NCBI RefSeq assembly: GCF_002160495.1
Contig: NZ_NFKR01000007.1
Span: 1-64,000 of the forward strand
Direction: 5' to 3'
Length of the DNA stretch: 64,000 nucleotides
Source: Erysipelatoclostridium sp. An173
GTDB taxonomy: Bacteria; Bacillota_I; Bacilli_A; Erysipelotrichales; Coprobacillaceae
The number at the start of each line of letters is the position of its first letter. Within the stretch, counting starts at the first letter, position 1. Position numbers and translations under genes: made by a program. The notes under the pieces were generated by a model. That model ran no database searches. It was not told the origin of the DNA and saw nothing but the letters and a program-made list of their open reading frames with translations. Shown here piece by piece: positions 1 through 64,000 of the stretch.

Positions 1-515
1 CATATTTAGATGAATTCAATGAAAAAGTTGATTTGATCCAGATAGGGGCAAGAAATATGCAAAACTTCGATTTATTGAAAAAAGTCGGAGCTGGGACTAA
101 AAAGCCAATCTTATTAAAAAGAGGTTTGAGTGCAACATTTGAAGAATGGATCATGTCAGCAGAATATATAATGGCAAGTGGAAATCCAAATGTCATCTTA
201 TGTGAAAGAGGGATCAGAACATTCGAAAGCTATACTAGAAACACATTGGATTTACAGGCAATCCCAGTAGTAAAGAAATTAACTCATTTACCAATAGTAA
301 TCGATCCAAGTCATGCTGGAGGAAAATGGTGGTTAGTAGAACCAATGGCAAAAGCAGCGATAGCAGCGGGAGCCGATGGATTAATGGTAGAAGTGCATAA
401 CAATCCAGAAAAAGCATTATGTGATGGACCACAATCATTAAGACCAGAAAAATATGAAAATTTATTAAAACAGGTATCACAAATTGCAACTATCGTAGGT
501 AAAAAATTTAAATAA
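1..515 (+). CDS. aroF: 3-deoxy-7-phosphoheptulonate (DAHP) synthase, C-terminal part
   Basis: Condenses PEP with erythrose 4-phosphate, the first step of the shikimate pathway. The reading frame is open from the left edge, so the N-terminus lies outside the window; about 170 residues are visible. Seen: KPILLKRG (PEP-binding lysine/arginine region), [21 protein letters not shown] and CDGPQSL. In the type I-beta (AroG/KDO8P-like) family the His of DPSH, the Glu of MVEVH and the Asp of DGPQ are metal ligands, and all three are present. The protein ends shortly after the last motif, the usual C-terminus. Any N-terminal regulatory or chorismate mutase domain cannot be judged. The symbol could equally be aroA or aroG by local naming; the family is secure. 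Confidence 0.93.
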
Positions 516-612
516 ATAATCAAATAAGGTTATTATTTTAGCAGATTTAGTTACTATCGTCGGTTTTATAAAAGATTATAGATTAAAATGATGATATTTT
601 TCTTTATTTTTC

Positions 613-641
613 TTGCAATTATTTGAAAATGTATATATAAT
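613..641 (+). promoter_or_regulatory. sigma-A-type promoter of rpsU
   Basis: TTGCAA at 613-618 and TATAAT at 636-641 are separated by 17 bp and lie 38 bp before rpsU. Only the match to consensus is seen. Confidence 0.7.
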
Positions 642-678
642 AGGAACGTAGTTTAGAGTTAAAGGGGGGAATAGTTCG

Positions 679-864
679 ATGGCAAAAACTGTAGTAAGAG
701 AAAATGAATCTTTAGATGATGCTTTACGTCGTTTTAAAAGACAAGTTTCTAGAACAGGAACCCTTGCAGAAGCTCGAAAAAGAGAGTTTTATGTAAAACC
801 AGGTTTAAAAAGAAAATTAAAATCTGAAGCAGCAAGAAAAAACAACAAAAAAGGTAGAAGATAA
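679..864 (+). CDS. rpsU: 30S ribosomal protein S21
   Basis: A small basic 61-residue protein of the 30S subunit platform near the 3' end of 16S rRNA, involved in initiation. It begins [21 protein letters not shown], the conserved S21 N-terminus, and ends in a lysine/arginine-rich tail (NNKKGRR). The start is fixed by a G-rich Shine-Dalgarno (GGGGGG at about 664). It is a single-gene unit with its own promoter upstream and an intrinsic terminator directly after the stop. In Firmicutes rpsU often lies next to yqeY and the yqf genes; here yqfC-yqfD-phoH follow. Confidence 0.97.
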
Positions 865-872
865 AAATATCA

Positions 873-897
873 GGGGCTTATTAAAGCCCTTTTTTGT
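873..897 (+). terminator. rho-independent terminator of rpsU
   Basis: GGGCTT at 74-79 of the 800s block (874-879) pairs with AAGCCC (884-889) around an ATTA loop, followed by a T-rich tract from 890. Confidence 0.85.
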
Positions 898-948
898 TTG
901 CTCTATAAAGATTTTTTTAAACAAATTTGTACTTTAATTTATCTTAAA

Positions 949-977
949 GACATTTACTACAAAGTTTTTCATATACT
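949..977 (+). promoter_or_regulatory. possible sigma-E-type (mother-cell) promoter of yqfC-yqfD
   Basis: ACATTTA at about 950-956 and CATATACT at 970-977 are spaced 13 bp apart. They resemble the SigE -35 (KMATATT) and -10 (CATACAMT) elements. In Bacillus yqfC-yqfD is part of the mother-cell programme, so the match fits, but it is partial and no experiment supports it. Confidence 0.4.
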
Positions 978-992
978 TATTATGGTGATTAG

Positions 993-1184
993 ATGATTTA
1001 TCTTGAAAATGACTATCTAAATATCAAATATTATGAAAATATCCTTTATTTACAAAATGATAAAATAGAAATTAAAATGCCTCAAAGCATGGTATCCATC
1101 ACTGGTAAGAATTTAGAAATTAGATATTATAGCGAACAGGAAATTGTAGTTTGCGGAAAGATCGAATCTGTTAAGTTTATATGA
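993..1184 (+). CDS. yqfC: sporulation protein YqfC (YabP/YqfC family)
   Basis: A 63-residue protein with the pattern of the YabP/YqfC domain: short beta strands with MPQSMVSITGKNLEIRYYS in the middle and a C-terminal GKIESVKFI. It is shorter than Bacillus YqfC (about 93 residues), and the N-terminal part is missing. An in-frame TAG immediately precedes the ATG, so this start is the earliest possible. GGTGAT provides the ribosome binding site. It overlaps yqfD by 4 bp (ATGA). Family members are needed for normal sporulation in Bacillus. The molecular function is unknown to me. Confidence 0.8.
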   Translation: MIYLENDYLNIKYYENILYLQNDKIEIKMPQSMVSITGKNLEIRYYSEQEIVVCGKIESVKFI

Positions 1185-2101
1185 AATTTGGATATGATTT
1201 ATACGAAGTAGCCAGTGATGATATTATTTCTTTACTTAACTCTTTTAAAAAAGATCATTTAATAGTCTTTCAGTTAACTAAAATCGATGATAATACATAT
1301 CGATTTTATCTACCCATCTATCAACGCTTTTTAGCTCGAAAATATAATATGCAAATTATTAAAAGCATTGGTATTTTATATTATTTAGTCGTATTGTTTT
1401 GTAAAAAAATAAATATTATAGGTGTAATTAGTTTTGCTTTGACATTACTAATTTGTAATCGTTTTATTTTTAAAGTAGAAATAACCGGGAATAGTCCTAG
1501 TAACACTAAGTTAGTTGAAGAAGTTTTAAAAGAAAATAATATTAATGCTGGTGATTTAAAAAAATCATATCAGGAATTAAATGAGATATATGATGATTTA
1601 AAAGCTAGTTTTAAAGGAAAAATAGACTATTTGAATATTTATCAAGAAGGCGGAGTGTTATTTGTAAAATATACAAATAGTGTTGGAGCTAAAGAAGTCG
1701 AAAATAACTTTCAAAATATTTATGCAAGCAAGGATGGGGTAATTCAAAGTATTGATGTTAGTAGTGGTAATATTGTAGTACAGGTTAATCAGTTTGTAAA
1801 AAAAGGCGATCTTTTAGTGTCTAATACGATTACTTCTACAAATGGAGAAAATAAAATCATTGCTACTAAAGGAAAAGTAATGGCATATACGTATGTAACT
1901 TATCAAGGGGAAATTGATGCTAAAAAAATGGATGAAGGAGAGGCTTTTAGCTATCTTTTATATACAATTCGTGCTAAACTTGGTTCGATTGATAAAATAG
2001 ATAGAGAAAAAGTTTTATCTTATGATATAATTGATAACAAAAGAGTGTTAAAAATGCAATATGTTTTAATCGAAGATATTGCTATTAAAGAGGAGAGTTA
2101 A
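1181..2101 (+). CDS. yqfD: sporulation protein YqfD
   Basis: A 306-residue membrane protein. After a short cytoplasmic N-terminus, two hydrophobic stretches lie at about residues 60-96, followed by a FKVEITGNS segment and a long extracytoplasmic region containing a biotinyl-lipoyl/HlyD-like stretch (about 180-230, DGVIQSIDVSSGNIVVQVNQ). Bacillus YqfD is longer (about 398 residues). Translation is coupled to yqfC by the ATGA overlap, and phoH begins directly after its stop. The yqfC-yqfD-phoH order is classic in Firmicutes. It is a mother-cell sporulation protein by family; its biochemical role is not established. Confidence 0.85.
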   Translation: MKFGYDLYEVASDDIISLLNSFKKDHLIVFQLTKIDDNTYRFYLPIYQRFLARKYNMQIIKSIGILYYLVVLFCKKINIIGVISFALTLLICNRFIFKVEITGNSPSNTKLVEEVLKENNINAGDLKKSYQELNEIYDDLKASFKGKIDYLNIYQEGGVLFVKYTNSVGAKEVENNFQNIYASKDGVIQSIDVSSGNIVVQVNQFVKKGDLLVSNTITSTNGENKIIATKGKVMAYTYVTYQGEIDAKKMDEGEAFSYLLYTIRAKLGSIDKIDREKVLSYDIIDNKRVLKMQYVLIEDIAIKEES

Positions 2102-3058
2102 ATGACTGAACAAATCAAATTAGAAGAATTTAGTATTTCACAGCTTAATAATATAAGCGGTAATCATGATGAAAATCTAAAATTAATAGAAGATACATTT
2201 GGTATAAGCATTACTTTACGTGGTGATGAACTTTTATTAACAGGCGATAATGCTACTAATTTTGATAAAGCAAAAAAAGTTATTCAAACATTAATTGAAT
2301 TGGTAAGTAAAAAAATAACTATCAGTCGTCGTGATGTTGTTTATGCTCTTAAATTAGTAGAGCAGGATAATTTAAAACATATAAATGAATTATATAATAT
2401 TAGAATAACTAAAACGGCTAGTGGAAAAATGATTTATCCAAAGACACTTGGTCAAAAAGATTATTATTTTGCTTTAAAAAATAATGATGTGGTCTTTGGA
2501 ATTGGACCAGCCGGGACTGGTAAAACTTATTTAGCTGTAGTTTTTGCAGTAGATGCATTAAAAAACAATGTTGTTAAAAAGATTGTGTTAACTCGTCCAG
2601 CTGTAGAAGCAGGTGAGAATCTTGGTTTTTTACCAGGTGATTTAAAAGAAAAAGTTGATCCATATTTACGACCATTATATGATGCTTTGCATGATATGTT
2701 AGGGGTTGAACAAACAGAAAGATTAATTGAAAAAGGGGTAATTGAAATTGCACCATTAGCCTATATGCGTGGAAGAACTTTAGAAGATGCTTATGTTATT
2801 TTAGATGAAGCTCAAAATACTACCGATAATCAAATGAAGATGTTTTTAACTCGACTTGGATTTAATTCTAAAATGATTATTACTGGTGATGTTACGCAAA
2901 TTGATTTACCTAGAGGGGTAGAATCTGGATTAATCAAAGCGTTAAGAATTTTAAAGGGTGTTAAAGGAATATCATTTGTTGAATTAACAGCATTAGATGT
3001 AGTTAGACATCCAGTTGTTCAAAGAATTATTGAAAGGTATGAAGGAAAATATGAATAA
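2102..3058 (+). CDS. phoH: PhoH-like ATPase
   Basis: A 318-residue PhoH family P-loop ATPase, related to helicase N-terminal domains and proposed to act on RNA. An N-terminal KH-like region (about 1-105) precedes the ATPase core. Walker A is GPAGTGKTY at about residue 138, and the Walker B region is VILDEAQNT at about 233, followed by ITGDVTQIDLP, which is diagnostic of PhoH. It is the third gene of the yqfC-yqfD-phoH operon, with an AGGAG site before the ATG and no gap to yqfD. In Bacillus the next genes are usually ybeY and dgkA; here a response regulator overlaps its end by 8 bp. Confidence 0.95.
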   Translation: MTEQIKLEEFSISQLNNISGNHDENLKLIEDTFGISITLRGDELLLTGDNATNFDKAKKVIQTLIELVSKKITISRRDVVYALKLVEQDNLKHINELYNIRITKTASGKMIYPKTLGQKDYYFALKNNDVVFGIGPAGTGKTYLAVVFAVDALKNNVVKKIVLTRPAVEAGENLGFLPGDLKEKVDPYLRPLYDALHDMLGVEQTERLIEKGVIEIAPLAYMRGRTLEDAYVILDEAQNTTDNQMKMFLTRLGFNSKMIITGDVTQIDLPRGVESGLIKALRILKGVKGISFVELTALDVVRHPVVQRIIERYEGKYE

Positions 3059-3725
3059 GTTATTAATTATTGAAGATGATATTTCAATTAATAAGATTCT
3101 TTGTCATGAATTAAATAATAAAGGATATCAAGTAGATAGTTTATATGATGGTAAAGATGCTTGTGATCAAATATTAAATAATGATTATGATTTAATTTTA
3201 GTAGATTGGATGCTGCCTTATAAAGATGGGGTGGAAATAATTAAAGAATGTCGTGATAATGGTTATATTAAACCGATGATCATATTAACAGCACGTAGTG
3301 ATCAAGATGATATTATCAAAGGATTAGAGTCTGGTGCTGATGATTATTTAATGAAGCCTTTCCAGGCAAATATTCTAATTGCTCGAATTGAAGCTCATTT
3401 ACGACGCTATCATAAGCATTTTAAAGGTATCATTAAGTATTTAGATATTAAGATGGATTTAGCTAAACATGAAGTTTATGTAGGCGATGATTTAATTAAT
3501 CTAACTAAAGTTGAATATGATTTATTACAAATGTTTATTGATAATAAAGAAGAAGTATTATCAAGACAAGAATTGTTAATGAAAATATGGAATTTCAATT
3601 ATGATGGTGATACTAGATTAGTGGATATTCATGTCTTTAAATTAAAGACTAAACTAAAAGAAAGTCAAGCTCGATTCAAATCGGTTCGGGGAGTTGGTTA
3701 TAAACTGGTGAAAAAAGATGAATAA
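3051..3725 (+). CDS. OmpR/PhoB-family response regulator
   Basis: A 224-residue two-component regulator. The receiver domain (about 1-115) has the acidic pair IEDD at 7-10, the phospho-acceptor Asp52 (LILVDWMLP), the TA switch (ILTARS) and the conserved lysine (LMKPF). The C-terminal winged helix (about 130-224) ends VRGVGYKL, typical of the OmpR class. The chosen ATG at 3051 follows GAAGGAAA; it overlaps phoH by 8 bp and the kinase gene by 8 bp, so the three are probably translationally coupled. Because an HtrA protease follows, a CssR-like envelope-stress role is plausible, but this is inference from context. Confidence 0.93.
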   Translation: MNKLLIIEDDISINKILCHELNNKGYQVDSLYDGKDACDQILNNDYDLILVDWMLPYKDGVEIIKECRDNGYIKPMIILTARSDQDDIIKGLESGADDYLMKPFQANILIARIEAHLRRYHKHFKGIIKYLDIKMDLAKHEVYVGDDLINLTKVEYDLLQMFIDNKEEVLSRQELLMKIWNFNYDGDTRLVDIHVFKLKTKLKESQARFKSVRGVGYKLVKKDE

Positions 3726-4941
3726 AAATTATCTGAATTTGCTATTAGGATTTTTAGTAGTTTTAGTTTTAATAGCAGTTGATATTGAACATAGTGTTAT
3801 TTATTTAATATGTTATACAGTGTTAGTATTAATAATTATTTATAGTATCGACCGGGATTATAAGCGGCAAATTAAATTTTACCGTCGTGAAAAAGAAAAT
3901 GAAATTCATGAGGTTGAAGGAGAAAAGGATTTTAACTATAAGATTTTAAATTCATTGATCAAAACAATGAACTTGCCGATGATTTTTGTTAATAAGGAAG
4001 GTACTATAATTTTTACTAATCAAAGATTTCGTAGTGCTTTTAATATTAAGCATTTACGAGGTAAATATTATAAAGATATTTTTAAAGGACAACTATTAAA
4101 TGTTGTTGATCAAAGTTATGTTTTTGAAAGAAAATTTACAGCAGCGATTGCTATCGATGATCGTTATTATCACGTTGAAGCGACGCCAATATTTCGAGAT
4201 GAGGTTGTCTTTGATGGAACGATTATTTTATTTACCGATGTTTCTCAAGTAAAAGAATTAGAAAAAATGCAAAAACAGTTTCTTTCTGATGTTTCTCATG
4301 AATTAAAAACACCGATGAGTGCTATTATTGGAAGTGTCGAAATATTACAAAAAGAAGGGATAAAAAATAAGGATACTTTTAATGAGTTTATGGGTATACT
4401 ATTAAAAGAAAGCTATCGGATGAAAAATATTTTAGATGATATATTAGAATTATCGCGTTTAGAAAGGCTAGAAGCTACTTTAAATCCTTCGATGGTTAAT
4501 ATTGATTATTTAGTTAAAGAAACTGTAGAGTTGTTTGAACCGTTAGCTAAAGATAAGCATTTATCATTAGTCTATCAAACCAAAAAAGCAACTAAAGAAT
4601 TAATGCTCGATTATACAGCAATAAAAACAATTTTAAATAATTTAGTTTCTAACGCTATTAAATATTCAAATTCAGGTGTTATTTCGATTAAATGTACTAA
4701 TGATGAAAAGAATTTTGTAATTATTGTTCAAGATGAAGGAATTGGAATAGCTAAAGAAAATATTCCTTTTATTTTTGATCGCTTTTATCAAGTAGAACAG
4801 TCACGAAATAATAAGTATGGTACAGGATTAGGTTTAAGTATTGTAAAAAAGATGGTTGAATTATGCGAAGGGATGATTGATGTTGACAGCACCCCAGGAA
4901 TTGGAACTACTTTTACAGTTACTTTGCCAATATTGAAGTAG
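3718..4941 (+). CDS. membrane sensor histidine kinase (PhoR/WalK-like)
   Basis: A 407-residue kinase, partner of the preceding regulator. Two closely spaced membrane segments (about 5-22 and 27-43) leave almost no external loop. A coiled linker, a PAS-like domain (about 75-178) and the HisKA helix with the phospho-acceptor His194 (SDVSHELKTPM) follow. The HATPase domain has the N box (NNLVSNAIKYS), G1 (DEGIGI), F box and G2 (GTGLGLSIVKK). With so little extracytoplasmic sequence, the signal is probably sensed within the membrane or the cytoplasm. The 8-bp overlap with the regulator indicates one operon. Confidence 0.93.
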   Translation: MNKNYLNLLLGFLVVLVLIAVDIEHSVIYLICYTVLVLIIIYSIDRDYKRQIKFYRREKENEIHEVEGEKDFNYKILNSLIKTMNLPMIFVNKEGTIIFTNQRFRSAFNIKHLRGKYYKDIFKGQLLNVVDQSYVFERKFTAAIAIDDRYYHVEATPIFRDEVVFDGTIILFTDVSQVKELEKMQKQFLSDVSHELKTPMSAIIGSVEILQKEGIKNKDTFNEFMGILLKESYRMKNILDDILELSRLERLEATLNPSMVNIDYLVKETVELFEPLAKDKHLSLVYQTKKATKELMLDYTAIKTILNNLVSNAIKYSNSGVISIKCTNDEKNFVIIVQDEGIGIAKENIPFIFDRFYQVEQSRNNKYGTGLGLSIVKKMVELCEGMIDVDSTPGIGTTFTVTLPILK

Positions 4942-4991
4942 ATGTAAATATTTTACAGATAGTCCAAATTTTCACACAATATAAAAATAAT

Positions 4992-5018
4992 TTGAACAAA
5001 TTACTTTTATATTATAAT
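4992..5018 (+). promoter_or_regulatory. weak candidate promoter of htrA
   Basis: A clear TATAAT lies at 5013-5018, with TTGAAC at 4992-4997. The spacer is only 15 bp, so the -35 assignment is doubtful. Confidence 0.3.
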
Positions 5019-5043
5019 TGTGTCGAATGAAGGAGTGGTAAAA

Positions 5044-6261
5044 ATGGAAGAAAATAATCCAATGAATGAATTTGAAGAAACAGCTCAAAATGATGAAAAG
5101 AAAAAAGGTAAATTTAGTTTTAGAAGAAACAAAAGTGATAAAGGAAAAAAAGAAAGACCTAATGCAACAGGTTTATTTAGAGCGGTAATTATTGTTTTAG
5201 TAACTGCTTCTTTAGGAATGAATATCTTTTTGTTTACAGTAGTGATGGATGATTCTAATGGTAGTGGAGGTTCATCAAATTCCAATACTAAGGTAGAAAC
5301 AGTAAATTATGATGTTAAAAGTTCCCTTACTAATGTAATCAATAATGTTGCTGACAGTGTTGTAGGAGTAGTTGTCTATTCAAATGGTGCTGCTAGCGGC
5401 AGTGGAAGTGGCGTTGTCTATCGTGTAAATGGTAATAGTGCTTATATAATTACTAATGAACACGTTGTTAGTGATGCTAGTGAAGTTCAAGTAGTTTTTG
5501 CAAACGGTGAATCAGTTACAGCTAATGTTGTTGGTGGTGATACTTATAGTGATATTGCTGTATTGCAATTAACAGCTGATTTTGAAATGACTGCTATTGA
5601 TTGTGGTGATTCTAGTAAACTAGAAACTGGCGAAACTGTTTTAGCAATCGGTAGTCCTCTTGGAATTGAATACGCTGGAACAGTAACTCAAGGTATTGTT
5701 AGTGGAACTGATCGAACAGTTTCAGTCGATTTAAATGATGATGGTCAAGATGACTGGGATATGAATGTTATTCAAACTGATGCAGCAATCAATCCGGGTA
5801 ATAGTGGTGGTGCATTAGTTAATGCAGCTGGCGAATTAGTAGGTATTACTTCAATGAAATTAGCAGATACTTCAGTAGAAGGAATGGGATTTGCTTTACC
5901 AATTAATGATGTAATTACATCAGTAGAACAAATTATAAGTAACGGAAAAGTAACTCGTCCATTTATTGGAATTTCTGGTTTCTCGTTATCAGATTATTCA
6001 AGCTATCAATTACGTTATTATCGTATTGATACTAATTTATCTGATGGTATCTATGTTTCTCAAGTTACTTCAGGTGGACCTGCAAGTAAAGCTGGAGTCC
6101 AACAAGGTGATGTCATTGTAAAATTAGATGATGTTGAAATTACAACTTATCGAAGCTTCTTATCAGAATTATATTCTAAGCAGCCAGGAGATACAGTTAC
6201 ATTAGTAATTAATCGTAATGGTGATGAAATGACCGTAAAAGTTACTTTAGCAGAACAATAG
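5044..6261 (+). CDS. htrA: HtrA/DegP-like membrane serine protease (S1C, PDZ)
   Basis: A 405-residue surface protease for misfolded exported proteins. A lysine-rich cytoplasmic N-terminus (1-45) is followed by one membrane anchor (about 47-68) and a Ser/Gly/Asn linker. The trypsin-like domain has catalytic His140 (TNEHVV), Asp170 (YSDIAV) and Ser254 (NPGNSGGAL), and a PDZ domain lies at about 310-400. The start is the ATG preceded by AAGGAGTGG; an upstream in-frame codon has no ribosome binding site. It sits 100 bp behind the two-component pair, as Bacillus CssRS relates to HtrA, so it may be a target. A strong terminator follows. Confidence 0.95.
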   Translation: MEENNPMNEFEETAQNDEKKKGKFSFRRNKSDKGKKERPNATGLFRAVIIVLVTASLGMNIFLFTVVMDDSNGSGGSSNSNTKVETVNYDVKSSLTNVINNVADSVVGVVVYSNGAASGSGSGVVYRVNGNSAYIITNEHVVSDASEVQVVFANGESVTANVVGGDTYSDIAVLQLTADFEMTAIDCGDSSKLETGETVLAIGSPLGIEYAGTVTQGIVSGTDRTVSVDLNDDGQDDWDMNVIQTDAAINPGNSGGALVNAAGELVGITSMKLADTSVEGMGFALPINDVITSVEQIISNGKVTRPFIGISGFSLSDYSSYQLRYYRIDTNLSDGIYVSQVTSGGPASKAGVQQGDVIVKLDDVEITTYRSFLSELYSKQPGDTVTLVINRNGDEMTVKVTLAEQ

Positions 6262-6263
6262 TA

Positions 6264-6298
6264 ATGGGCTTTGTGAAAAACAAAGCTCTTTTCTTTTG
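6264..6298 (+). terminator. rho-independent terminator of htrA
   Basis: GGGCTTTGT pairs with ACAAAGCTC across a short A-rich loop (one G-U pair), followed by TTTTCTTTTG. Confidence 0.85.
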
Positions 6299-6353
6299 TT
6301 ATTTTTTATCATATAATAAGATAAAATTTTATTTGATAAATGGAGGGTTTATT

Positions 6354-6902
6354 ATGTATTGTAAAAACTGTGGGAAAGAAGTAGCAGATGGGACAAAATT
6401 TTGTCCAGATTGTGGACAACCAATCGAAAATGGTAATAGTACTGGTCAAGCAATGAATCAGCATTTAGAAAATGCGCAAAACAAATTAGATGATATAGCA
6501 GAAAATATGAAGAAAAAAGAAATTGAAGTATCTGGTAAAAAATTCAATATGTTAGAAATTATTACTTTTGGATCAACAATTTTAACAGTAATAGCTTGTT
6601 TCTTACCATTTATTTCAATGGGATATTATAGTGTTAGTTTAATGGACGCTGGGAAAGATGCTATTATATTTATTATTTTAGCTGGAGCAACTAGTGTTTT
6701 AGCATACGTGGCTCAAGATCTTGCGGCTTTATGTGCGGCAATCGTTACATTAGTATATTTAATTGTTGAATTGTCAGATATAAATAGTGCTTTAAGCGGT
6801 ATGGCTAATTTAGGTATCGGTGCTTATTTGATGATCGTTGCCGTTGCAGGGTTGATAATTGGAACTTTGCTTGTTTATATTAATAATAAAAAACATAACT
6901 AG
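6354..6902 (+). CDS. zinc-ribbon membrane protein, function unknown
   Basis: A 182-residue protein that starts with a double CxxC zinc ribbon (Cys at 3 and 6, then FCPDCGQPI at about 21-29), followed by a Gln/Asn-rich helical linker and three or four hydrophobic segments (about 68-90, 97-118, 120-140, 155-178). This zinc_ribbon_2 plus membrane layout is common in Firmicutes and has no single known function. The ATG at 6354 has GGAGGG 6-7 bp upstream; an earlier in-frame start would lie inside the htrA terminator and lacks a binding site. It forms its own unit between two terminators. Confidence 0.8.
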   Translation: MYCKNCGKEVADGTKFCPDCGQPIENGNSTGQAMNQHLENAQNKLDDIAENMKKKEIEVSGKKFNMLEIITFGSTILTVIACFLPFISMGYYSVSLMDAGKDAIIFIILAGATSVLAYVAQDLAALCAAIVTLVYLIVELSDINSALSGMANLGIGAYLMIVAVAGLIIGTLLVYINNKKHN

Positions 6903-6922
6903 CATGTCGATGCTAGTTTTTT
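6898..6922 (+). terminator. rho-independent terminator
   Basis: ACTAGCAT (6898-6905) and ATGCTAGT (6910-6917) pair around GTCG, followed by a T run to 6922. It overlaps the preceding stop codon. Confidence 0.85.
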
Positions 6923-6934
6923 AGTGCATATTAT

Positions 6935-6963
6935 TTGCATTGGCTTTTAAGTTATGATATAGT
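6935..6963 (+). promoter_or_regulatory. promoter of the FMN riboswitch transcript
   Basis: TTGCAT (6935-6940) and TATAGT (6958-6963) are separated by 17 bp. Transcription would begin a few bases before the riboswitch core. Confidence 0.6.
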
Positions 6964-6976
6964 TTTTTAGAAAAGA

Positions 6977-7085
6977 AAGTCTTCAGGGCAGGGTGCAATT
7001 CCCGACCGGCGGTAAAGTCCGCGAGCGCAAGCTGAATAGGTGCAATTCCTATACCGACAGTAAAGTCTGGATGAAAGAACGACAT
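6977..7085 (+). promoter_or_regulatory. FMN riboswitch (RFN element)
   Basis: The RFN core is recognisable: CTTCAGGGCAGGGTG, AATTCCCGACCGGCGGT, then AGTCCGCGAGCGC, the variable arm, AATTCCTATACCGACAGT and AGTCTGGATGAAAGAA. It lies 70 bp before ribU. Binding of FMN normally shuts off expression. I could not assign the expression platform with confidence: no classic terminator with a long T run lies between the aptamer and the ATG, so control may act on translation or through a weaker hairpin around 7103-7135. Confidence 0.95.
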
Positions 7086-7152
7086 TTAATATGCCTTTTT
7101 GTCATGGAGATTAGTAATTTCATGATATTTTTTATTTTAAGGAGAAATTACT

Positions 7153-7797
7153 ATGGAAAGAACTAAGACAAGAAAAATTGTATTGGCAGCTGTATTAGCT
7201 GCATTAGGGATGATTTTAGGTTTATTAGAGATTCCCTATCCTTTTGCGCCGTGGTTAAATCTTGATTTATCTGAAGTGGTTGTATTAATGGCTATTTCAA
7301 TGTTAGGGTTTAAAACGGCTTTATTTGTATGTGTGTGTAAATTCTTTATTTCTATTTTGTTTAAAGGTCCTGTTGGACCAATTGCAATAGGTCAAATTAC
7401 GGCATTAATTGCATCATTGACAATTTGTTGTGTTTATTATTTTTTATCAAAACATATCAAGCTTAAAAATAATTTAACAACATATGTAATTAATATGGTA
7501 ATAACAATGTTTGCTTTTGCAATGGTGATGTTTATTTTAAATTATCTTTTTGTTACACCAACATATTTAATGCAAAAACCAACCTGGTTTACAGAATTAC
7601 CATTTGCTGTAGATATCGAAGCCTTTAATCAACAATATGGCACAAGTATTGCTGTTCCTGGAATATTGAATTTCTTATCACCATATGGTCAAGCTATTTT
7701 TATCATTTATTTCCCATTTAACTTTATTAAAGGAATTATTTCTGCTATTGTTTATTATATAGTAAGACCGATTGAGGATAAGTTTAAGGAGGCATAA
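7153..7797 (+). CDS. ribU: riboflavin ECF transporter substrate-binding component RibU
   Basis: A 214-residue integral membrane S component of an energy-coupling-factor riboflavin transporter. About six hydrophobic segments are visible. The N-terminal [16 protein letters not shown] and [10 protein letters not shown] stretches and the KGPVGP motif at about 74-79 are characteristic of RibU. It depends on the shared EcfA/EcfT module, which is not in this window. The preceding FMN riboswitch confirms the substrate. AAGGAG precedes the ATG. The reading frame ends one base before mgsA, whose ribosome binding site lies within the last codons of ribU. Confidence 0.95.
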
Positions 7798-7798
7798 G

Positions 7799-8158
7799 AT
7801 GAATATAGCGTTGATTGCTCATGATAAGAAAAAGGAAGAAATGATAGAATTTGTTAAGGATAATGAAGAATTATTTGCTAAACATAATTTATATGGAACT
7901 GGTACAACAGGTAAAAAAATAATGGAAAATACTAACTTAACTGTTCACCGGTTTTTATCAGGTCCATATGGAGGAGATCAGCAAATTGGTAGTATGATTG
8001 CTACTGGTAAGATGGATATGGTTTTCTTTTTCCGTGATCCACTTACTGCTCAACCTCACGAACCGGATATCAGTGCTTTAATGCGTCTATGTGATGTTCA
8101 TTATATTCCACTAGCATCTAATAAAGCAACGGCATTGATTTTATTAAAAAGTTTATAA
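7799..8158 (+). CDS. mgsA: methylglyoxal synthase
   Basis: Converts dihydroxyacetone phosphate to methylglyoxal and phosphate, a bypass of lower glycolysis. It has 119 residues and starts [12 protein letters not shown]. Conserved parts are [10 protein letters not shown] (phosphate binding), [11 protein letters not shown] with the catalytic Asp region, and [22 protein letters not shown] ends 6 bp before the ATG at 7799. An earlier in-frame start would sit deep in ribU and is not needed. Only one base separates it from ribU, with no terminator between, so mgsA is probably read from the FMN-riboswitch transcript. A strong terminator follows. Confidence 0.96.
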
Positions 8159-8164
8159 AGTAAG

Positions 8165-8190
8165 TCACAGCGTTTGCTGTGATTTTTTTT
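8165..8190 (+). terminator. rho-independent terminator of ribU-mgsA
   Basis: TCACAGC (8165-8171) pairs with GCTGTGA (8176-8182) around GTTT, followed by eight T. Confidence 0.92.
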
Positions 8191-8265
8191 AATATGTAAA
8201 TAACTATGATACAATATATATAGATAGATTTTTATTTGAATTGTTGGGGTGAAGGATTATGGGGG

Positions 8266-8493
8266 ATGTTGAAAAAGGAGATTTAAAAGTTTTTATATTA
8301 TATTTTTGTTTTTATTGGTTTTGCAATGGATATGACATTGAAGATAAATTATTCATTTTCAATGTTAAGTATCTTTATAGGACAGATATTATGTAAAGAA
8401 AAATTAGATCAAATTACCAAATTAGATTACTTTTTAGGCTTAGTTGTTTTACCGGTGTTATTAAAATTATTTTTTAACTTATTACATAACTAA
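8266..8493 (+). pseudogene. small membrane protein interrupted by an in-frame TAA
   Basis: From the ATG at 8266, preceded by GGTGAAGG at 8249-8255, the frame reads six codons (MLKKEI), meets TAA at 8284-8286 and then stays open for 68 more codons to the TAA at 8491. The continuation (KFLYYIFVFIGF..., then ...YFLGLVVLPVLL...) contains two hydrophobic segments and a charged middle (KEKLDQITKLD), as expected for a small two-helix membrane protein of about 75 residues. Internal ATGs at 8326 and 8332 could start a shorter product but lack a good ribosome binding site. I recognise no family. A nonsense mutation is the simplest reading; chance openness in AT-rich DNA is the alternative. Confidence 0.4.
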
Positions 8494-8497
8494 CAAT

Positions 8498-8526
8498 AAA
8501 AAAATCCATAAGCACAACCTATGGAT
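8498..8526 (-). terminator. rho-independent terminator of the ferredoxin gene
   Basis: On the minus strand ATCCATA and TATGGAT (8520-8526 and 8504-8510) pair, followed by a run of T (plus-strand A run 8498-8504). Confidence 0.8.
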
Positions 8527-8538
8527 CTTAAAACTAAA

Positions 8539-8718
8539 TTATTCTTCTACAGAAATTGCTTCTACAGGGCAGCATTCTGCAGCTTCTTTAGCGCTATCGA
8601 TATCTCCTTCACCAACAACATGAGCTAATCCTTCGTCATTGATTTCAAAAATATCAGGTGCGATACCAGTGCAAGCACCACAACCGATGCAAGCATCACT
8701 TACTGTAATTTTAGCCAT
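8539..8718 (-). CDS. single-cluster [4Fe-4S] ferredoxin
   Basis: A 59-residue electron carrier, read from the CAT at 8716-8718. It has Cys10, Cys13 and Cys16 (CIGCGAC) and Cys50 followed by Pro (CCPVEAI), the ligand set of mono-cluster ferredoxins of the Thermotoga/Bacillus type. The second cluster of clostridial 2[4Fe-4S] ferredoxins is absent. The position after Cys16 that would hold a further Cys-Pro reads IAP. The protein is acidic. AGGAGGAATT precedes the start. It is a monocistronic unit with its own promoter and terminator, divergent from the gene at 8830. Its partner enzymes cannot be told from context. Confidence 0.95.
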   Translation of the reverse strand: MAKITVSDACIGCGACTGIAPDIFEINDEGLAHVVGEGDIDSAKEAAECCPVEAISVEE

Positions 8719-8740
8719 TATAATTCCTCCTTCTTTATCT

Positions 8741-8769
8741 ATTATAACTCAAAATAGTGTAATTTCCAA
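8741..8769 (-). promoter_or_regulatory. sigma-A-type promoter of the ferredoxin gene
   Basis: On the minus strand TTGGAA (8769-8764), a 17-bp spacer and TATAAT (8746-8741) lie 22 bp before the start codon. Confidence 0.7.
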
Positions 8770-8800
8770 TATTTATAAATAAATTACTAAAAAAGTATGT

Positions 8801-8806
8801 TATAAT
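8801..8806 (+). promoter_or_regulatory. -10 element upstream of the gene at 8830
   Basis: A perfect TATAAT lies 23 bp before the GTG start. No convincing -35 is seen at 17 bp. Confidence 0.4.
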
Positions 8807-8829
8807 GTACGACGAAAGGGTGATTTTAA

Positions 8830-9708
8830 GTGAATAATTCACGTGTAAATAAATATCGCGAATTAAGAGAAGGAATAAAAGAAGAAGTTGGAATAAACCG
8901 CGAAGGTACCGACGATAATGTTAATAATAGTAATTCAGTAGATGAAGATGATGATTTTTTATTATCAGTTAATCGGGCTTTTCGTAGTGAAAGAAAAGAA
9001 CCTGATATTGAAGATACTTTAACAGAAGCTAAAACTTTTGAACAAATGCAACGAGAAAGTAGTGAAGAAATTGATCGTGCTTTGCGCAGTGCCAAAGTTA
9101 GTGTAGGAAAAGCAGCGCATTATAATACCAGAATGGATATTTTAAATAAAATTCGAGAACCAGAAAAACAAGTAGTACGTTTAAATAAATTCGATAATGT
9201 TAGTACTTCACAATTTTCAAAGGGATTTTTTGTAAATGGTGATGATGAGGAGCTAATTGATGAAATTAGTGATAAATCAGAAAAGAAGAAGATGACTTTG
9301 ATGGAACGTTTAGCTAGTATGTCACCAGAAGAAGATGCTAAAAAAGCAAAGTTGATCATGGAAGAAGAAAACGTTTTTGAAGATGAGGAAGAAAACGAAG
9401 AACTAGATGAAGTAACAGAACCGGTTTTAGAACAGACTAAATCTTTAGAAGAAATGTTAAAACAAATAAAAGAAAAAGATCAACGTGAAGTGGAAAAAGT
9501 TTTAAAACAAAAAGAAATGACAACAAGCCAGCGAATAATTAAAGAGGAAACTGTTGAAACAGATTTAGATGAAGAAAGCGAAGAAATAGAAGAAAATAAT
9601 AATGATAAAGGTGATCGAGTAGCGACAATTTTAAACTATATTATTATCTTTTTAGTTATTGTATTTGTTGGTTTATGTGGTATGATAGGGTACCAGATAT
9701 TCTTTTAA
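8830..9708 (+). CDS. acidic coiled-coil protein with C-terminal membrane anchor, function unknown
   Basis: A 292-residue protein starting with GTG at 8830 after AAAGGGTGA. It is very rich in Glu, Asp and Lys, with long predicted helical stretches (about 60-110 and 165-255) and no sign of an enzyme motif. A single hydrophobic segment at the very end (LNYIIIFLVIVFVGLCGMIG, about 267-286) makes it a tail-anchored or C-terminally anchored protein with its bulk in the cytoplasm. It stands between the ferredoxin and the cmk-der-gpsA genes, with its own terminator. I do not recognise the family. A scaffold or division-associated role would be a guess. Confidence 0.75.
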   Translation: MNNSRVNKYRELREGIKEEVGINREGTDDNVNNSNSVDEDDDFLLSVNRAFRSERKEPDIEDTLTEAKTFEQMQRESSEEIDRALRSAKVSVGKAAHYNTRMDILNKIREPEKQVVRLNKFDNVSTSQFSKGFFVNGDDEELIDEISDKSEKKKMTLMERLASMSPEEDAKKAKLIMEEENVFEDEEENEELDEVTEPVLEQTKSLEEMLKQIKEKDQREVEKVLKQKEMTTSQRIIKEETVETDLDEESEEIEENNNDKGDRVATILNYIIIFLVIVFVGLCGMIGYQIFF

Positions 9709-9732
9709 ACTAAGGACCACCTTAGTTTTTTT
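9707..9732 (+). terminator. rho-independent terminator
   Basis: AAACTAAG (9707-9714) pairs with CTTAGTTT (9721-9728) around GACCAC, running into a T tract. It overlaps the preceding stop codon. Confidence 0.8.
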
Positions 9733-9755
9733 AAAGAAATGGAGGTTTTTATTAT

Positions 9756-10424
9756 ATGAAAAAGATTTCAATTGCAATTGATGGACCAAGTGCAGCTGGA
9801 AAAAGTACAATTGCGAAAATTGTTGCTAAAAAACTTGATTATGTGTATATTGATACCGGTGCGATGTATCGATGTGTAGGATATTATTGTTTAGAAAATA
9901 ATGTTGATTTACATGATGAAAATGCTGTGACTCAAGCACTTGATAACATAAAAATAGAAATGAATAGTGCTAATCAGGTTTTTTTAAACCAGGAAGATGT
10001 TAGTGCTAAAATTCGCCATGATCGTATCTCAATGGCTGCAAGTGTTGTTTCCGCTTATCAGGAAGTTAGAAACTTTTTGGTTTTACAACAAAGACAAATG
10101 GCTAGTCAAGGCGGTGTGATTTTAGATGGTCGTGATATTGGGACAGTTGTTTTACCAGATGCACAGTTGAAAATATATCAAGTTGCTAGTAGTAAAACTA
10201 GAGCTAAAAGACGTTATTTAGAAAATTTACAACGTGGCTTAGAAGCTGATTTAGATACTATCCAAAAAGAAATTGAACAGCGCGATTATCAAGATATGCA
10301 TCGTAAAATATCACCATTAAAAAAAGCAGATGATGCAATTGAAATCGATACTTCTGATTTAAGTTTAGAAGAAGTCGTAGATAAAGTGATGGAATTAGTT
10401 ATTCAAAAACAAAAGGAGGGATAA
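9756..10424 (+). CDS. cmk: cytidylate kinase
   Basis: Phosphorylates CMP and dCMP with ATP. It has 222 residues. The P-loop [11 protein letters not shown] at about 8-18 is typical of Cmk, as are YIDTGAMYR (about 32-40), [13 protein letters not shown] (about 128-140) and the [10 protein letters not shown] lid. ATGGAGG lies 11 bp before the ATG. Only one base separates its stop from der, forming the cmk-der-gpsA operon. In Bacillus rpsA (ypfD) usually lies between cmk and der; it is missing here. Confidence 0.97.
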
Positions 10425-10425
10425 A

Positions 10426-11730
10426 ATGGCTGGAATTGTTGCTATTGTCGGAAGAGCTAATGTTGGAAAATCAACGATTTTTAATCGAATTGTTGGTGAA
10501 AGAATTTCCATAGTTGAAGATGTTGCTGGGGTAACTCGAGATCGTATTTATGCTACGGCATCATGGTTAACTAAAGAATTTCGAGTTATTGATACCGGTG
10601 GAATCGAATTAGAAAATGCTTCTTTTACTGCCCAAATTAAAATGCAGGCAGAAATTGCTATTGAAGAAGCTGATTTGATTGTTTTTGTTGTCAATGGTCG
10701 TGAAGGTATTACTCGTGAAGATGAATATGTTGCTCGATTATTACAGAAATCAAGAAAGCCAGTTTTATTAGCTGTTAATAAAATAGATGATGAATCTTAT
10801 AAAGATAATATTTATGAATTTTATAATTTAGGAATTGGTGATCCAATACCAGTTTCTGGAAGTCATGGAATTGGAATCGGTGATTTATTAGATGAAATTA
10901 TTAAACAGCTGGATTTTACAGAAGATGAATTTGATGATGATGAAATTCGTTTTTCAATTATTGGTCGTCCTAATGTTGGGAAATCTTCACTTACTAATGC
11001 TATTTTAGGTGAAGAAAGAGTAATTGTTTCTGATGTTGCTGGAACTACTCGTGATGCAATCGATACGGTTTTTGAAAAAGATGGTCAAAAATATCGAGTT
11101 GTCGATACTGCGGGAATGAGAAAAAAAGGAAAAGTTTATGAAAATATTGAAAAATATTCAATTATTAGAGCAATGTCAGCAATTGAAAAAAGTGACGTTA
11201 TTATTGTAGTTGTTGATGCTGATGTTGGTATCATTGACCAGGATAAACATGTTGCTGGATATGCTCATGAAGCTGGTAAAGGTGTCATCTTGGTTGTTAA
11301 TAAATGGGATTTAGTTACCAAAGATGATAAAACAATGAATAAGATGGAAAAAGAATTGCGCAGTCAATTTAAATATCTAGATTATGCAAGAATTATTTTT
11401 ATCTCTGCTAAAACTCATCAGCGTGTAAATCAGTTATTCCCATTAATACAAGAAGCTTATTTAAATTCACATAAACGTGTTCAAACAAGTGTTTTAAACG
11501 ATGTTTTAGTAGATGCTCAAGCAATTAATCCAACTACTACTTTTAATGGGGGACGTTTAAAAATATTTTATGCTAATCAAGTAAGTATTTGTCCGCCAAC
11601 ATTTGTATTGTTTGTAAATGATCCTCAATATATGCATTTTAGTTATAAACGATATTTAGAAAATCGCTTAAGAGAATCATTTGGTTTTGAAGGAACACCA
11701 ATACATATTATTTGTCGTAAACGGGATTAA
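10426..11730 (+). CDS. der: ribosome-associated GTPase Der (EngA)
   Basis: An essential GTPase of 50S subunit assembly, 434 residues. It has two consecutive G domains: G1 GRANVGKST at about 8-16 with DTGG, and a second GRPNVGKSS at about 181 with DTAGM and NKWD. The C-terminal KH-like domain covers about 350-434. The length matches the family (about 436). The start follows AAGGAGG inside the end of cmk. gpsA follows after 16 bp, the usual Firmicutes order. Confidence 0.98.
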
Positions 11731-11746
11731 GTAAGGAAGTGAGAAA

Positions 11747-12751
11747 ATGAGTAAAATTGCAGTATTAGGGACAGGTAGCTGGGCAACTGCCTTAAGTAGA
11801 GTTTTAGTTGATAATCAAAATGAAATTATGATGTATGGAATCGAACAAAGCCAAATCGATGACATAAATCTTAATCATCAAAATCAAGCGTTTTTTAAAG
11901 ATGTATATTTAGAAAATGAAATTCAGGCTACAAATAATTTAGAAGAAGCATTAAAGGACATGGATTATTTATTAATAACTATTCCTACTCAATATGTAAA
12001 AGAAACATTAGAAAAAGTTAAACCATATATTAAAAAGAAAATAACAGTTATAAATGCAGCTAAGGGGTTTGACTTAGGAACAAACATGCGGATGTCTGAT
12101 ACAATTCGTAGTGTTTTAGATGAAAGCTTAATTAATCCAGTAGTTTCTTTGATTGGGCCTAGCCACGCTGAAGAAGTTGTAATTAGAATGTTAACAACTG
12201 TATGTGCTGTTTCGCTAGATGATGAAATGGCCCGTGATGTGCAAATGTTATTCTCTAATGATTATTTTAGAGTTTATCGTTTAAACGATGAAGTAGGAGC
12301 TGAATATGGGGTAGCAATAAAAAATGTTATTGCTGTAGCTGCTGGCGTTTTAAGTGGTTTAGGATATGGTGATAATACTAAAGCAGCATTAATTACTCGT
12401 GGTTTGGCTGAAATGGTTCGTTATGGAACTAAAAAAGGCGGTCGTTTAGAAACATACATGGGATTAACAGGTGTAGGAGATTTGATCGTCACATGTTCAT
12501 CAATTCATTCTCGAAATTTTCAAGCTGGTTTGGAAATTGGCAAAAATAATGATGCTCGTTCTTTTATGAAAAATAATAAAAAGACTTGTGAAGGAATTAG
12601 AACTTGTCGTGTTATTTATGAAGATGCTAAGAAATATCCTGATATTGAATTACCGATAATTAATGCGATTTATAATGTTTTATACAACAATCATGAACCT
12701 AAACGGGAAATACAACAATTAATGCGTCGGGAATTAAAAATCGAAGGGTAA
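11747..12751 (+). CDS. gpsA: glycerol-3-phosphate dehydrogenase [NAD(P)+]
   Basis: Makes sn-glycerol 3-phosphate from dihydroxyacetone phosphate for phospholipid synthesis. It has 334 residues. The N-terminal Rossmann motif is LGTGSWATALSRVL (about 6-19). The catalytic-domain signatures IGPSHAEEV, AIKNVIAVAAG (with the catalytic Lys) and TGVGDLIVTCSS are all present. Its ribosome binding site, AAGGAAG, lies just after the der stop. It is the last gene of cmk-der-gpsA. The spoVIF gene follows after 39 bp and may be read separately during sporulation. Confidence 0.98.
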   Translation: MSKIAVLGTGSWATALSRVLVDNQNEIMMYGIEQSQIDDINLNHQNQAFFKDVYLENEIQATNNLEEALKDMDYLLITIPTQYVKETLEKVKPYIKKKITVINAAKGFDLGTNMRMSDTIRSVLDESLINPVVSLIGPSHAEEVVIRMLTTVCAVSLDDEMARDVQMLFSNDYFRVYRLNDEVGAEYGVAIKNVIAVAAGVLSGLGYGDNTKAALITRGLAEMVRYGTKKGGRLETYMGLTGVGDLIVTCSSIHSRNFQAGLEIGKNNDARSFMKNNKKTCEGIRTCRVIYEDAKKYPDIELPIINAIYNVLYNNHEPKREIQQLMRRELKIEG

Positions 12752-12777
12752 CGTTATTTAATTATTTTCATATTATA
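12751..12777 (+). promoter_or_regulatory. possible sigma-K-type promoter of spoVIF
   Basis: CATATTATA at 12769-12777 fits the SigK -10 (CATANNNTA), with an AC at 12751-12752 16 bp upstream as the minimal -35. This is a short, degenerate motif, so treat it as a hypothesis. Confidence 0.3.
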
Positions 12778-12790
12778 TAGTGGTGATAAT

Positions 12791-13033
12791 ATGAAAGATG
12801 AAGATATTTTTTTAGATAAAGTAGTAAAAAAGACTAACGTCAATAAAGGGGAAATTTTAAAACTGGCTAATGATTTGCAAACTAAAGATTTAAATAATGA
12901 AAATGATATTCGTGAATTTATTTTAAGTGTTGCTAAAGTGACAAATAAGTCGATTAGTCCAAGTAAAGTTGATAAATTAGTATCAATGATCAAGAATAAT
13001 AAAGTTCCTCGAGATATTGATCGAATGGTTTAG
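12791..13033 (+). CDS. spoVIF: stage VI sporulation protein F
   Basis: An 80-residue charged helical protein. It starts MKDEDIFLDKVVKKTNVNK, then has EILKLANDLQ, a middle DIREFILSVAKVTNKSIS and a C-terminal VPRDIDRM. This pattern (KVxxKTxVxKxDILKLA and a final P-x-D-I) is that of the SpoVIF family, needed in Bacillus for assembly of spore coat proteins late in the mother cell. The start has GGTGATA just upstream. It follows gpsA but may have its own late-sporulation promoter. The family call rests on recalled pattern, not on a search. Confidence 0.75.
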   Translation: MKDEDIFLDKVVKKTNVNKGEILKLANDLQTKDLNNENDIREFILSVAKVTNKSISPSKVDKLVSMIKNNKVPRDIDRMV

Positions 13034-13075
13034 ACAATGTATTAAAATAAACGATAAAAACAAATATTTTTTGTG

Positions 13076-13104
13076 TTGACTTATGGTATTATTTTATATA
13101 TAAT
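13076..13104 (+). promoter_or_regulatory. sigma-A-type promoter of yceD-rpmF
   Basis: TTGACT (13076-13081) and TATAAT (13099-13104) have exact 17-bp spacing, 30 bp before the yceD start. A near-consensus promoter, as expected for a ribosomal protein gene. Confidence 0.85.
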
Positions 13105-13134
13105 TGTCATTGCGGTTATGGAAAGGTGATTATT

Positions 13135-13644
13135 TTGAAATACAATTTACAATGGATTGTTAAGCATCACGGAAAATTTGATTTTGAAGAAGGAATTACT
13201 TTTCCTTCAGAGGTGTTTGACCAGTATACTCAAATTAATGACTTGAAGGACATTATTGTTTCAGGAACCGGAAATCTTGATTCAAATGATAGACGCCTTT
13301 ATGTTGATCTTAATATTAAAGGAACGATGATTCTTCCTTGTGCACTTACATTAGAAGATGTTGAGTATCCTTTTGAAATTAATTCAACCGAGGTGTTTGC
13401 TTTTGAAAAACCTGATCCCTTAGAGGATGTTCATGAGGTAAAAAAAGATATTGTCGATCTTACACCGGTGGTATTTGAAAACATTATGTTAGAAGTACCA
13501 ATGCGTGTAGTTAAAGACGACGCTAATATTAAATCTGAAGGAAAAGGTTGGAGAATATTAGATAACAGTGCTAGTGATACCAATGATGAAGATTACATTG
13601 ATCCTAGGTTAGCTAAGTTGAAAGATTATTTTAAAGATAAATAG
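13135..13644 (+). CDS. yceD: YceD/DUF177 family protein (23S rRNA accumulation)
   Basis: A 169-residue acidic protein. It contains the DUF177 pattern around GTMILPCALTLEDVEYPF (about 62-79), with the characteristic Cys, and the late acidic DLTPVVFENIMLEVPM helix. The family sits upstream of rpmF almost everywhere and is implicated in 23S rRNA accumulation in Escherichia coli and plants. I take the TTG at 13135 as the start because AAAGG lies 8 bp before it. A GTG 9 bp earlier overlaps that site and is less likely. Its stop is 12 bp before rpmF. Confidence 0.85.
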   Translation: MKYNLQWIVKHHGKFDFEEGITFPSEVFDQYTQINDLKDIIVSGTGNLDSNDRRLYVDLNIKGTMILPCALTLEDVEYPFEINSTEVFAFEKPDPLEDVHEVKKDIVDLTPVVFENIMLEVPMRVVKDDANIKSEGKGWRILDNSASDTNDEDYIDPRLAKLKDYFKDK

Positions 13645-13656
13645 GAGGTTATACTG

Positions 13657-13824
13657 ATGGCAGTACCATTTAGAAGAGTTTCAAGTACAAGAAGAAATAA
13701 GAGAAGAACTCATGACAAACTTTCAGCACCAGCTGTAGTTGTATGTCCTGAGTGCGGTGAATACAAATTATCACATCGTGTTTGTAAACACTGCGGTACT
13801 TATAAAGGTCAAAAAGTTTTATAA
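13657..13824 (+). CDS. rpmF: 50S ribosomal protein L32
   Basis: A 55-residue zinc-ribbon L32. It starts [17 protein letters not shown] and has two CxxC pairs (Cys30/33 in CPECG and Cys43/46 in CKHCG), so this is the zinc-binding form rather than the Cys-free paralogue. AGGAGGTT precedes the ATG. It is co-transcribed with yceD from the promoter at 13076 and ends at the strong terminator at 13841. Confidence 0.97.
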
Positions 13825-13840
13825 AATTTGTTTTTAGCGG

Positions 13841-13868
13841 ACACTATCATTTATTGATAGTGTTTTTT
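13841..13868 (+). terminator. rho-independent terminator of yceD-rpmF
   Basis: ACACTATCA (13841-13849) pairs with TGATAGTGT (13855-13863), followed by six T. Confidence 0.92.
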
Positions 13869-13889
13869 GTTTATAATAGAAATTTATGT

Positions 13890-13928
13890 GAAAAAAACGG
13901 CTATTTTTGATGATTAGCCGTTTTTTTC
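13890..13928. terminator. second, symmetrical terminator-like hairpin before mraZ
   Basis: GAAAAAAACGGCTA (13890-13903) pairs with TAGCCGTTTTTTTC (13915-13928). The A tract on the left and T tract on the right make it a possible terminator on either strand. It insulates the mraZ promoter from upstream transcription. Confidence 0.75.
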
Positions 13929-13954
13929 ATTAATAACAAAAATCACAAAAATGC

Positions 13955-13983
13955 TATACAAAAGATTAAATACAGTATATAAT
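13955..13983 (+). promoter_or_regulatory. promoter of the mraZ-rsmH-ftsL-pbp operon
   Basis: TATACA (13955-13960) and TATAAT (13978-13983) are 17 bp apart. The MraZ repeats begin 2 bp after the -10, so the operator covers the start point. Confidence 0.7.
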
Positions 13984-13985
13984 AA

Positions 13986-14030
13986 GTGGTAAGAAGTGTT
14001 AAATCGTGTTAGAGAGTGTTAAGAAGTGGG
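13986..14030 (+). promoter_or_regulatory. MraZ operator: five direct repeats at 10-bp spacing
   Basis: The five-base unit GTGKK occurs at 13986 (GTGGT), 13996 (GTGTT), 14006 (GTGTT), 14016 (GTGTT) and 14026 (GTGGG), each separated by exactly 5 bp. MraZ of other bacteria binds short G-rich repeats (TGGGN in E. coli, AAAGTG[T/G] in mycoplasmas) with the same helical spacing and represses its own operon. The array lies between the -10 and the mraZ start at 14040. Confidence 0.85.
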
Positions 14031-14039
14031 TGATAAATA

Positions 14040-14477
14040 ATGTTTATGGGGCAATTTAAGCATAACATCGACGCCAAAGGGCGTCTTATTATTCCCTCAA
14101 AATTAAGAGAACAATGTGGGGATAGTGTTGTTATTACCCGTGGACTTGATGGCTGTCTAGCGTTATACACAATTGATGGATGGAATGAATATTATGAAAA
14201 ACTTCATAAATTGCCCACTACTAAAAGACAAGCTCGTGATTATGTCAGGATTGTAACTTCAATGGCTGACGAACTTGTTTTTGATAAACTTGGTAGAGTT
14301 AATATCTCATCATTTTTGCGTAAAGAAGCTAATTTAGAAAAAGAATGTATGATTATCGGAGCTGGTGATCATGTGGAAATCTGGAACAAAGATCGGTGGG
14401 ATAGTTATTATGATAGTAAAAAAGATAGTTTTGATGATATTTGTGAATCTTTAGATGATTTTGATTTTGATTTATAG
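14040..14477 (+). CDS. mraZ: transcriptional regulator MraZ
   Basis: A 145-residue regulator of the division and cell-wall cluster, built from two AbrB-like SpoVT/MazE-type halves. The N-terminal half reads MFMGQFKHNIDAKGRLIIPSK, and the second half repeats the pattern as ELVFDKLGRVNISSFLR (about 80-96), each with the conserved D-x-K/L-GR. The start matches the MFMG consensus. The protein probably binds the five-repeat array just upstream. rsmH follows after 9 bp. Confidence 0.97.
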   Translation: MFMGQFKHNIDAKGRLIIPSKLREQCGDSVVITRGLDGCLALYTIDGWNEYYEKLHKLPTTKRQARDYVRIVTSMADELVFDKLGRVNISSFLRKEANLEKECMIIGAGDHVEIWNKDRWDSYYDSKKDSFDDICESLDDFDFDL

Positions 14478-14486
14478 GAGAGAAAA

Positions 14487-15431
14487 ATGTTTGATCATGT
14501 AACAGTATTATTGAACGAAGCAGTAGAAGGCTTAAATATAAAAGAAGATGGGATTTACGTTGATTGCACTTTAGGTGGAGCCGGACACAGTATGGCAATT
14601 TTAAAACAGCTTACTTCGGGACATCTATATTGTTTTGATCAAGATCAAATGGCTATTGATGCAGCTAAATCGCGATTAGAAGCAATTGGTGATAATTTTA
14701 CGATTTTTTATTCTAATTTTGTGAATTTAAAAGAGATGCTAGCTAGTGAAAATGTCACTAAAGTTGATGGAATAATTTTTGATTTGGGTGTATCATCACC
14801 ACAATTTGACACTGGAGAACGAGGTTTTAGTTATAATCATGATGCTCGTTTGGATATGCGTATGGATAAATCTAATGATTTAGATGCATATAAAATAGTT
14901 AATACGTGGTCCTATGAACAAATAGTAGAAATTTTATACAAATATGCTGATGAAAAGTTTGCTAAACAAATAGCACGTAAGATTGAACAAAAGCGAAAGA
15001 TTAAACCGATTGAAACAACATTTGAACTTGTTGAGGTTATTAAAGACGCTTTACCAGCTTCAGTGTTACGTAAAAAAGGACATCCAGCTAAAAAAACTTT
15101 TCAGGCACTGAGAATTGCAGTAAATGATGAGTTAAATGTATTTGATAAAGCATTAAAAGATGCGTTAGATATCTTAAACGTTAATGGAAGAATTGCAGTA
15201 ATTACTTTCCATAGTTTAGAAGATAAGATTTGTAAATATACATTTAACGACGTGACTAAATTAAAAGATGTGCCGGCGGGGTTACCGGTAATCCCGGATT
15301 ATTTACAGCCAAAGTTTAAATTGGTAAATAAAAAACCAATCGTCGCAAGTAAAGCTGAACTGGCTGTTAATCATCGGGCTCATTCAGCGAAACTTAGAAT
15401 AATTGAAAGGGTGGTCGAAAATGAAGCATAA
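14487..15431 (+). CDS. rsmH: 16S rRNA (cytosine-1402-N4)-methyltransferase
   Basis: A 314-residue SAM-dependent enzyme that methylates N4 of C1402 in the 16S rRNA decoding centre. It starts [18 protein letters not shown] motif I is [12 protein letters not shown] (about 23-34). The signatures [30 protein letters not shown] and [13 protein letters not shown] are intact. AGGAGAG precedes the ATG. It overlaps ftsL by 11 bp. It is the second gene of the mraZ operon. Confidence 0.98.
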
Positions 15432-15720
15432 AAAAAGAAGAACTAAATTTGAAGCTTTTTCACAAAGATTTTTAATAATAACAATGGTTATTTTTGTTTT
15501 TGGAATTATTGGTGTTAAATCAATGGAATCAAAATATAATCGTGATATTCAGGTTTTACAAAGCGATATTCAAAAAGCACAAAATGACATTGATAGTTTA
15601 GAAATGCAAAAACAAGAGTTAGCATCTTTTTCTAGATTAAATGCAGTTGCTAGCCAAAAAGGGTATACATATAGTAATGATGCTGTAGCCGCCTCTAATG
15701 CAGCATCGGTAAATGAATAA
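15421..15720 (+). CDS. ftsL: FtsL-like cell division protein
   Basis: A 99-residue bitopic membrane protein: a basic N-terminus (KHKKRRTK), one membrane segment (about 18-37, [15 protein letters not shown]) and an external leucine-zipper-like coiled coil (about 45-80). Sequence is poorly conserved in this family, so the call rests on topology, size and position between rsmH and the division PBP. AAAGGGTGG lies before the ATG at 15421, an upstream codon in frame being less well placed. It overlaps rsmH by 11 bp and shares TAATG with the PBP gene, so the three are translationally coupled. Confidence 0.85.
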
Positions 15721-17861
15721 TGAATCAGTTTAAGAGTGCAAAGATTGCTTATGTTATCTTTGCATTAGTTATTTTTTCTTTAGTCGCTAATATTGTTTAT
15801 CTAGGATTAACAGGTAAACATTTAATTAGTGATAATGATATTGCCGCTTTTGCACAATCAAGAGGCAAAGCAGAGACGGTAGAATATGCTGATCGTGGTG
15901 AAATTTTCACTAGTGATAACGAAATAGTAGCAACTAATGTAAAAAAATATAAATTAATTGCAGTACTTTCAAGCAGTCGAATCAATTTTAGCGATAAAGC
16001 AGCTTATGTTGAAGATATTGTAGCTACTGCAAATGCTATTGGTCCTATTATCGGAATGGATCCAACAACAATGGCACAGCAAATGCAAGAAAAGGCAGCC
16101 GCTGGAGCATACCAAGTTGAATTTGGAAATTATGGCAATAACTTAAGTGCTAGTGTCAAAAAACAAATTGAAGATACTGGGCTGCCAGGTTTAGAATTTG
16201 AAGATAGTAATACTCGTAACTATCCTTATGGTGATTTTTGTAGTTATATTATTGGTTATGCTAAATCATCTGAAAAAGATAGTGTTAAACAATTAGTTGG
16301 TGAAATGGGTTTAGAAGCTATTTATGATGATACTTTAGCTGGTGAAAATGGCTATAAAGTTTATCAGATGGATTCTAAAGGATATGTTTTACCAGATGGC
16401 ATCTTAGAAGAAAAAGATGCTGTTAATGGCCAAGATATTTATTTAACTATTAATAGTTCTTTACAAAGAGAATTAGATTATCAGCTTGCTAACGAAGCAG
16501 CGGCAGCTGGTGCCAGCAAGGCTTCATGTACAATTATGGAAGCTAAAACTGGAAAAATTTTAGCTACTTCTACTTATCCATCATTTAATCCTAATGAACG
16601 TAATATTAGTGATTATAAAAACTTTTTATTCGATACTGCTTATGAATGTGGATCAGTATTTAAAACATTTGTTTATGCTAGTTCAATAGAAAGTGGTTTG
16701 TATAGTGGTGAAGCAACATATGAATCAGGGCAATATGATTATGGGGCAAGTCGACCAATTCGTGACCATAATAATGGTGCCGGTTGGGGAACTATTACTT
16801 ATAATGAAGGATTTTATCGTTCTAGTAATGTTGCTATTTGTAACTTATTAGAAAGAGGTTATACAAATCGTGAAGATGTCGAACAGGTGTATGAAGATTT
16901 AGGATTTTTCCAATCAAGTACAGTTGATGGTTTCGATGCAGCTGCTGGAGTTGCGTTATATAAAACTGATAGCAGTCGTGCTGCCTATTTAACTACAGGG
17001 TTTGGACAAGGTTCAACAGTTACATCATTACAGCTTTTAAAAGCATATAGTGCTTTTGCAAATGATGGAAAAACAGTTGATCCATATTTAGTAGAAAGAA
17101 TCGTTGATACAGAAACTAATGAAGTTACATATGCCACAAAAACTAATTATTCAAAACAAATCTTTTCATCACAAACAGTACAACAAATTAGAGATTTATT
17201 AAAAGGGGTAGTTAGTGATGAAACAGGAACTGGTAAAAAATTTGCATTAACAAATGGTGTTCAAATGATTGGTAAAACTGGTACTGGTCAATTAGTAGAA
17301 AATGGAGCTTATTCAACTACTAGTTATACAAAATCATTTATGGGAATGGCTCCATATGAAGATCCACAAATTATTGTAAATATTGTTTTCCAAGGGCCTG
17401 ATAATGATACAACTCAACATCAAGCTAACGTTATTCAAAACGTTATGCCAACAGCGTTATCAATTGTATCATCATATAATGCCCCAGAAACTACTAGTAG
17501 TAGTGATGGAGATTATAAGTTAGATTCATTTATTAATCAAAGTGCAAGTTTTGTTAAATCTAAATTAGAATCTAAATCAATCAATGTTCAATTGATTGGT
17601 AATGGTAGTACAGTTTTAGAACAATATCCTGAAGCTAAAACTAAAGTAACCAAAAATGATCGTGTCTTTTTAAAGACTGAGTCAACGGATATTACATTAC
17701 CTAATTTTGTTGGCTGGTCACGAAAAGATATTTCCACTTATGCTTCATTATCTGGTTTGAATATTACTATTCAAGGAGATAGTGGCCAGGTGGCTGCTCA
17801 AAGTTTACCAGAAGGAACATTGGTTCATGCTGGTGATACAATAACTATTGCTTTACAGTAA
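15720..17861 (+). CDS. division penicillin-binding protein (FtsI/PBP2B-type) with PASTA domains
   Basis: A 713-residue class B transpeptidase that crosslinks septal peptidoglycan. One N-terminal membrane anchor (about 8-30) precedes a dimerisation domain (about 55-230). The transpeptidase domain has Ser312 in SVFK, SSN at 368-370 and KTG at 519-521. Two PASTA domains fill about 585-713, as in PBP2x/PBP2B of other Firmicutes. The start codon shares an A with the ftsL stop (TAATG). Immediately around the nucleophile the sequence is ECGSVFKTF, where most relatives have EPGS. A terminator separates it from the second PBP gene. Confidence 0.94.
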   Translation: MNQFKSAKIAYVIFALVIFSLVANIVYLGLTGKHLISDNDIAAFAQSRGKAETVEYADRGEIFTSDNEIVATNVKKYKLIAVLSSSRINFSDKAAYVEDIVATANAIGPIIGMDPTTMAQQMQEKAAAGAYQVEFGNYGNNLSASVKKQIEDTGLPGLEFEDSNTRNYPYGDFCSYIIGYAKSSEKDSVKQLVGEMGLEAIYDDTLAGENGYKVYQMDSKGYVLPDGILEEKDAVNGQDIYLTINSSLQRELDYQLANEAAAAGASKASCTIMEAKTGKILATSTYPSFNPNERNISDYKNFLFDTAYECGSVFKTFVYASSIESGLYSGEATYESGQYDYGASRPIRDHNNGAGWGTITYNEGFYRSSNVAICNLLERGYTNREDVEQVYEDLGFFQSSTVDGFDAAAGVALYKTDSSRAAYLTTGFGQGSTVTSLQLLKAYSAFANDGKTVDPYLVERIVDTETNEVTYATKTNYSKQIFSSQTVQQIRDLLKGVVSDETGTGKKFALTNGVQMIGKTGTGQLVENGAYSTTSYTKSFMGMAPYEDPQIIVNIVFQGPDNDTTQHQANVIQNVMPTALSIVSSYNAPETTSSSDGDYKLDSFINQSASFVKSKLESKSINVQLIGNGSTVLEQYPEAKTKVTKNDRVFLKTESTDITLPNFVGWSRKDISTYASLSGLNITIQGDSGQVAAQSLPEGTLVHAGDTITIALQ

Positions 17862-17883
17862 GGTCTATGGGCCTTACTTTTTT
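17858..17883 (+). terminator. rho-independent terminator after the division PBP
   Basis: GTAAGG (17858-17863) pairs with CCTTAC (17872-17877), then six T. It includes the stop codon. The stem is short, so read-through to the next gene is likely. Confidence 0.65.
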
Positions 17884-17906
17884 CATATATTTAACTAGGT
17901 GGTTAA

Positions 17907-19811
17907 ATGATTTATGAACTAACAAAAAAGAAAATAAAAATTGTTAAGATCATTACAATAATTATTGTTGTAGCAATTATTATAAAAATTGGTTATATTC
18001 AAATTGTTGATCGGGTAAATATCTATAATCGAGCAGTTGATTTGTGGCAAAGAAGTTTTCCTGTTGAGGCTAATAGGGGATTAATATTAGATGGGGATAA
18101 TAATGTTTTAGCTACTAATTTAACGACAGCTTCATTAGTTGTTGTCCCTAGTCAAATTAAAGATGTCGTGGCAACGGCTAATAAATTAGCAGATATTTTA
18201 AATGTTGATGTTAAAGTAATTGAAGAGAAGATAAGTAAAAATGTTTCAATTCAAAGAATCCAGCCTGAAGGACGCCAGCTAGATGATGAAACTGCTGCTA
18301 GAATCGATCGCTTAAAATTACCAGGAGTATATTTAATTAAAGATTCTAAACGTTATTATCCAAATGGAAGTTATTTAGCACAAACGCTAGGATTTGTTGG
18401 AATTGATAATCAGGGATTGCTTGGTTTGGAGTTGAAATATGACTCTTATTTAGATGGCAGTAATGGAAGTATTGATTATTTCATGGATGCTAAAAGTAAT
18501 CCAATTTCTTTATATCCTAGTGTTTATAATGCTCCTACTAGCGGTTTTAATATTCAACTTACAATTGATGGCGATATTCAAGATATTGTAGAGCGAGAGT
18601 TAGATAATGCTTATGATACTTATAATCCAGATGGTATCTGGGCATTAGCAATGGATCCTAATACTGGTAAAATTTTAGCAATGGCTTGTAAGCCGGATTT
18701 TGATCCAAATGATTATCAAAATGCTGATCCTGATGTTTATAATCAAAATATACCAATTTGGAAATCTTATGAACCAGGTTCTACATTTAAGATTATTACA
18801 TTTTCATCGGCATTAAATGAAAATTTGTTTGATATGGATAAGGATACTTATTATGATCAAGGCTATGAAATAGTAGGTGGAGCTAGAATTAAATCATGGA
18901 AAAAAGGTGGACATGGCTTGCAGACTTTTAGAGAAGTGCTTCAAAACTCTTCCAATCCTGGATTTGTTGAAATAGGTAGAAGATTAGGAAAAGATAAATT
19001 ATATGAATATGTCCAGAAATTTGGTTTGACAGAAAAAACTGGTGTTGATTTGCCAGGAGAATCTAAGGGGATAATGTTTGATTACGAAAATTTTAACGAA
19101 TTAGAACAAGCTACCGTTGCATTTGGCCAAGGGATTTCAGTAACGCCAATGCAATTAGTTCGAGCGGTTTGTGCATGTGTAAATGGCGGAACTTTGTATC
19201 AGCCCTATATTGTAGATAGTGTAATCAATAATTATTCAAATGATATTGTCTATCAGCAACAGCTGCAACCTTTAAGACAGGTCATTAGTGAAGAAACATC
19301 AAAAAAAGTATGCGATGCTTTAGAATCAGTAGTTAGTGATGGTGGCGGTAGAAATGCCTATATTGATGGTTATCGTATTGGTGGTAAAACAGGAACAGCT
19401 CAAAAAGCAGTTAATGGTAGTTATGTCGATGGAGGATATATTCTTTCTTTTATTGGGATTGCGCCAATCGATGATCCTCAGATTGTTTTATATGTGGCAA
19501 TGGATAATCCCAAAAACTGTGTTCAATATGGTGGAACGACAGTGGCTCCAATTGCTCGTAAAATGCTAGTGGATATTTTACCAAGTATGGGAATTGAAAA
19601 AGTAAGTAAACAAAAAGAAAAAACATATACTTATATGGATGTTGAATCAATCAAGGTAGAAAATTATGTTGGTAAATCTAAAAGTGAAGTCAGCAATCCT
19701 AAATTAAAATTTGAATTTATTGGTGAAGGTGATAAAGTAATTGATCAGTTACCACGAGTTGGGGAATCTGTTGAAGCAGGATCAACTATTGTTATTATGT
19801 TAGGAAAGTAA
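17907..19811 (+). CDS. SpoVD-like class B penicillin-binding protein with one PASTA domain
   Basis: A 634-residue transpeptidase with a membrane anchor at about 12-32 and a dimerisation domain starting VEANRGLILDGD. The transpeptidase motifs are Ser292 in STFK, SSN at 348-350 and KTG at 494-496. A single PASTA domain covers about 572-634. Position straight after the division PBP and the single PASTA domain match SpoVD, the sporulation-specific cortex PBP of Bacillus. As this organism also carries other spore genes, SpoVD is the best guess, but a second vegetative PBP is possible. AGGTGG precedes the ATG. Confidence 0.88.
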   Translation: MIYELTKKKIKIVKIITIIIVVAIIIKIGYIQIVDRVNIYNRAVDLWQRSFPVEANRGLILDGDNNVLATNLTTASLVVVPSQIKDVVATANKLADILNVDVKVIEEKISKNVSIQRIQPEGRQLDDETAARIDRLKLPGVYLIKDSKRYYPNGSYLAQTLGFVGIDNQGLLGLELKYDSYLDGSNGSIDYFMDAKSNPISLYPSVYNAPTSGFNIQLTIDGDIQDIVERELDNAYDTYNPDGIWALAMDPNTGKILAMACKPDFDPNDYQNADPDVYNQNIPIWKSYEPGSTFKIITFSSALNENLFDMDKDTYYDQGYEIVGGARIKSWKKGGHGLQTFREVLQNSSNPGFVEIGRRLGKDKLYEYVQKFGLTEKTGVDLPGESKGIMFDYENFNELEQATVAFGQGISVTPMQLVRAVCACVNGGTLYQPYIVDSVINNYSNDIVYQQQLQPLRQVISEETSKKVCDALESVVSDGGGRNAYIDGYRIGGKTGTAQKAVNGSYVDGGYILSFIGIAPIDDPQIVLYVAMDNPKNCVQYGGTTVAPIARKMLVDILPSMGIEKVSKQKEKTYTYMDVESIKVENYVGKSKSEVSNPKLKFEFIGEGDKVIDQLPRVGESVEAGSTIVIMLGK

Positions 19812-19834
19812 AAAAGCAGGAAACTGCTTTTTTG
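19811..19834 (+). terminator. rho-independent terminator
   Basis: AAAAAGCAG pairs with CTGCTTTTTT around a GAAA tetraloop. Confidence 0.9.
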
Positions 19835-19854
19835 CTTTGTAATTTGGGGACAAT

Positions 19855-19883
19855 TTGACATTTTATAGTGTTTATAATATTAT
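19855..19883 (+). promoter_or_regulatory. sigma-A-type promoter of the CorC/HlyC gene
   Basis: TTGACA (19855-19860) and TATTAT (19878-19883) have a 17-bp spacer. Two overlapping TATAAT boxes at 19873 and 19881 have poor spacing. Confidence 0.6.
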
Positions 19884-19919
19884 AATATCAATGTTATTTA
19901 TAAGGAGATATGATTAATT

Positions 19920-21200
19920 GTGGACCCGAGTCAGATAGTTAATATTGTTGTATTTATTATTTTAATATGTTTATCTAGTTTTTTCTCGTGTACAGAAACA
20001 GCGTTTTTATCAGCAAATAAAATCAGGATGCGTAATTTGGCTGAAGAAGGGGATCGTCGAGCTAAAAAAGTAGAAAAACTTTTATCAAATACAGATCGTT
20101 TGTATAGTTCGATTTTAGTTGGTAATAACTTAGTTAATATTGGAGCGTCTTCATTGACTACTTCAATTGTTATTTCAATCTTTGGTAACTCAGCTTCATT
20201 AGTTGCTGCAGCATCAGGGGTAGTTACTTTGTTGATTTTGGTATTTGGAGAAATAACACCTAAAACATTTGCTACTAAAAATGCTGATCGAATAGCTCTG
20301 TTTATGTCGGGATTTGTTTCATTCATTTGTTTTATATTTACACCAGTAGTTTTTTTATTGAATATTATTACTGGATTTATAATTAAACTATTAGGTGGTA
20401 ATAAGGATAATGGACCGACAATGACTGAAGAAGATCTCAAAACAATTGTAACTGTTGGTCATGAAGAAGGGGTATTGGAAGAAGAAGAAAAAGAGATGAT
20501 TCATAATGTTTTTGAATTTGGTGAAACCGAAATCAAGGAGATTATGACACCGAGAATCAATGTTGATAGTATTCCTGATGATTGTAGTTATCAAGAATTA
20601 ATGGAAATATATAAACGTGGACAATTTTCTAGATATCCGGTACATAGTGAAAGCTTTGATGAAATTGTTGGGGTATTAAATGTAAAGGATTTATTATTCT
20701 TTAATATTGATCCAGATGAATTTGAAGTTAAAGATTACATGCGTGATACATTTGTTGTTTATGAATTTAATGAAGTTGGCGATGTTTTTGCCGCTATGCG
20801 TAAAGAACATGTTTCATTAGCGATTGTTTTAGATGAATATGGAGTTATGAGCGGGATTGTAACTTTTGAAGATATCGTCGAAGAAATTGTTGGTGAAATT
20901 GATGATGAATATGATGATGAAGACGACGATATGATAATTAAATTAAGTGAAAATGAATTTTTAATTGATGGTAGCTTGAATTTAAATGAAGTTAATGATA
21001 AAGTAGGAACGGATTTTGATTCTGAGGATTTTGAATCGATTGGTGGCTTAGTTCTTGGTGAAGTTTCGGGAGTGCCAGAAATTGATGAAGAAGTCCAAAT
21101 CGATAATGTCTTATTTAGAATTGTAAAAATGCATAAAAATAGGATTGCTCAATTAAAAGTTACTATTTTAGAAGAAGAGGAAGAAGGAGAGCATCGCTAA
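19920..21200 (+). CDS. CNNM/CorC/HlyC-family transporter protein with CBS domains
   Basis: A 426-residue membrane protein of the family linked to magnesium export (MpfA, CNNM). The N-terminal DUF21 domain (about 5-180) has three or four membrane helices and SCTETAFLSANKIRM. A CBS pair lies at about 200-325 (IMTPRINVDSI, LAIVLDEYGVMSGIVT), and an acidic linker leads to the CorC_HlyC domain (about 340-420). Translation starts with GTG after AAGGAG. In most relatives mraY would follow the division PBPs; this gene sits there instead. A terminator overlaps its stop. Confidence 0.93.
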   Translation: MDPSQIVNIVVFIILICLSSFFSCTETAFLSANKIRMRNLAEEGDRRAKKVEKLLSNTDRLYSSILVGNNLVNIGASSLTTSIVISIFGNSASLVAAASGVVTLLILVFGEITPKTFATKNADRIALFMSGFVSFICFIFTPVVFLLNIITGFIIKLLGGNKDNGPTMTEEDLKTIVTVGHEEGVLEEEEKEMIHNVFEFGETEIKEIMTPRINVDSIPDDCSYQELMEIYKRGQFSRYPVHSESFDEIVGVLNVKDLLFFNIDPDEFEVKDYMRDTFVVYEFNEVGDVFAAMRKEHVSLAIVLDEYGVMSGIVTFEDIVEEIVGEIDDEYDDEDDDMIIKLSENEFLIDGSLNLNEVNDKVGTDFDSEDFESIGGLVLGEVSGVPEIDEEVQIDNVLFRIVKMHKNRIAQLKVTILEEEEEGEHR

Positions 21201-21217
21201 GATAGCTTTCCTTTTTT
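21184..21217 (+). terminator. terminator overlapping the end of the CorC/HlyC gene
   Basis: AAGGAGAGC (21184-21192) pairs with GCTTTCCTT (21205-21213, one G-U pair), followed by T to 21217. Confidence 0.7.
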
Positions 21218-21233
21218 AAAGGAGATGTGTAGG

Positions 21234-22550
21234 ATGAATAAAAATATTGAAATAAAAAAAGTTGGGATCAATGGAGAAGGAATTGGTTATTTAGATCGTA
21301 AGATCGTATTTGTACCTGGAGCATTACCAGGAGAAGAAGTTGTTGTAGATATTGTTAAAAGAAATAGAGGATATAGTGAAGGAAAATTAGTGAAAATTTT
21401 AAAACCGGCTAAAAACCGAGTTAAACCACAATGTTTTCTATATGATAATTGTCAAGGCTGCAATATGATGCATATGACTTATTTATCACAGTTAAAAGAA
21501 AAAAAAGAAGCAGTTCGAGAATCAATTAGAAAATATAGTGAATATGATTTATCAAAAACTGTTTTTAAAGATGTGATCAAAGCTGATAAACAAACTGGTT
21601 ATATTACTAGTGTTAATTTACCAGTTGTTCGATTTAAAGATAAAATCACATTTGGTATTTATCAACGTGAAAGTAAGTATTTAACAGTTATGAATCGCTG
21701 TTTAAAACACCATCCTTTGATTAATCAATGTTTGAATGATTTGGAAACAATTCTTACAAATGAAGATTGTCGAGTTTATAATGATAAATTTAAAACAGGA
21801 CTTAGATTTTTAAAAGTAAAATTAGTTGAAGATAAAATTCAATTAGTTTTCATTACTGGTCGTGATGGTTTAAGTGATCAAACAGTTAAACAGATCAGTC
21901 AATTACCGTATGTTGCTGGAATATTTATGTCAGTAAATACATCTAAGTATCAAGAGTTTGATGAAACTGGTTATTCAAAGTTATATGGGTCATCACGTTT
22001 AGAAATGTATCATGATGATAAAAAATATTTAGTAGGTATTAAAACTAAATTACCTGAAAATATTGATATGATGTGGAAAGAAAATCAAATTGTTAAAACA
22101 ATGGTTAAAGATAGCCAGAAAATAATTTCAATTAATTGTAAAGCAGGATTTTTAGAGTTAAATTTAGACCAGGAAGAAATTATTGCAATTGATGAAAAGA
22201 AATATCATATTGAAGATGCTAAATTAAATGTTAAGTATTTAAATCGTGATAATGTTAAATTTATCGCTGGAAAAGTAGATGAAAGAATAGTAACTCACGC
22301 TAAAAAGAAAATTTATGATACTTTAATTATTCATGGTGATCGAACAAAAATTAGTGAAAGAATTATTAATACAATTAAAATAGCACGTTTTAATACAGTT
22401 ATTTATATTAGTCAATCACATTCATCATTAGCTAAAGATATTGCTGAGTTGGATAAAAGTTATGATATTGAACGAATCGCTGGTTTAGATACATCTTGTC
22501 ATAATACTTATTTGACAACGATTGTAAAATTAGTTCGTAAAGCAAGATAG
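21234..22550 (+). CDS. RlmD/TrmA-like protein with iron-sulfur cysteines but no catalytic residues
   Basis: A 438-residue protein with the layout of 23S rRNA m5U methyltransferases (RlmD/RlmCD): a TRAM domain (about 1-58), then the [4Fe-4S] ligands Cys67, Cys73, Cys76 and Cys156 (C-x5-C-x2-C and RCLKHH), an insert and a Rossmann-like C-terminus. The catalytic signature is lost. Where active enzymes read VSCNP with the nucleophilic Cys, this has YISQSHSS, with Gln394 at the Cys position. The general base Glu of the HxxHLE motif is Thr428. SAM motif I (DLYCGxG) reads SINCKAG, and the DPPRxG motif is absent. It is therefore probably not an m5U methyltransferase, although it could still bind RNA and the cluster. 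AAAGGAG precedes the ATG. Confidence 0.85.
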   Translation: MNKNIEIKKVGINGEGIGYLDRKIVFVPGALPGEEVVVDIVKRNRGYSEGKLVKILKPAKNRVKPQCFLYDNCQGCNMMHMTYLSQLKEKKEAVRESIRKYSEYDLSKTVFKDVIKADKQTGYITSVNLPVVRFKDKITFGIYQRESKYLTVMNRCLKHHPLINQCLNDLETILTNEDCRVYNDKFKTGLRFLKVKLVEDKIQLVFITGRDGLSDQTVKQISQLPYVAGIFMSVNTSKYQEFDETGYSKLYGSSRLEMYHDDKKYLVGIKTKLPENIDMMWKENQIVKTMVKDSQKIISINCKAGFLELNLDQEEIIAIDEKKYHIEDAKLNVKYLNRDNVKFIAGKVDERIVTHAKKKIYDTLIIHGDRTKISERIINTIKIARFNTVIYISQSHSSLAKDIAELDKSYDIERIAGLDTSCHNTYLTTIVKLVRKAR

Positions 22551-22565
22551 AAGGAGGAAAAGTAA

Positions 22566-22811
22566 ATGGAAATTAAATATCAGCCACATGGGGTATGTTC
22601 AAGACAAATTATTATTGATGTTGAAGATGGCATTGTAAATAGTGTTAAATTTGTAGGGGGATGTTCAGGAAATACTCAAGGTGTAGCAGCATTGGCCAAA
22701 GGTATGAAGGTTGATGATGTAATAGATCGTTTAGAAGGGATTCGCTGTAATAGTAAACCAACAAGCTGTCCTGATCAATTAGCTAAAGCTTTAAAAGAAA
22801 ACGCAAGATAG
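22566..22811 (+). CDS. TSCPD domain protein (TIGR03905 family)
   Basis: An 81-residue protein with a conserved cysteine pattern: GVCSRQI at about 9-15, GGCSGNTQG at about 31-39, IRCNSKPTSCPDQL at about 59-72. The TSCPD domain also occurs at the C-terminus of some ribonucleotide reductases and is suspected to bind metal. Stand-alone members have no proven role. It is placed 15 bp after the RlmD-like gene, with an AGGAGGAAAAG ribosome binding site, so the two form an operon closed by a terminator. Whether the cysteines of the two proteins are functionally related is unknown. Confidence 0.88.
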   Translation: MEIKYQPHGVCSRQIIIDVEDGIVNSVKFVGGCSGNTQGVAALAKGMKVDDVIDRLEGIRCNSKPTSCPDQLAKALKENAR

Positions 22812-22836
22812 TGGAAAGCGATTTCCACTTCTTTTC
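22811..22836 (+). terminator. rho-independent terminator
   Basis: GTGGAAA (22811-22817) and TTTCCAC (22822-22828) pair around GCGA, followed by TTCTTTTC. Confidence 0.85.
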
Positions 22837-22877
22837 ATTTTATCGCTAAATTAACATATAATATCATAGGTGATTAT

Positions 22878-23183
22878 ATGTTGATTAAAATAAAAAAATT
22901 ACAATTAATTTGTGGAATAATCTTATTGATGCAAGTATTATGTCCAATGTGGATTATTCCTTTTCATTTATTAGCAGTAATATTATCAATTGTTATTATT
23001 GGCTGGCAAAAGAAATTTTGTGTCTTACAAGTACAATATCATTACTATATTTTAATTCTTTATGCCTATCGAATCTGGTTATTAAATTGTCCGGCTTGGG
23101 ATATTTTTAATACCTTATATTTATGTTTGTGTCTTTATTTAGCAATAATGATCATATTGTTTTCGTTTCGGGCAATTTTGTAA
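22878..23183 (+). CDS. small integral membrane protein, function unknown
   Basis: A 101-residue, strongly hydrophobic protein with three or four membrane segments (about 8-25, 27-45, 58-72, 78-98), rich in Leu, Ile, Tyr and Cys. A short basic loop (WQKKFC) lies between the second and third. GGTGAT precedes the ATG at a good distance. It lies alone between the TSCPD gene and dnaE, with a TATAAT for the next gene after it. I do not recognise a family. Confidence 0.6.
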   Translation: MLIKIKKLQLICGIILLMQVLCPMWIIPFHLLAVILSIVIIGWQKKFCVLQVQYHYYILILYAYRIWLLNCPAWDIFNTLYLCLCLYLAIMIILFSFRAIL

Positions 23184-23241
23184 TATCTTTTTAAATAGCT
23201 TATTTAGTGGTATAATAGAAACAGTATGAAAGGATGTGGAG

Positions 23242-26200
23242 ATGATGCTAGGACATTTACAAGTTTATAGTTCATATAGTTTTCAAAATAGTACTATATT
23301 GATTGATGAGTTGGTTAAGAAAGCTAGTGATCTCCATTTTGAGGCACTAGCTTTAACTGATAAAGACAATATGTATGGGGCAATAGAGTTTTTTAAAGCT
23401 GCTAAAAAATATGGAATTAAACCAATATTTGGAATTGAAGCTAGTGTTTTAATTGAAAGTGAAGTTTATCCATTGTTATTATTAGCTAAAGATACTGCTG
23501 GATACTTTGATTTGGTAAGAATTACTAGTGAAATTTGTCTAAGTGATAAAAAAGCTATTCCATTATCATATTTAGCGATGCATCAAGAGCATCTTTTTGT
23601 TATTTCAGCTTGTAAAGAAGGAATTATTGAACGTCTTGTTTTAAAAGAACTAGATTCTCAAGCCCTCCAATATATAGAGTTATTTAAAAAGTCTTTTAAA
23701 AACTTTTTTATTGGGATTCAAAATCATCATTTAGCTTTACAACAAAAACTAAATGAAAAATTAATCGCACTAGCGACAATAGAAAATGTTGAAATATGTG
23801 TAACCAATGAAGTACGTTATTTAACACCTGATGAAGCTTATACTTTAGATTTACTACAAGCTTCTTCAAGACAAACAACATTAGAATTAAATCATCAAGT
23901 ATTAACAGATCAATTATATTTAAAATCTAGTTATGAAATGAATAGTATGTTTGATTTAAAATATATTGAAAATACTAATAGAATTATTAGTTTATGTAAT
24001 GCAACAATTCCTACTGATTGCATGTATTTGCCTAAATATCCAGTTCCTAATAATGGTAAGGCTAGTGAATATTTAAAACAATTATGCTTTGTAGGTTTAA
24101 AAAAACGTTTTAAAGGTAGTGAAGTACCACATAAATATTTTGAACGTTTAAACAAAGAGTTACAGGTAATCAATAAAATGGGATTTGATGATTATTTTTT
24201 AATTGTTTTTGATTATGTGCGTTACGCTAAAAAAAATAAAATAATAGTTGGTCCAGGCCGGGGCTCTGCTGCTGGTAGTTTAGTAGCTTATGTTTTAGGT
24301 ATTACTAATATTGATCCTTTAAAATATGATTTATTATTTGAACGTTTTTTAAATGAAGAAAGAATTAGTATGCCGGATATTGATATTGATTTTCAAGATG
24401 ATCGTCGTGATGAAGTAGTTGAATATGTAGCTCAAAAATATGGTCATCAACATGTGGCTCAAATTGTTACATTTTCAACCTATGGACCAAAGGTGGCTAT
24501 TAAAGATCTAGGTAAAGTATTAAAAGTGCCATTGCCACGTTTAGAATTATTGGCTAAAAATATCCCGACTGATTCTAAGAATCGAAAATCGGCAAGAGAA
24601 GTTTATGAAACATCTTATAATTTTCAAAATATGGTTAATAAAGATCAGGCCTTATCTAAGATCATGCCTTCAGTTTTTATTGTTGAAAAATTACCACGTA
24701 ATATTTCGACCCATGCTGCTGGTGTGGTTTTATCAAATGAACCGTTAAATCAGATCGTGCCCTTAGTTAAAGGACCAAATGATGGTGTTGTTACTCAGTA
24801 TTCTAAAGATTATATTGAAGATGCTGGTTTATTGAAAATGGACTTTTTAGGTTTGAAGAATTTAACGATGATTGATCATATAATCAAAGATATTGAAAAG
24901 AATTATAATATTAAAATAAATATTAATGAGATTGATTTTAATGATCAAAAAACTTATCAAATGATAAGTCGCGGTGAAACATTTGGGATTTTCCAATTAG
25001 AGTCATCAGGAATGAAAAATTTGCTTGTTAAAATGAAATGCGATTGTTTAGATGATATGATTGCTGCAATAGCATTATATCGTCCCGGACCAATGGCTAA
25101 TATTCCATTATATATTGCTCGTAAAACTGGTAAAGAACCAGTTACTTATCCATTACCTTGTTTAAAACCAATTTTACAATCTACATATGGAATTATGATA
25201 TACCAGGAACAGATAATGCAAGTTGCCCAAAGAGTTGCTGGGTTTTCGCTTGCTAAAGCAGATATCTTGCGTAAAGCAATGTCGAAAAAAACGGCGAGTT
25301 TGATGCATTCAATGCGCAATGAATTTATTGAAGGTGGTTTAGCTAATGGTTTTAGTCAAGATGAGGTTGAAGAAATATATAATTTAATTGAAAAATTTGC
25401 TGATTATGGTTTTAATAAAGCCCACTCAGTTGCTTATGGTTATGTTGCTTATTATTTAGCTTATTTGAAAGCTAACTATCCATTAGAATTTTTTAGTGCC
25501 TTGTTATCAAATGGCCAAAGTAGTGATTCTAATAAAATTAATTGTATCCAGGAAGCTAAAAAGTATGGCATTAAAATTTTGCCGCCATCAATTAATTATT
25601 CAACTAATCGTTTTAAAGTAGAAGATGGTAATATTCGTTATTCATTAATGGCGATAAAAAATGTTGGTTATGCTGGATATCAAGCGATTGTTGAACAAAG
25701 AAATAAAGGTTTGTTTAAAGATATTTTTGATTTTATTTCCCGAATGGAAGCAAGCAAGGTTAATAGTAAAATGTTAGAAAGTCTAATTATGGCTGGAGCA
25801 TTTGATGAGTTTAAATTAAATCGAATGACCATCAAAGAAAATTTACATAAAATCATGGAATACGCCGAGTTGAAAAATACGATTGGTATTGATGAACCGC
25901 CAATTTTGACAATTGTCAAAGATAATAAAATGAAAGTTTTAGAAGAAGAAAAAATGGTTTTGGGTGTTTATTTATCGATGCATCCAATTGCTTTGATAAA
26001 ACAAAATTTAGATGTTAAAATTGTTGACGTAAATCAATTAAATAGATATATTAATCAAAACGTTCGATTGGTCTTAAATGTTACCCGAGTAAAAGTAATT
26101 GTTGATAAAAAAGGACAAGAAATGTGTTTTGTTGATGGAAGTGATGAAACCGGAACAGTTGATGGAGTTGTTTTTGCTTCTAATTTCCAGGCTTTAAAAA

Positions 26201-26298
26201 AGGTTTTAGTACGTGGTAATATTTATTTAATCGAAGGTAGAGTTAATTATCGTGATAAATTATCATTAGTAATTAATCAAGCTAGAAATATACGCTAA
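23242..26298 (+). CDS. dnaE: DNA polymerase III alpha subunit, DnaE3-type
   Basis: A replicative polymerase subunit; in Firmicutes DnaE works beside PolC, extending primers. It has 1018 residues from the ATG at 23242, which follows AAAGG; an ATG 3 bp later is possible. The PHP domain (about 1-210) begins GHLQVYSSYS, so two of the metal-binding His of the usual HLHxHS are Gln and Tyr, as in the non-proofreading DnaE3 class. The polymerase core has GPGRGSAAGS at about 337-346 and the palm aspartates PDIDIDF at about 378-384. An OB fold ends the protein (about 930-1010). It is followed 15 bp later by polA. Confidence 0.96.
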   Translation: MMLGHLQVYSSYSFQNSTILIDELVKKASDLHFEALALTDKDNMYGAIEFFKAAKKYGIKPIFGIEASVLIESEVYPLLLLAKDTAGYFDLVRITSEICLSDKKAIPLSYLAMHQEHLFVISACKEGIIERLVLKELDSQALQYIELFKKSFKNFFIGIQNHHLALQQKLNEKLIALATIENVEICVTNEVRYLTPDEAYTLDLLQASSRQTTLELNHQVLTDQLYLKSSYEMNSMFDLKYIENTNRIISLCNATIPTDCMYLPKYPVPNNGKASEYLKQLCFVGLKKRFKGSEVPHKYFERLNKELQVINKMGFDDYFLIVFDYVRYAKKNKIIVGPGRGSAAGSLVAYVLGITNIDPLKYDLLFERFLNEERISMPDIDIDFQDDRRDEVVEYVAQKYGHQHVAQIVTFSTYGPKVAIKDLGKVLKVPLPRLELLAKNIPTDSKNRKSAREVYETSYNFQNMVNKDQALSKIMPSVFIVEKLPRNISTHAAGVVLSNEPLNQIVPLVKGPNDGVVTQYSKDYIEDAGLLKMDFLGLKNLTMIDHIIKDIEKNYNIKININEIDFNDQKTYQMISRGETFGIFQLESSGMKNLLVKMKCDCLDDMIAAIALYRPGPMANIPLYIARKTGKEPVTYPLPCLKPILQSTYGIMIYQEQIMQVAQRVAGFSLAKADILRKAMSKKTASLMHSMRNEFIEGGLANGFSQDEVEEIYNLIEKFADYGFNKAHSVAYGYVAYYLAYLKANYPLEFFSALLSNGQSSDSNKINCIQEAKKYGIKILPPSINYSTNRFKVEDGNIRYSLMAIKNVGYAGYQAIVEQRNKGLFKDIFDFISRMEASKVNSKMLESLIMAGAFDEFKLNRMTIKENLHKIMEYAELKNTIGIDEPPILTIVKDNKMKVLEEEKMVLGVYLSMHPIALIKQNLDVKIVDVNQLNRYINQNVRLVLNVTRVKVIVDKKGQEMCFVDGSDETGTVDGVVFASNFQALKKVLVRGNIYLIEGRVNYRDKLSLVINQARNIR

Positions 26299-26313
26299 GA
26301 AAGGAATATATAG

Positions 26314-28926
26314 ATGAAAGAATTAGTATTAATAGATGGTAATTCATTGTTGTATCGGGCTTATTATGCAACGGCAGCAATGGGAAATTTAATGATGAAT
26401 AAAGATGGAATTCCAACTAATGCTGTTTTTGGTTTTGCTAATATGCTTGAAAGTGTTTTAAAAGGAAATCCTGAATATCTAGTAGTAGCTTTTGACTATG
26501 GAAAAAAGACATTTAGAAATGATTTGTTTGAAGTTTATAAGGGAACTAGAAGTGCTACGCCAGATGAACTTGTATGTCAGTTTTCAATGATTAGAGAATA
26601 TTTAACTGCTCATGGTATTAAATACCAGGAAGTTGAAGGCTATGAAGGTGATGATGTTATTGGAACGATTGCTACTCTTGCAAGTAAAAACCGTTTTAAA
26701 GTCAGCATTGTTACAAGTGATAAAGATATGTTGCAATTAGTGACTGATGAAATAAGTGTTTATTTAACTAAAAAAGGAGTTGGTGAATTAGAAAAAATTA
26801 CACCGGCTAAATTTAAAGAGATGTATGGTTTAATTCCTGATCAAATGCGTGATTTAAAAGGTTTGATGGGAGATAAATCTGATAATATTCCTGGTATTCC
26901 TGGTGTTGGTGAAAAAACTGCTTTAAAGTTATTAAAACAATATCATACTGTTGAAAATTTAAATGATCATCTTGATGAATTAAAAGGTAAGATGGGTGAA
27001 AAAATCCGTAATAATATTGATCAAGGGTTGTTATCGAAAAAAATTGCAACAATTATCAAAGATGTACCAATAGAAATTAATCTAGAAGATTATCGTTACA
27101 ATGGACATGATTATAATGAATTAGCTGATTTTTATCGTCATTATGGTATGAATTCATTGTTAAAAAGAATGTCTATGAATAATGAAGAAGCAAATCCAAT
27201 TAAAGAAGTTCCAGTTGAAATAGTAAAAAATTTACCAGTTATCAAGCGTGATAGTGCTTTAGTCGTTGGGGTTTATGATAGTAATTATCATCGCTCCATG
27301 ATAGTTGGATTTGCAGTTTATAATGATAGTGAAGCTTATTATATTGGTATTGAAGATGCATTGAATTGTGCTAATTTTAAAGATTTTATTGCTTCTAATG
27401 AAATTGAAAAATATGGCTATGATATTAAAAAATGTATCAATGCTGCTAAATGGCATGGTTTAGAAATTAATAATTATGTTTTTGATTTACAGTTAGCATC
27501 ATATATCTTAAATCCAAGTTTAAAAGATGAAATTCGTAGTGTTTGTGAATACTATGAATATTATGATGTCTATTATGATGAAGAAGTATATGGAAAAGGG
27601 GCTAAAAAGAAAGTTCCCGAAACAAGTAAAGTTGCTGATCATTTAATTAAACAGGCTAAAGCAATTTATTGTTTAAAAGATAAAGCAATTGAAAAACTAA
27701 AACATGAAAATCAATATGAATTATATAAAGATGTTGAAATGCCTGTTGCTAAAATTTTAGCTAAGATGGAATATCAAGGAGCTAAAATTGATTTAGATGT
27801 TTTAAAACAATTACAACAACAATTTGGTAGTGAAATTAAAATTTTAGAACAAGAAATTCATCAGTTAGCTGGTAAAGAATTCAATATTGCCTCACCAAAA
27901 CAGTTAGGTGAAGTATTGTTTGTTGATTTAGGCTTGCCAAATGGTAAAAAGACTAAAACTGGTTATTCGACTTCAGTAGAAATTTTAAATAAAATCAAAG
28001 AATTCCATCCAATCGTTGATAAAGTTTTAAAATATCGAACATTAACTAAATTATATTCAACATATATAGTTGGTTTGCAAGATCAAGTATTTGTTGATGG
28101 TAAAATTCATACTATCTATAATCAGGCGTTGACGCAAACAGGAAGATTGTCTTCAACTGATCCTAATTTACAAAATATTCCTGTTAAAACTCCAGAAGGA
28201 AAATTGATTCGTAAAGCGTTTATACCTGAAAATGATTATTTAGTATCTTTTGATTATTCACAAATCGAACTTAGAGTATTGGCTCATTTAGCTAATGTTA
28301 AATCATTGATCAAAGCATTTAATGAAGATAAAGATATCCATCGCCACACTGCTAGTGAAGTTTTTAATGTACCAGAAGATCAAGTTGATAGTACAATGCG
28401 TCGAAACGCTAAAGCTGTTAACTTTGGAATTATTTATGGTATGTCTGATTTTGGTTTAGCTGAACAAATTGGAGTAAGTGTAGCGCAGGCTCGTGAATTT
28501 ATTAAAAGTTATTTTGAAAATTATCCAGAAATAAAGACCTATATGGATAATAATATTGCTTTTTGTAAAGAACATGGTTATGTAACGACAATGTTGAATC
28601 GTAAACGTTTTATTCGTGAAATTAATGAAAAAAATTATATGCGTCAGGAATTAGGAAAACGTTTAGCGATGAATACGCCAATTCAAGGCTCAGCTGCTGA
28701 CATTATTAAACTAGCAATGATTAAAGTGGATCATTTATTACAAAAGCATAATTTAAAATCGAAGATGATTTTACAAGTTCACGATGAATTGATTTTTGAT
28801 GTTTATCACGATGAATTACAAGAAGTAATGGAAGTAGTATCTAAGGGAATGAGCAGTGCTATTAAGATGAATGTAGAATTAAAATCAGAAGGAAGTTATG
28901 CTGTTAATTGGTATGAACTTAAATAG
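26314..28926 (+). CDS. polA: DNA polymerase I
   Basis: A repair and Okazaki-fragment polymerase, 870 residues. The N-terminal 5' nuclease domain (about 1-290) has YEGDDVIGT, TSDKDMLQLV and GDKSDNIPGIPGVGEKTA. The central 3'-5' exonuclease-like domain (about 300-465) lacks the DxE metal pair where it should start (VVGVYDS), so proofreading is probably absent, as in Bacillus PolA. The polymerase domain has motif A DYSQIELRVLAHL, motif B RRNAKAVNFGIIYGM and motif C VHDELIFD. mutM follows after 9 bp, making a repair operon. Confidence 0.97.
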   Translation: MKELVLIDGNSLLYRAYYATAAMGNLMMNKDGIPTNAVFGFANMLESVLKGNPEYLVVAFDYGKKTFRNDLFEVYKGTRSATPDELVCQFSMIREYLTAHGIKYQEVEGYEGDDVIGTIATLASKNRFKVSIVTSDKDMLQLVTDEISVYLTKKGVGELEKITPAKFKEMYGLIPDQMRDLKGLMGDKSDNIPGIPGVGEKTALKLLKQYHTVENLNDHLDELKGKMGEKIRNNIDQGLLSKKIATIIKDVPIEINLEDYRYNGHDYNELADFYRHYGMNSLLKRMSMNNEEANPIKEVPVEIVKNLPVIKRDSALVVGVYDSNYHRSMIVGFAVYNDSEAYYIGIEDALNCANFKDFIASNEIEKYGYDIKKCINAAKWHGLEINNYVFDLQLASYILNPSLKDEIRSVCEYYEYYDVYYDEEVYGKGAKKKVPETSKVADHLIKQAKAIYCLKDKAIEKLKHENQYELYKDVEMPVAKILAKMEYQGAKIDLDVLKQLQQQFGSEIKILEQEIHQLAGKEFNIASPKQLGEVLFVDLGLPNGKKTKTGYSTSVEILNKIKEFHPIVDKVLKYRTLTKLYSTYIVGLQDQVFVDGKIHTIYNQALTQTGRLSSTDPNLQNIPVKTPEGKLIRKAFIPENDYLVSFDYSQIELRVLAHLANVKSLIKAFNEDKDIHRHTASEVFNVPEDQVDSTMRRNAKAVNFGIIYGMSDFGLAEQIGVSVAQAREFIKSYFENYPEIKTYMDNNIAFCKEHGYVTTMLNRKRFIREINEKNYMRQELGKRLAMNTPIQGSAADIIKLAMIKVDHLLQKHNLKSKMILQVHDELIFDVYHDELQEVMEVVSKGMSSAIKMNVELKSEGSYAVNWYELK

Positions 28927-28935
28927 GAGATAAAT

Positions 28936-29748
28936 ATGCCGGAATTACCAGAAGTTGAAACTGTAAGAAATACGTTAAAGAATTTTGTTTTAAATAAAAA
29001 AATAGAATCAATTGATGTAATTTACCCTAAAATTATTGAAGATGATGTTGAAACATTTGTTAATAGCTGTATAAATCAGACAATTAATGATATTGATCGA
29101 GTTGGTAAATATTTAGTTTTTAAACTTGATAACATTGCCTTTGTATCTCATCTTCGTATGGAAGGAAAATATCATTACGTCGATAGAAATGAACCTGTAA
29201 ATAAACATGATCATATTATTTTTAATCTTGATAATGGTAAGCAGCTAAGATATAACGATACTCGTAAATTTGGTCGTATTAAATTAGTAAGTTTACAAAA
29301 TTATCGAAATGAATTACCACTTTCAAAACTGGGGCCAGAACCGTTTGATGCAACTTGTAATGAATTATATGAAAAAATACATAAAAGTAAATTACCAATT
29401 AAACATGTTCTTTTGGAACAAAATATTATTGCGGGAATAGGAAATATATATGCTAATGAAATTTGTTTTGCAATGGGTCTAGATCCTAATACTCCAGCAT
29501 CTAATTTAACTAAAAAGAGTGTTCAAGAATTAATTGATGTATCATGTAAAATCTTAAATGAGGCCATCAAACAAGGCGGAACGACTATCCATTCTTTTTC
29601 GGCTAATGGCATAGATGGATTATTTCAAGTTAAATTAAAAGCTCATATGCAAAAAATTTGTCCGATTTGTAACGGTCCTATCAGCAAGATTAAAATTAAA
29701 GGACGAGGTACTTATTATTGTCCTCATTGTCAAAAAAGAAGACGTTAA
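28936..29748 (+). CDS. mutM: formamidopyrimidine-DNA glycosylase
   Basis: A bifunctional glycosylase/AP lyase that removes 8-oxoguanine and FapyG. It has 270 residues. The start MPELPEVE supplies the catalytic Pro2 and Glu3 after removal of Met. Lys59 lies in the DRVGKYLVF motif. The C-terminal zinc finger has four cysteines (CPIC near 241 and CPHC near 262) with the conserved arginine in KGRGTYYC. It lies between polA and coaE, the standard Firmicutes order. AGGAGAT precedes the ATG. Confidence 0.97.
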   Translation: MPELPEVETVRNTLKNFVLNKKIESIDVIYPKIIEDDVETFVNSCINQTINDIDRVGKYLVFKLDNIAFVSHLRMEGKYHYVDRNEPVNKHDHIIFNLDNGKQLRYNDTRKFGRIKLVSLQNYRNELPLSKLGPEPFDATCNELYEKIHKSKLPIKHVLLEQNIIAGIGNIYANEICFAMGLDPNTPASNLTKKSVQELIDVSCKILNEAIKQGGTTIHSFSANGIDGLFQVKLKAHMQKICPICNGPISKIKIKGRGTYYCPHCQKRRR

Positions 29749-29810
29749 AAGATTAATTGCAGGCACCTATGTTTTATAGGAGATTAGCGATAATAAAGGA
29801 GTAGATAGAA

Positions 29811-30389
29811 ATGAAGGTTTATGGAATAACCGGTAGTATTGCTACTGGTAAAAGTACTGTAACAAATTATCTTAGAGAAAAAGGTTATTTAGTTGTTGAT
29901 AGTGATAAACTAGCATATGATGCTTTGACTATTGATGAAGATTGTATTGATCGTGTAAAAAAACGATTTGATTTACATGGTGATACAATTGATCGAAAAG
30001 CTTTGGGAAGAATTGTTTTTAATGATCCAATAGCTAAAAAAGATCTTGAAAATATTATTCATCCTTATGTTATAAATAAAATCAAAGAAACGATCCATAA
30101 TAATCAAAACTTAAAAATAATTTTCTTAGATATTCCTTTATTATTTGAAAGTAATTTAGAGTATCTTTGTGATAAAATTATTGTAGTATATTTAAATTAT
30201 CAAGAAGAAGTAAAAAGATTGATGAAACGTGATAATATTGATGAAAAATATGCTAAAATTATAATTAGTAATCAAATGAATATTGAAGATAAAAAACGAT
30301 TGGCTGATATTGTTTTAGATAATAATAAAAGTTTAGAAAATTTATATCAACAAATTGACTTAATGCTGGAAGGAAATAGTAATGAATGA
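29811..30389 (+). CDS. coaE: dephospho-CoA kinase
   Basis: The final step of coenzyme A synthesis: phosphorylates dephospho-CoA at the 3' hydroxyl. It has 192 residues, with P-loop GITGSIATGKST at about 5-16, DSDKLAYDAL and FLDIPLLFE. It lies 62 bp after mutM, and a small CCTAT/ATAGG hairpin without T run sits in the gap. AAAGGAG precedes the ATG. It overlaps dnaB by 8 bp. Confidence 0.96.
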   Translation: MKVYGITGSIATGKSTVTNYLREKGYLVVDSDKLAYDALTIDEDCIDRVKKRFDLHGDTIDRKALGRIVFNDPIAKKDLENIIHPYVINKIKETIHNNQNLKIIFLDIPLLFESNLEYLCDKIIVVYLNYQEEVKRLMKRDNIDEKYAKIIISNQMNIEDKKRLADIVLDNNKSLENLYQQIDLMLEGNSNE

Positions 30390-31629
30390 ATTAATGATAT
30401 CTGATTTATATACTGTCAATGCTACTTATCCGTTAGATTCAATCCATTTAAAAACTATTAATCTTTTATATCAGCCATTGATTGGAAATCAGGCATGTAG
30501 TTTATATTTAACACTTTATAGCGAATTGGATCAGTTATCATTAACAAAAGCTGCTAGTTTGCATCAGCGTTTAAGTAAGCTTACTGGTTTTTCATTAATT
30601 GAAATAAAAGAAGCAAGCTTAAAGCTTGAAGCAATTGGCTTAATTGCTAAATATGTTAAAGATGATGATAATAAACGGATTTATTGTTATTCACTGAAAA
30701 GTCCATTAACACCAGCTAAATTTTTTAACCATGCTATTTTAGGACCATTATTATTAAAACGTTTAGGTAAAGAAGAATTTAATCGAACTAAATTATGTTT
30801 TAAGTCATCGGCATATCATTTAGATGGATTTCAGGAAGTTACAGCTAAATTTACTGATGTTTTTGATATTAATTTAATGGATAATAATGATAAGGTATTA
30901 GTTGAAAAAGATTATTTTGGTATTGAATATGGTAAGGTTGATAGTGACTATGATATGGAATTATTTTACCAAGGCTTAGCTGATTATCAAATAAAAACAT
31001 CATCAATTACCAAAGATGATCAGGAATTAATTAAACAATTAGGAACAATGTATCGAATTAATGCGTTAGATATGTTATCTCTTGTTAAAGAGTCAATTGT
31101 CGATGATAAAATAATTCAAAAAGAACTAATTCAAAAATGTCGTAATTACTATGATTTAAAAGTACCAGAAACATTTAAAGAAATTTATCATCGCCAGTCT
31201 GTTACTTATAAAAGTAATTCTAGTAATGACGCATTGAATCAACATATTCATTATTTAGAAAGTGTTAATCCATATCAGTTGTTAAAAGATAAACAAGGTG
31301 GTCGTGAACCATTAAAGCGTGATTTACAAACGGTTGAGTCAATCATGACTTCTTTGTATTTAGAACCTGGTGTGATGAATGTTTTAATTGAATTAACATT
31401 GTCACAATGTGATAATGCTTTATCAAGAGCCTTTATGCAATCAAGAGCTTCTCAATGGAAAAGAAAAAAGATCAATACAGTAAAAGAAGCAATGGATGAG
31501 GCAAAAGTGTATATTAAATATCGTAAAGGTAATTATGTAGAACCAGAAAATGAATCATCAGATACAATAATTGATAATGATAGTGTTGATGAAAATGAAT
31601 TAGATGAATTTTTAAGTCAATTTGAATAG
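30382..31629 (+). CDS. dnaB: replication initiation and membrane attachment protein DnaB (Firmicutes type)
   Basis: A 415-residue primosome component that works with DnaD and DnaI to load the replicative helicase; it is not related to the E. coli helicase of that name. The N-terminal winged-helix part carries YQPLIGNQACSLYLTLYSE (about 30-48). A DnaD-like domain follows near the C-terminus (about 310-385), with the helix ending SRASQWKRKKI that matches the YxxxIxxxW region. It has an acidic C-terminal tail. It overlaps coaE by 8 bp and precedes dnaI by 9 bp, the conserved dnaB-dnaI pair. Confidence 0.93.
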   Translation: MNELMISDLYTVNATYPLDSIHLKTINLLYQPLIGNQACSLYLTLYSELDQLSLTKAASLHQRLSKLTGFSLIEIKEASLKLEAIGLIAKYVKDDDNKRIYCYSLKSPLTPAKFFNHAILGPLLLKRLGKEEFNRTKLCFKSSAYHLDGFQEVTAKFTDVFDINLMDNNDKVLVEKDYFGIEYGKVDSDYDMELFYQGLADYQIKTSSITKDDQELIKQLGTMYRINALDMLSLVKESIVDDKIIQKELIQKCRNYYDLKVPETFKEIYHRQSVTYKSNSSNDALNQHIHYLESVNPYQLLKDKQGGREPLKRDLQTVESIMTSLYLEPGVMNVLIELTLSQCDNALSRAFMQSRASQWKRKKINTVKEAMDEAKVYIKYRKGNYVEPENESSDTIIDNDSVDENELDEFLSQFE

Positions 31630-31638
31630 GAGGGCAAG

Positions 31639-32547
31639 ATGAGAAATATCCAGAATCTTAATTTATTTGCTAGTGATGAAAGTTTTAAGAAAAATAAAGA
31701 AAATAGTATTAATGACTTGATGAAAGATAATAATATTATTAAAGTTTTACAGGAATTCAATCTAACTCGTCGGGACATTGAAGAAAACTGGATTGAATTT
31801 CTAGATTATAAAGAAGATTTAGATAGCTGTATTGGCTGTAAATCATTGCAATCTTGTCCAAAAATTTCTAAAGGAATGGTACGCTGTTTTAATTATTATA
31901 ATGGAGAAATTAGTTTATCGTTACAGCCATGTCATTTTGGTCAGTCATATTATGCTGATCAAAAGATATTAAGTGATATTTTATTGAAAAATATTAGTGA
32001 TAAAATATTACTTACTAAACCTAGTGATTTGACGATCATAAAAGATCCTGAAAGTAATGGTAAAGCAGTTGTTAAAATATTAAGTGATTATATTAAAAAT
32101 CCTGAAAATAAAGGTATTTATTTATATGGTCAAGGTGGTTGTGGTAAAAGTACATTGATGGGATTTTTAATTCGCTGCTTAGTAACTAAGGGGTATAAAT
32201 GTGGTTTTATTCATTTTCCAACGTTTCTTATGGATATTAAAGCCTCATTTGGAAATGAGGGAATAAATAATTCAATTGAATTAATGAAAAATCTTGATTA
32301 TTTAGTAATCGATGATGTTGGTGGTGAAAACGTTACCCCTTGGTCTCGAGATGAAATATTATCGGCAGTTATCGCCTATCGTTTACAAAATCAAAAGGCA
32401 ACATTTTTTACAAGTGAGTATTCATTAGAACGGTTAAAAAAGATTTATTCTTTAAAAACTGGCGATAAAGAAAATGTTGAACGATTGATTTCTAGAATGA
32501 AAGCGATTAGCAAACCGGTTGAATTAAAAGGGAGGGATTTAAGGTAA
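31639..32547 (+). CDS. dnaI: helicase loader DnaI
   Basis: A 302-residue AAA+ loader of the replicative helicase. The N-terminal domain (about 1-135) has a cysteine/histidine cluster (CIGCKSLQSC, MVRC, QPCHF) corresponding to the zinc-binding helicase-interaction domain of Bacillus DnaI. The AAA+ part has Walker A GQGGCGKST at about 167-175 and Walker B YLVIDDVGGE at about 224-233. It ends the dnaE-polA-mutM-coaE-dnaB-dnaI block. AGGAGGGC precedes the ATG. Confidence 0.95.
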   Translation: MRNIQNLNLFASDESFKKNKENSINDLMKDNNIIKVLQEFNLTRRDIEENWIEFLDYKEDLDSCIGCKSLQSCPKISKGMVRCFNYYNGEISLSLQPCHFGQSYYADQKILSDILLKNISDKILLTKPSDLTIIKDPESNGKAVVKILSDYIKNPENKGIYLYGQGGCGKSTLMGFLIRCLVTKGYKCGFIHFPTFLMDIKASFGNEGINNSIELMKNLDYLVIDDVGGENVTPWSRDEILSAVIAYRLQNQKATFFTSEYSLERLKKIYSLKTGDKENVERLISRMKAISKPVELKGRDLR

Positions 32548-32567
32548 GATAATAATGTAAAAATATA

Positions 32568-32596
32568 TGGAAACATCATAATTTTTGTGTTAAAAT
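32568..32596 (+). promoter_or_regulatory. candidate promoter of pfkA-pyk
   Basis: TGGAAA (32568-32573) and TAAAAT (32591-32596) are 17 bp apart. Both boxes match moderately. Confidence 0.45.
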
Positions 32597-32633
32597 GTCT
32601 TGGAAATTAATATGTAGTAGAGGAGGAAAGATA

Positions 32634-33593
32634 ATGGTTAAATGTATTGGTGTATTAACTTCCGGTGGAGATGCTCCTGGAATGAACGCTGCTGTTCGTG
32701 CGGTTGCAAGAACATGCTTGAATAAAGGAATTGAAGTCTACGGTGTTCGTTTAGGATATAAAGGATTACATGAAGGAGATTTTATTAAATTTGATCGACA
32801 TAGTACTCGTAATATTATTAATTTAGGAGGAACTATGTTAAAATCAGCACGTTTTCCTGAATTTAAAGATCCTGAAGTAAGAAAAGCTGCTATTGAGCAA
32901 ATGAAAAAAGTAGGAATGGAAGCTTTAGTAGTTATTGGTGGCGATGGTAGCTACAATGGTGCTTTAAAACTTACTGAAATGGGAGTTAACTGTATTGGAA
33001 TACCAGGAACTATTGATAATGATATTCCGGATACAGATTATACAATTGGATTTGATACAGCATTAAATACAATTGTTGATGCATTAGACCGCTTAAGAGA
33101 TACATCTGGTTCTCATCAACGCTGTACGATTCTTGAAGTAATGGGACGTCGTTGTGGGGACCTTGCAATCAATGCTGGTATTGCAGCAGGCGCAGAAATG
33201 GTTATCACTAGTGAAATTGGATTTGATGAGGCAAAAGTTATCGAAAGATTAAAAGCTTCTAAAGCATCTGATAAAAAACATGCTATTGTAGTAATTACTG
33301 AACATATTACTGATGTTCATGAATTGGCTAAAAAAGTCGAAGCCGAAACTGGATTTGAAACACGAGCAAATGTTTTAGGACATATGCAAAGAGGGGGACG
33401 TCCTTCAGCACGCGATCGCGTTTTAGCTTCTAGAATGGGTGTTTATGCAGTTGAATTATTAGAAGCTGGTAAAGGTGGGCTTTGTGTTAGTGAAGTTCAT
33501 GGTGAAATCAAAGGTTTAAAAATCGAAGATGTATTGTCACATAAACGGACAACTGATTATGGTATTTACGAAGATGCAATGAAGCTTCGTTAA
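32634..33593 (+). CDS. pfkA: ATP-dependent 6-phosphofructokinase
   Basis: Commits fructose 6-phosphate to glycolysis. It has 319 residues, the length of allosteric bacterial PfkA. It starts MVKCIGVLTSGGDAPGMNAA (ATP site). It has GGDGSYNGA, the catalytic GTIDNDIPDTDYTIG and the effector-site region GHMQRGGRPSARDRVLASR. AGGAGGAAAG is 6 bp before the ATG at 32634; longer in-frame starts have no site. pyk follows 39 bp later in the same operon, pairing the two irreversible steps. Confidence 0.98.
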   Translation: MVKCIGVLTSGGDAPGMNAAVRAVARTCLNKGIEVYGVRLGYKGLHEGDFIKFDRHSTRNIINLGGTMLKSARFPEFKDPEVRKAAIEQMKKVGMEALVVIGGDGSYNGALKLTEMGVNCIGIPGTIDNDIPDTDYTIGFDTALNTIVDALDRLRDTSGSHQRCTILEVMGRRCGDLAINAGIAAGAEMVITSEIGFDEAKVIERLKASKASDKKHAIVVITEHITDVHELAKKVEAETGFETRANVLGHMQRGGRPSARDRVLASRMGVYAVELLEAGKGGLCVSEVHGEIKGLKIEDVLSHKRTTDYGIYEDAMKLR

Positions 33594-33632
33594 TATAAAT
33601 TTAAAATTAAATGTAAGGTGAGGAAATAGGAT

Positions 33633-35069
33633 ATGGTATTTGCATTGAAAGAAAGAAAAAAGAAAACAAGAATTGTATGTACGATTGGACCTGCTAGTGA
33701 AGATGAAAAAATGTTACGTAAATTAATCTTAGCAGGGATGAATGTTATGAGATTAAATTTTTCTCATGGTGATTTTGAAGAACATGGTGGAAGAATTAAA
33801 ACTGCTCGTAAACTTGGAAAAGAATTAAGCAAAAATATTGCAATTTTATTAGATACAAAAGGACCAGAAATTAGAACTGGAAATTTTGTTGGGGGACAAA
33901 CAGAATTTAAAAAAGGTCAAGTTTCTGTGATTACAACAGAAGATATTGAAGGAACAAGTGATCGTTTTACAATTACTTATAAAGAATTATACAAAGATGT
34001 TAAACCTGGTGGTTTCATTTTAGTAAATGATGGTCAAGTTGAATTATTAGTTGACCATGTTGAAGGTGAAGATATCGTTTGTGTATGTGCTAACGATGGT
34101 ATTGTTAAAAATAAACGTGGAATTAACGTTCCTGGAATTAAACTTGGATTTGATTATTTATCTGAAAAAGATATTGCTGATATTACTTTTGGATGCGAAC
34201 AAGGTGTAAACTTTATCGCTGCATCATTTGTTAGACGTGCTCAAGACGTATTAGATGTTAAAAAATTATTAATTGAAAACGGACATCCTGAAATTCAAAT
34301 CATCGCTAAAATCGAAAACAGCGAAGGTGTAGAAAACATGGATGAAATCTTAAAAGTAGCTGATGGAATCATGGTAGCTCGTGGGGACTTAGGTGTTGAA
34401 GTACCTGCTGAAGATGTACCATTAATCCAAAAAGAAATCATTAAAAAATGTCGTGCTGTTGGTAAAGTAGTAATTACTGCTACTCAAATGTTAGACAGTA
34501 TGCAAGAAAACCCACGTCCAACTCGTGCTGAAGTAAGTGACGTTGCTAACGCTATTTTTGATGGAACTGATGCAATTATGTTATCAGGTGAATCTGCACA
34601 AGGTAAATATCCAGAAGAAGCTGTAATGACAATGACAAAAATTGCATTAAAAACTGAAGAAACTTTAGATTATGATGCATTATTAAGAAAAGCAATTAGA
34701 ACAGCTCCAGAAGACCCATCTGAAGCAATCTGTATGTCAGTAGCTGAAATCGCTTCTAAATTCAGTGTTGCTGCCATCATCGTTTATACTGAAAGTGGTT
34801 CTACAGCAAAACGTGTATCACGTTATCGTCCAGAATCAATGGTTATTGCTGCTACTCCATATGAACCAGTTACTCGTTCATTAGCTTTAAACTGGGGTGT
34901 AAAAGGTGTTGTATGTAAACAAATGCGTGATCGTGTAGCACAAATTGAATATGCACAAATCTTAGCAAAAGAAAATGGTGTTGAACCAGGTGAACAAATT
35001 TTAATTACTGCTGGTACTCCAGGTGTTGGTGGAACTACTAGCTACTTAGAATTAATCACAGTAAAATAA
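33633..35069 (+). CDS. pyk: pyruvate kinase (first copy)
   Basis: Converts PEP and ADP to pyruvate and ATP. It has 478 residues, without the extra C-terminal PEP-utiliser domain of Bacillus Pyk. Seen: CTIGPASEDEKML, MNVMRLNFSHG, DTKGPEIRTG, IIAKIENSEGVENMDEI, the magnesium/potassium site MVARGDLGVEVP and TATQMLDSM. The C-terminal allosteric domain starts at about 345. It is the second gene after pfkA. A second pyk (57376) shares a very similar central tract. Codon choice in the middle (many GGT, GCT, GTT) suggests high expression. Confidence 0.98.
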   Translation: MVFALKERKKKTRIVCTIGPASEDEKMLRKLILAGMNVMRLNFSHGDFEEHGGRIKTARKLGKELSKNIAILLDTKGPEIRTGNFVGGQTEFKKGQVSVITTEDIEGTSDRFTITYKELYKDVKPGGFILVNDGQVELLVDHVEGEDIVCVCANDGIVKNKRGINVPGIKLGFDYLSEKDIADITFGCEQGVNFIAASFVRRAQDVLDVKKLLIENGHPEIQIIAKIENSEGVENMDEILKVADGIMVARGDLGVEVPAEDVPLIQKEIIKKCRAVGKVVITATQMLDSMQENPRPTRAEVSDVANAIFDGTDAIMLSGESAQGKYPEEAVMTMTKIALKTEETLDYDALLRKAIRTAPEDPSEAICMSVAEIASKFSVAAIIVYTESGSTAKRVSRYRPESMVIAATPYEPVTRSLALNWGVKGVVCKQMRDRVAQIEYAQILAKENGVEPGEQILITAGTPGVGGTTSYLELITVK

Positions 35070-35079
35070 TTTAAATTAG

Positions 35080-35119
35080 AGCAATGAAATCGTTTTTACG
35101 AAAGTAGTTGCTTTTTTTG
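35080..35119 (+). terminator. terminator of pfkA-pyk
   Basis: AGCAA (35080-35084) pairs with TTGCT (35108-35112), with an inner TCGT/ACGA stem, followed by seven T. Confidence 0.65.
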
Positions 35120-35190
35120 TGTCGAATCAGGTAATTTGTTTTTTCTTTCTATCTAAGATAAAATAGGTTATAATGTAGGCGGTGATAGAT

Positions 35191-36042
35191 ATGAAAAAGA
35201 AATATATGCAACATTTAATTGTAAGTATTGTATTTGCAATTATTGTTTCGACAACTTTATTTTTTATGTATGACAGTTTTAAATTTCAAACGTTTGGCGA
35301 AATAGTATATTATGATTATATATTATCTGGTTCAAATGATTTCGTAACAATGGAAAATGTTGAGGTTTACTGTGATCAAGATAATTTTTATTTAAATGAT
35401 GGGCGAATTTTATTTACAGATAGCAGTATTCTTTCACAACAGACACCTACAATTAAATTAGAATTGTCATCAGATGAAAAGAAATTCAATCATGAATTTA
35501 CGCTTGATAATTATGATCAAAATAATTTAATTTATTCTTTCAATAATTATTCTAGTAAAACAGATGGTATTAATTTAGATACTATCAAAACAGCTACTTT
35601 AACTGTAGAAGCTAATAATCAAGAGCTTACTAAGTTAAAATTAGATATTACACCATTAGATCGTTTAGAAGGTTCAAATAGTGAGTATCGAATTGAAAAT
35701 GCGGCAATCTCAAAGTCTATGATTCGTCTTGGTTCTTTAAAAACATCGAATGATAATGTTTTTAAAGATTACTCAGATGTTTCATTAGAATACCGTTATC
35801 TAAAGGATAAAAAAGGAGATCCTAAGGATAATGATAATTATGTTGTTTTCCATAAAATCAGTGGAACTACTAAAGAATTAATAAATAATGATGATTATGG
35901 TACATATAACTTAGAAGATGATGATATTGATTTAAAGAATGAAAAATTAAGTGTAGTTGTTATTTTGAGTAATGGTGATGATAATCAATATGCTTTTGCA
36001 ATTGATTTAAATGTTCAAGAGGCGGGTGATTATTATGGATAA
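35191..36042 (+). CDS. exported or membrane-anchored protein, function unknown
   Basis: A 283-residue protein with a basic N-terminus (MKKKYMQ), one hydrophobic segment at about 8-28 that could be a signal anchor, and a long, acidic, Asn/Asp/Ser-rich extracytoplasmic domain. There is no lipobox Cys and no motif I recognise. TATAAT at 35169-35174 and a GGCGGTGAT site precede the ATG at 35191. It overlaps the next gene by 8 bp, so the two membrane proteins are probably made together. The external domain looks like a beta-rich fold by its alternating pattern, which is only an impression. Confidence 0.7.
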   Translation: MKKKYMQHLIVSIVFAIIVSTTLFFMYDSFKFQTFGEIVYYDYILSGSNDFVTMENVEVYCDQDNFYLNDGRILFTDSSILSQQTPTIKLELSSDEKKFNHEFTLDNYDQNNLIYSFNNYSSKTDGINLDTIKTATLTVEANNQELTKLKLDITPLDRLEGSNSEYRIENAAISKSMIRLGSLKTSNDNVFKDYSDVSLEYRYLKDKKGDPKDNDNYVVFHKISGTTKELINNDDYGTYNLEDDDIDLKNEKLSVVVILSNGDDNQYAFAIDLNVQEAGDYYG

Positions 36043-36472
36043 AATAAAAAAAGATTTTATAGTTTTTTATTTGATTCGTAATGCCGTTGCTACTTTTGTA
36101 ATTACGTGTATTAGTTTTATTTATAGCTTAATGGATTATTATCGAATAACTTTTTTAGGGGCACTTAATAAAACTTTTGTTGATAATTTTTATACTACTG
36201 TTTATTTTTTATTGTTATGGATCTTAAATTATTTGTTATTTGAAATTTATAAAATAATTGTTGATGTTATAAAAAGTAAAAGTAAACATCATGGTAATTT
36301 ATTTATTGGCAATAAAGCAACAATTCCAGTTGGTAGTATAATACCAGTAGTTATTTTAATTATTTTACTATTGATTGATTTTAATCAATTGTTTAAAATT
36401 AACTTTGTTTTATTAATGCTATTTATGTTTGCCCGTTCAATAAAAGAAATAATTAAAGAAAGGAAAAAATAG
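36035..36472 (+). CDS. four-helix membrane protein, function unknown
   Basis: A 145-residue protein with hydrophobic segments at about 14-33, 52-72, 98-114 and 119-135 and a basic cytoplasmic end (KEIIKERKK). A Lys/His-rich loop (KSKSKHHG) separates helices 2 and 3. The ATG at 36035 follows GGCGGGTGAT and lies 8 bp inside the preceding gene, giving a coupled pair. I recognise no family. The stop codon is part of the two-way terminator shared with sspI. Confidence 0.7.
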   Translation: MDKIKKDFIVFYLIRNAVATFVITCISFIYSLMDYYRITFLGALNKTFVDNFYTTVYFLLLWILNYLLFEIYKIIVDVIKSKSKHHGNLFIGNKATIPVGSIIPVVILIILLLIDFNQLFKINFVLLMLFMFARSIKEIIKERKK

Positions 36473-36490
36473 ACTCGTTGAGTCTATTTT
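36464..36490. terminator. bidirectional terminator between the membrane gene and sspI
   Basis: AATAGACTC (36468-36476) pairs with GAGTCTATT (36480-36488) around a three-base loop, flanked by an A run on the left and T on the right. Both convergent stop codons lie within it. Confidence 0.85.
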
Positions 36491-36684
36491 AATAAATTGC
36501 AAAGAGTTTGAATCATATCATCTTTTTGCATTTTATTTAATGAATTATAATATTCTTCAAATAATACACCTAAGCCAGGTAAAATTGTTTCTTCTTTAGA
36601 AGCAATACCACCATCAATTATTTCTTTTAATTCCTTAGGGGTACTATTATGAAGCTTATTTAATAAAGCATTTCGAATATTCAT
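36484..36684 (-). CDS. sspI: small acid-soluble spore protein SspI
   Basis: A 66-residue protein starting MNIRNALLNKLHNST, with EETILPGLGVLFEEYYNS (about 31-48), the LPGLGVLFE signature of the minor SASP SspI. These are made in the forespore. It supports the view that the organism sporulates. GAGGAGTG precedes the start on the minus strand. A forespore-type promoter is visible upstream, inside a 9-bp inverted repeat shared with the divergent gene. Confidence 0.93.
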   Translation of the reverse strand: MNIRNALLNKLHNSTPKELKEIIDGGIASKEETILPGLGVLFEEYYNSLNKMQKDDMIQTLCNLLK

Positions 36685-36694
36685 TTAATCACTC

Positions 36695-36735
36695 CTCGTA
36701 TAATATTATAGGGTGATTAAGAGGTTTTATACGAG
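36695..36735. repeat. inverted repeat between sspI and the YgjP-like gene
   Basis: CTCGTATAA at 36695-36703 and TTATACGAG at 36727-36735 are a perfect 9-bp inverted repeat with a 23-bp centre, lying exactly between two divergent start codons. Confidence 0.8.
36704..36732 (-). promoter_or_regulatory. possible sigma-G-type promoter of sspI
   Basis: On the minus strand GTATA (36732-36728), a 17-bp spacer and TATAATA (36710-36704) fit the SigG -35 (GHATR) and six of seven positions of the -10 (CATWHTA). Forespore control is expected for an SASP gene. Confidence 0.5.
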
Positions 36736-36740
36736 TTATT

Positions 36741-37406
36741 ATGGAAATTAGAAAAATTGAATTAAACGGACAAGTATTTGAGTATCAATTAAATATTAAA
36801 CAAATAAAACGCTGTTATTTAAAAGTTGTTGCTGGAAAAATCATTGTTAATAGTGGACCGTATTTTTCTATTAATGAAATTGAGCAGTTAATTAAGGATA
36901 ACCAGGATGCTGTTTTAAAACAAATCGATAATTATTTAATTAAATATGATTATTCTAATGGCGGTTTTGTTTATATTTTTAACCAGCGCTATCAAATTAT
37001 TAGTTATGATTTAAATAATCGTAAGACGGTTTTTCATGATGATAAAATATATGTTTATCATCGTCAGATTCAAACAACTATTGAAATAACGCTAAAAACA
37101 ATTTTAAAACAGTATATTGAAAAAAGGATCCAAGAATATTTAAAGCAAGCATTTATTTTACCAATGCCAGCAGTTGAAATAAAAAAATATAAATCTCGCT
37201 GGGGCGCTTGTTATCCTAAAATCAACAAAGTTAGTTTTAATCTGGCTTTGGTGCATTTAAATTATGAATTGATAGATTATGTAATTGTTCACGAGTTATG
37301 TCATTTTTTACAACCTAATCATTCAAAACAGTTTTATCAGGAAATCAAAAAAAGATTACCTAACTATAAACAATGTGAAAAAAAGTTAAAGGAGATAGGG
37401 ATATGA
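36741..37406 (+). CDS. YgjP-like metallopeptidase (M48-type, DUF45)
   Basis: A 221-residue protein. The zinc motif is VIVHELCHFLQPNHSKQFY at about 182-200, giving HExxH and a third His in NHS. Upstream, KSRWGACYPKINKVSFNLALV (about 151-171) is the DUF45/YgjP signature. The family associates with SprT-like and restriction-linked proteases; its substrate here is unknown. The ATG at 36741 has only a weak GAG upstream, and the inverted repeat covers the leader, so translation may be inefficient or controlled. It overlaps the methyltransferase gene by 4 bp. Confidence 0.88.
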   Translation: MEIRKIELNGQVFEYQLNIKQIKRCYLKVVAGKIIVNSGPYFSINEIEQLIKDNQDAVLKQIDNYLIKYDYSNGGFVYIFNQRYQIISYDLNNRKTVFHDDKIYVYHRQIQTTIEITLKTILKQYIEKRIQEYLKQAFILPMPAVEIKKYKSRWGACYPKINKVSFNLALVHLNYELIDYVIVHELCHFLQPNHSKQFYQEIKKRLPNYKQCEKKLKEIGI

Positions 37407-38122
37407 TTACGTCTACTAACAATAATACAATTAAAACCCTTATTAAATTAAAGCAAAAAAAATATCGAAATCAATTTGGTTATTATTTAATAGAAGGGGA
37501 ACATTTAGTAAATGAAGCTTTAAAAGCCAATCAAGTAGAATGTATAATTACTACTAAGCCATTAAAAAGTAACCTTGAGGTAATTGAAGTAAGTGAAGAG
37601 GTAATGGCTAAATTAGCTTTTACAAAATCACCAACTAATATTATGGCTAAATGTAAAATTGATTCGAATAATGAGTTGATGATGAAAAAAAGATATTTAA
37701 TTCTTGATGATTTACAAGATCCTGGTAATATTGGTACACTGATTCGTAGTGCTTTAGCATTTGGAATTGATCAGGTTATTTTATCTAAAAATTGCGTTGA
37801 TTTATATAATGATAAATTATTACGAGCAATGCAAGGGGCTAATTTTCATATTAGCTGTATTTATGGTGATTTAACTGAAATAATTGAAAAGTTACAAGCA
37901 AATGGTGTTGTTGTTGTCGGTAGTGCTTTAGAAAATGGTCAAGATATTAGTTTAATTGAAAAAACTGAAAAAATGGCTTTTATTGTTGGTAATGAAGGTA
38001 ATGGTATGAATCAAAATATTTTAGATAAATGTGATTATATTGGTTATATTCCTATTCAAACAATTGAGTCTTTAAATGTGGCAATTGCTGGAAGCATTTT
38101 AATGTATCATTTTAGTAATTGA
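37403..38122 (+). CDS. SpoU/TrmH-family RNA 2'-O-methyltransferase
   Basis: A 239-residue SPOUT enzyme. An N-terminal SpoU substrate-binding domain (about 1-75) with NxxIKTLIKLKQKKYR is followed by the knotted domain: motif 1 LDDLQDPGNIGTLIRSA (about 103-119), motif 2 FIVGNEGNGMN and motif 3 IPIQTIESLNVAIAGSILMY. All three are intact, so it should methylate rRNA or tRNA. In Firmicutes a copy like this (YsgA) usually stands just before pheS, as here. It overlaps the YgjP-like gene by ATGA. Confidence 0.93.
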   Translation: MITSTNNNTIKTLIKLKQKKYRNQFGYYLIEGEHLVNEALKANQVECIITTKPLKSNLEVIEVSEEVMAKLAFTKSPTNIMAKCKIDSNNELMMKKRYLILDDLQDPGNIGTLIRSALAFGIDQVILSKNCVDLYNDKLLRAMQGANFHISCIYGDLTEIIEKLQANGVVVVGSALENGQDISLIEKTEKMAFIVGNEGNGMNQNILDKCDYIGYIPIQTIESLNVAIAGSILMYHFSN

Positions 38123-38143
38123 TAGAAAACTAATAGAAAATTA

Positions 38144-38172
38144 TTGTCAAAAAGTTGTAAACAAGTTATAAT
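38144..38172 (+). promoter_or_regulatory. promoter of the pheS-pheT T-box transcript
   Basis: TTGTCA (38144-38149) and TATAAT (38167-38172) have a 17-bp spacer. Confidence 0.85.
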
Positions 38173-38178
38173 ATCAAG

Positions 38179-38400
38179 GTATAACGATAACACGTTGATA
38201 AGGACTAGTAAATAAGAAAACTGTTTTAGAGAGGAAGATAGCTGGTGAAAATCTTCTAACAGCGGCATTATTGAATTCACCTTGGAGTGCGGCTAATCAC
38301 CGCCGGGTCGGCTACGTTACAGCTAATTAAGAGCATAGTTTTTAACTATGAATTAGGATGGTACCGCGAGATAATCGTTCCTATTAGGAACGATTTTTTA
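38179..38400 (+). promoter_or_regulatory. phenylalanine T-box leader
   Basis: The leader of pheS-pheT senses uncharged tRNA-Phe. The T-box sequence TGGTACCGCG is at 38359-38368; its UGGU complements the ACCA end of tRNA-Phe. The likely specifier codon is TTC (Phe) at 38276-38278, followed by A and, downstream, the conserved GGAGT. The terminator stem is ATCGTTCC/GGAACGAT (38374-38394) with six T; the T-box would instead pair with upstream bases when uncharged tRNA is bound. Confidence 0.95.
38374..38399 (+). terminator. T-box attenuator terminator
   Basis: ATCGTTCC (38374-38381) pairs with GGAACGAT (38387-38394) around TATTA, followed by T to 38399. It stops transcription when tRNA-Phe is charged. 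Confidence 0.92.
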
Positions 38401-38419
38401 TATTTTTAGGAGGGAAAAC

Positions 38420-39457
38420 ATGGAAAATAAATTATTGATGATTAAAGAAGAAGCATTAGCTAAATTGGAAGCATGTCAATCTTTAAAAGAATTAAATGAT
38501 ATTCGTGTATTTTATTTAGGTAAAAAAGGGCCGATTCAAGAAGCTATGAAATCAATGAAAAATATGGCTCCTGAAGAAAGAAAAGTATTCGGTCAAACGT
38601 CAAATTTAGTAAAACAAGAGTTATCAAAAGCGGTAGAAGAAAAGAAAGCAGCGTTAGAAAATCAAGCTATCTTAGATAAGATCAATCAAGAAAAAATTGA
38701 TATTACATTACCTGGTTACAAATTAGACCAAGGAACAATTCATCCTTTATCAGCGATTGTAACTGAGCTTGAAGAACTATTTTTAGGAATGGGTTATCAA
38801 ATTGCCGAAGGTCCTGAAGTAGAAACAGATTATTTTAACTTTGAGTTAATGAATTTACCAAAAGATCATCCTGCTCGTGATATGCAAGATACTTTCTATA
38901 TTGATGAAAATAACTTGATGCGTACTCATACTTCACCAGTTCAGGCGCATACTTTATTAGCAGCTAAAGGAAAAGGACCAATCAAGGTAATTTGTCCTGG
39001 TAAAACTTATCGTCGTGATGATGACGATGCTACTCACTCTCATCAATTTATGCAATGTGAAGGTTTAGTAGTAGACAAAAATATTACTATGGCTGATTTA
39101 AAAGGAACTTTACAAGTATTTGCTCGTAAACTTTTTGGTGAAAAAAGAGAAATTAGATTCAGACCATCATATTTCCCATTTACCGAACCATCAGTTGAGG
39201 TAGATATTTCATGTCATAACTGCGGTGGTAAGGGATGTTCAATGTGTAAGCATACTGGCTGGATTGAAATTTTAGGTGCTGGAATGGTTAATCCAAAAGT
39301 ACTTGAAATGTGTGGTTTCGATTCTACAGAATATCAAGGTTTTGCCTTTGGAATTGGAATTGAACGAGTAGCGATGCTTAAATATGGTATTGATAATATT
39401 CGTTACTTCTATAATGATGATATTAGATTCTTAAATCAATTTGGTAGAAAGGAGTAG
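38420..39457 (+). CDS. pheS: phenylalanine--tRNA ligase alpha subunit
   Basis: The catalytic subunit of the alpha2beta2 enzyme, 345 residues. A coiled-coil N-terminus (about 1-85) is followed by the class II core: motif 2 [22 protein letters not shown] and motif 3 [17 protein letters not shown]. The cysteine-containing insert ([17 protein letters not shown], about 267-283) is typical of bacterial PheS. TAGGAGGG precedes the ATG. The upstream T-box provides control, and pheT follows 4 bp later. Confidence 0.98.
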
Positions 39458-39461
39458 AATA

Positions 39462-41852
39462 ATGGATATTAGTTTAAATTTATTAAATAGATATGTGAAA
39501 GTTGATGATCAAGATCCTCAAGAATTAGCTGATAAAATTACAGCTGTTGGTTTAGAAGTTGAAGGACTTCATCAATTAGCACGTGGTAATAACATGACTA
39601 TTGGTTATGTTAAAGAATGTCAATTACATCCAGATAGTGATCATTTAAAAGTATGCCAAGTAGAAGTTCGTCCTGGTGAAGTTAAACAAATTGTTTGTGG
39701 AGCACCAAATGTAGCTGCTGGTCAAAAAGTAATTGTTGCTAACCCTGGTTGTGATTTAGGTGATGGTTTTGTAATTAAAGAAAGTAAAATTCGTGGACAA
39801 GAATCAAATGGGATGATTTGTTCAATTGCCGAATTAGGACTTGATCAAAGATTATTAAAACCAGAAGATAAAGAAGGAATCCATGTATTAGATAGTGATG
39901 CTCCAGTTGGTGAAGATCCATTAGCATATATTGGTTTAAAAGATACTATTTTAGAAATTGGATTAACACCTAATCGAGCAGACTGTATGGCAATCACTTC
40001 ATTAGCTTATGAAGTAGCTGCTATTTTAAATCGTGATGTTAATTTACCAGAAATTAAATCAATTGGTAATAAAGATTCTGATATTCAAGTAAAAGTAGAA
40101 ACTGATTTATGTCCATTCTTTGGTGCTAAATTAGTAAAAGGCGTTACTACTAAAGAATCACCCGCCTGGTTACAAAATGCTTTAATTGCTAGCGGTATTA
40201 AACCAATTAATAACATCGTTGATATTTCTAACTTTGTTATGTTGGAAACTGGACAACCAATCCATATGTATGATTATGATAAATTAACTAAAAAACAATT
40301 TGTTGTTAAAACAGGATTTGATTGTAAAGAAGTAATGTTAGATGGTGAAGAGTATAAAATTGAACCTAACGACATTATTGTATCTATTGATGATGGTATT
40401 GGATGTATTGCTGGTGTTATGGGTTCTAATAGCACTAAAATCGATGAAAATACTGTAAATATTGTTATTGAAGCAGCAACATTTAATGGCGCAGCTTTAA
40501 GAGAAACAGCACGTCGTTTAAATTTATTGACAGATGCTTCACAACATTATATTAAAGGTGCTTTAAACACTGCTAATTCATTAAATGTTTTAGAAAGATG
40601 TGCTGACTTATTAGTTGAATTAGCTGATGCTAAAGAAGTATATAAATCTGTTACAACTGAATTAAATATTACTGATCATTATGTTGATATTACTACTGAT
40701 CAAGTAAATGGTTTATTAGGTACTAATATTACTACTGATGAAATTGCTAATATTTTCAGTTCATTAAAATTTGAGTACACACTTGAAGACAATAAATTTA
40801 ATGTTTTAGTACCAACATATCGTAATGATATTACAATGACTGCTGATTTAATTGAAGAAGTAGCTCGTATTTATGGATATGACAAAATTCCAGCTACCTT
40901 ACCAGAAATGTCAATGACAGTTGGTAAAAGAACTGATCAACAAGCTAAAAAGCATTATTTACGTAATTTATTAAAAGATCAAGGATTACATGAAACATTA
41001 ACTTATACATTAACTTCACCAGCAGATGTTGATGATTTTAATATTTTCCATAAAAATGAAACTATTAGATTAGCTATGCCTTTAGGTGAAGAACGTAGTG
41101 TAACTCGTAAATCAATTATTGGATCTTTATTACAAGTGATTAATTATAATCAGTCACATAATATTAAAGATGTAAATTTATTTGAATTATCAACAACATA
41201 TTCAAAAGATACTGAGTTACAAAATCTAGCAATTGCTTGCTGTGGTGAATATAATGGATTAGCATTTAGACAAATTTCTTATCAAGCTGATTATTATTTA
41301 GTTAAAGGATTTGTAGAAACAATCTTTAAAAATTTAGGAATTGAAGGTTCAAGATATAAACTAACACCTGTTGAAACTGATAATCAATGCTATCATCCAG
41401 GTAGAAGTGCATATATTATGATTGGTAAAGAAATTGTAGGGGTAATTGGTAATATTCATCCATTAATGGAAAAGAAATATGGTGTTAAAGATGTATATGT
41501 TGTAGAATTGAACTTAACAGCATTATTAAATTTAAAAACAAGTAAAATTAAATTTAAAGATATTCCAATGTATCCTTCAGTTACTAGAGATATTGCTTTA
41601 GTTATGGATAAAGAAGTGCCTTCATATGATGTATGTCGTAAAATTATTCAGGCAAGTAAACAGTTAGTAAAAGAAACTAATATTTTTGATGTTTATGAAG
41701 GTGAACATATTGAAGCTGGTAAAAAATCTGTAGCAATTAATTTAGTTTTCCAAGATCCAAAAGGAACTTTAGACGAAGCTACTGTTAATAAAGCTATGGA
41801 AAATATTTTAGTGGCAGTTGAAAAAGAATTTAATGCAGTACTTAGAGGATAA
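39462..41852 (+). CDS. pheT: phenylalanine--tRNA ligase beta subunit
   Basis: The tRNA-binding and editing subunit, 796 residues. The N-terminal tRNA-bind (EMAP-like) domain covers about 40-150 (VKECQLHPDSDHLKVCQV). The B3/B4 editing domain covers about 200-380, B5 about 405-475, the catalytic-like fold about 490-690 and the anticodon-binding FDX-ACB domain about 705-796. The ATG at 39462 follows AAAGGAGTAG. It is preceded by pheS and followed by a perfect hairpin. Confidence 0.98.
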   Translation: MDISLNLLNRYVKVDDQDPQELADKITAVGLEVEGLHQLARGNNMTIGYVKECQLHPDSDHLKVCQVEVRPGEVKQIVCGAPNVAAGQKVIVANPGCDLGDGFVIKESKIRGQESNGMICSIAELGLDQRLLKPEDKEGIHVLDSDAPVGEDPLAYIGLKDTILEIGLTPNRADCMAITSLAYEVAAILNRDVNLPEIKSIGNKDSDIQVKVETDLCPFFGAKLVKGVTTKESPAWLQNALIASGIKPINNIVDISNFVMLETGQPIHMYDYDKLTKKQFVVKTGFDCKEVMLDGEEYKIEPNDIIVSIDDGIGCIAGVMGSNSTKIDENTVNIVIEAATFNGAALRETARRLNLLTDASQHYIKGALNTANSLNVLERCADLLVELADAKEVYKSVTTELNITDHYVDITTDQVNGLLGTNITTDEIANIFSSLKFEYTLEDNKFNVLVPTYRNDITMTADLIEEVARIYGYDKIPATLPEMSMTVGKRTDQQAKKHYLRNLLKDQGLHETLTYTLTSPADVDDFNIFHKNETIRLAMPLGEERSVTRKSIIGSLLQVINYNQSHNIKDVNLFELSTTYSKDTELQNLAIACCGEYNGLAFRQISYQADYYLVKGFVETIFKNLGIEGSRYKLTPVETDNQCYHPGRSAYIMIGKEIVGVIGNIHPLMEKKYGVKDVYVVELNLTALLNLKTSKIKFKDIPMYPSVTRDIALVMDKEVPSYDVCRKIIQASKQLVKETNIFDVYEGEHIEAGKKSVAINLVFQDPKGTLDEATVNKAMENILVAVEKEFNAVLRG

Positions 41853-41875
41853 GAGGTATATTTAATATACCTCTT
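41851..41875. terminator. perfect 11-bp hairpin after pheT, no T run
   Basis: AAGAGGTATAT (41851-41861) and ATATACCTCTT (41865-41875) pair around TTA. Only AAATATT follows, so it may be a weak terminator or an RNA-stability stem between pheT and the next gene. Confidence 0.5.
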
Positions 41876-41882
41876 AAATATT

Positions 41883-43457
41883 ATGGGGTTATTTATGGTT
41901 GTTATAATTGTAGTAGTTATTGCAGTGATTGTTTTAATTGCAATTATTAAAAATGGATTAATGAAAAATTATTTATTTAATCAATATCAAATAGAAATAG
42001 TAGGGGTTGATCATGAACTTACAAAGGAATATATGCAGCTAAATCAAGAAAAAGCGATTGATGAGGCTACCTTTGATGATTGTGAAATGAATCTGGTTTT
42101 AAATAAGATCAATCATACTATTAGTGAAATAGGTAATGAGTATTTGTATAGTCGATTTTTTAAGAATAAAAATGATTTTAAAATGCAGGAAATAATCATT
42201 GAAAATTTAAATGATGAAGAGAAGTTAAAAAACGCATTATATATTTTAAATCGTTTAAACAAAGAATATATTCCAATATTATCGATTAAATCAAAACTTT
42301 TAAAATATCCATTTAAATTCAAATATCTATTTATTAGTTTACTAATCATTAATATATTAAGTATAATTTATACAATTTTTAATCTTGATTTCTTTTATAT
42401 ACCACTTTTATTATCAATTATTTGTATTTTACTTACTTTTCAATTTAATGGTAAATATGAACAGCTTGGATTACAAGTGGGAAGTATTAAAGGAATGTTA
42501 TCTGCTAGTGAAAAATTGATGAAAAACGATCTTTTTCCTAAAGAACAGCATGCATCAATTAATCAGGCTATTCATTCTTTAAAATCAATGATAAGAGTCA
42601 TATACTATTTTAATATGATTGAAAGTGTTGATTTTATTGGTATTTCTAGTTTGATTCGTTCAATTTTTTTAGTAGATGTAATTCAAACAGCTTGTTTACA
42701 AAAGCATATTGATGTTATTGAAAATAATGTTATAACTTTATATGAATGGATTGGTTTATTAGATACATGTATTACTATAAAATTGATTAGATCATTATAT
42801 GATACTTGTATTCCTGAAGTAACTGATGAAAAAATGATTGAAATAGTAAATGGATATCATATTTTAATTGATAAACCAGTTAAAAATTCAGTTGTTTTAA
42901 ATAATAATACAATAATTACTGGTAGTAATGCTTCTGGTAAATCAACTTTTTTAAAGATGTTAGGAGCAAATTTATTGTTATCAAAAGCATTGAATACATC
43001 TTTTAGTGAGAAGTTTGTTTATTATCCATATGAATTAATTACATCGATTCATATGAAAGATGATTTACAAAATGGATATAGCTTCTATGTTCAGGAAATT
43101 CGAAGATTAAATGAAATAACAGATTTAGCTAAAAATAAATGTTCTTTAATTTTGATTGATGAAATATTGAAAGGAACTAATGAAAAAGAACGATTAGTAA
43201 TTGCCAATGCTATTTTAAAATATTTATTTAAACAAAATGCCATGACAATTGTTTCGACGCATGATATTACTTTAGCTTATAATTTTGCTAATGCTGATAA
43301 ATATTGCTTTAATGATTTAAAGAAGAATAATGATATTGTTTTTGATTATTTAATTAAAGAGGGAATCTGTACTGTTGGTAATGCTGTAGCAATTGTTAAA
43401 TCATTATCATTTGATCATGAAATTATTGCGGATATAGATATTGAAAAATCGGAGTAA
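41883..43457 (+). CDS. membrane-anchored MutS-like ATPase
   Basis: A 524-residue protein ending in the MutS-type ABC ATPase: Walker A GSNASGKST at 347-355, the middle loop SFYVQEIRRL, Walker B LILIDEILKGTN at about 422-433 and STHD as the H-loop. Before it lie a membrane helix at 4-23, a helical lever-like region, and a hairpin of two further helices at about 148-166 and 170-187. There is no mismatch-recognition domain and no Smr nuclease. It belongs to the little-studied MutS-related proteins with membrane segments (often annotated as MutS family), so a role in mismatch repair is unlikely. Its stop codon lies in a shared two-way terminator. Confidence 0.85.
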   Translation: MGLFMVVIIVVVIAVIVLIAIIKNGLMKNYLFNQYQIEIVGVDHELTKEYMQLNQEKAIDEATFDDCEMNLVLNKINHTISEIGNEYLYSRFFKNKNDFKMQEIIIENLNDEEKLKNALYILNRLNKEYIPILSIKSKLLKYPFKFKYLFISLLIINILSIIYTIFNLDFFYIPLLLSIICILLTFQFNGKYEQLGLQVGSIKGMLSASEKLMKNDLFPKEQHASINQAIHSLKSMIRVIYYFNMIESVDFIGISSLIRSIFLVDVIQTACLQKHIDVIENNVITLYEWIGLLDTCITIKLIRSLYDTCIPEVTDEKMIEIVNGYHILIDKPVKNSVVLNNNTIITGSNASGKSTFLKMLGANLLLSKALNTSFSEKFVYYPYELITSIHMKDDLQNGYSFYVQEIRRLNEITDLAKNKCSLILIDEILKGTNEKERLVIANAILKYLFKQNAMTIVSTHDITLAYNFANADKYCFNDLKKNNDIVFDYLIKEGICTVGNAVAIVKSLSFDHEIIADIDIEKSE

Positions 43458-43472
43458 TTTTACTCCGATTTT
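43445..43472. terminator. bidirectional terminator between the MutS-like gene and tmcAL
   Basis: AAAATCGGAGTAA (43445-43457) and TTACTCCGATTTT (43460-43472) form a perfect 13-bp inverted repeat. It contains both stop codons. Confidence 0.9.
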
Positions 43473-44608
43473 ATAATAGGGATACTTTTGTATTCCTTTT
43501 CAATTAGTGTTTGTGGCTGTTTTGATAAACATGATAAAAGCTTAGTTGCTTTAAACTCTATTTCTAAGCCAGGATGAAAATAGTTTGAATAATTAGTAAC
43601 CAATAGATATTGACAGCTTTTTTTGATTTTATTTAGATAATTTTGACCAGTTTTATTCATTTTTAAAATTCGAAGATAGTTAATATCCATGGCTTGTTTA
43701 ATTGTTTCTTTATCATTATTCATAAGAATATGAATTAACATTCGTTGAATTCTAGAACGAGTATATCGTTTTGAAGTCAGGCTTGATACGAATTGTTCCA
43801 TATTATTAGCAGTGGCTATTTTTTCTTGAAGCAGATTTTCAATTCCTTCATCAACTAGATGAATATTTTTTAGTTCTTGTTTAGAAGAAGTAAGAATTTT
43901 ATAACGTAAATATGGAAAAAAATCTTCAAAGAAATAGAATTCTTGGTAATCATTATAATTACAAAACTGATTAGAAATATCAAGATTATTTCTTAAAGCA
44001 TTTCTTATAGCACTAGCCGAACTAATAGTTTCTATTTTTAAACTATGAAAGTCATTTGTTCTTTTAATACAATGAAGATTAATAGGATAATCATTATTGA
44101 TAACTTCTTTTACATAAGATAAACCTAAAAGATCATTAGGGGTTGTAATAGTTTTATGCATTAATGTTGACAAGGCCTGATTACAGGCATCTGGATAACG
44201 TAAGCCAAGTTTCATTTGTTTTTTTACAAGATCATCATATTCTTCTTGATTATTTTTAATTGTAATAGCAATATCTTTAAATACATCAATATCACCATTT
44301 TCACTACCAAAGACAATATTATTGACTCCAATTTTATTTAATAAATCAATAGCACCATATGCAAAATAATCAGCACTTTGAACACTATAAATAAATGGTA
44401 ACTCCACTACAATATCAATACCATTTTTAATGGCTACATTAGCTCTGGTCCATTTATCACTAATAGCTGGCTCACCACGTTGAACAAAGTGGCTAGACAT
44501 AATGGCAATAGTTACATCAGGTTTTACGAGCTCTTTAGCTTGATTTAAATGATATAAATGTCCTTGATGGAATGGATTGTATTCAACTATAAGACCTAGT
44601 ATTTTCAT
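43460..44608 (-). CDS. tmcAL: tRNA(Met) cytidine acetate ligase TmcAL
   Basis: Makes N4-acetylcytidine at the wobble base of elongator tRNA-Met using acetate and ATP (Bacillus YlbM). It has 382 residues. It starts MKILGLIVEYNPFHQGHLYHL, the nucleotidyltransferase HxGH site. SSHFVQRGEPAI and ELPFIYSVQSADYFA are family signatures. The start at 44608 follows GGTGAG on the minus strand; longer in-frame starts lack a binding site. It has its own promoter (TAAACA, 17 bp, TATACT at 44660-44632), as a terminator separates it from the ThrE genes upstream. Confidence 0.95.
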   Translation of the reverse strand: MKILGLIVEYNPFHQGHLYHLNQAKELVKPDVTIAIMSSHFVQRGEPAISDKWTRANVAIKNGIDIVVELPFIYSVQSADYFAYGAIDLLNKIGVNNIVFGSENGDIDVFKDIAITIKNNQEEYDDLVKKQMKLGLRYPDACNQALSTLMHKTITTPNDLLGLSYVKEVINNDYPINLHCIKRTNDFHSLKIETISSASAIRNALRNNLDISNQFCNYNDYQEFYFFEDFFPYLRYKILTSSKQELKNIHLVDEGIENLLQEKIATANNMEQFVSSLTSKRYTRSRIQRMLIHILMNNDKETIKQAMDINYLRILKMNKTGQNYLNKIKKSCQYLLVTNYSNYFHPGLEIEFKATKLLSCLSKQPQTLIEKEYKSIPIIKSE

Positions 44609-44680
44609 TTTCTCACCTAATCCTTTGTTAAAGTATAACACAATGAATAATAATTGTTTATTACTTTTAATTAAGTAATA

Positions 44681-44700
44681 AAAGACGAGCATTTAGCTCG
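44681..44700 (-). terminator. terminator of the ThrE-type exporter pair
   Basis: On the minus strand CGAGC (44700-44696) pairs with GCTCG (44690-44686), followed by TCTTTTATTA. The stop codon lies in the loop. Confidence 0.65.
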
Positions 44701-45136
44701 CTTTTTGAGATAATTTTTTTATTACTTTAAAAATAGTAGAAACTATTAAAATAGCTAAAGCTAAACTAGTAGAAATACCAATCGTATTTAAAAAGCTATC
44801 TAAAAATAGTTCACTGTTTCCTTGAATACAATAAAGCATTGTTTCATATATACCGCGTCCTGGCACTAAAGGGAAACAGCCAATGATTAAAAATACTGTT
44901 GCTGGAGCTTTACAAATACGAGCTATGATTTCTGAAAATAATGCTACTACAGTCATGGCGATAAAATAAGCCAAGATATCTTCGGTATAATTTTTACTAA
45001 GCAAATAAACACCCCATCCTAATGCACCACCAAACGAAGCAATAAAAGCAAAGCGTAAATGGTGATGAATTCTAAAGATGAAGGCAAATCCGATACATGC
45101 AAAAAAAGCGCTAATACATTGAATTATTTCTGCCAT
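44693..45136 (-). CDS. threonine/serine exporter, small subunit (ThrE_2-like)
   Basis: A 147-residue membrane protein with four or five hydrophobic segments and the motif PLVPGRGIYETMLYCIQGN (about 90-108), typical of the DUF3815/ThrE_2 half of split ThrE exporters. Corynebacterium ThrE has both halves in one chain; here they are two genes. AGGAGGTTAAT precedes the start, one base after the stop of the larger partner. Substrate by family: export of threonine and serine, not shown for this protein. Confidence 0.88.
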   Translation of the reverse strand: MAEIIQCISAFFACIGFAFIFRIHHHLRFAFIASFGGALGWGVYLLSKNYTEDILAYFIAMTVVALFSEIIARICKAPATVFLIIGCFPLVPGRGIYETMLYCIQGNSELFLDSFLNTIGISTSLALAILIVSTIFKVIKKLSQKAS

Positions 45137-45137
45137 A

Positions 45138-45887
45138 TTAACCTCCTAAAATCATCATTACTGAACCAGCACCAATAGCAATAAAAGCAGCAATTAATAA
45201 TGCTTCAAGCATTCTTGCAGTTCCTGAAATGTAATCACCACCCATGATATCTCTTAAACTGTTAGTAATGGCTACCCCTGGTGTTAAAATCATTAAACAG
45301 CCAATGATAATTGCCTGAGAGTTAGCAACGATTCCTAAATGATAGGCAATTAAAGCAATAGCAGTAAGTAGCATACTTGATAATAAGGTACTGACTAGAT
45401 TGTTGATATCTAAATATTCCATTAACAAAATAAAAAAATACAAAATAAAGCCGATTATTATTGCTACTAGTGTTTCATTAAGACCACCACCAAAAAATGT
45501 AGCAAAGAAACCAGTTCCAATACCGTAGCCTAAAAATACTAGCAAATAATTTGTTTTGATTGAATTAATACGTTTTATTTCTGATTGGAGATAATCTATT
45601 GCTGGTTTGTTTTGACAAGCGAAACGAACCAGGTTATTTAATTCATAAATTTTTTCTAAATTAATTCGATTATGACGGCTTCTTTTTGATAAAGTGTAAG
45701 TCTGATTATCATTAATTAGAACACTTAAAGTAAAATATGATGGTAGGGCAAAAACTTCGACATTATCATAACCATAACTTTGACACATTCTGATTAATGA
45801 TTCTTCTACGCGGTATATTTCAGCCCCATATTTAATTAATAATCTGCCAATTTCACCAATTACATTGATTAGTTTTTGTTCTTCCAT
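45138..45887 (-). CDS. threonine/serine exporter, large subunit (ThrE_1/DUF1212)
   Basis: A 249-residue protein. A cytoplasmic N-terminal half (about 1-115) carries GRLLIKYGAEIYRVEESLIR and the KRSRHNRINLEKI stretch, and five hydrophobic segments follow (about 118-248), including LTPGVAITNSLRDIMGGDYISG, the DUF1212 signature. It pairs with the small subunit gene just downstream. The start has GAGGTGAC upstream. It is divergent from ogt, sharing a 106-bp intergenic region. Confidence 0.9.
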   Translation of the reverse strand: MEEQKLINVIGEIGRLLIKYGAEIYRVEESLIRMCQSYGYDNVEVFALPSYFTLSVLINDNQTYTLSKRSRHNRINLEKIYELNNLVRFACQNKPAIDYLQSEIKRINSIKTNYLLVFLGYGIGTGFFATFFGGGLNETLVAIIIGFILYFFILLMEYLDINNLVSTLLSSMLLTAIALIAYHLGIVANSQAIIIGCLMILTPGVAITNSLRDIMGGDYISGTARMLEALLIAAFIAIGAGSVMMILGG

Positions 45888-45993
45888 AAGTAGTCACCTC
45901 AACCTTGAAAAGTATATCATGAATAATTGATTAATGATAGTTTAGAATGATTAATATTATTAAATTATGTTATAATTTTTTTGAGGTGATAAT

Positions 45994-46443
45994 ATGTTGA
46001 AAGGTTACTGGTATCATTTTTTAATTGATCTGCTGATAATTGAAAAAGAACAAAAAATTTATGCAATTACTCCTAAAGATGAATATCAATATATAGAAGA
46101 AAATACCCCTTTGATTCAAGAAGCAGCTAAACAATTACAGGAATATTTTAATAAGCAGCGAACAAGTTTTACTTTGCCTTTAGCCATGGAAGGTAGTGAA
46201 TTTCAATTAAAAGTTTGGAATCAGTTATTAAAAATTCCCTATGGTAAAACTGCCACATATCAAAATATAGCTATGGCAATCGGAAATAAAAAGGCTTCTC
46301 GAGCTGTAGGGATGGCTAATAATAAAAATCGGATCATGATAGTAATACCCTGTCATCGTGTAATCGGCAGTAATGGCAGTTTAACGGGTTATTATGGTGG
46401 TTTAGAAATGAAGCAAATGTTATTAGATTTGGAGAAACAATAA
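45994..46443 (+). CDS. ogt: methylated-DNA--protein-cysteine methyltransferase
   Basis: A suicide repair protein that takes methyl groups from O6-methylguanine. It has 149 residues. The acceptor cysteine lies in VIPCHRVIGSNG at about 114-125; the helix-turn-helix part has IPYGKTATYQNIA, and the arginine finger region reads SRAVGMANNKN. It is a short Ogt-type protein without an Ada regulatory domain. GAGGTGAT precedes the ATG; TATAAT at 45971-45976 is a probable -10. It shares TAATG with the next gene, so the two are coupled. Confidence 0.95.
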   Translation: MLKGYWYHFLIDLLIIEKEQKIYAITPKDEYQYIEENTPLIQEAAKQLQEYFNKQRTSFTLPLAMEGSEFQLKVWNQLLKIPYGKTATYQNIAMAIGNKKASRAVGMANNKNRIMIVIPCHRVIGSNGSLTGYYGGLEMKQMLLDLEKQ

Positions 46444-47366
46444 TGTTATTACAAGTATCAGGTCGCTGTGATATTTGTGCTATGTATCCAAAATGGTTGT
46501 TTAATCGGCTTAAAGAAGGTTATGTTCTCGTTCGTAATCCATATAATAATCAATTAGTTAGTCATGTTGATATTAGTCCTGATGTAGTTGACTGTATTTG
46601 TTTTTTAACCAAAGATCCTAAACCAATCATGCCATATTTAAAAACAATAAAACAAATGGGATATCAATATTATTTTATGGTTACAATAACACCGTATGAT
46701 CAGGATATTGAACCTAATTTAAGAGCTAAATTAGAAATTATGAAAACATTTGTTTCGTTAAGTAAGATGATTGGTAAAAAGCGGGTAATCTGGCGTTATG
46801 ATCCAATCTTATTAAATAAGCGCTATACCACAGAATTTCATTATCAAATGTTTGAAAAAATGTGTCGGATTTTAGCAAAATATACTGATATTGTAATTAT
46901 TAGTTTTATTGATATTTATAAAAATATAGCTGGCAAATTTGATGAAATTGATGAAGATGATGTTTTAAAAATCGCTCAACAATTTGGAAAGATTGCTAAA
47001 AAATATCAAATAAAAATCCAAACTTGTAGTGAAAAATATCATTTGGAACAGTTTGGAATTAATCATGGCAGCTGTATTGATAAAGAATATCTTGAATCAT
47101 TATTAAAAACTACTTTAAATATAAAAACAAATACTAATCGTAAACATTGTCACTGTTTAGCTAGTATTGATATAGGAGCTTATAATAGCTGTATACATGG
47201 TTGTAAGTATTGTTATGCTTGTACTAGTAATCAGATTTATAAAAACATTGGACTTCATGATGAAAATAGTCCCTTATTAATTGGTCATTTAACTGATGAA
47301 GATAAAGTAGTAAAACGGAAAGTTTGCTCTAATCAAGAAAGACAACTACAATTTGATAGCTTATAA
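46443..47366 (+). CDS. DUF1848 family protein with radical-SAM-like cysteine motif
   Basis: A 307-residue protein. The N-terminus SGRCDICAMYPKWLFNRLKEG, then LTKDPKPIM and KRVIWRYDPI (about 113-122), are the DUF1848 pattern. The C-terminal CIHGCKYCYA has the C-x3-C-x2-C spacing of radical SAM proteins, here near residue 258-267 and not at the start. Such proteins are annotated only as DUF1848. It is translationally coupled to ogt (TAATG), which suggests, without proving, a link to DNA alkylation repair. No terminator was seen right after it. Confidence 0.85.
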   Translation: MLLQVSGRCDICAMYPKWLFNRLKEGYVLVRNPYNNQLVSHVDISPDVVDCICFLTKDPKPIMPYLKTIKQMGYQYYFMVTITPYDQDIEPNLRAKLEIMKTFVSLSKMIGKKRVIWRYDPILLNKRYTTEFHYQMFEKMCRILAKYTDIVIISFIDIYKNIAGKFDEIDEDDVLKIAQQFGKIAKKYQIKIQTCSEKYHLEQFGINHGSCIDKEYLESLLKTTLNIKTNTNRKHCHCLASIDIGAYNSCIHGCKYCYACTSNQIYKNIGLHDENSPLLIGHLTDEDKVVKRKVCSNQERQLQFDSL

Positions 47367-47444
47367 ATTTATAAAATATAGTGGAATAGGTAGGTTATTA
47401 TCACATGCTATGTTATAATATTTTCGATAGAAAGGGGATAAGGT

Positions 47445-49436
47445 ATGCTTTTAAGAAATAAAAGAAATTTAATAATCGCAGGGGTTGTAGTAATATGCTT
47501 AATCATTGTGACTGTATTTTTTATTTTCACTGGCGGTAAAAATGCTGATGATTATGTAGAGGATTATTTTGCATTACTTGAAGATAAAGATTATTCAAAA
47601 ATGTATGATATGTTAAGCGATGATCCTAAAGTTGATAAAGATGTCTTTGAAGAAAGATATACAAACATTTATGAGGGTATTGAAGCACAGGATTTTTCAT
47701 TAAAAATCAATAGTGTTGAAGATGATGTTGTTGATTATAGCTTAACTATGAATACTGTTGCTGGAAAAGTAACTTCTAATAATCAAGTTAAAGTAACTGA
47801 TGGAAAGCTAGCATATAATGAGGCATTGATTTTAGAAGGACTTGAATCTGATTATCGTGTTCGAGTAAGCAGTGAAAGTGCTACCCGTGGACGAATTCTT
47901 GATCGAAATGGCAATGAATTAGCTACACAAGGTGAAGCTTATGAAGCTGGATTGGTTCCAGGAAAATTAAATGGTGAGGCTGATTATGAAAGAATTGGTT
48001 CTTTATTAAATATGTCAAGCGCTGAAATAAAAGATGAAATGAGTGCTTCATGGATCAAAGATGATTCTTTTGTTCCTTTAAAAGAGTTTGCAAAAGACAG
48101 TTCAGGACAAGCACTAGTTAATCAATTAATTGCAATACCAGGAGTGAAAGTAAATACTACTACAGTTCGTTATTATCCTTATGGCGAAGCTACTTCACAT
48201 TTAACGGGATACTTGCAACAAGTAAATGCTGAAGATTTAGAAAAACATAAGGGTGAAGGCTATGATGAAAGTTCATTAATTGGACGAAGTGGCATTGAAG
48301 CAGCTTATGAAGCTGATTTAAAAGGCAGTAATGGTCATGAAATAAGAATTGTAGATGAGGATAACGAGTTAGTAAAAACTGTTGCTAGTAAAGATGTTGA
48401 AGATGGTAAAGATATTACTTTAACCATCGATGTTACATTGCAACAATCATTATATAATGAGTATCAAAATGATCAAAGTGCTTCAGTTGCTATGAATCCT
48501 AAAACAGGCGAAATCCTGGCATTAGTATCGACACCATCATTTTCTAGTAATGATTTTATTTTAGGATTTGACAACGAGCAATGGCAAGCATTAAATGATA
48601 ATGCTAGTAAACCTTTAACTAATCGTTATCGTTCAACTTTTGTACCGGGTTCAAGTATGAAACCAATTACAGCAGCAATTGGTCTTGATTCTGGAGCAAT
48701 CGATCCTGATAAAGATTTAAAGGCAGAAGATAGATGGCAAAAAGATTCTAGCTGGGGTAATTATTATGTTACAACTTTACATGCGCCAACACCTAATAAT
48801 TTAAGAAATGCTTTAATTTATTCTGATAATGTTTATTTTGCTAAAGCAGCAACTAATATTGGCAAAGATGATTTAATTAGTGGTTATGATCGTTTAGAAA
48901 TTGGTTCTAAAATACCATTTGAATTATCATTAAATGCTTCACAATATCAAAATAAAGATAGTGATTTTGATGACCAGCAATTAGCTGATAGTGGTTATGG
49001 TCAAGGAGAATTGTTAATGAACCCAGTTCAATTAGCTGCTATTTATAGTGCTTTTGTAAATGAAGGTGATATCATTCAACCATATTTAATTATGAATGAA
49101 AAACCAGATCAAATGTGGGTTGAAAATGCGTTTACAAAGGATACAGCTAATACAATTAAAGATGATTTAATTGGGGTAATTAGTGATAGTAATGGAACTG
49201 GACATGCTATTTATCATAATGATATTGAATTAGCAGGTAAAACAGGAACTGCTGAAATTAAAGCTTCTCAAGATGATACTACTGGAACAGAATTAGGATG
49301 GTTTACAGTAATGACAACTAATAGTGATAATCCAATCTTAATTACAACAATGGTTGAAAATGTTAAAGATCGTGGTGGTAGTGGCTATGTAGTTGATCAT
49401 ATGCAAGCACCATTAAATAGTTATTTATATAAATAA
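47445..49436 (+). CDS. pbpC: class B penicillin-binding protein, PbpC/MecA type
   Basis: A 663-residue transpeptidase. A membrane anchor (about 8-29) is followed by an NTF2-like MecA_N domain (about 33-140, ADDYVEDYFALLEDKDY), then the dimerisation domain (RGRILDRNG at 148-156), then the transpeptidase domain with Ser403 in SSMK, SDN at 460-462 and KTG at 599-601. Bacillus PBP3 (pbpC) has the same length and layout, as does PBP2a of staphylococci. Some members have low beta-lactam affinity, so it may matter for intrinsic tolerance. AAAGGGG precedes the ATG. It has its own TATAAT at 47414-47419. Confidence 0.93.
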   Translation: MLLRNKRNLIIAGVVVICLIIVTVFFIFTGGKNADDYVEDYFALLEDKDYSKMYDMLSDDPKVDKDVFEERYTNIYEGIEAQDFSLKINSVEDDVVDYSLTMNTVAGKVTSNNQVKVTDGKLAYNEALILEGLESDYRVRVSSESATRGRILDRNGNELATQGEAYEAGLVPGKLNGEADYERIGSLLNMSSAEIKDEMSASWIKDDSFVPLKEFAKDSSGQALVNQLIAIPGVKVNTTTVRYYPYGEATSHLTGYLQQVNAEDLEKHKGEGYDESSLIGRSGIEAAYEADLKGSNGHEIRIVDEDNELVKTVASKDVEDGKDITLTIDVTLQQSLYNEYQNDQSASVAMNPKTGEILALVSTPSFSSNDFILGFDNEQWQALNDNASKPLTNRYRSTFVPGSSMKPITAAIGLDSGAIDPDKDLKAEDRWQKDSSWGNYYVTTLHAPTPNNLRNALIYSDNVYFAKAATNIGKDDLISGYDRLEIGSKIPFELSLNASQYQNKDSDFDDQQLADSGYGQGELLMNPVQLAAIYSAFVNEGDIIQPYLIMNEKPDQMWVENAFTKDTANTIKDDLIGVISDSNGTGHAIYHNDIELAGKTGTAEIKASQDDTTGTELGWFTVMTTNSDNPILITTMVENVKDRGGSGYVVDHMQAPLNSYLYK

Positions 49437-49462
49437 AAAGAATGTGCTCTCACATTCTTTTT
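49435..49462. terminator. bidirectional terminator between pbpC and the AhpF-like gene
   Basis: AAAAAGAATGTG (49435-49446) and CACATTCTTTTT (49451-49462) pair around CTCT. It serves both convergent genes. Confidence 0.92.
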
Positions 49463-51077
49463 ATTTTAAAATTTCAACAATTTGACTGATGTCTTTTTTT
49501 CCAAAATAAACATCTTTATCATTGATAACCATGCATGGAACAGACATGATATTATATTGTTCTTTTAGATTTGGAAAATGTGCTAAATCAAACATCTGTG
49601 CTTCAACGTTTTTGTTTTCAATTGCAATGCGTTGTGTAGCCATTACTACTTCAGGACACATTGTACATGAAAGCGAGACAATTACTTTAATATCAATTGG
49701 TTTTTCAATACTTTGGATTTGCTTTAATATGTCTTGTTGTAACGGTTGTTTAGCTCCGGCAGTGTTATAAACAGCTATTACAAAAGAATTAAATTCGTGT
49801 CCACCTGGTATACCATGATAAGCAATATTTAAATAATTATCATCTTGATCATAAAAACTAATTGCAGCAATAGATGAAGATGAAACAACTGTATATGATA
49901 ATTTATCACTTAAAGTTACAAATTCTTCTAAAAAACCTTTCATTTCATTTGCTAACTTACTACCATCATCATAGCATTTTAGAATTAAGTTTCTTTCTAA
50001 TTTATCAAAAATTGGTTTTAACTGTGCTTTGATTTGTGATGAAATAAAGTAATTATTTTCGTCAACATCACTATTATCGTTATTAGTAGTAGAAGTATCA
50101 TTTTTAAGTTCAATCTTTTTTGGTTTTAAATTGTGTTCTTGAACGATTGTAGGGATATATTTTTCTAATGATGTTGCTGCTTTGGCTCCATCACTTACAG
50201 CAGTAACTACTTGTCTTAAGTCTTTGACACATACGTCACCAGCTCCGTATACACCAGGACAAGAAGTTTTTTGGTTTTCATCAACTATTAAATTTCCAGT
50301 TTCGTTTAGTTCTACTTGATCTTGGAATAACGATGTTGCTGGTTGATAACCGGCAAATACGAAAACACCAAATGTATCATTATCAGGGGCTTGATATTGC
50401 CAGGTTTCTCCAGTTTTATTATTTTTAAATGTTGCTTGTTGAAGCTGATTTGTTCCATTGACAGCAACAATTTCACTATTATAATGAATATCAATTTTAG
50501 GATGCTGTTTAGCTTGATCGCTTACTTGTTTAGCGCATGTAAAATCATCTTCACGGACAATGATAGTAACTTTTCGTCCATATTTAGTTAAAAATACCGC
50601 TTCTTCAGCAGCTGCAAAACCACCGCCAATAACAAAAATATCTTTATCTGTAAAAAATTCACCATCACAAGTAGCACAATAAGCCACACCGCGACCTTGA
50701 AATTCTTTTTCACCAGGGAACCCGATTTTACGTGGATGACTACCAGTAGCTAATACAATGCCAGCTGCTTTAAATTCGCCTTTATCAGTATTTATCACCT
50801 TTACTGGCTGTTTTAAATCTAGTTTTGTTACATTAGCAATTAAAAACTCTGCCCCAAAATTACGTGCTTGTTGGTACATTTGTTCAGTTAATTCTTTACC
50901 ACTTGTTTTTAAAATTCCTGGATAATTAACAACTTCTGAAGTAATTGTAATTTGACCACCAATTTTTTCTTTTTCAATAACTAATACTGAAAATTTAGCT
51001 CGTGCTAAATAAATAGCAGCTGACAGTCCAGCTGGACCGCCACCTACTATAATTGCATCATAAAGATTATTAGTCAT
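49461..51077 (-). CDS. AhpF-like reductase: thioredoxin reductase with C-terminal glutaredoxin-like domains
   Basis: A 538-residue flavoprotein that should pass electrons from NAD(P)H to AhpC. Residues 1-315 form a thioredoxin-reductase module with the FAD site GGGPAGLSAAIYLA (12-25), the redox pair Cys134/Cys137 (CATC) and the pyridine-nucleotide site GGGFAAAEEA. A Asn/Asp/Thr-rich linker (about 330-352) leads to two thioredoxin-like folds with Cys471/Cys474 (CTMC) and MSVPCMVI. In classical AhpF this double-fold domain is at the N-terminus, so the order is permuted. It shares TAATG with ahpC upstream, forming the ahpC-ahpF operon. Confidence 0.92.
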   Translation of the reverse strand: MTNNLYDAIIVGGGPAGLSAAIYLARAKFSVLVIEKEKIGGQITITSEVVNYPGILKTSGKELTEQMYQQARNFGAEFLIANVTKLDLKQPVKVINTDKGEFKAAGIVLATGSHPRKIGFPGEKEFQGRGVAYCATCDGEFFTDKDIFVIGGGFAAAEEAVFLTKYGRKVTIIVREDDFTCAKQVSDQAKQHPKIDIHYNSEIVAVNGTNQLQQATFKNNKTGETWQYQAPDNDTFGVFVFAGYQPATSLFQDQVELNETGNLIVDENQKTSCPGVYGAGDVCVKDLRQVVTAVSDGAKAATSLEKYIPTIVQEHNLKPKKIELKNDTSTTNNDNSDVDENNYFISSQIKAQLKPIFDKLERNLILKCYDDGSKLANEMKGFLEEFVTLSDKLSYTVVSSSSIAAISFYDQDDNYLNIAYHGIPGGHEFNSFVIAVYNTAGAKQPLQQDILKQIQSIEKPIDIKVIVSLSCTMCPEVVMATQRIAIENKNVEAQMFDLAHFPNLKEQYNIMSVPCMVINDKDVYFGKKDISQIVEILK

Positions 51078-51640
51078 TAAATCAGTCCTACTAAATCTAA
51101 TGATGGTTTAAGTGTTTCTTCGCCAGGTTTCCATTTTGCAGGGCAAACTTCGTCACCATGTTCATAAACAAATTGACTAGCTTGTACGCGACGGAATAAT
51201 TCTTCGGCATTACGACCTACATTACCAGCAATTACTTCATACATTACAATTTTACCTTCAGGATTGATAATAAAACTTCCTCTTTCAGCCATTCCATCAG
51301 CTTCAATATATACATCTAGATCTTTAGCTAATTTAGCAGTTGGATCAGCTAACATTGGGTATGTAATTTTTTTGATTGTTTTAGAAGTATCGTGCCAAGC
51401 TTTATGGACAAAGTGTGTATCGCATGATACTGAATAAATTTCACAATTGATTTTTTTGAAATCTTCGTATTTATTTGCTAAATCTTCTAATTCAGTTGGA
51501 CATACAAATGTAAAATCAGCTGGATAGAAAAATAAAACATTCCATTTTCCTAATAAATCTTCTTTTTTTACTGTTTTAAATTCATTTTCATGAAAGGCTT
51601 GAGCCTCAAAATCTGTTATTTCTTTTCCTATTAATGACAT
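51077..51640 (-). CDS. ahpC: alkyl hydroperoxide reductase subunit C (peroxiredoxin)
   Basis: A 187-residue typical 2-Cys peroxiredoxin that reduces hydrogen peroxide and organic peroxides. The peroxidatic Cys47 lies in DFTFVCPTE, the resolving Cys166 in EVCPAKW, and the catalytic Thr and Arg are in place. The length equals the E. coli protein. AAGGAGAAT precedes the start. It is the first gene of the operon with the AhpF-like reductase. Confidence 0.98.
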   Translation of the reverse strand: MSLIGKEITDFEAQAFHENEFKTVKKEDLLGKWNVLFFYPADFTFVCPTELEDLANKYEDFKKINCEIYSVSCDTHFVHKAWHDTSKTIKKITYPMLADPTAKLAKDLDVYIEADGMAERGSFIINPEGKIVMYEVIAGNVGRNAEELFRRVQASQFVYEHGDEVCPAKWKPGEETLKPSLDLVGLI

Positions 51641-51667
51641 AATTATTCTCCTTTTCTTTAAATAATT

Positions 51668-51683
51668 GTTAGACTTTTCTAAC
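51668..51683. promoter_or_regulatory. 16-bp dyad at the ahpC transcription start
   Basis: GTTAGA and TCTAAC flank CTTT. It lies just downstream of the ahpC -10, so it is either an operator or a 5' RNA stem. It does not fit the PerR box. Confidence 0.45.
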
Positions 51684-51690
51684 TACCTTA

Positions 51691-51719
51691 ATTTTAACAC
51701 GCGGTAATAACTAACACAA
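51691..51719 (-). promoter_or_regulatory. promoter of ahpC-ahpF
   Basis: On the minus strand TTGTGT (51719-51714), a 17-bp spacer and TAAAAT (51696-51691). Confidence 0.65.
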
Positions 51720-51757
51720 ATATTATGCACTTTTTATTTTTTTATAAACTAAATAAT

Positions 51758-51782
51758 AAAAAAAGTTCAACGAATATTGAAC
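51758..51782 (-). terminator. terminator upstream of ahpC, minus strand
   Basis: On the minus strand GTTCAA (51782-51777) pairs with TTGAAC (51770-51765), followed by seven T. It is a second stop for transcription coming from the LacI-type gene. Confidence 0.75.
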
Positions 51783-51799
51783 TATATAACGAAAATTTT

Positions 51800-52884
<1,085 letters not shown>

Positions 52885-53081
52885 CTATTTTTAGTATTTA
52901 TGAAAGTTTAGATGAAAGAAATTATTCAGTAATTAAGGGATTTTATTAAAAAATATGTAATATTGTGATTTGATTTGTTTTTGAAAGAGTGTAAATTTTG
53001 AAGCTAAATAAATATGTTAAAAATATATCACAATTTCATTATAAACCAAGGGTAAAGTTTAGTCAATATATCAAGTAAATA

Positions 53082-53101
53082 TTTACTAATAATTTAGTAA
53101 A
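53082..53101. promoter_or_regulatory. 20-bp palindromic operator upstream of galT
   Basis: TTTACTAA, then TAAT, then TTAGTAAA: a perfect inverted repeat 5 bp before the gal -35. It is the probable binding site of the LacI-type regulator. It differs from the usual LacI-family operator with a central CG, so the assignment rests on position and symmetry. Confidence 0.65.
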
Positions 53102-53106
53102 AATAA

Positions 53107-53135
53107 TTGACATTATCTTATTATTGGATTACAAT
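53107..53135 (+). promoter_or_regulatory. promoter of galT-galM-galK
   Basis: TTGACA (53107-53112) and TACAAT (53130-53135) with exact 17-bp spacing, 25 bp before the galT start. A near-consensus promoter that needs repression to be silent. Confidence 0.88.
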
Positions 53136-53159
53136 ATAAATGAAAAAGGGAGGAAAAAC

Positions 53160-54665
53160 ATGATATCAATTAACTATGAAATTAACAGATTAATTCAATT
53201 TGCACTTGAAAAGAAAATGATTACTGAAGATGAGATGGATTATTCAGTAAATCTTTTATTAGATTTGTTTAAAGAAAGTGATTTTAAATATGAAGACGTA
53301 AATGAACCTTTACCTCTAGCAACTCCAATTTTAGAAAATATGCTTGATTATGCAGTAGCAAAAGAATTAATTGAAGATACAGTTACTGTTCGTGATTTGT
53401 TTGATACAAGAATCATGAATTGTATTATGCCAAGACCACATACGGTTATTGAAACATTTAAAGAAAAATATGCTTTAAGTCCAAAACATGCAACTGATTA
53501 TTATTATAAATTATCAATTGCTTCAAATTATATTCGTAAAAGCAGAACAGATAAAAATATTATTTGGAAAAAATATGTAAAATATGGTGATATAGAAATT
53601 TCTATAAATTTATCTAAACCAGAGAAAGATCCTAAAGAAATCGCTAAAGCTAAAACAGTGAAATCTACCGGGTATCCAAAATGTTTATTATGTAAAGAAA
53701 ACGTAGGTTTTAGTGGTGATTTAAATCGAGCAGCTCGTCAAAATCACCGAATTATTCCATTAACTTTAAAAAATGGTAATTACTATTTACAATATTCACC
53801 TTATGTTTATTACAATGAACATTGTATTGTTTTAAATAAAGAACATAAACCAATGGTAATCAATCAGGAAACTTTTGAAAACTTATTTTCTTTTTTAGAT
53901 ATTTTCCCACATTATATGATTGGCTCAAATGCTGATTTACCAATTGTTGGTGGTTCTATTTTAAGTCATGATCATTATCAAGGTGGTAACTATGAGTTCC
54001 CAATACAAAGAGCTGAAGTCTTAAAAACATTAACTTCAGATGATTATGAAAATACAATAATTGAAGTAATTAAATGGCCGCTTTCAACAATTAGATTAAC
54101 ATCAGAAAGTAAAGATGAGTTAATAGCTCTTTCAAATAAAATATTAGAAGCATGGCGCAATTATAATGCTCCAGTACTTGATATTATTAGTCATACTGGT
54201 GATACTCCTCATAATACCATTACACCAATTGCTCGTAAAAAAGGTGATAAATATCAAATTGATTTAGTATTAAGAAATAATAGAACAAGTGATCAGTATC
54301 CAGATGGTATCTTCCATCCACATCAAGAATCTCATCATATTAAAAAAGAAAATATTGGTTTAATTGAAGTTATGGGATTAGCAATCTTACCAGCCCGTTT
54401 AAAAGATGAATTACAACTATTAAGTGATTGTTTATTAAATAAGATCAATATTAAGGATTATCCACAATTAGAAAAACATTATGACTGGTATTTAAAATTA
54501 TTAGATGAATTTACTATTACTGAAGATAATGTTACAGATATTTTAAAAGAAGCAGTAGCAATTAAATTTGTTACCGTATTAGAAGATGCTGGAGTGTTTA
54601 AAATGGACCAGCAAGGAATTGATGCTTTAACCAGCTTTGTAGAAATGGTTTTGAAAGGAGAATAA
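53160..54665 (+). CDS. galT: galactose-1-phosphate uridylyltransferase (type 2)
   Basis: Exchanges UMP between UDP-glucose and galactose 1-phosphate in the Leloir pathway. The 501 residues and sequence are those of the Firmicutes type 2 GalT, unlike the shorter E. coli form. LLCKENVGFSGDLNRAARQNHR (about 175-196), NEHCIVL and GGSILSHDHYQGGNYEFP (about 265-282, with the active-site His pair) are visible. GGGAGGAAAA precedes the ATG at 53160; earlier in-frame codons overlap the promoter. It is first in galT-galM-galK; galM follows after one base. Confidence 0.95.
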   Translation: MISINYEINRLIQFALEKKMITEDEMDYSVNLLLDLFKESDFKYEDVNEPLPLATPILENMLDYAVAKELIEDTVTVRDLFDTRIMNCIMPRPHTVIETFKEKYALSPKHATDYYYKLSIASNYIRKSRTDKNIIWKKYVKYGDIEISINLSKPEKDPKEIAKAKTVKSTGYPKCLLCKENVGFSGDLNRAARQNHRIIPLTLKNGNYYLQYSPYVYYNEHCIVLNKEHKPMVINQETFENLFSFLDIFPHYMIGSNADLPIVGGSILSHDHYQGGNYEFPIQRAEVLKTLTSDDYENTIIEVIKWPLSTIRLTSESKDELIALSNKILEAWRNYNAPVLDIISHTGDTPHNTITPIARKKGDKYQIDLVLRNNRTSDQYPDGIFHPHQESHHIKKENIGLIEVMGLAILPARLKDELQLLSDCLLNKINIKDYPQLEKHYDWYLKLLDEFTITEDNVTDILKEAVAIKFVTVLEDAGVFKMDQQGIDALTSFVEMVLKGE

Positions 54666-54666
54666 A

Positions 54667-55680
54667 ATGATAAAAGTAATTGAAAAAATAGATGATCAAA
54701 TAGATTTAATTCAAATGAAAAATGATAATTTAGAGATCGTTGTATCTAACTATGGTTGTACAATTGTTAAAGTTATGATGAATGATAAATCTGGAAATAT
54801 TGACGATGTAGTATTAGGATATGATAACTTTTCTGATTATCAAACCAAAGATGCTTATTTAGGAGCTTTAGTTGGTCGGACAGCTAATCGAATTGGTAAA
54901 GGAGTTTTTACTTTAAATGGTACAACATATCATTTACCAATAAATAATGGTCCTAACTGCTTACATGGTGGTATTAAAGGATTTTCTTATCAAGTATTTG
55001 ATTACAATATAATTGATGATAAAACTATTGAATTTAGTTATTTATCTAAAGATGGCGAAGAAGGTTATCCTGGTAATTTATCTTTTAAAGCATATTATAC
55101 TTTAGAAGATAAAACGTTAACAGTTCGTTATCATGCAACTAGTGATCAAGATACAATTATTAATATTACAAATCATTCATATTTCAATTTATCTGGCGCT
55201 AAAGAAGATATTTATGATCATTTATTACTAGTTCATAGTGATAAATATGCTTGTGTTGATGGTGATGGTTTACCAACAGGAAAATTCAACGCTACTAAAG
55301 ATAGTGCTTTTGATTTTAGTACACTAAGAAGAATTGGTGATCAAATTGATAGTGATGATGAACAATTAAAATTAGGTGCTGGTTATGATCATCCATTTAT
55401 TTTTAATCAAGATCATGATCAAGTGGTACTATATCATGAAAAAACCGGAAGAAAATTGACAGTTAGTACAACTTTACCAGGAGCACAAATTTATAGTGCT
55501 AACTATTTAGACGGTAGAGTTGGTAAATATGGTATTGCTTATCCTAGAAGATATGCAATGTGTATTGAAACTCAAAATCTTCCTGATGCAATTAATATTG
55601 AAGAAAACCCAACTACAATTTTAAAGAAAGGAGAAGTATATGATGAAAGTACATCATATACATTTGAAGTAATAAAATAA
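54667..55680 (+). CDS. galM: aldose 1-epimerase (mutarotase)
   Basis: Interconverts alpha and beta anomers of galactose, so that GalK receives the alpha form. It has 337 residues. Seen: VLGYDNFSDY, GALVGRTANRIGKG, CLHGGIKGF (active-site His), NITNHSYFNLSG (second His) and GAGYDHPFIF; the catalytic Glu lies in CIETQNLPDA. AAGGAG precedes the ATG. It shares TAATGA with galK. Confidence 0.96.
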   Translation: MIKVIEKIDDQIDLIQMKNDNLEIVVSNYGCTIVKVMMNDKSGNIDDVVLGYDNFSDYQTKDAYLGALVGRTANRIGKGVFTLNGTTYHLPINNGPNCLHGGIKGFSYQVFDYNIIDDKTIEFSYLSKDGEEGYPGNLSFKAYYTLEDKTLTVRYHATSDQDTIINITNHSYFNLSGAKEDIYDHLLLVHSDKYACVDGDGLPTGKFNATKDSAFDFSTLRRIGDQIDSDDEQLKLGAGYDHPFIFNQDHDQVVLYHEKTGRKLTVSTTLPGAQIYSANYLDGRVGKYGIAYPRRYAMCIETQNLPDAINIEENPTTILKKGEVYDESTSYTFEVIK

Positions 55681-56960
55681 TGAAAAAAGCAACAGAATTA
55701 ATCAATGATTTAAAAAATAATAAATATGATGAATTATTAAATGATTTATATGTCGATGAAAGTTTATTAGAATATCAACGTAATCGCTATGTAGCTGCTG
55801 TTGAAAAATATATTTCATTATATGGTGATAATGAAGTTGAAATTTATAGTGCTCCAGGTAGAAGTGAAGTTGGCGGTAATCATACTGACCATCAACATGG
55901 TTGTGTATTAGCTGCAGCAATAAATTTAGATGCTATTGCAGTTGTTGGTAAAACTGAACGAGAAATTAAAATTTTATCTGATGATTTTGATATTAAAGCT
56001 ATTGATGTAAATGATCTAGCAGTTAAACAAGAAGAAGCTGGATCTTCTGAAGCTTTAGTTCGTGGTGTTTTAGCTAAATTAAAAGAATTAAATTATCAAA
56101 TTGGTGGATTTAATGCTTTTATTACAAGTGATGTTATCATGGGAGCTGGTCTTTCTTCTTCAGCTGCCTTTGAAACAATTATTGGAACAATTTTATCAGG
56201 ATTATATAATGATATGACAGTAGATCCAGTTTTAATTGCGCAAATTGGACAATATGCTGAAAATGTTTATTTTGGTAAACCATGTGGTTTGATGGATCAA
56301 TGTGCTAGTTCAGTAGGTAGCTTAATCAATATTGATTTTAAAGATATTGATAAACCAGTTGTAAGAAAAGTTGATGTTGATTTTTCTAAGTTTGAACATA
56401 GTTTATGTATCGTTGATACTAAAGGATCGCATGCTGATTTAACTGATGAGTATGCAGCTATTCCAGCAGAAATGAAAAAAATCGCTAATTACTTTAATAA
56501 AGAATTTTTACGAGAAGTTGATGAACAAGAATTTTTTGATAATATCGCTAAAGTTCGTGAAATCGGTAATGACCGTGCTGTATTGAGAGCAATTCATTTA
56601 TTTACAGAAAATAAACGAGTTGACTTACAAGTAGCAGCATTAAATGCTGGCGATTTTGATGAATTTAAACGTTTAATTAAAGCTTCTGGTGATAGTTCAT
56701 ATAAATTCTTACAAAATGTTTATGCAAATAGTGATGTTTTCAATCAAAGCGTTTCTATTGGTTTAGCAATGTCTGAAAAAATCTTAGGTGATAATGGTGT
56801 TTGTCGTGTTCATGGTGGTGGTTTTGCTGGAACAATTCAAGCATTTGTAAAAGACAGTTATGTTGATACGTATAAAACAGAAATTGAAAAAGTTTTTGGT
56901 AAAGATTCTTGCCATATTTTAAAAGTACGTAAATATGGTGGTAAAAAAGTTATTTATTAA
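55680..56960 (+). CDS. galK: galactokinase
   Basis: A GHMP kinase that phosphorylates galactose at C1. It has 426 residues, longer than E. coli GalK (382) because of an N-terminal extension of about 30 residues. Motif 1 reads APGRSEVGGNHTDHQHG (about 59-75), where most GalK have GRVNLIGEHTDY; this variant is usual for Firmicutes long GalK. The ATP site is MGAGLSSSAAFE (about 157-168), and motif 3 is CRVHGGGFAGTIQAF. The start overlaps the galM stop. It is the last gene of the operon. galE is not in the window. Confidence 0.95.
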   Translation: MKKATELINDLKNNKYDELLNDLYVDESLLEYQRNRYVAAVEKYISLYGDNEVEIYSAPGRSEVGGNHTDHQHGCVLAAAINLDAIAVVGKTEREIKILSDDFDIKAIDVNDLAVKQEEAGSSEALVRGVLAKLKELNYQIGGFNAFITSDVIMGAGLSSSAAFETIIGTILSGLYNDMTVDPVLIAQIGQYAENVYFGKPCGLMDQCASSVGSLINIDFKDIDKPVVRKVDVDFSKFEHSLCIVDTKGSHADLTDEYAAIPAEMKKIANYFNKEFLREVDEQEFFDNIAKVREIGNDRAVLRAIHLFTENKRVDLQVAALNAGDFDEFKRLIKASGDSSYKFLQNVYANSDVFNQSVSIGLAMSEKILGDNGVCRVHGGGFAGTIQAFVKDSYVDTYKTEIEKVFGKDSCHILKVRKYGGKKVIY

Positions 56961-56968
56961 TAGTCTTT

Positions 56969-56995
56969 AAGGTAATGAATTTTCATTACCTTTTT
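56969..56995 (+). terminator. terminator of galT-galM-galK
   Basis: AAGGTAATGA (56969-56978) pairs with TCATTACCTT (56983-56992), with T to 56995. Confidence 0.85.
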
Positions 56996-56996
56996 A

Positions 56997-57329
56997 AATA
57001 TGTTTTATAAAGGAAAAAATAATTTTTAGAATTCATTTGTTTTTGTGATAAGATTCGTTAAATCTAGAACTAATGAATTAGATTATATATGTTAATGGTT
57101 ATAATTGGAAAAAATGGCGAAAATATAAAGAAAGAAGATGTTTTGATTGTTTAGATAAATTTATTAATGAAATTGAATTTATTGATAAATTGGTAAATAG
57201 AATTATTTGTTAACTATATTTTAATTTAAAATTGATTTAAATTTAATTTTATAGCTTGATATGGGAAAAATATTTGATTTTTTCCATAAAAAGTTAACAA
57301 AAAATATCGCAACAAAGGCGGTAATGGGA
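56997..57329. other. intergenic stretch between galK and the second pyk
   Basis: About 330 bp of very AT-rich DNA. I see no RNA gene, operator matching the gal palindrome, or credible ORF. A 45-codon open stretch at about 57078-57213 has no start codon or ribosome binding site. The end of the region carries the pyk promoter. Confidence 0.5.
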
Positions 57330-57335
57330 TATAAT
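57307..57335 (+). promoter_or_regulatory. promoter of the second pyk
   Basis: TATAAT at 57330-57335, with TCGCAA at 57307-57312 17 bp upstream as a weak -35. It would start the transcript at about 57342, so the ATG at 57340 cannot be used and the ATG at 57376 is the likely start. Confidence 0.5.
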
Positions 57336-57375
57336 AGAAATGTACGAAATTGAGAAGAAGGACGGTAATATAAGT

Positions 57376-58806
57376 ATGTTGAAAAATAATGAAGTAAGCA
57401 AAACAAAGATAATCTGTACTATTGGACCAGCTTCGGATAATAAAAAAATGTTATCTAAATTAGTAAAAGCTGGGATGAATGTAATGAGATTAAATTTTTC
57501 TCATGGTAGTCATGAAGAACATTTAAAGAAAATTGAATTGATTACAGAAATTAATAATGAATTAGGAAGTAAAGTTGCTATCTTGTTAGATACAAAAGGA
57601 CCAGAAATTAGAACTGGTAACTTTGTTGGGGGACAAACAGAATTTAAAAAGGGACAAGTTTCTGTCATTACACCTGAAGATATTGAAGGAACAAGTGATC
57701 GTTTTACAATCACATACAAAGAATTATATAAAGATGTTAAACCTGGTGGTTTCATTTTAGTTAATGATGGTCAAGTTGAATTATTAGTTGACCATGTTGA
57801 AGGTAAAGATATTGTTTGTGTATGTGCTAATAATGGAGTTGTAAAAGATAAACGAGGAATTAACGTTCCTGGAATCAAATTAGGTTTTGAATATTTATCT
57901 GAAAAAGATATTGCAGATATTACATTTGGATGCACTCAACCATTTAACTTTATTGCTGCATCATTTGTTAGACGTGCTCAAGATGTAATTGATGTAAAAA
58001 AATTATTAATTGAAAACGGACGTCCTGATATTCAAGTAATCGCTAAAATCGAAAACCAGGAAGGTGTCGAAAATATGGATGAGATTTTAAAGGTTGCTGA
58101 TGGAATCATGGTAGCACGTGGGGACTTAGGGGTTGAAGTACCTGCTGAAGATGTACCATTAATTCAAAAAGAAATTATTAAAAAATGTAAAGACAGTGGT
58201 AAATTAGTTATTACTGCTACTCAAATGTTAGAAAGCATGCAACAAAATCCACGTCCAACTCGTGCTGAAGTAAGTGACGTTGCTAATGCTATTTTTGATG
58301 GAACTGATGCAATCATGTTATCTGGGGAATCAGCTTCAGGTTTATATCCTCAAGAAGCTGTAATGACTATGAATAAAATTGCTTTAACAACTGAAAAAAG
58401 TTTAGATTATGATTCATTACATCGTCAAGCAGTTAGAACTGCACCACAAGATACATCGGAAGCAATTTGTATGTCGGTAGCTGAAATTGCTTCAAAATTT
58501 AACGTAGCTGCTATTATTGCATTTACAGAAAGTGGTTTTACTGCTCGTAAGATGTCACGTTATCGTCCCGAAGCTTTAATTATTGCAGCAACTCCTGAAG
58601 AGAAAACAACTAGATCACTTGCGATTAACTGGGGGGTATTACCAGTAAAATGTAAATATATGCAAACTCGTGCAACTATGATGGACTATGCTGAAATTTT
58701 AGCTAAAGAAAATGGGGTTCAATCTGGTGAATTAATTCTAGTTACTGGAGGAAAACCAGGTATTAGTGGTGATACTAGTTATTTAGAATTGATTAGGGTA
58801 AAATAA
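57376..58806 (+). CDS. pyk: pyruvate kinase (second copy)
   Basis: A 476-residue pyruvate kinase, colinear with the copy at 33633. All motifs are intact: CTIGPASDNKKML, MNVMRLNFSHG, DTKGPEIRTG, IAKIENQEGVENMDEI, MVARGDLGVEVP, TATQMLESM. It also lacks the PEP-utiliser domain. The first 70 residues and the C-terminal domain differ clearly from copy one, while about 115 residues in between are almost the same (see findings). It stands alone with its own promoter and terminator next to the galactose genes, so it may serve growth on certain sugars. The start was chosen at 57376 because 57340 falls at the transcription start. Confidence 0.95.
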   Translation: MLKNNEVSKTKIICTIGPASDNKKMLSKLVKAGMNVMRLNFSHGSHEEHLKKIELITEINNELGSKVAILLDTKGPEIRTGNFVGGQTEFKKGQVSVITPEDIEGTSDRFTITYKELYKDVKPGGFILVNDGQVELLVDHVEGKDIVCVCANNGVVKDKRGINVPGIKLGFEYLSEKDIADITFGCTQPFNFIAASFVRRAQDVIDVKKLLIENGRPDIQVIAKIENQEGVENMDEILKVADGIMVARGDLGVEVPAEDVPLIQKEIIKKCKDSGKLVITATQMLESMQQNPRPTRAEVSDVANAIFDGTDAIMLSGESASGLYPQEAVMTMNKIALTTEKSLDYDSLHRQAVRTAPQDTSEAICMSVAEIASKFNVAAIIAFTESGFTARKMSRYRPEALIIAATPEEKTTRSLAINWGVLPVKCKYMQTRATMMDYAEILAKENGVQSGELILVTGGKPGISGDTSYLELIRVK

Positions 58807-58814
58807 TAATTATT

Positions 58815-58858
58815 AAAGACTGGATTTGATTTAAGAATCAAATTACAGTCTTTTTTTT
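58815..58858 (+). terminator. terminator of the second pyk
   Basis: AAAGACTG (58815-58822) pairs with CAGTCTTT (58846-58853), and inside it TTTGATT pairs with AATCAAA around TAAG. Eight T follow. Confidence 0.9.
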
Positions 58859-58909
58859 GTGGTTTGTTAAAAGTCAATGCTTTTATTTTCTTAATTGATA
58901 CGATATACT

Positions 58910-58915
58910 TATAAT
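58910..58915 (+). promoter_or_regulatory. -10 element of the ROK kinase gene
   Basis: TATAAT, 25 bp before the start codon. No good -35 at the right distance. Confidence 0.4.
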
Positions 58916-58940
58916 AGTAGTGGTTATGAAAGGAGATTTT

Positions 58941-59843
58941 ATGAATTATTTAACATTAGATATTGGTGGTAGTTCAATTAAGTACGCTATCGTTAATAAA
59001 GAAGGGGAATTTTTAGAAAAAGGTAATGCTCCAGCACCAAAAGATGGAATTGATCAATTTGTTTCTATAATTGGTGATTTATATGATAAATATAAAGATA
59101 ATATTGTTGGAATGGCAATTTCAATGCCTGGAGCAATTGATCCTGATAAAGGTTTTGCTTATACTGGTGGTGCCTATGAATATATCAAAGATATGAATAT
59201 TGTCGAAATATTACAAAAACGTTGTCCGCTTCCAATTACAATTGGTAATGATGCTAAATGTGCTGCTAATGCTGAAGTAGGATTTGGTTGTTTAAAAGAT
59301 GTAGATGATGCTGCTGTAATTATTCTTGGAACTGGTATTGGTGGTTGTATTGTTCAAAATGGTAAAGTGCACATTGGTAAACATTTTTCTTCTGGGGAAT
59401 TTTCATGGATGAGAACTAATGGAGATGATGGTAATAATTTTGCTAATACCTGGTGTTCTTTAAATGGTATCGCAGGACTTTTACAAACTGTTCAAGAAGC
59501 AACGCATACTGATCAGGTTTTTAATGGAAAAGAAATTTTCGAAATGGCTAATAATGGTAATCCTGATGTGTTAGCGGGATTAGACAAATTTTGTAATCGT
59601 TTAGCGGTACAAATTTATAATTTACAAGCTTTATTTGATCCAGAAAAAATTGCAATTGGTGGTGGTATTTCAGCACAACCATTATTATTAGAATTAACTG
59701 AAAAACACATTGAAGAAATGTATCAAACTGGATTAGAATTTAATTCACCAATTTCTAGACCGGTAGTTGTAGCATGTAAATATTTAAATGATGCTAATTT
59801 GATAGGAGCTTTTTATCAACATATTAATACTTTTAAAGACTAG
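58941..59843 (+). CDS. ROK-family sugar kinase
   Basis: A 300-residue ROK protein. ATP-binding DIGGSSIKYAI at about 8-18, SMPGAIDP, catalytic Asp104 in GNDAKCAA and the GTGIGGC loop at about 130-136 are present. The ExGH substrate motif reads E153-F-S-W, and the zinc-binding CxCGxxGC of most ROK kinases is missing. This matches the zinc-free subgroup (beta-glucoside or N-acetylmannosamine kinase-like), so the sugar cannot be named. AAAGGAGAT precedes the ATG at 58941. It lies just before the alpha-galactosidase gene, separated by a modest hairpin, so it may phosphorylate a sugar released by that enzyme. Confidence 0.9.
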   Translation: MNYLTLDIGGSSIKYAIVNKEGEFLEKGNAPAPKDGIDQFVSIIGDLYDKYKDNIVGMAISMPGAIDPDKGFAYTGGAYEYIKDMNIVEILQKRCPLPITIGNDAKCAANAEVGFGCLKDVDDAAVIILGTGIGGCIVQNGKVHIGKHFSSGEFSWMRTNGDDGNNFANTWCSLNGIAGLLQTVQEATHTDQVFNGKEIFEMANNGNPDVLAGLDKFCNRLAVQIYNLQALFDPEKIAIGGGISAQPLLLELTEKHIEEMYQTGLEFNSPISRPVVVACKYLNDANLIGAFYQHINTFKD

Positions 59844-59858
59844 TTTTACTAGTCTTTT
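59835..59858 (+). terminator. hairpin between the ROK kinase and alpha-galactosidase genes
   Basis: AAAGACTAG (59835-59843) pairs with CTAGTCTTT (59849-59857), followed by only a short T run. Partial termination is likely. Confidence 0.6.
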
Positions 59859-59880
59859 ATTAAATAATCGGAGGTAATTT

Positions 59881-62112
59881 ATGCCAATAGTATTTCATGA
59901 AAAAAGTAAAACTTTTCATCTTTATAATCAAGAAGTAAGTTATATTATTAAAATTTTAAAAAATAATCAATTAGGTCAATTGTATTATGGTAAAGCGATA
60001 AAAGATCGTGAAAATTTTGATCATTTGTTAGAAATGTATCATCGGCCGATGGCAGTTTGCAGTTTTGAAAATGATTCAACATTTTCATTAGAACATATAA
60101 AGCAAGAATATCCAGTATATGGTAGTGGGGATATGCGTCAAATGGCAATTGATATTATTCAAGAAAATGGTAGTCGGATTTTAAATTTTACTTATCACAG
60201 TCATTTAATTTTTAATCAAAAACCTAAGTTAGAAAATTTACCGGCAACTTACAGTGAAGAAGAAAATGAAGTGACTACGTTGTCAATTACCTTAGTTGAT
60301 CAAGTAATTAATACAAAAATTGTTTTAAATTATACTATCTATGAAAATATGCCAGTTATTACTCGTAATGCATATATTGAAAATAACGGACAACAAAAAT
60401 TAGTGTTAAATAGAGCTATGAGTTTATCATTAGACTTACCAGATAGTGATTATATAATGTTAGAACTCACAGGGGCCTGGTCACGTGAACGATATGTAAA
60501 AGAAAGAAAATTAGAACATGGAATTCAATCGATTTATTCATTGAGAGGATGTTCAAGTAGTAATTTTAATCCTTTCATTGCTTTAAAAAGAAAGAATGCT
60601 GATGAATTTAGTGGGGAAGTTTTAGGGTTTAGTTTTGTTTATAGTGGCAATTTTCTAGCCCAGGTAGAAGTGGATACTTATAATTGTTCTAGAGTAATGA
60701 TGGGAATTCATCCACATTGTTTTAAATGGAATCTAGATCCTAATATGCATTTCCAAACCCCAGAGGTAGTAATGGTATATAGTGATCAAGGGCTAAATAA
60801 AATGTCACAGACATACCATTATTTATACCAGAATCGATTAGTTCGCGGTAAATATCGTAACTTGGCAAGGCCGATATTAGTAAATAATTGGGAAGGAACG
60901 TATTTTGATTTTGATGAAGAAAAAATATTAGCTATCGCAAAAACTGCTAGTGAATTAGGAATTGAATTATTTGTATTAGATGATGGCTGGTTTGGTAAAA
61001 GAAATAATGATCATACAGGTTTAGGGGATTGGTATGTTAATTTAGATAAATTACCAAATGGAATAGCTAATCTTAGTAAAAAAATTAATGATTTAGGATT
61101 AAAGTTTGGTCTATGGTTTGAACCAGAGATGGTCAATAAAGATTCAGATTTATATCGAAGCCATCCGGAGTGGGTCTTAGCAACTCCTAAGCGCAATATG
61201 AGCCATGGTCGTAATCAATATGTTTTAGATTTTTCTAATCCTGATGTTATTGAATACATTTATCAAATGATGGTTAAAATGATAGAACAAGGGAACGTCA
61301 GCTATATAAAATGGGATATGAATCGCTGTATGTCTGAAGTATATTCGTCTAGTCATCAAAGCTATCAGCAAGGGCAAGTAATGCATGAATATATTTTAGG
61401 TGTTTATTCATTATATGAACATTTAACTAAACGTTTTCCAGATATTTTATTTGAATCATGTGCTAGCGGTGGGGCAAGGTTTGATCCGGGAATGTTATAT
61501 TATGCACCACAAACATGGACTAGTGACGATACCGATGCAATTGAACGTTTAAAAATTCAATATGGAACATCATTAGTATATCCTGTTTCAAGTATGGGAG
61601 CTCATGTATCAGCAATACCTAATCATCAAGTATTTAGAAATACTTCACTTGAAACTCGGGCTAATGTGGCCTATTTTGGAACTTTTGGTTATGAGTTGGA
61701 TTTAAATAAATTAAATGATGATGAAAAAAAGAAAATCGTTGAACAAATTACTTTTATGAAAGAATATCGTGAGATCATTCAGTTTGGAACTTTTTATCGC
61801 TTATTAAGTCCGTTTGATGGTAACGGAAATGAAACAGCCTGGATGGTTGTTTCTAAAGATCAAAAAACTGCTATTGTTGGCTATTATCGAATCTTATTAG
61901 AGGTTAATCAAGGTTATCGTCGTTTACGATTACAAGGGTTAAATCCTGATTATTGTTATCATGTATCTAGATTAGAAAGTGATCATTTTGGTGATGAACT
62001 AATGAATGTCGGTTTAATTAATAGTGACCATTCTTGTGGTGAAAATCATGAAGTATATGATGGTACTAATGGTGATTATTATTCTAAAATCTATCTTTTA
62101 AAAGCTAAATAA
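59881..62112 (+). CDS. alpha-galactosidase, GH36
   Basis: A 743-residue cytoplasmic enzyme without signal peptide. It hydrolyses alpha-1,6-linked galactose from melibiose and raffinose-type sugars. An N-terminal beta-sandwich (about 1-325) is followed by the TIM barrel with FVLDDGWFGKRNND (about 364-377), the nucleophile Asp479 in KWDMNR, SCASGGARFD (about 526-535) and the acid/base Asp549 in TSDDTDA, positions very close to those in Lactobacillus and Geobacillus GH36 enzymes. The C-terminal beta domain is complete. The sugar probably enters through a transporter outside the window. Galactose released would feed GalM/GalK/GalT. Confidence 0.95.
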   Translation: MPIVFHEKSKTFHLYNQEVSYIIKILKNNQLGQLYYGKAIKDRENFDHLLEMYHRPMAVCSFENDSTFSLEHIKQEYPVYGSGDMRQMAIDIIQENGSRILNFTYHSHLIFNQKPKLENLPATYSEEENEVTTLSITLVDQVINTKIVLNYTIYENMPVITRNAYIENNGQQKLVLNRAMSLSLDLPDSDYIMLELTGAWSRERYVKERKLEHGIQSIYSLRGCSSSNFNPFIALKRKNADEFSGEVLGFSFVYSGNFLAQVEVDTYNCSRVMMGIHPHCFKWNLDPNMHFQTPEVVMVYSDQGLNKMSQTYHYLYQNRLVRGKYRNLARPILVNNWEGTYFDFDEEKILAIAKTASELGIELFVLDDGWFGKRNNDHTGLGDWYVNLDKLPNGIANLSKKINDLGLKFGLWFEPEMVNKDSDLYRSHPEWVLATPKRNMSHGRNQYVLDFSNPDVIEYIYQMMVKMIEQGNVSYIKWDMNRCMSEVYSSSHQSYQQGQVMHEYILGVYSLYEHLTKRFPDILFESCASGGARFDPGMLYYAPQTWTSDDTDAIERLKIQYGTSLVYPVSSMGAHVSAIPNHQVFRNTSLETRANVAYFGTFGYELDLNKLNDDEKKKIVEQITFMKEYREIIQFGTFYRLLSPFDGNGNETAWMVVSKDQKTAIVGYYRILLEVNQGYRRLRLQGLNPDYCYHVSRLESDHFGDELMNVGLINSDHSCGENHEVYDGTNGDYYSKIYLLKAK

Positions 62113-62114
62113 AG

Positions 62115-62153
62115 CTATTAGGCCAGATAAATTCTGGCCTAATAGTGATTTTT
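62115..62153 (+). terminator. terminator of the alpha-galactosidase gene
   Basis: CTATTAGGCCAGA (62115-62127) and TCTGGCCTAATAG (62133-62145) form a perfect 13-bp stem. A short T run lies 4 bp later. Confidence 0.8.
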
Positions 62154-62293
62154 GTTTAAAAGTACAGATTATTATACAAACATGATATTAATATCTTGTG
62201 TCTGTATTTAGATATTTAAGGTGTCTATTTGATAGGATACATTAAGTTGCCATTAGATTTTAAAAACTACTTTTATCTAGTTTACTAAATAGT

Positions 62294-62644
62294 CTAACAA
62301 TATCCTATGTATTTAATAACGTAATACTGATTATTTATTTTCTTCACTTCTATTGTTCCACCTAAGTCTCCAGGTATAGAATACCAGCCATTATATTTTA
62401 TATTATAGTAAAAACTATTTTCATCTGTTTTATCAATATTTTTAGACTCTTCTATTTCTATAAAGAAAGATTTCCAACTATGTGTTTCATCATATATAAA
62501 TTCAACAATAGCTTCTCTAGGTGTTTCATTATTTAAGCTTTCAAATAAATAATTTGTATATAACTTTAAACATAGGATTGCAATAATAACTATCAAAATA
62601 CACTTAAAATATCTATTCTTTAATAAATTAATAAATTTTTCCAT
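62294..62644 (-). CDS. small membrane-anchored protein, function unknown
   Basis: A 116-residue protein with a basic N-terminus, one hydrophobic segment (about 14-33, CILIVIIAILCLKLYTN) and an acidic extracytoplasmic domain with several aromatic residues (YYNIKYNGWYSIPGDLGG). It looks like a small exported DUF-type or immunity-like protein, but I recognise no family. The upstream ribosome binding site is weak (AAGGATAAG). Codon use is AT-rich like its surroundings. It stands alone between long non-coding stretches. Confidence 0.55.
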   Translation of the reverse strand: MEKFINLLKNRYFKCILIVIIAILCLKLYTNYLFESLNNETPREAIVEFIYDETHSWKSFFIEIEESKNIDKTDENSFYYNIKYNGWYSIPGDLGGTIEVKKINNQYYVIKYIGYC

Positions 62645-62645
62645 A

Positions 62646-62964
62646 AAAATCTTATCCTTACATGTAATTTACTTTTTTCATATTTTGATATTATGTCGGA
62701 GTATTTTAAAAACTGTAGTAGGGCTTTTTTATTATTAGTAAAGTAATTTTTTATCTAATGGACTAACTTTATGTCAATGAAATAAATACCTATTAACAGT
62801 AATATAATTTTTGATGTTTTGAAAACATTTTCTAATTACATTATATATTTGCAATCTGTTTATATCAACTCATATATAGATTATCTATACATGTATATAA
62901 AGAATACCACTATGTTAAGAAAAAAATTTAAGTTAGATATGCTTTTTTAAGTTATATTTTTATT
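62646..62964. other. intergenic stretch upstream of the small membrane gene
   Basis: About 320 bp, extremely AT-rich. No gene, terminator or repeat is supported. Confidence 0.5.
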
Positions 62965-63234
62965 TTATTTTTTTGAAGAATATGATTCTTTATATTTATA
63001 ATATAAAATAATTCCTGCCAGCAAAGTTGTTATTCCATTTGATAAAATAATTGTTATATCATGAAGGATAAGACCATATGCAGTCCATAATATAACGCCA
63101 AGGACAAAAATAATATACATTCCTAAAGATATTCCAGAAACATCTTTTGTTTTTAAAACTTGCAAGACTTGTGGGATAAATGAAATTGTTGTAAGTAGTG
63201 CTCCTATTGGACCAATAAATTGAATCATATTCAT
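62965..63234 (-). CDS. SemiSWEET sugar transporter
   Basis: An 89-residue protein with three membrane helices, the bacterial half-unit of SWEET transporters, which works as a dimer. The PQ-loop-type motif SFIPQVLQVLKTKDVSGIS (about 19-37) is diagnostic, with GMYIIFVLGVILWTAYG as helix 2 and a basic C-terminus. AGGAGGCATG lies before the start. Known SemiSWEETs carry glucose or sucrose. In this window it may supply the nearby alpha-galactosidase or ROK kinase, but that is only a neighbour argument. Confidence 0.92.
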   Translation of the reverse strand: MNMIQFIGPIGALLTTISFIPQVLQVLKTKDVSGISLGMYIIFVLGVILWTAYGLILHDITIILSNGITTLLAGIILYYKYKESYSSKK

Positions 63235-63311
63235 GCCTCCTTTTTATTTATAAATCTTCTTACAAGAGTATTATAGATAAAAATTAAGTTAAAAAAAGGA
63301 AATTAGAATAC

Positions 63312-63368
63312 AAAAAAAACAGTGCTACATACTTTTAAAGAAAATTACTTTAAAAGATGAAACACTGT
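63312..63368 (-). terminator. terminator of the RpiR-type gene
   Basis: On the minus strand the outer ACAGTG/CACTGT and inner CTTTTAAAG/CTTTAAAAG pairs form a long stem, ending in a run of T (plus-strand A run 63312-63319). Confidence 0.85.
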
Positions 63369-63371
63369 AAA

Positions 63372-64000
63372 CTAATATTCATATAATTGATCATGGAGCT
63401 GATATAAATTAATGGCAGTATCATAGTTGTTTTTGATGATTATTGAAATAAGAATATCAAAAATATATGAAACTGAAGTGTGGAAAAGAGAATCACGTAA
63501 TTCAATAATATTTTCTTTATAGGTGCATAATAGACATACATCCACATTTTTTACAAACGGAGAATCTTTATTAGATGTAATTAAAATAACAAAGTGTCCT
63601 TTTTTTCGTAAGTTTTGAATCGCTTTTAACATATTTTTATTTTTGCCCATTCTAGAAATAACAATGATTACTGATTTTTCAATTAAAAACTCATATAATA
63701 ATATTTTATCTATTGATTGATAAACATTTGATAATTTACCAGCTTGCATAATATTATGAGAAACATATTCACCAATTGATGCATTTGCATCTAGTGCAAA
63801 AATATTTATTTGATCAACATTTTTTATAGCTTGCTGAATTTTTTCTAAATCATCAATAGATAATCTATTTTTTGTTTCTAGTAGTACTTTTTCATGTAAT
63901 GAAGAAACCTTATTAACAATAGATATCAGACTTTCTTTTTTCTCTACTTCAATTTCCTGATAACTATTTTCTTTTAAATCAGTTAATAAATGAATTTTAA
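63372..64000 (-). CDS. MurR/RpiR-family transcriptional regulator, C-terminal part
   Basis: The frame stays open to the right edge of the window, so the start and the N-terminal helix-turn-helix are outside; about 208 residues are visible. KIHLLTDLKEN at the cut is the usual linker after the RpiR helix-turn-helix. The SIS sugar-phosphate isomerase-like domain follows (about INIFALDANASIG to NVDVCLLC). The SIS signature ISRMGKN replaces the usual S-x-S-G-x-T, so the effector may differ from the usual sugar phosphates. RpiR regulators control sugar-phosphate and amino-sugar operons, which fits the carbohydrate region here. Confidence 0.85.
   Translation of the reverse strand, partial: KIHLLTDLKENSYQEIEVEKKESLISIVNKVSSLHEKVLLETKNRLSIDDLEKIQQAIKNVDQINIFALDANASIGEYVSHNIMQAGKLSNVYQSIDKILLYEFLIEKSVIIVISRMGKNKNMLKAIQNLRKKGHFVILITSNKDSPFVKNVDVCLLCTYKENIIELRDSLFHTSVSYIFDILISIIIKNNYDTAINLYQLHDQLYEY

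Follow-up and report, generated by a model that had tools for sequence, protein, structure and literature searches.

A YfjO/RlmD-like protein without methyltransferase catalytic residues, conserved across a bacterial family and often encoded next to YihY

Why should a bacterial family keep, in every genome, a gene for an RNA methyltransferase that has lost the residues of its active site? The question is raised by a gene of Erysipelatoclostridium sp. An173, found within a window of 64,000 nucleotides (the whole stretch of DNA that was analysed, from contig NZ_NFKR01000007.1). The original prediction saw there an RlmD-like protein that had kept a TRAM domain and the four ligands of a [4Fe-4S] cluster but had lost catalysis, in a reading frame intact over 438 codons and so, it was supposed, held by selection for another task. 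Translation of positions 21234-22550 from the ATG at 21234 does give 438 uninterrupted amino acids, and a Shine-Dalgarno sequence (AAGGAG, 21219-21224) suits that start better than it does the in-frame upstream ATG at 21225. Cys67, Cys73, Cys76 and Cys156 are found on translation at the predicted positions and in the order expected of RlmD, as ligands of what would be a [4Fe-4S] cluster. Pfam recognizes the TRAM domain (44.3 bits), in which I12 to G16 are invariant in the alignment of both dead and active groups, and all Pfam methyltransferase matches are below threshold.

What enzyme was this? NCBIfam TIGR00479 (RlmD) accepts the window protein, which scores 202.9 bits where 183.55 are required, as it does three of six further members of the family (L007, L021 and L033 pass; L015, L038 and L040 fail). 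The predicted likeness to RlmD holds insofar as this rumA cut-off is passed. It does not hold for RlmD proper: the gene tree and the TRAM motif place the protein in the YfjO subfamily, and by sequence comparison it is a YfjO orthologue, not strictly RlmD. The Bacillus row of the tree (L109) I take to be YfjO itself by its gene order, pdaA, yfjR, yfjQ, yfjP, yfjO, yfjN. The search for an active copy that had been recommended turned up, in the 2.9-Mb assembly, one further full-length homologue (G000:C28:36909-38207), 23% identical and with all its motifs intact: FYQINP, DAYCGIG, DPPRKG, ISCD and HIEN. TrmFO is also present elsewhere in the genome. The standard m5U sites therefore have other candidate enzymes.

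Alignment with intact relatives bears out the replacement of the nucleophilic cysteine by Gln394 and of the general-base glutamate by Thr428. DPPR is gone as well, its place taken by His367-Gly-Asp-Arg370. SAM motif I, said to have vanished with it, has the degenerate form NCKAG in the window protein, but many members of the family retain part of it (NCGIG). The residues by which RlmCD of Streptococcus pneumoniae contacts RNA and SAM (PMC6235398, PMC5614603) were mapped onto the alignment, where the nucleophilic cysteine is residue 408 of the RlmCD chain as aligned. F281, Q283, Y293 and D381 correspond to Lys272, Pro274, Asn284 and His367, and the ribose-binding acid E333 to Asp320, a position that is Asp or Glu in 38 of 40 family copies.

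The site is dead in the whole clade. Among the 39 free copies of the tree set with a readable C-terminal half (G060-G062, where the gene is in pieces at contig ends or its frame is broken, are left out), none has the catalytic aspartate and cysteine together, and none has the cysteine at all. The aspartate of DPPR survives in one copy out of 40. At the base position stand Thr (18 of 40), Asp (7) and still Glu (6), so this position alone is not diagnostic. The replacements of the cysteine differ within the clade as well: Asp, Gln, Ser, Lys and Ile all occur. No other cysteine at a catalytic position is shared by the dead clade, nor does the alignment contain any cysteine conserved across the clade besides the four ligands. 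Cys302, present in 28 of 40 copies and considered as a new catalytic cysteine, matches the one that active enzymes have in DAYCG and is an old residue. That the family protein is a pseudoenzyme is close to certain.

When was catalysis lost? The gene is found in all 43 genomes of the family (20 genera, Coprobacillaceae-like; the named members in the collection are Faecalibacillus intestinalis, Candidatus Stoquefichus, Massilimicrobiota, Sharpea azabuensis and Kandleria vitulina, from which the family is taken to be the Coprobacillaceae), and a homologue is found in 59 of 60 relatives across the order. Of 58 orthologues in the sister family, 57 have kept the catalytic residues (17/18 in a first sample and 40/40 further ones), as judged by Cys, Glu and a DPPR motif or something close to it. 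Some family members have a second copy, fused to YihY, and catalysis is lost in all five of these too. In the tree the copies of the family, whether free or fused, group as a single clade of 45 rows (SH-aLRT 100), set apart by a long stem with some 1.0 change per column. The nearest relatives of this clade, when the tree is rooted on the RlmCD group, are the YfjO-like rows of the sister family. All remaining rows of the tree but one have the catalytic Asp and Cys. Parsimony gives two losses of catalysis on this tree, which came from a quick search without bootstrap and whose inner nodes are unsure from long branches: one on the stem of the family and one in another place. The latter, apparently a second, independent and younger-looking loss in one genome only, concerns a sister-family gene (L043, G057:C25:11425-12732) in which Cys has become Ser and Glu has become Gln, with the other motifs intact and YihY adjoining. 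Horizontal acquisition was considered and is not needed, as the tree follows taxonomy.

In the window, 33 bases separate the gene from a CorC/GldE-type gene before it and 15 from a TSCPD gene after it (Table 1), and the three are flanked by a promoter-like site and a terminator-like hairpin. The promoter listed for this likely operon is a candidate from a scan that overall gave no more matches than did shuffled sequences. A CorC/GldE-type gene adjoins the dead gene, or YihY, across most of the family. The window genus and some relatives have the TSCPD gene (TIGR03905) immediately after the dead gene, and several genera have RnfC, of an electron-transport complex, downstream of it (L020, L022, L027-L029, L037, L038, L163, L164).

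Table 1. Positions, in the window, of the dead gene, its sites and domains, and its neighbours.
Feature	Position	Strand	Remark
Sigma-70-like promoter candidate (11 of 12)	19855..19883	+	consensus match only
CorC/GldE-type CBS membrane protein	19920..21200	+	first gene of likely operon
Dead YfjO/RlmD-like gene	21234..22550 (stop included)	+	438 aa; orthologues in 43/43 family genomes
TRAM domain, residues 4-53	21243..21392	+	Pfam PF01938; GINGEG motif common with active YfjO
Cys67 codon, putative [4Fe-4S] ligand 1	21432..21434	+	Cys set in 37/40 free and 5/5 YihY-fused dead copies
Cys73 codon, ligand 2	21450..21452	+	alignment
Cys76 codon, ligand 3	21459..21461	+	alignment
Central domain, residues 101-270	21534..22043	+	RNA-contacting in RlmCD; 22 columns conserved dead-only
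Cys156 codon, ligand 4	21699..21701	+	alignment
Degenerate methyltransferase domain, residues 271-438	22044..22547	+	fold kept (AF2); catalytic columns lost
Degenerate SAM motif I (SINCKAGFLE)	22128..22157	+	alignment
HGDR for DPPR, residues 367-370	22332..22343	+	alignment with intact relatives
Gln394 for nucleophilic Cys	22413..22415	+	alignment
Thr428 for general-base Glu	22515..22517	+	alignment
Four-Cys TSCPD protein, TIGR03905	22566..22811	+	third gene of likely operon
Terminator-like hairpin after TSCPD gene	22810..22829	+	consensus match only

If the chemistry is gone, what remains? The AF2 model of the window protein (alignment of 33; pLDDT 93.3, pTM 0.90) finds its best fold match in RlmCD (5XJ2; Z 42.1, 433 residues aligned, rmsd 2.4) and matches RumA with Z 39, so that by prediction the full-length COG2265 fold, of TRAM, central and Rossmann methyltransferase domains, is intact though the catalysis is not. 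Conservation has shifted out of the methyltransferase domain and into the central one. Calling a column conserved in one group if it is so in at least 90% of that group but not of the other, the methyltransferase domain has 25 columns conserved only among active proteins vs 5 only among dead ones, and the central domain has 4 vs 22 (Fisher p 5e-7, indicative only, as columns are taken to be independent and the rows are related). Residues of the central domain that are fixed in the dead clade and unlike the active majority include R145, M153, N164, F192, F206, F242, G246 and Y247.

The alignment also covers positions that in RlmCD meet RNA. H151, N247 and N249 of the RNA loop are represented by Lys148, Lys238 and Gln240, and the dead clade is conserved in residue type at these three (Lys in 35/40, Arg or Lys in 36/40, Gln in 36/40, respectively). 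At the position of R127, the RlmCD residue most important for RNA affinity (PMC6235398, PMC5614603), the window protein has Ile124, and only 24 of 40 family copies have Arg or Lys. The net charge of the dead protein, +12, is like that of active YfjO, and RNA may be the ligand of the free form. In the copies fused to YihY the net charge is -5 and the GINGEG motif is gone, both of which argue against RNA as a ligand shared by the two forms.

The four cysteines are kept in 36 of 39 readable free copies (37 of 40 with one truncated copy added) and in all five fused ones, and the dead protein presumably binds a cluster. By parsimony the set was lost three times. Dead copies in Kandleria-like genera (L040-L042, L089) have none of the four, and from the three copies L040-L042 it follows that the cluster is not indispensable. 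There are also sister-family proteins (L047, L057, L059, L063) with intact catalytic motifs from which the cysteine set is gone.

I propose, with about even expectation of being right, that the dead protein is best read as an adaptor or chaperone that binds RNA and carries an Fe-S cluster, is not catalytic, and is possibly associated with the membrane. A vertically inherited YfjO orthologue of the m5U-methyltransferase type, with the COG2265 fold, would have lost catalysis a single time, at the root of the family, and would afterwards have been kept as a cytosolic RNA-binding protein with a structural [4Fe-4S] cluster. RNA would be bound by TRAM, the cluster loop and the central domain, with the methyltransferase domain serving as a scaffold. 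The protein would then most likely act on rRNA or tRNA, as an RNA chaperone or as an assembly or adaptor factor, and in many lineages it would do so alongside YihY, a membrane protein. There are precedents in TrmA, which acts as a chaperone (PMC11301382), and in TRMT2B, which has lost its cysteine (PMC7237155).

Other explanations must be weighed against this one, among them that the gene is a pseudogene in decay. The frame is indeed broken once (L163 in G060, a single-contig genome, where a frame change that splits the gene is either an assembly error or a recent break), and within the family the methyltransferase domain shows less similarity than does the N-terminal half. Yet almost all of the 43 genomes have an intact frame, across the time span of a whole family, there are invariant columns, and pairwise dN/dS over the whole gene (Nei-Gojobori, pairs with dS <1, rough where dS is near 1) is 0.05-0.23. 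This is purifying selection, as had been supposed from the intact frame, and it is similar for residues 1-270 and 271-438, save for one C-terminal value of 0.34. Decay is rejected for the family by the presence of the gene in 43/43 genomes and by dN/dS, and I give it hardly any credence. A pocket rebuilt for some other reaction or cofactor would account for the motif I glycines that are partly kept, for the ribose acid, and for the newly conserved S299 and E308, but what replaces the catalytic residues varies within the clade, as at the cysteine site, so that no new catalytic residue is fixed there; I consider this improbable. It is also unlikely that the protein is a pseudo-subunit of the active paralogue, binding either that RlmCD-like enzyme (C28) or the RNA on which it acts so as to tune methylation at U747/U1939. 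At least one further homologue is present in 36/36 family genomes searched as relatives, those sampled having intact active sites, but the dead gene and the active paralogue share no locus, no sign of an oligomer interface emerged, and no partner requirement is known for RlmCD or RumA.

The most interesting alternative is linked to YihY, and it is compatible with an RNA adaptor or chaperone role. The dead protein would be a partner of YihY/BrkB, a cytosolic regulatory or sensor domain whose input is the Fe-S cluster (redox or iron status) and not RNA. The gene order CorC, YihY/BrkB, dead gene occurs in 22 of 43 family genomes (one with the fused form), and the frames of the last two often overlap, by lengths that are upper bounds, the first ATG having been taken as the start. 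The second dead copy, in five genomes of three genera (L084:2764-4887, which equals L039, and L159-L162), forms the C-terminal portion of a protein some 711 amino acids long, the N-terminal portion being YihY/BrkB (51.7 bits). It falls within the family clade and has kept all four cysteines while losing its positive charge and GINGEG. In G017, G025 and G033 no YihY was found other than the fused one. In the AF2 model of the fusion (pLDDT 90.3, pTM 0.70) the last helix of the membrane domain runs directly into TRAM. The dead protein may be in physical contact with YihY. On the other side, the sister family also has YihY upstream of orthologues whose catalytic motifs are intact (by Pfam in G041 and G052; 8/40 of the later sample; Traorella), as it has upstream of the L043 gene in G057 (Pfam), from which it follows that the pair is probably older than the loss of catalysis. 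The idea that the adjacency is specific to the dead form was rejected when profile searches placed YihY beside active orthologues. Moreover, in the window genus YihY is absent from the locus, with two copies elsewhere, and no settled function for YihY was found in the literature. I regard the sensor partnership as possible, on the doubtful side. A broader version I offer as speculation, rather unlikely to be right: an RNA methyltransferase would have turned into an Fe-S module that serves a membrane system from the cytosol, as operon partner of YihY and later as a domain fused to it, and would either sense iron or redox state or hold RNA or ribosomes at the membrane.

Whichever of these is right, nature has separated the Fe-S site from catalysis: the dead family has the ligands without catalysis, and RlmCD and some sister-family enzymes have catalysis without the ligands. 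The cluster's purpose is therefore directly testable. The curated equivalog model TIGR00479 gives the name RlmD to a catalytically dead family; it accepts proteins without catalytic residues, so the public annotation of this family as methyltransferases is probably wrong. What is new here is the frequent pairing with YihY/BrkB and the fusion of the second dead copy to it, which link YfjO, of unknown function in Bacillus subtilis (PMC7226160), to YihY, of unsettled function. Literature searches found no paper pairing Erysipelotrich with RlmD, and nothing relevant on inactive methyltransferases in ribosome assembly.

How does the dead protein compare with known systems? Loss of catalysis is already a known kind of change, having precedents in TRMT2B, Trm2 and TrmA. 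Bovine mitochondrial TRMT2B has lost its nucleophilic cysteine and is predicted to be inactive, and catalytically inactive Trm2 is capable of rescue (PMC7237155); the TRMT2B case is one substitution in a small group of mammals, whereas here a whole active site has been lost in a bacterial family. TrmA, with the same fold, is a tRNA chaperone with a role in RNA folding beside catalysis (PMC11301382), but it is also an active enzyme and specific to tRNA. RlmD/RumA of E. coli (1UWV, 2BH2) shares the domain order, the fold and the four [4Fe-4S] cysteines with the window protein, which is only 17-18% identical and is without the catalytic Cys, Glu and DPPR. YfjO of B. subtilis (COG2265) is the nearest subfamily by its GINGEG TRAM, the gene tree and the full-length fold, and has the four cluster cysteines, but it keeps F281, Q283, DPPR, Cys and Glu. 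RlmCD of S. pneumoniae (5XJ2, 5ZQ0), the closest in fold, is active and has no Fe-S cysteines (PMC5614603), the mirror image of the dead protein.
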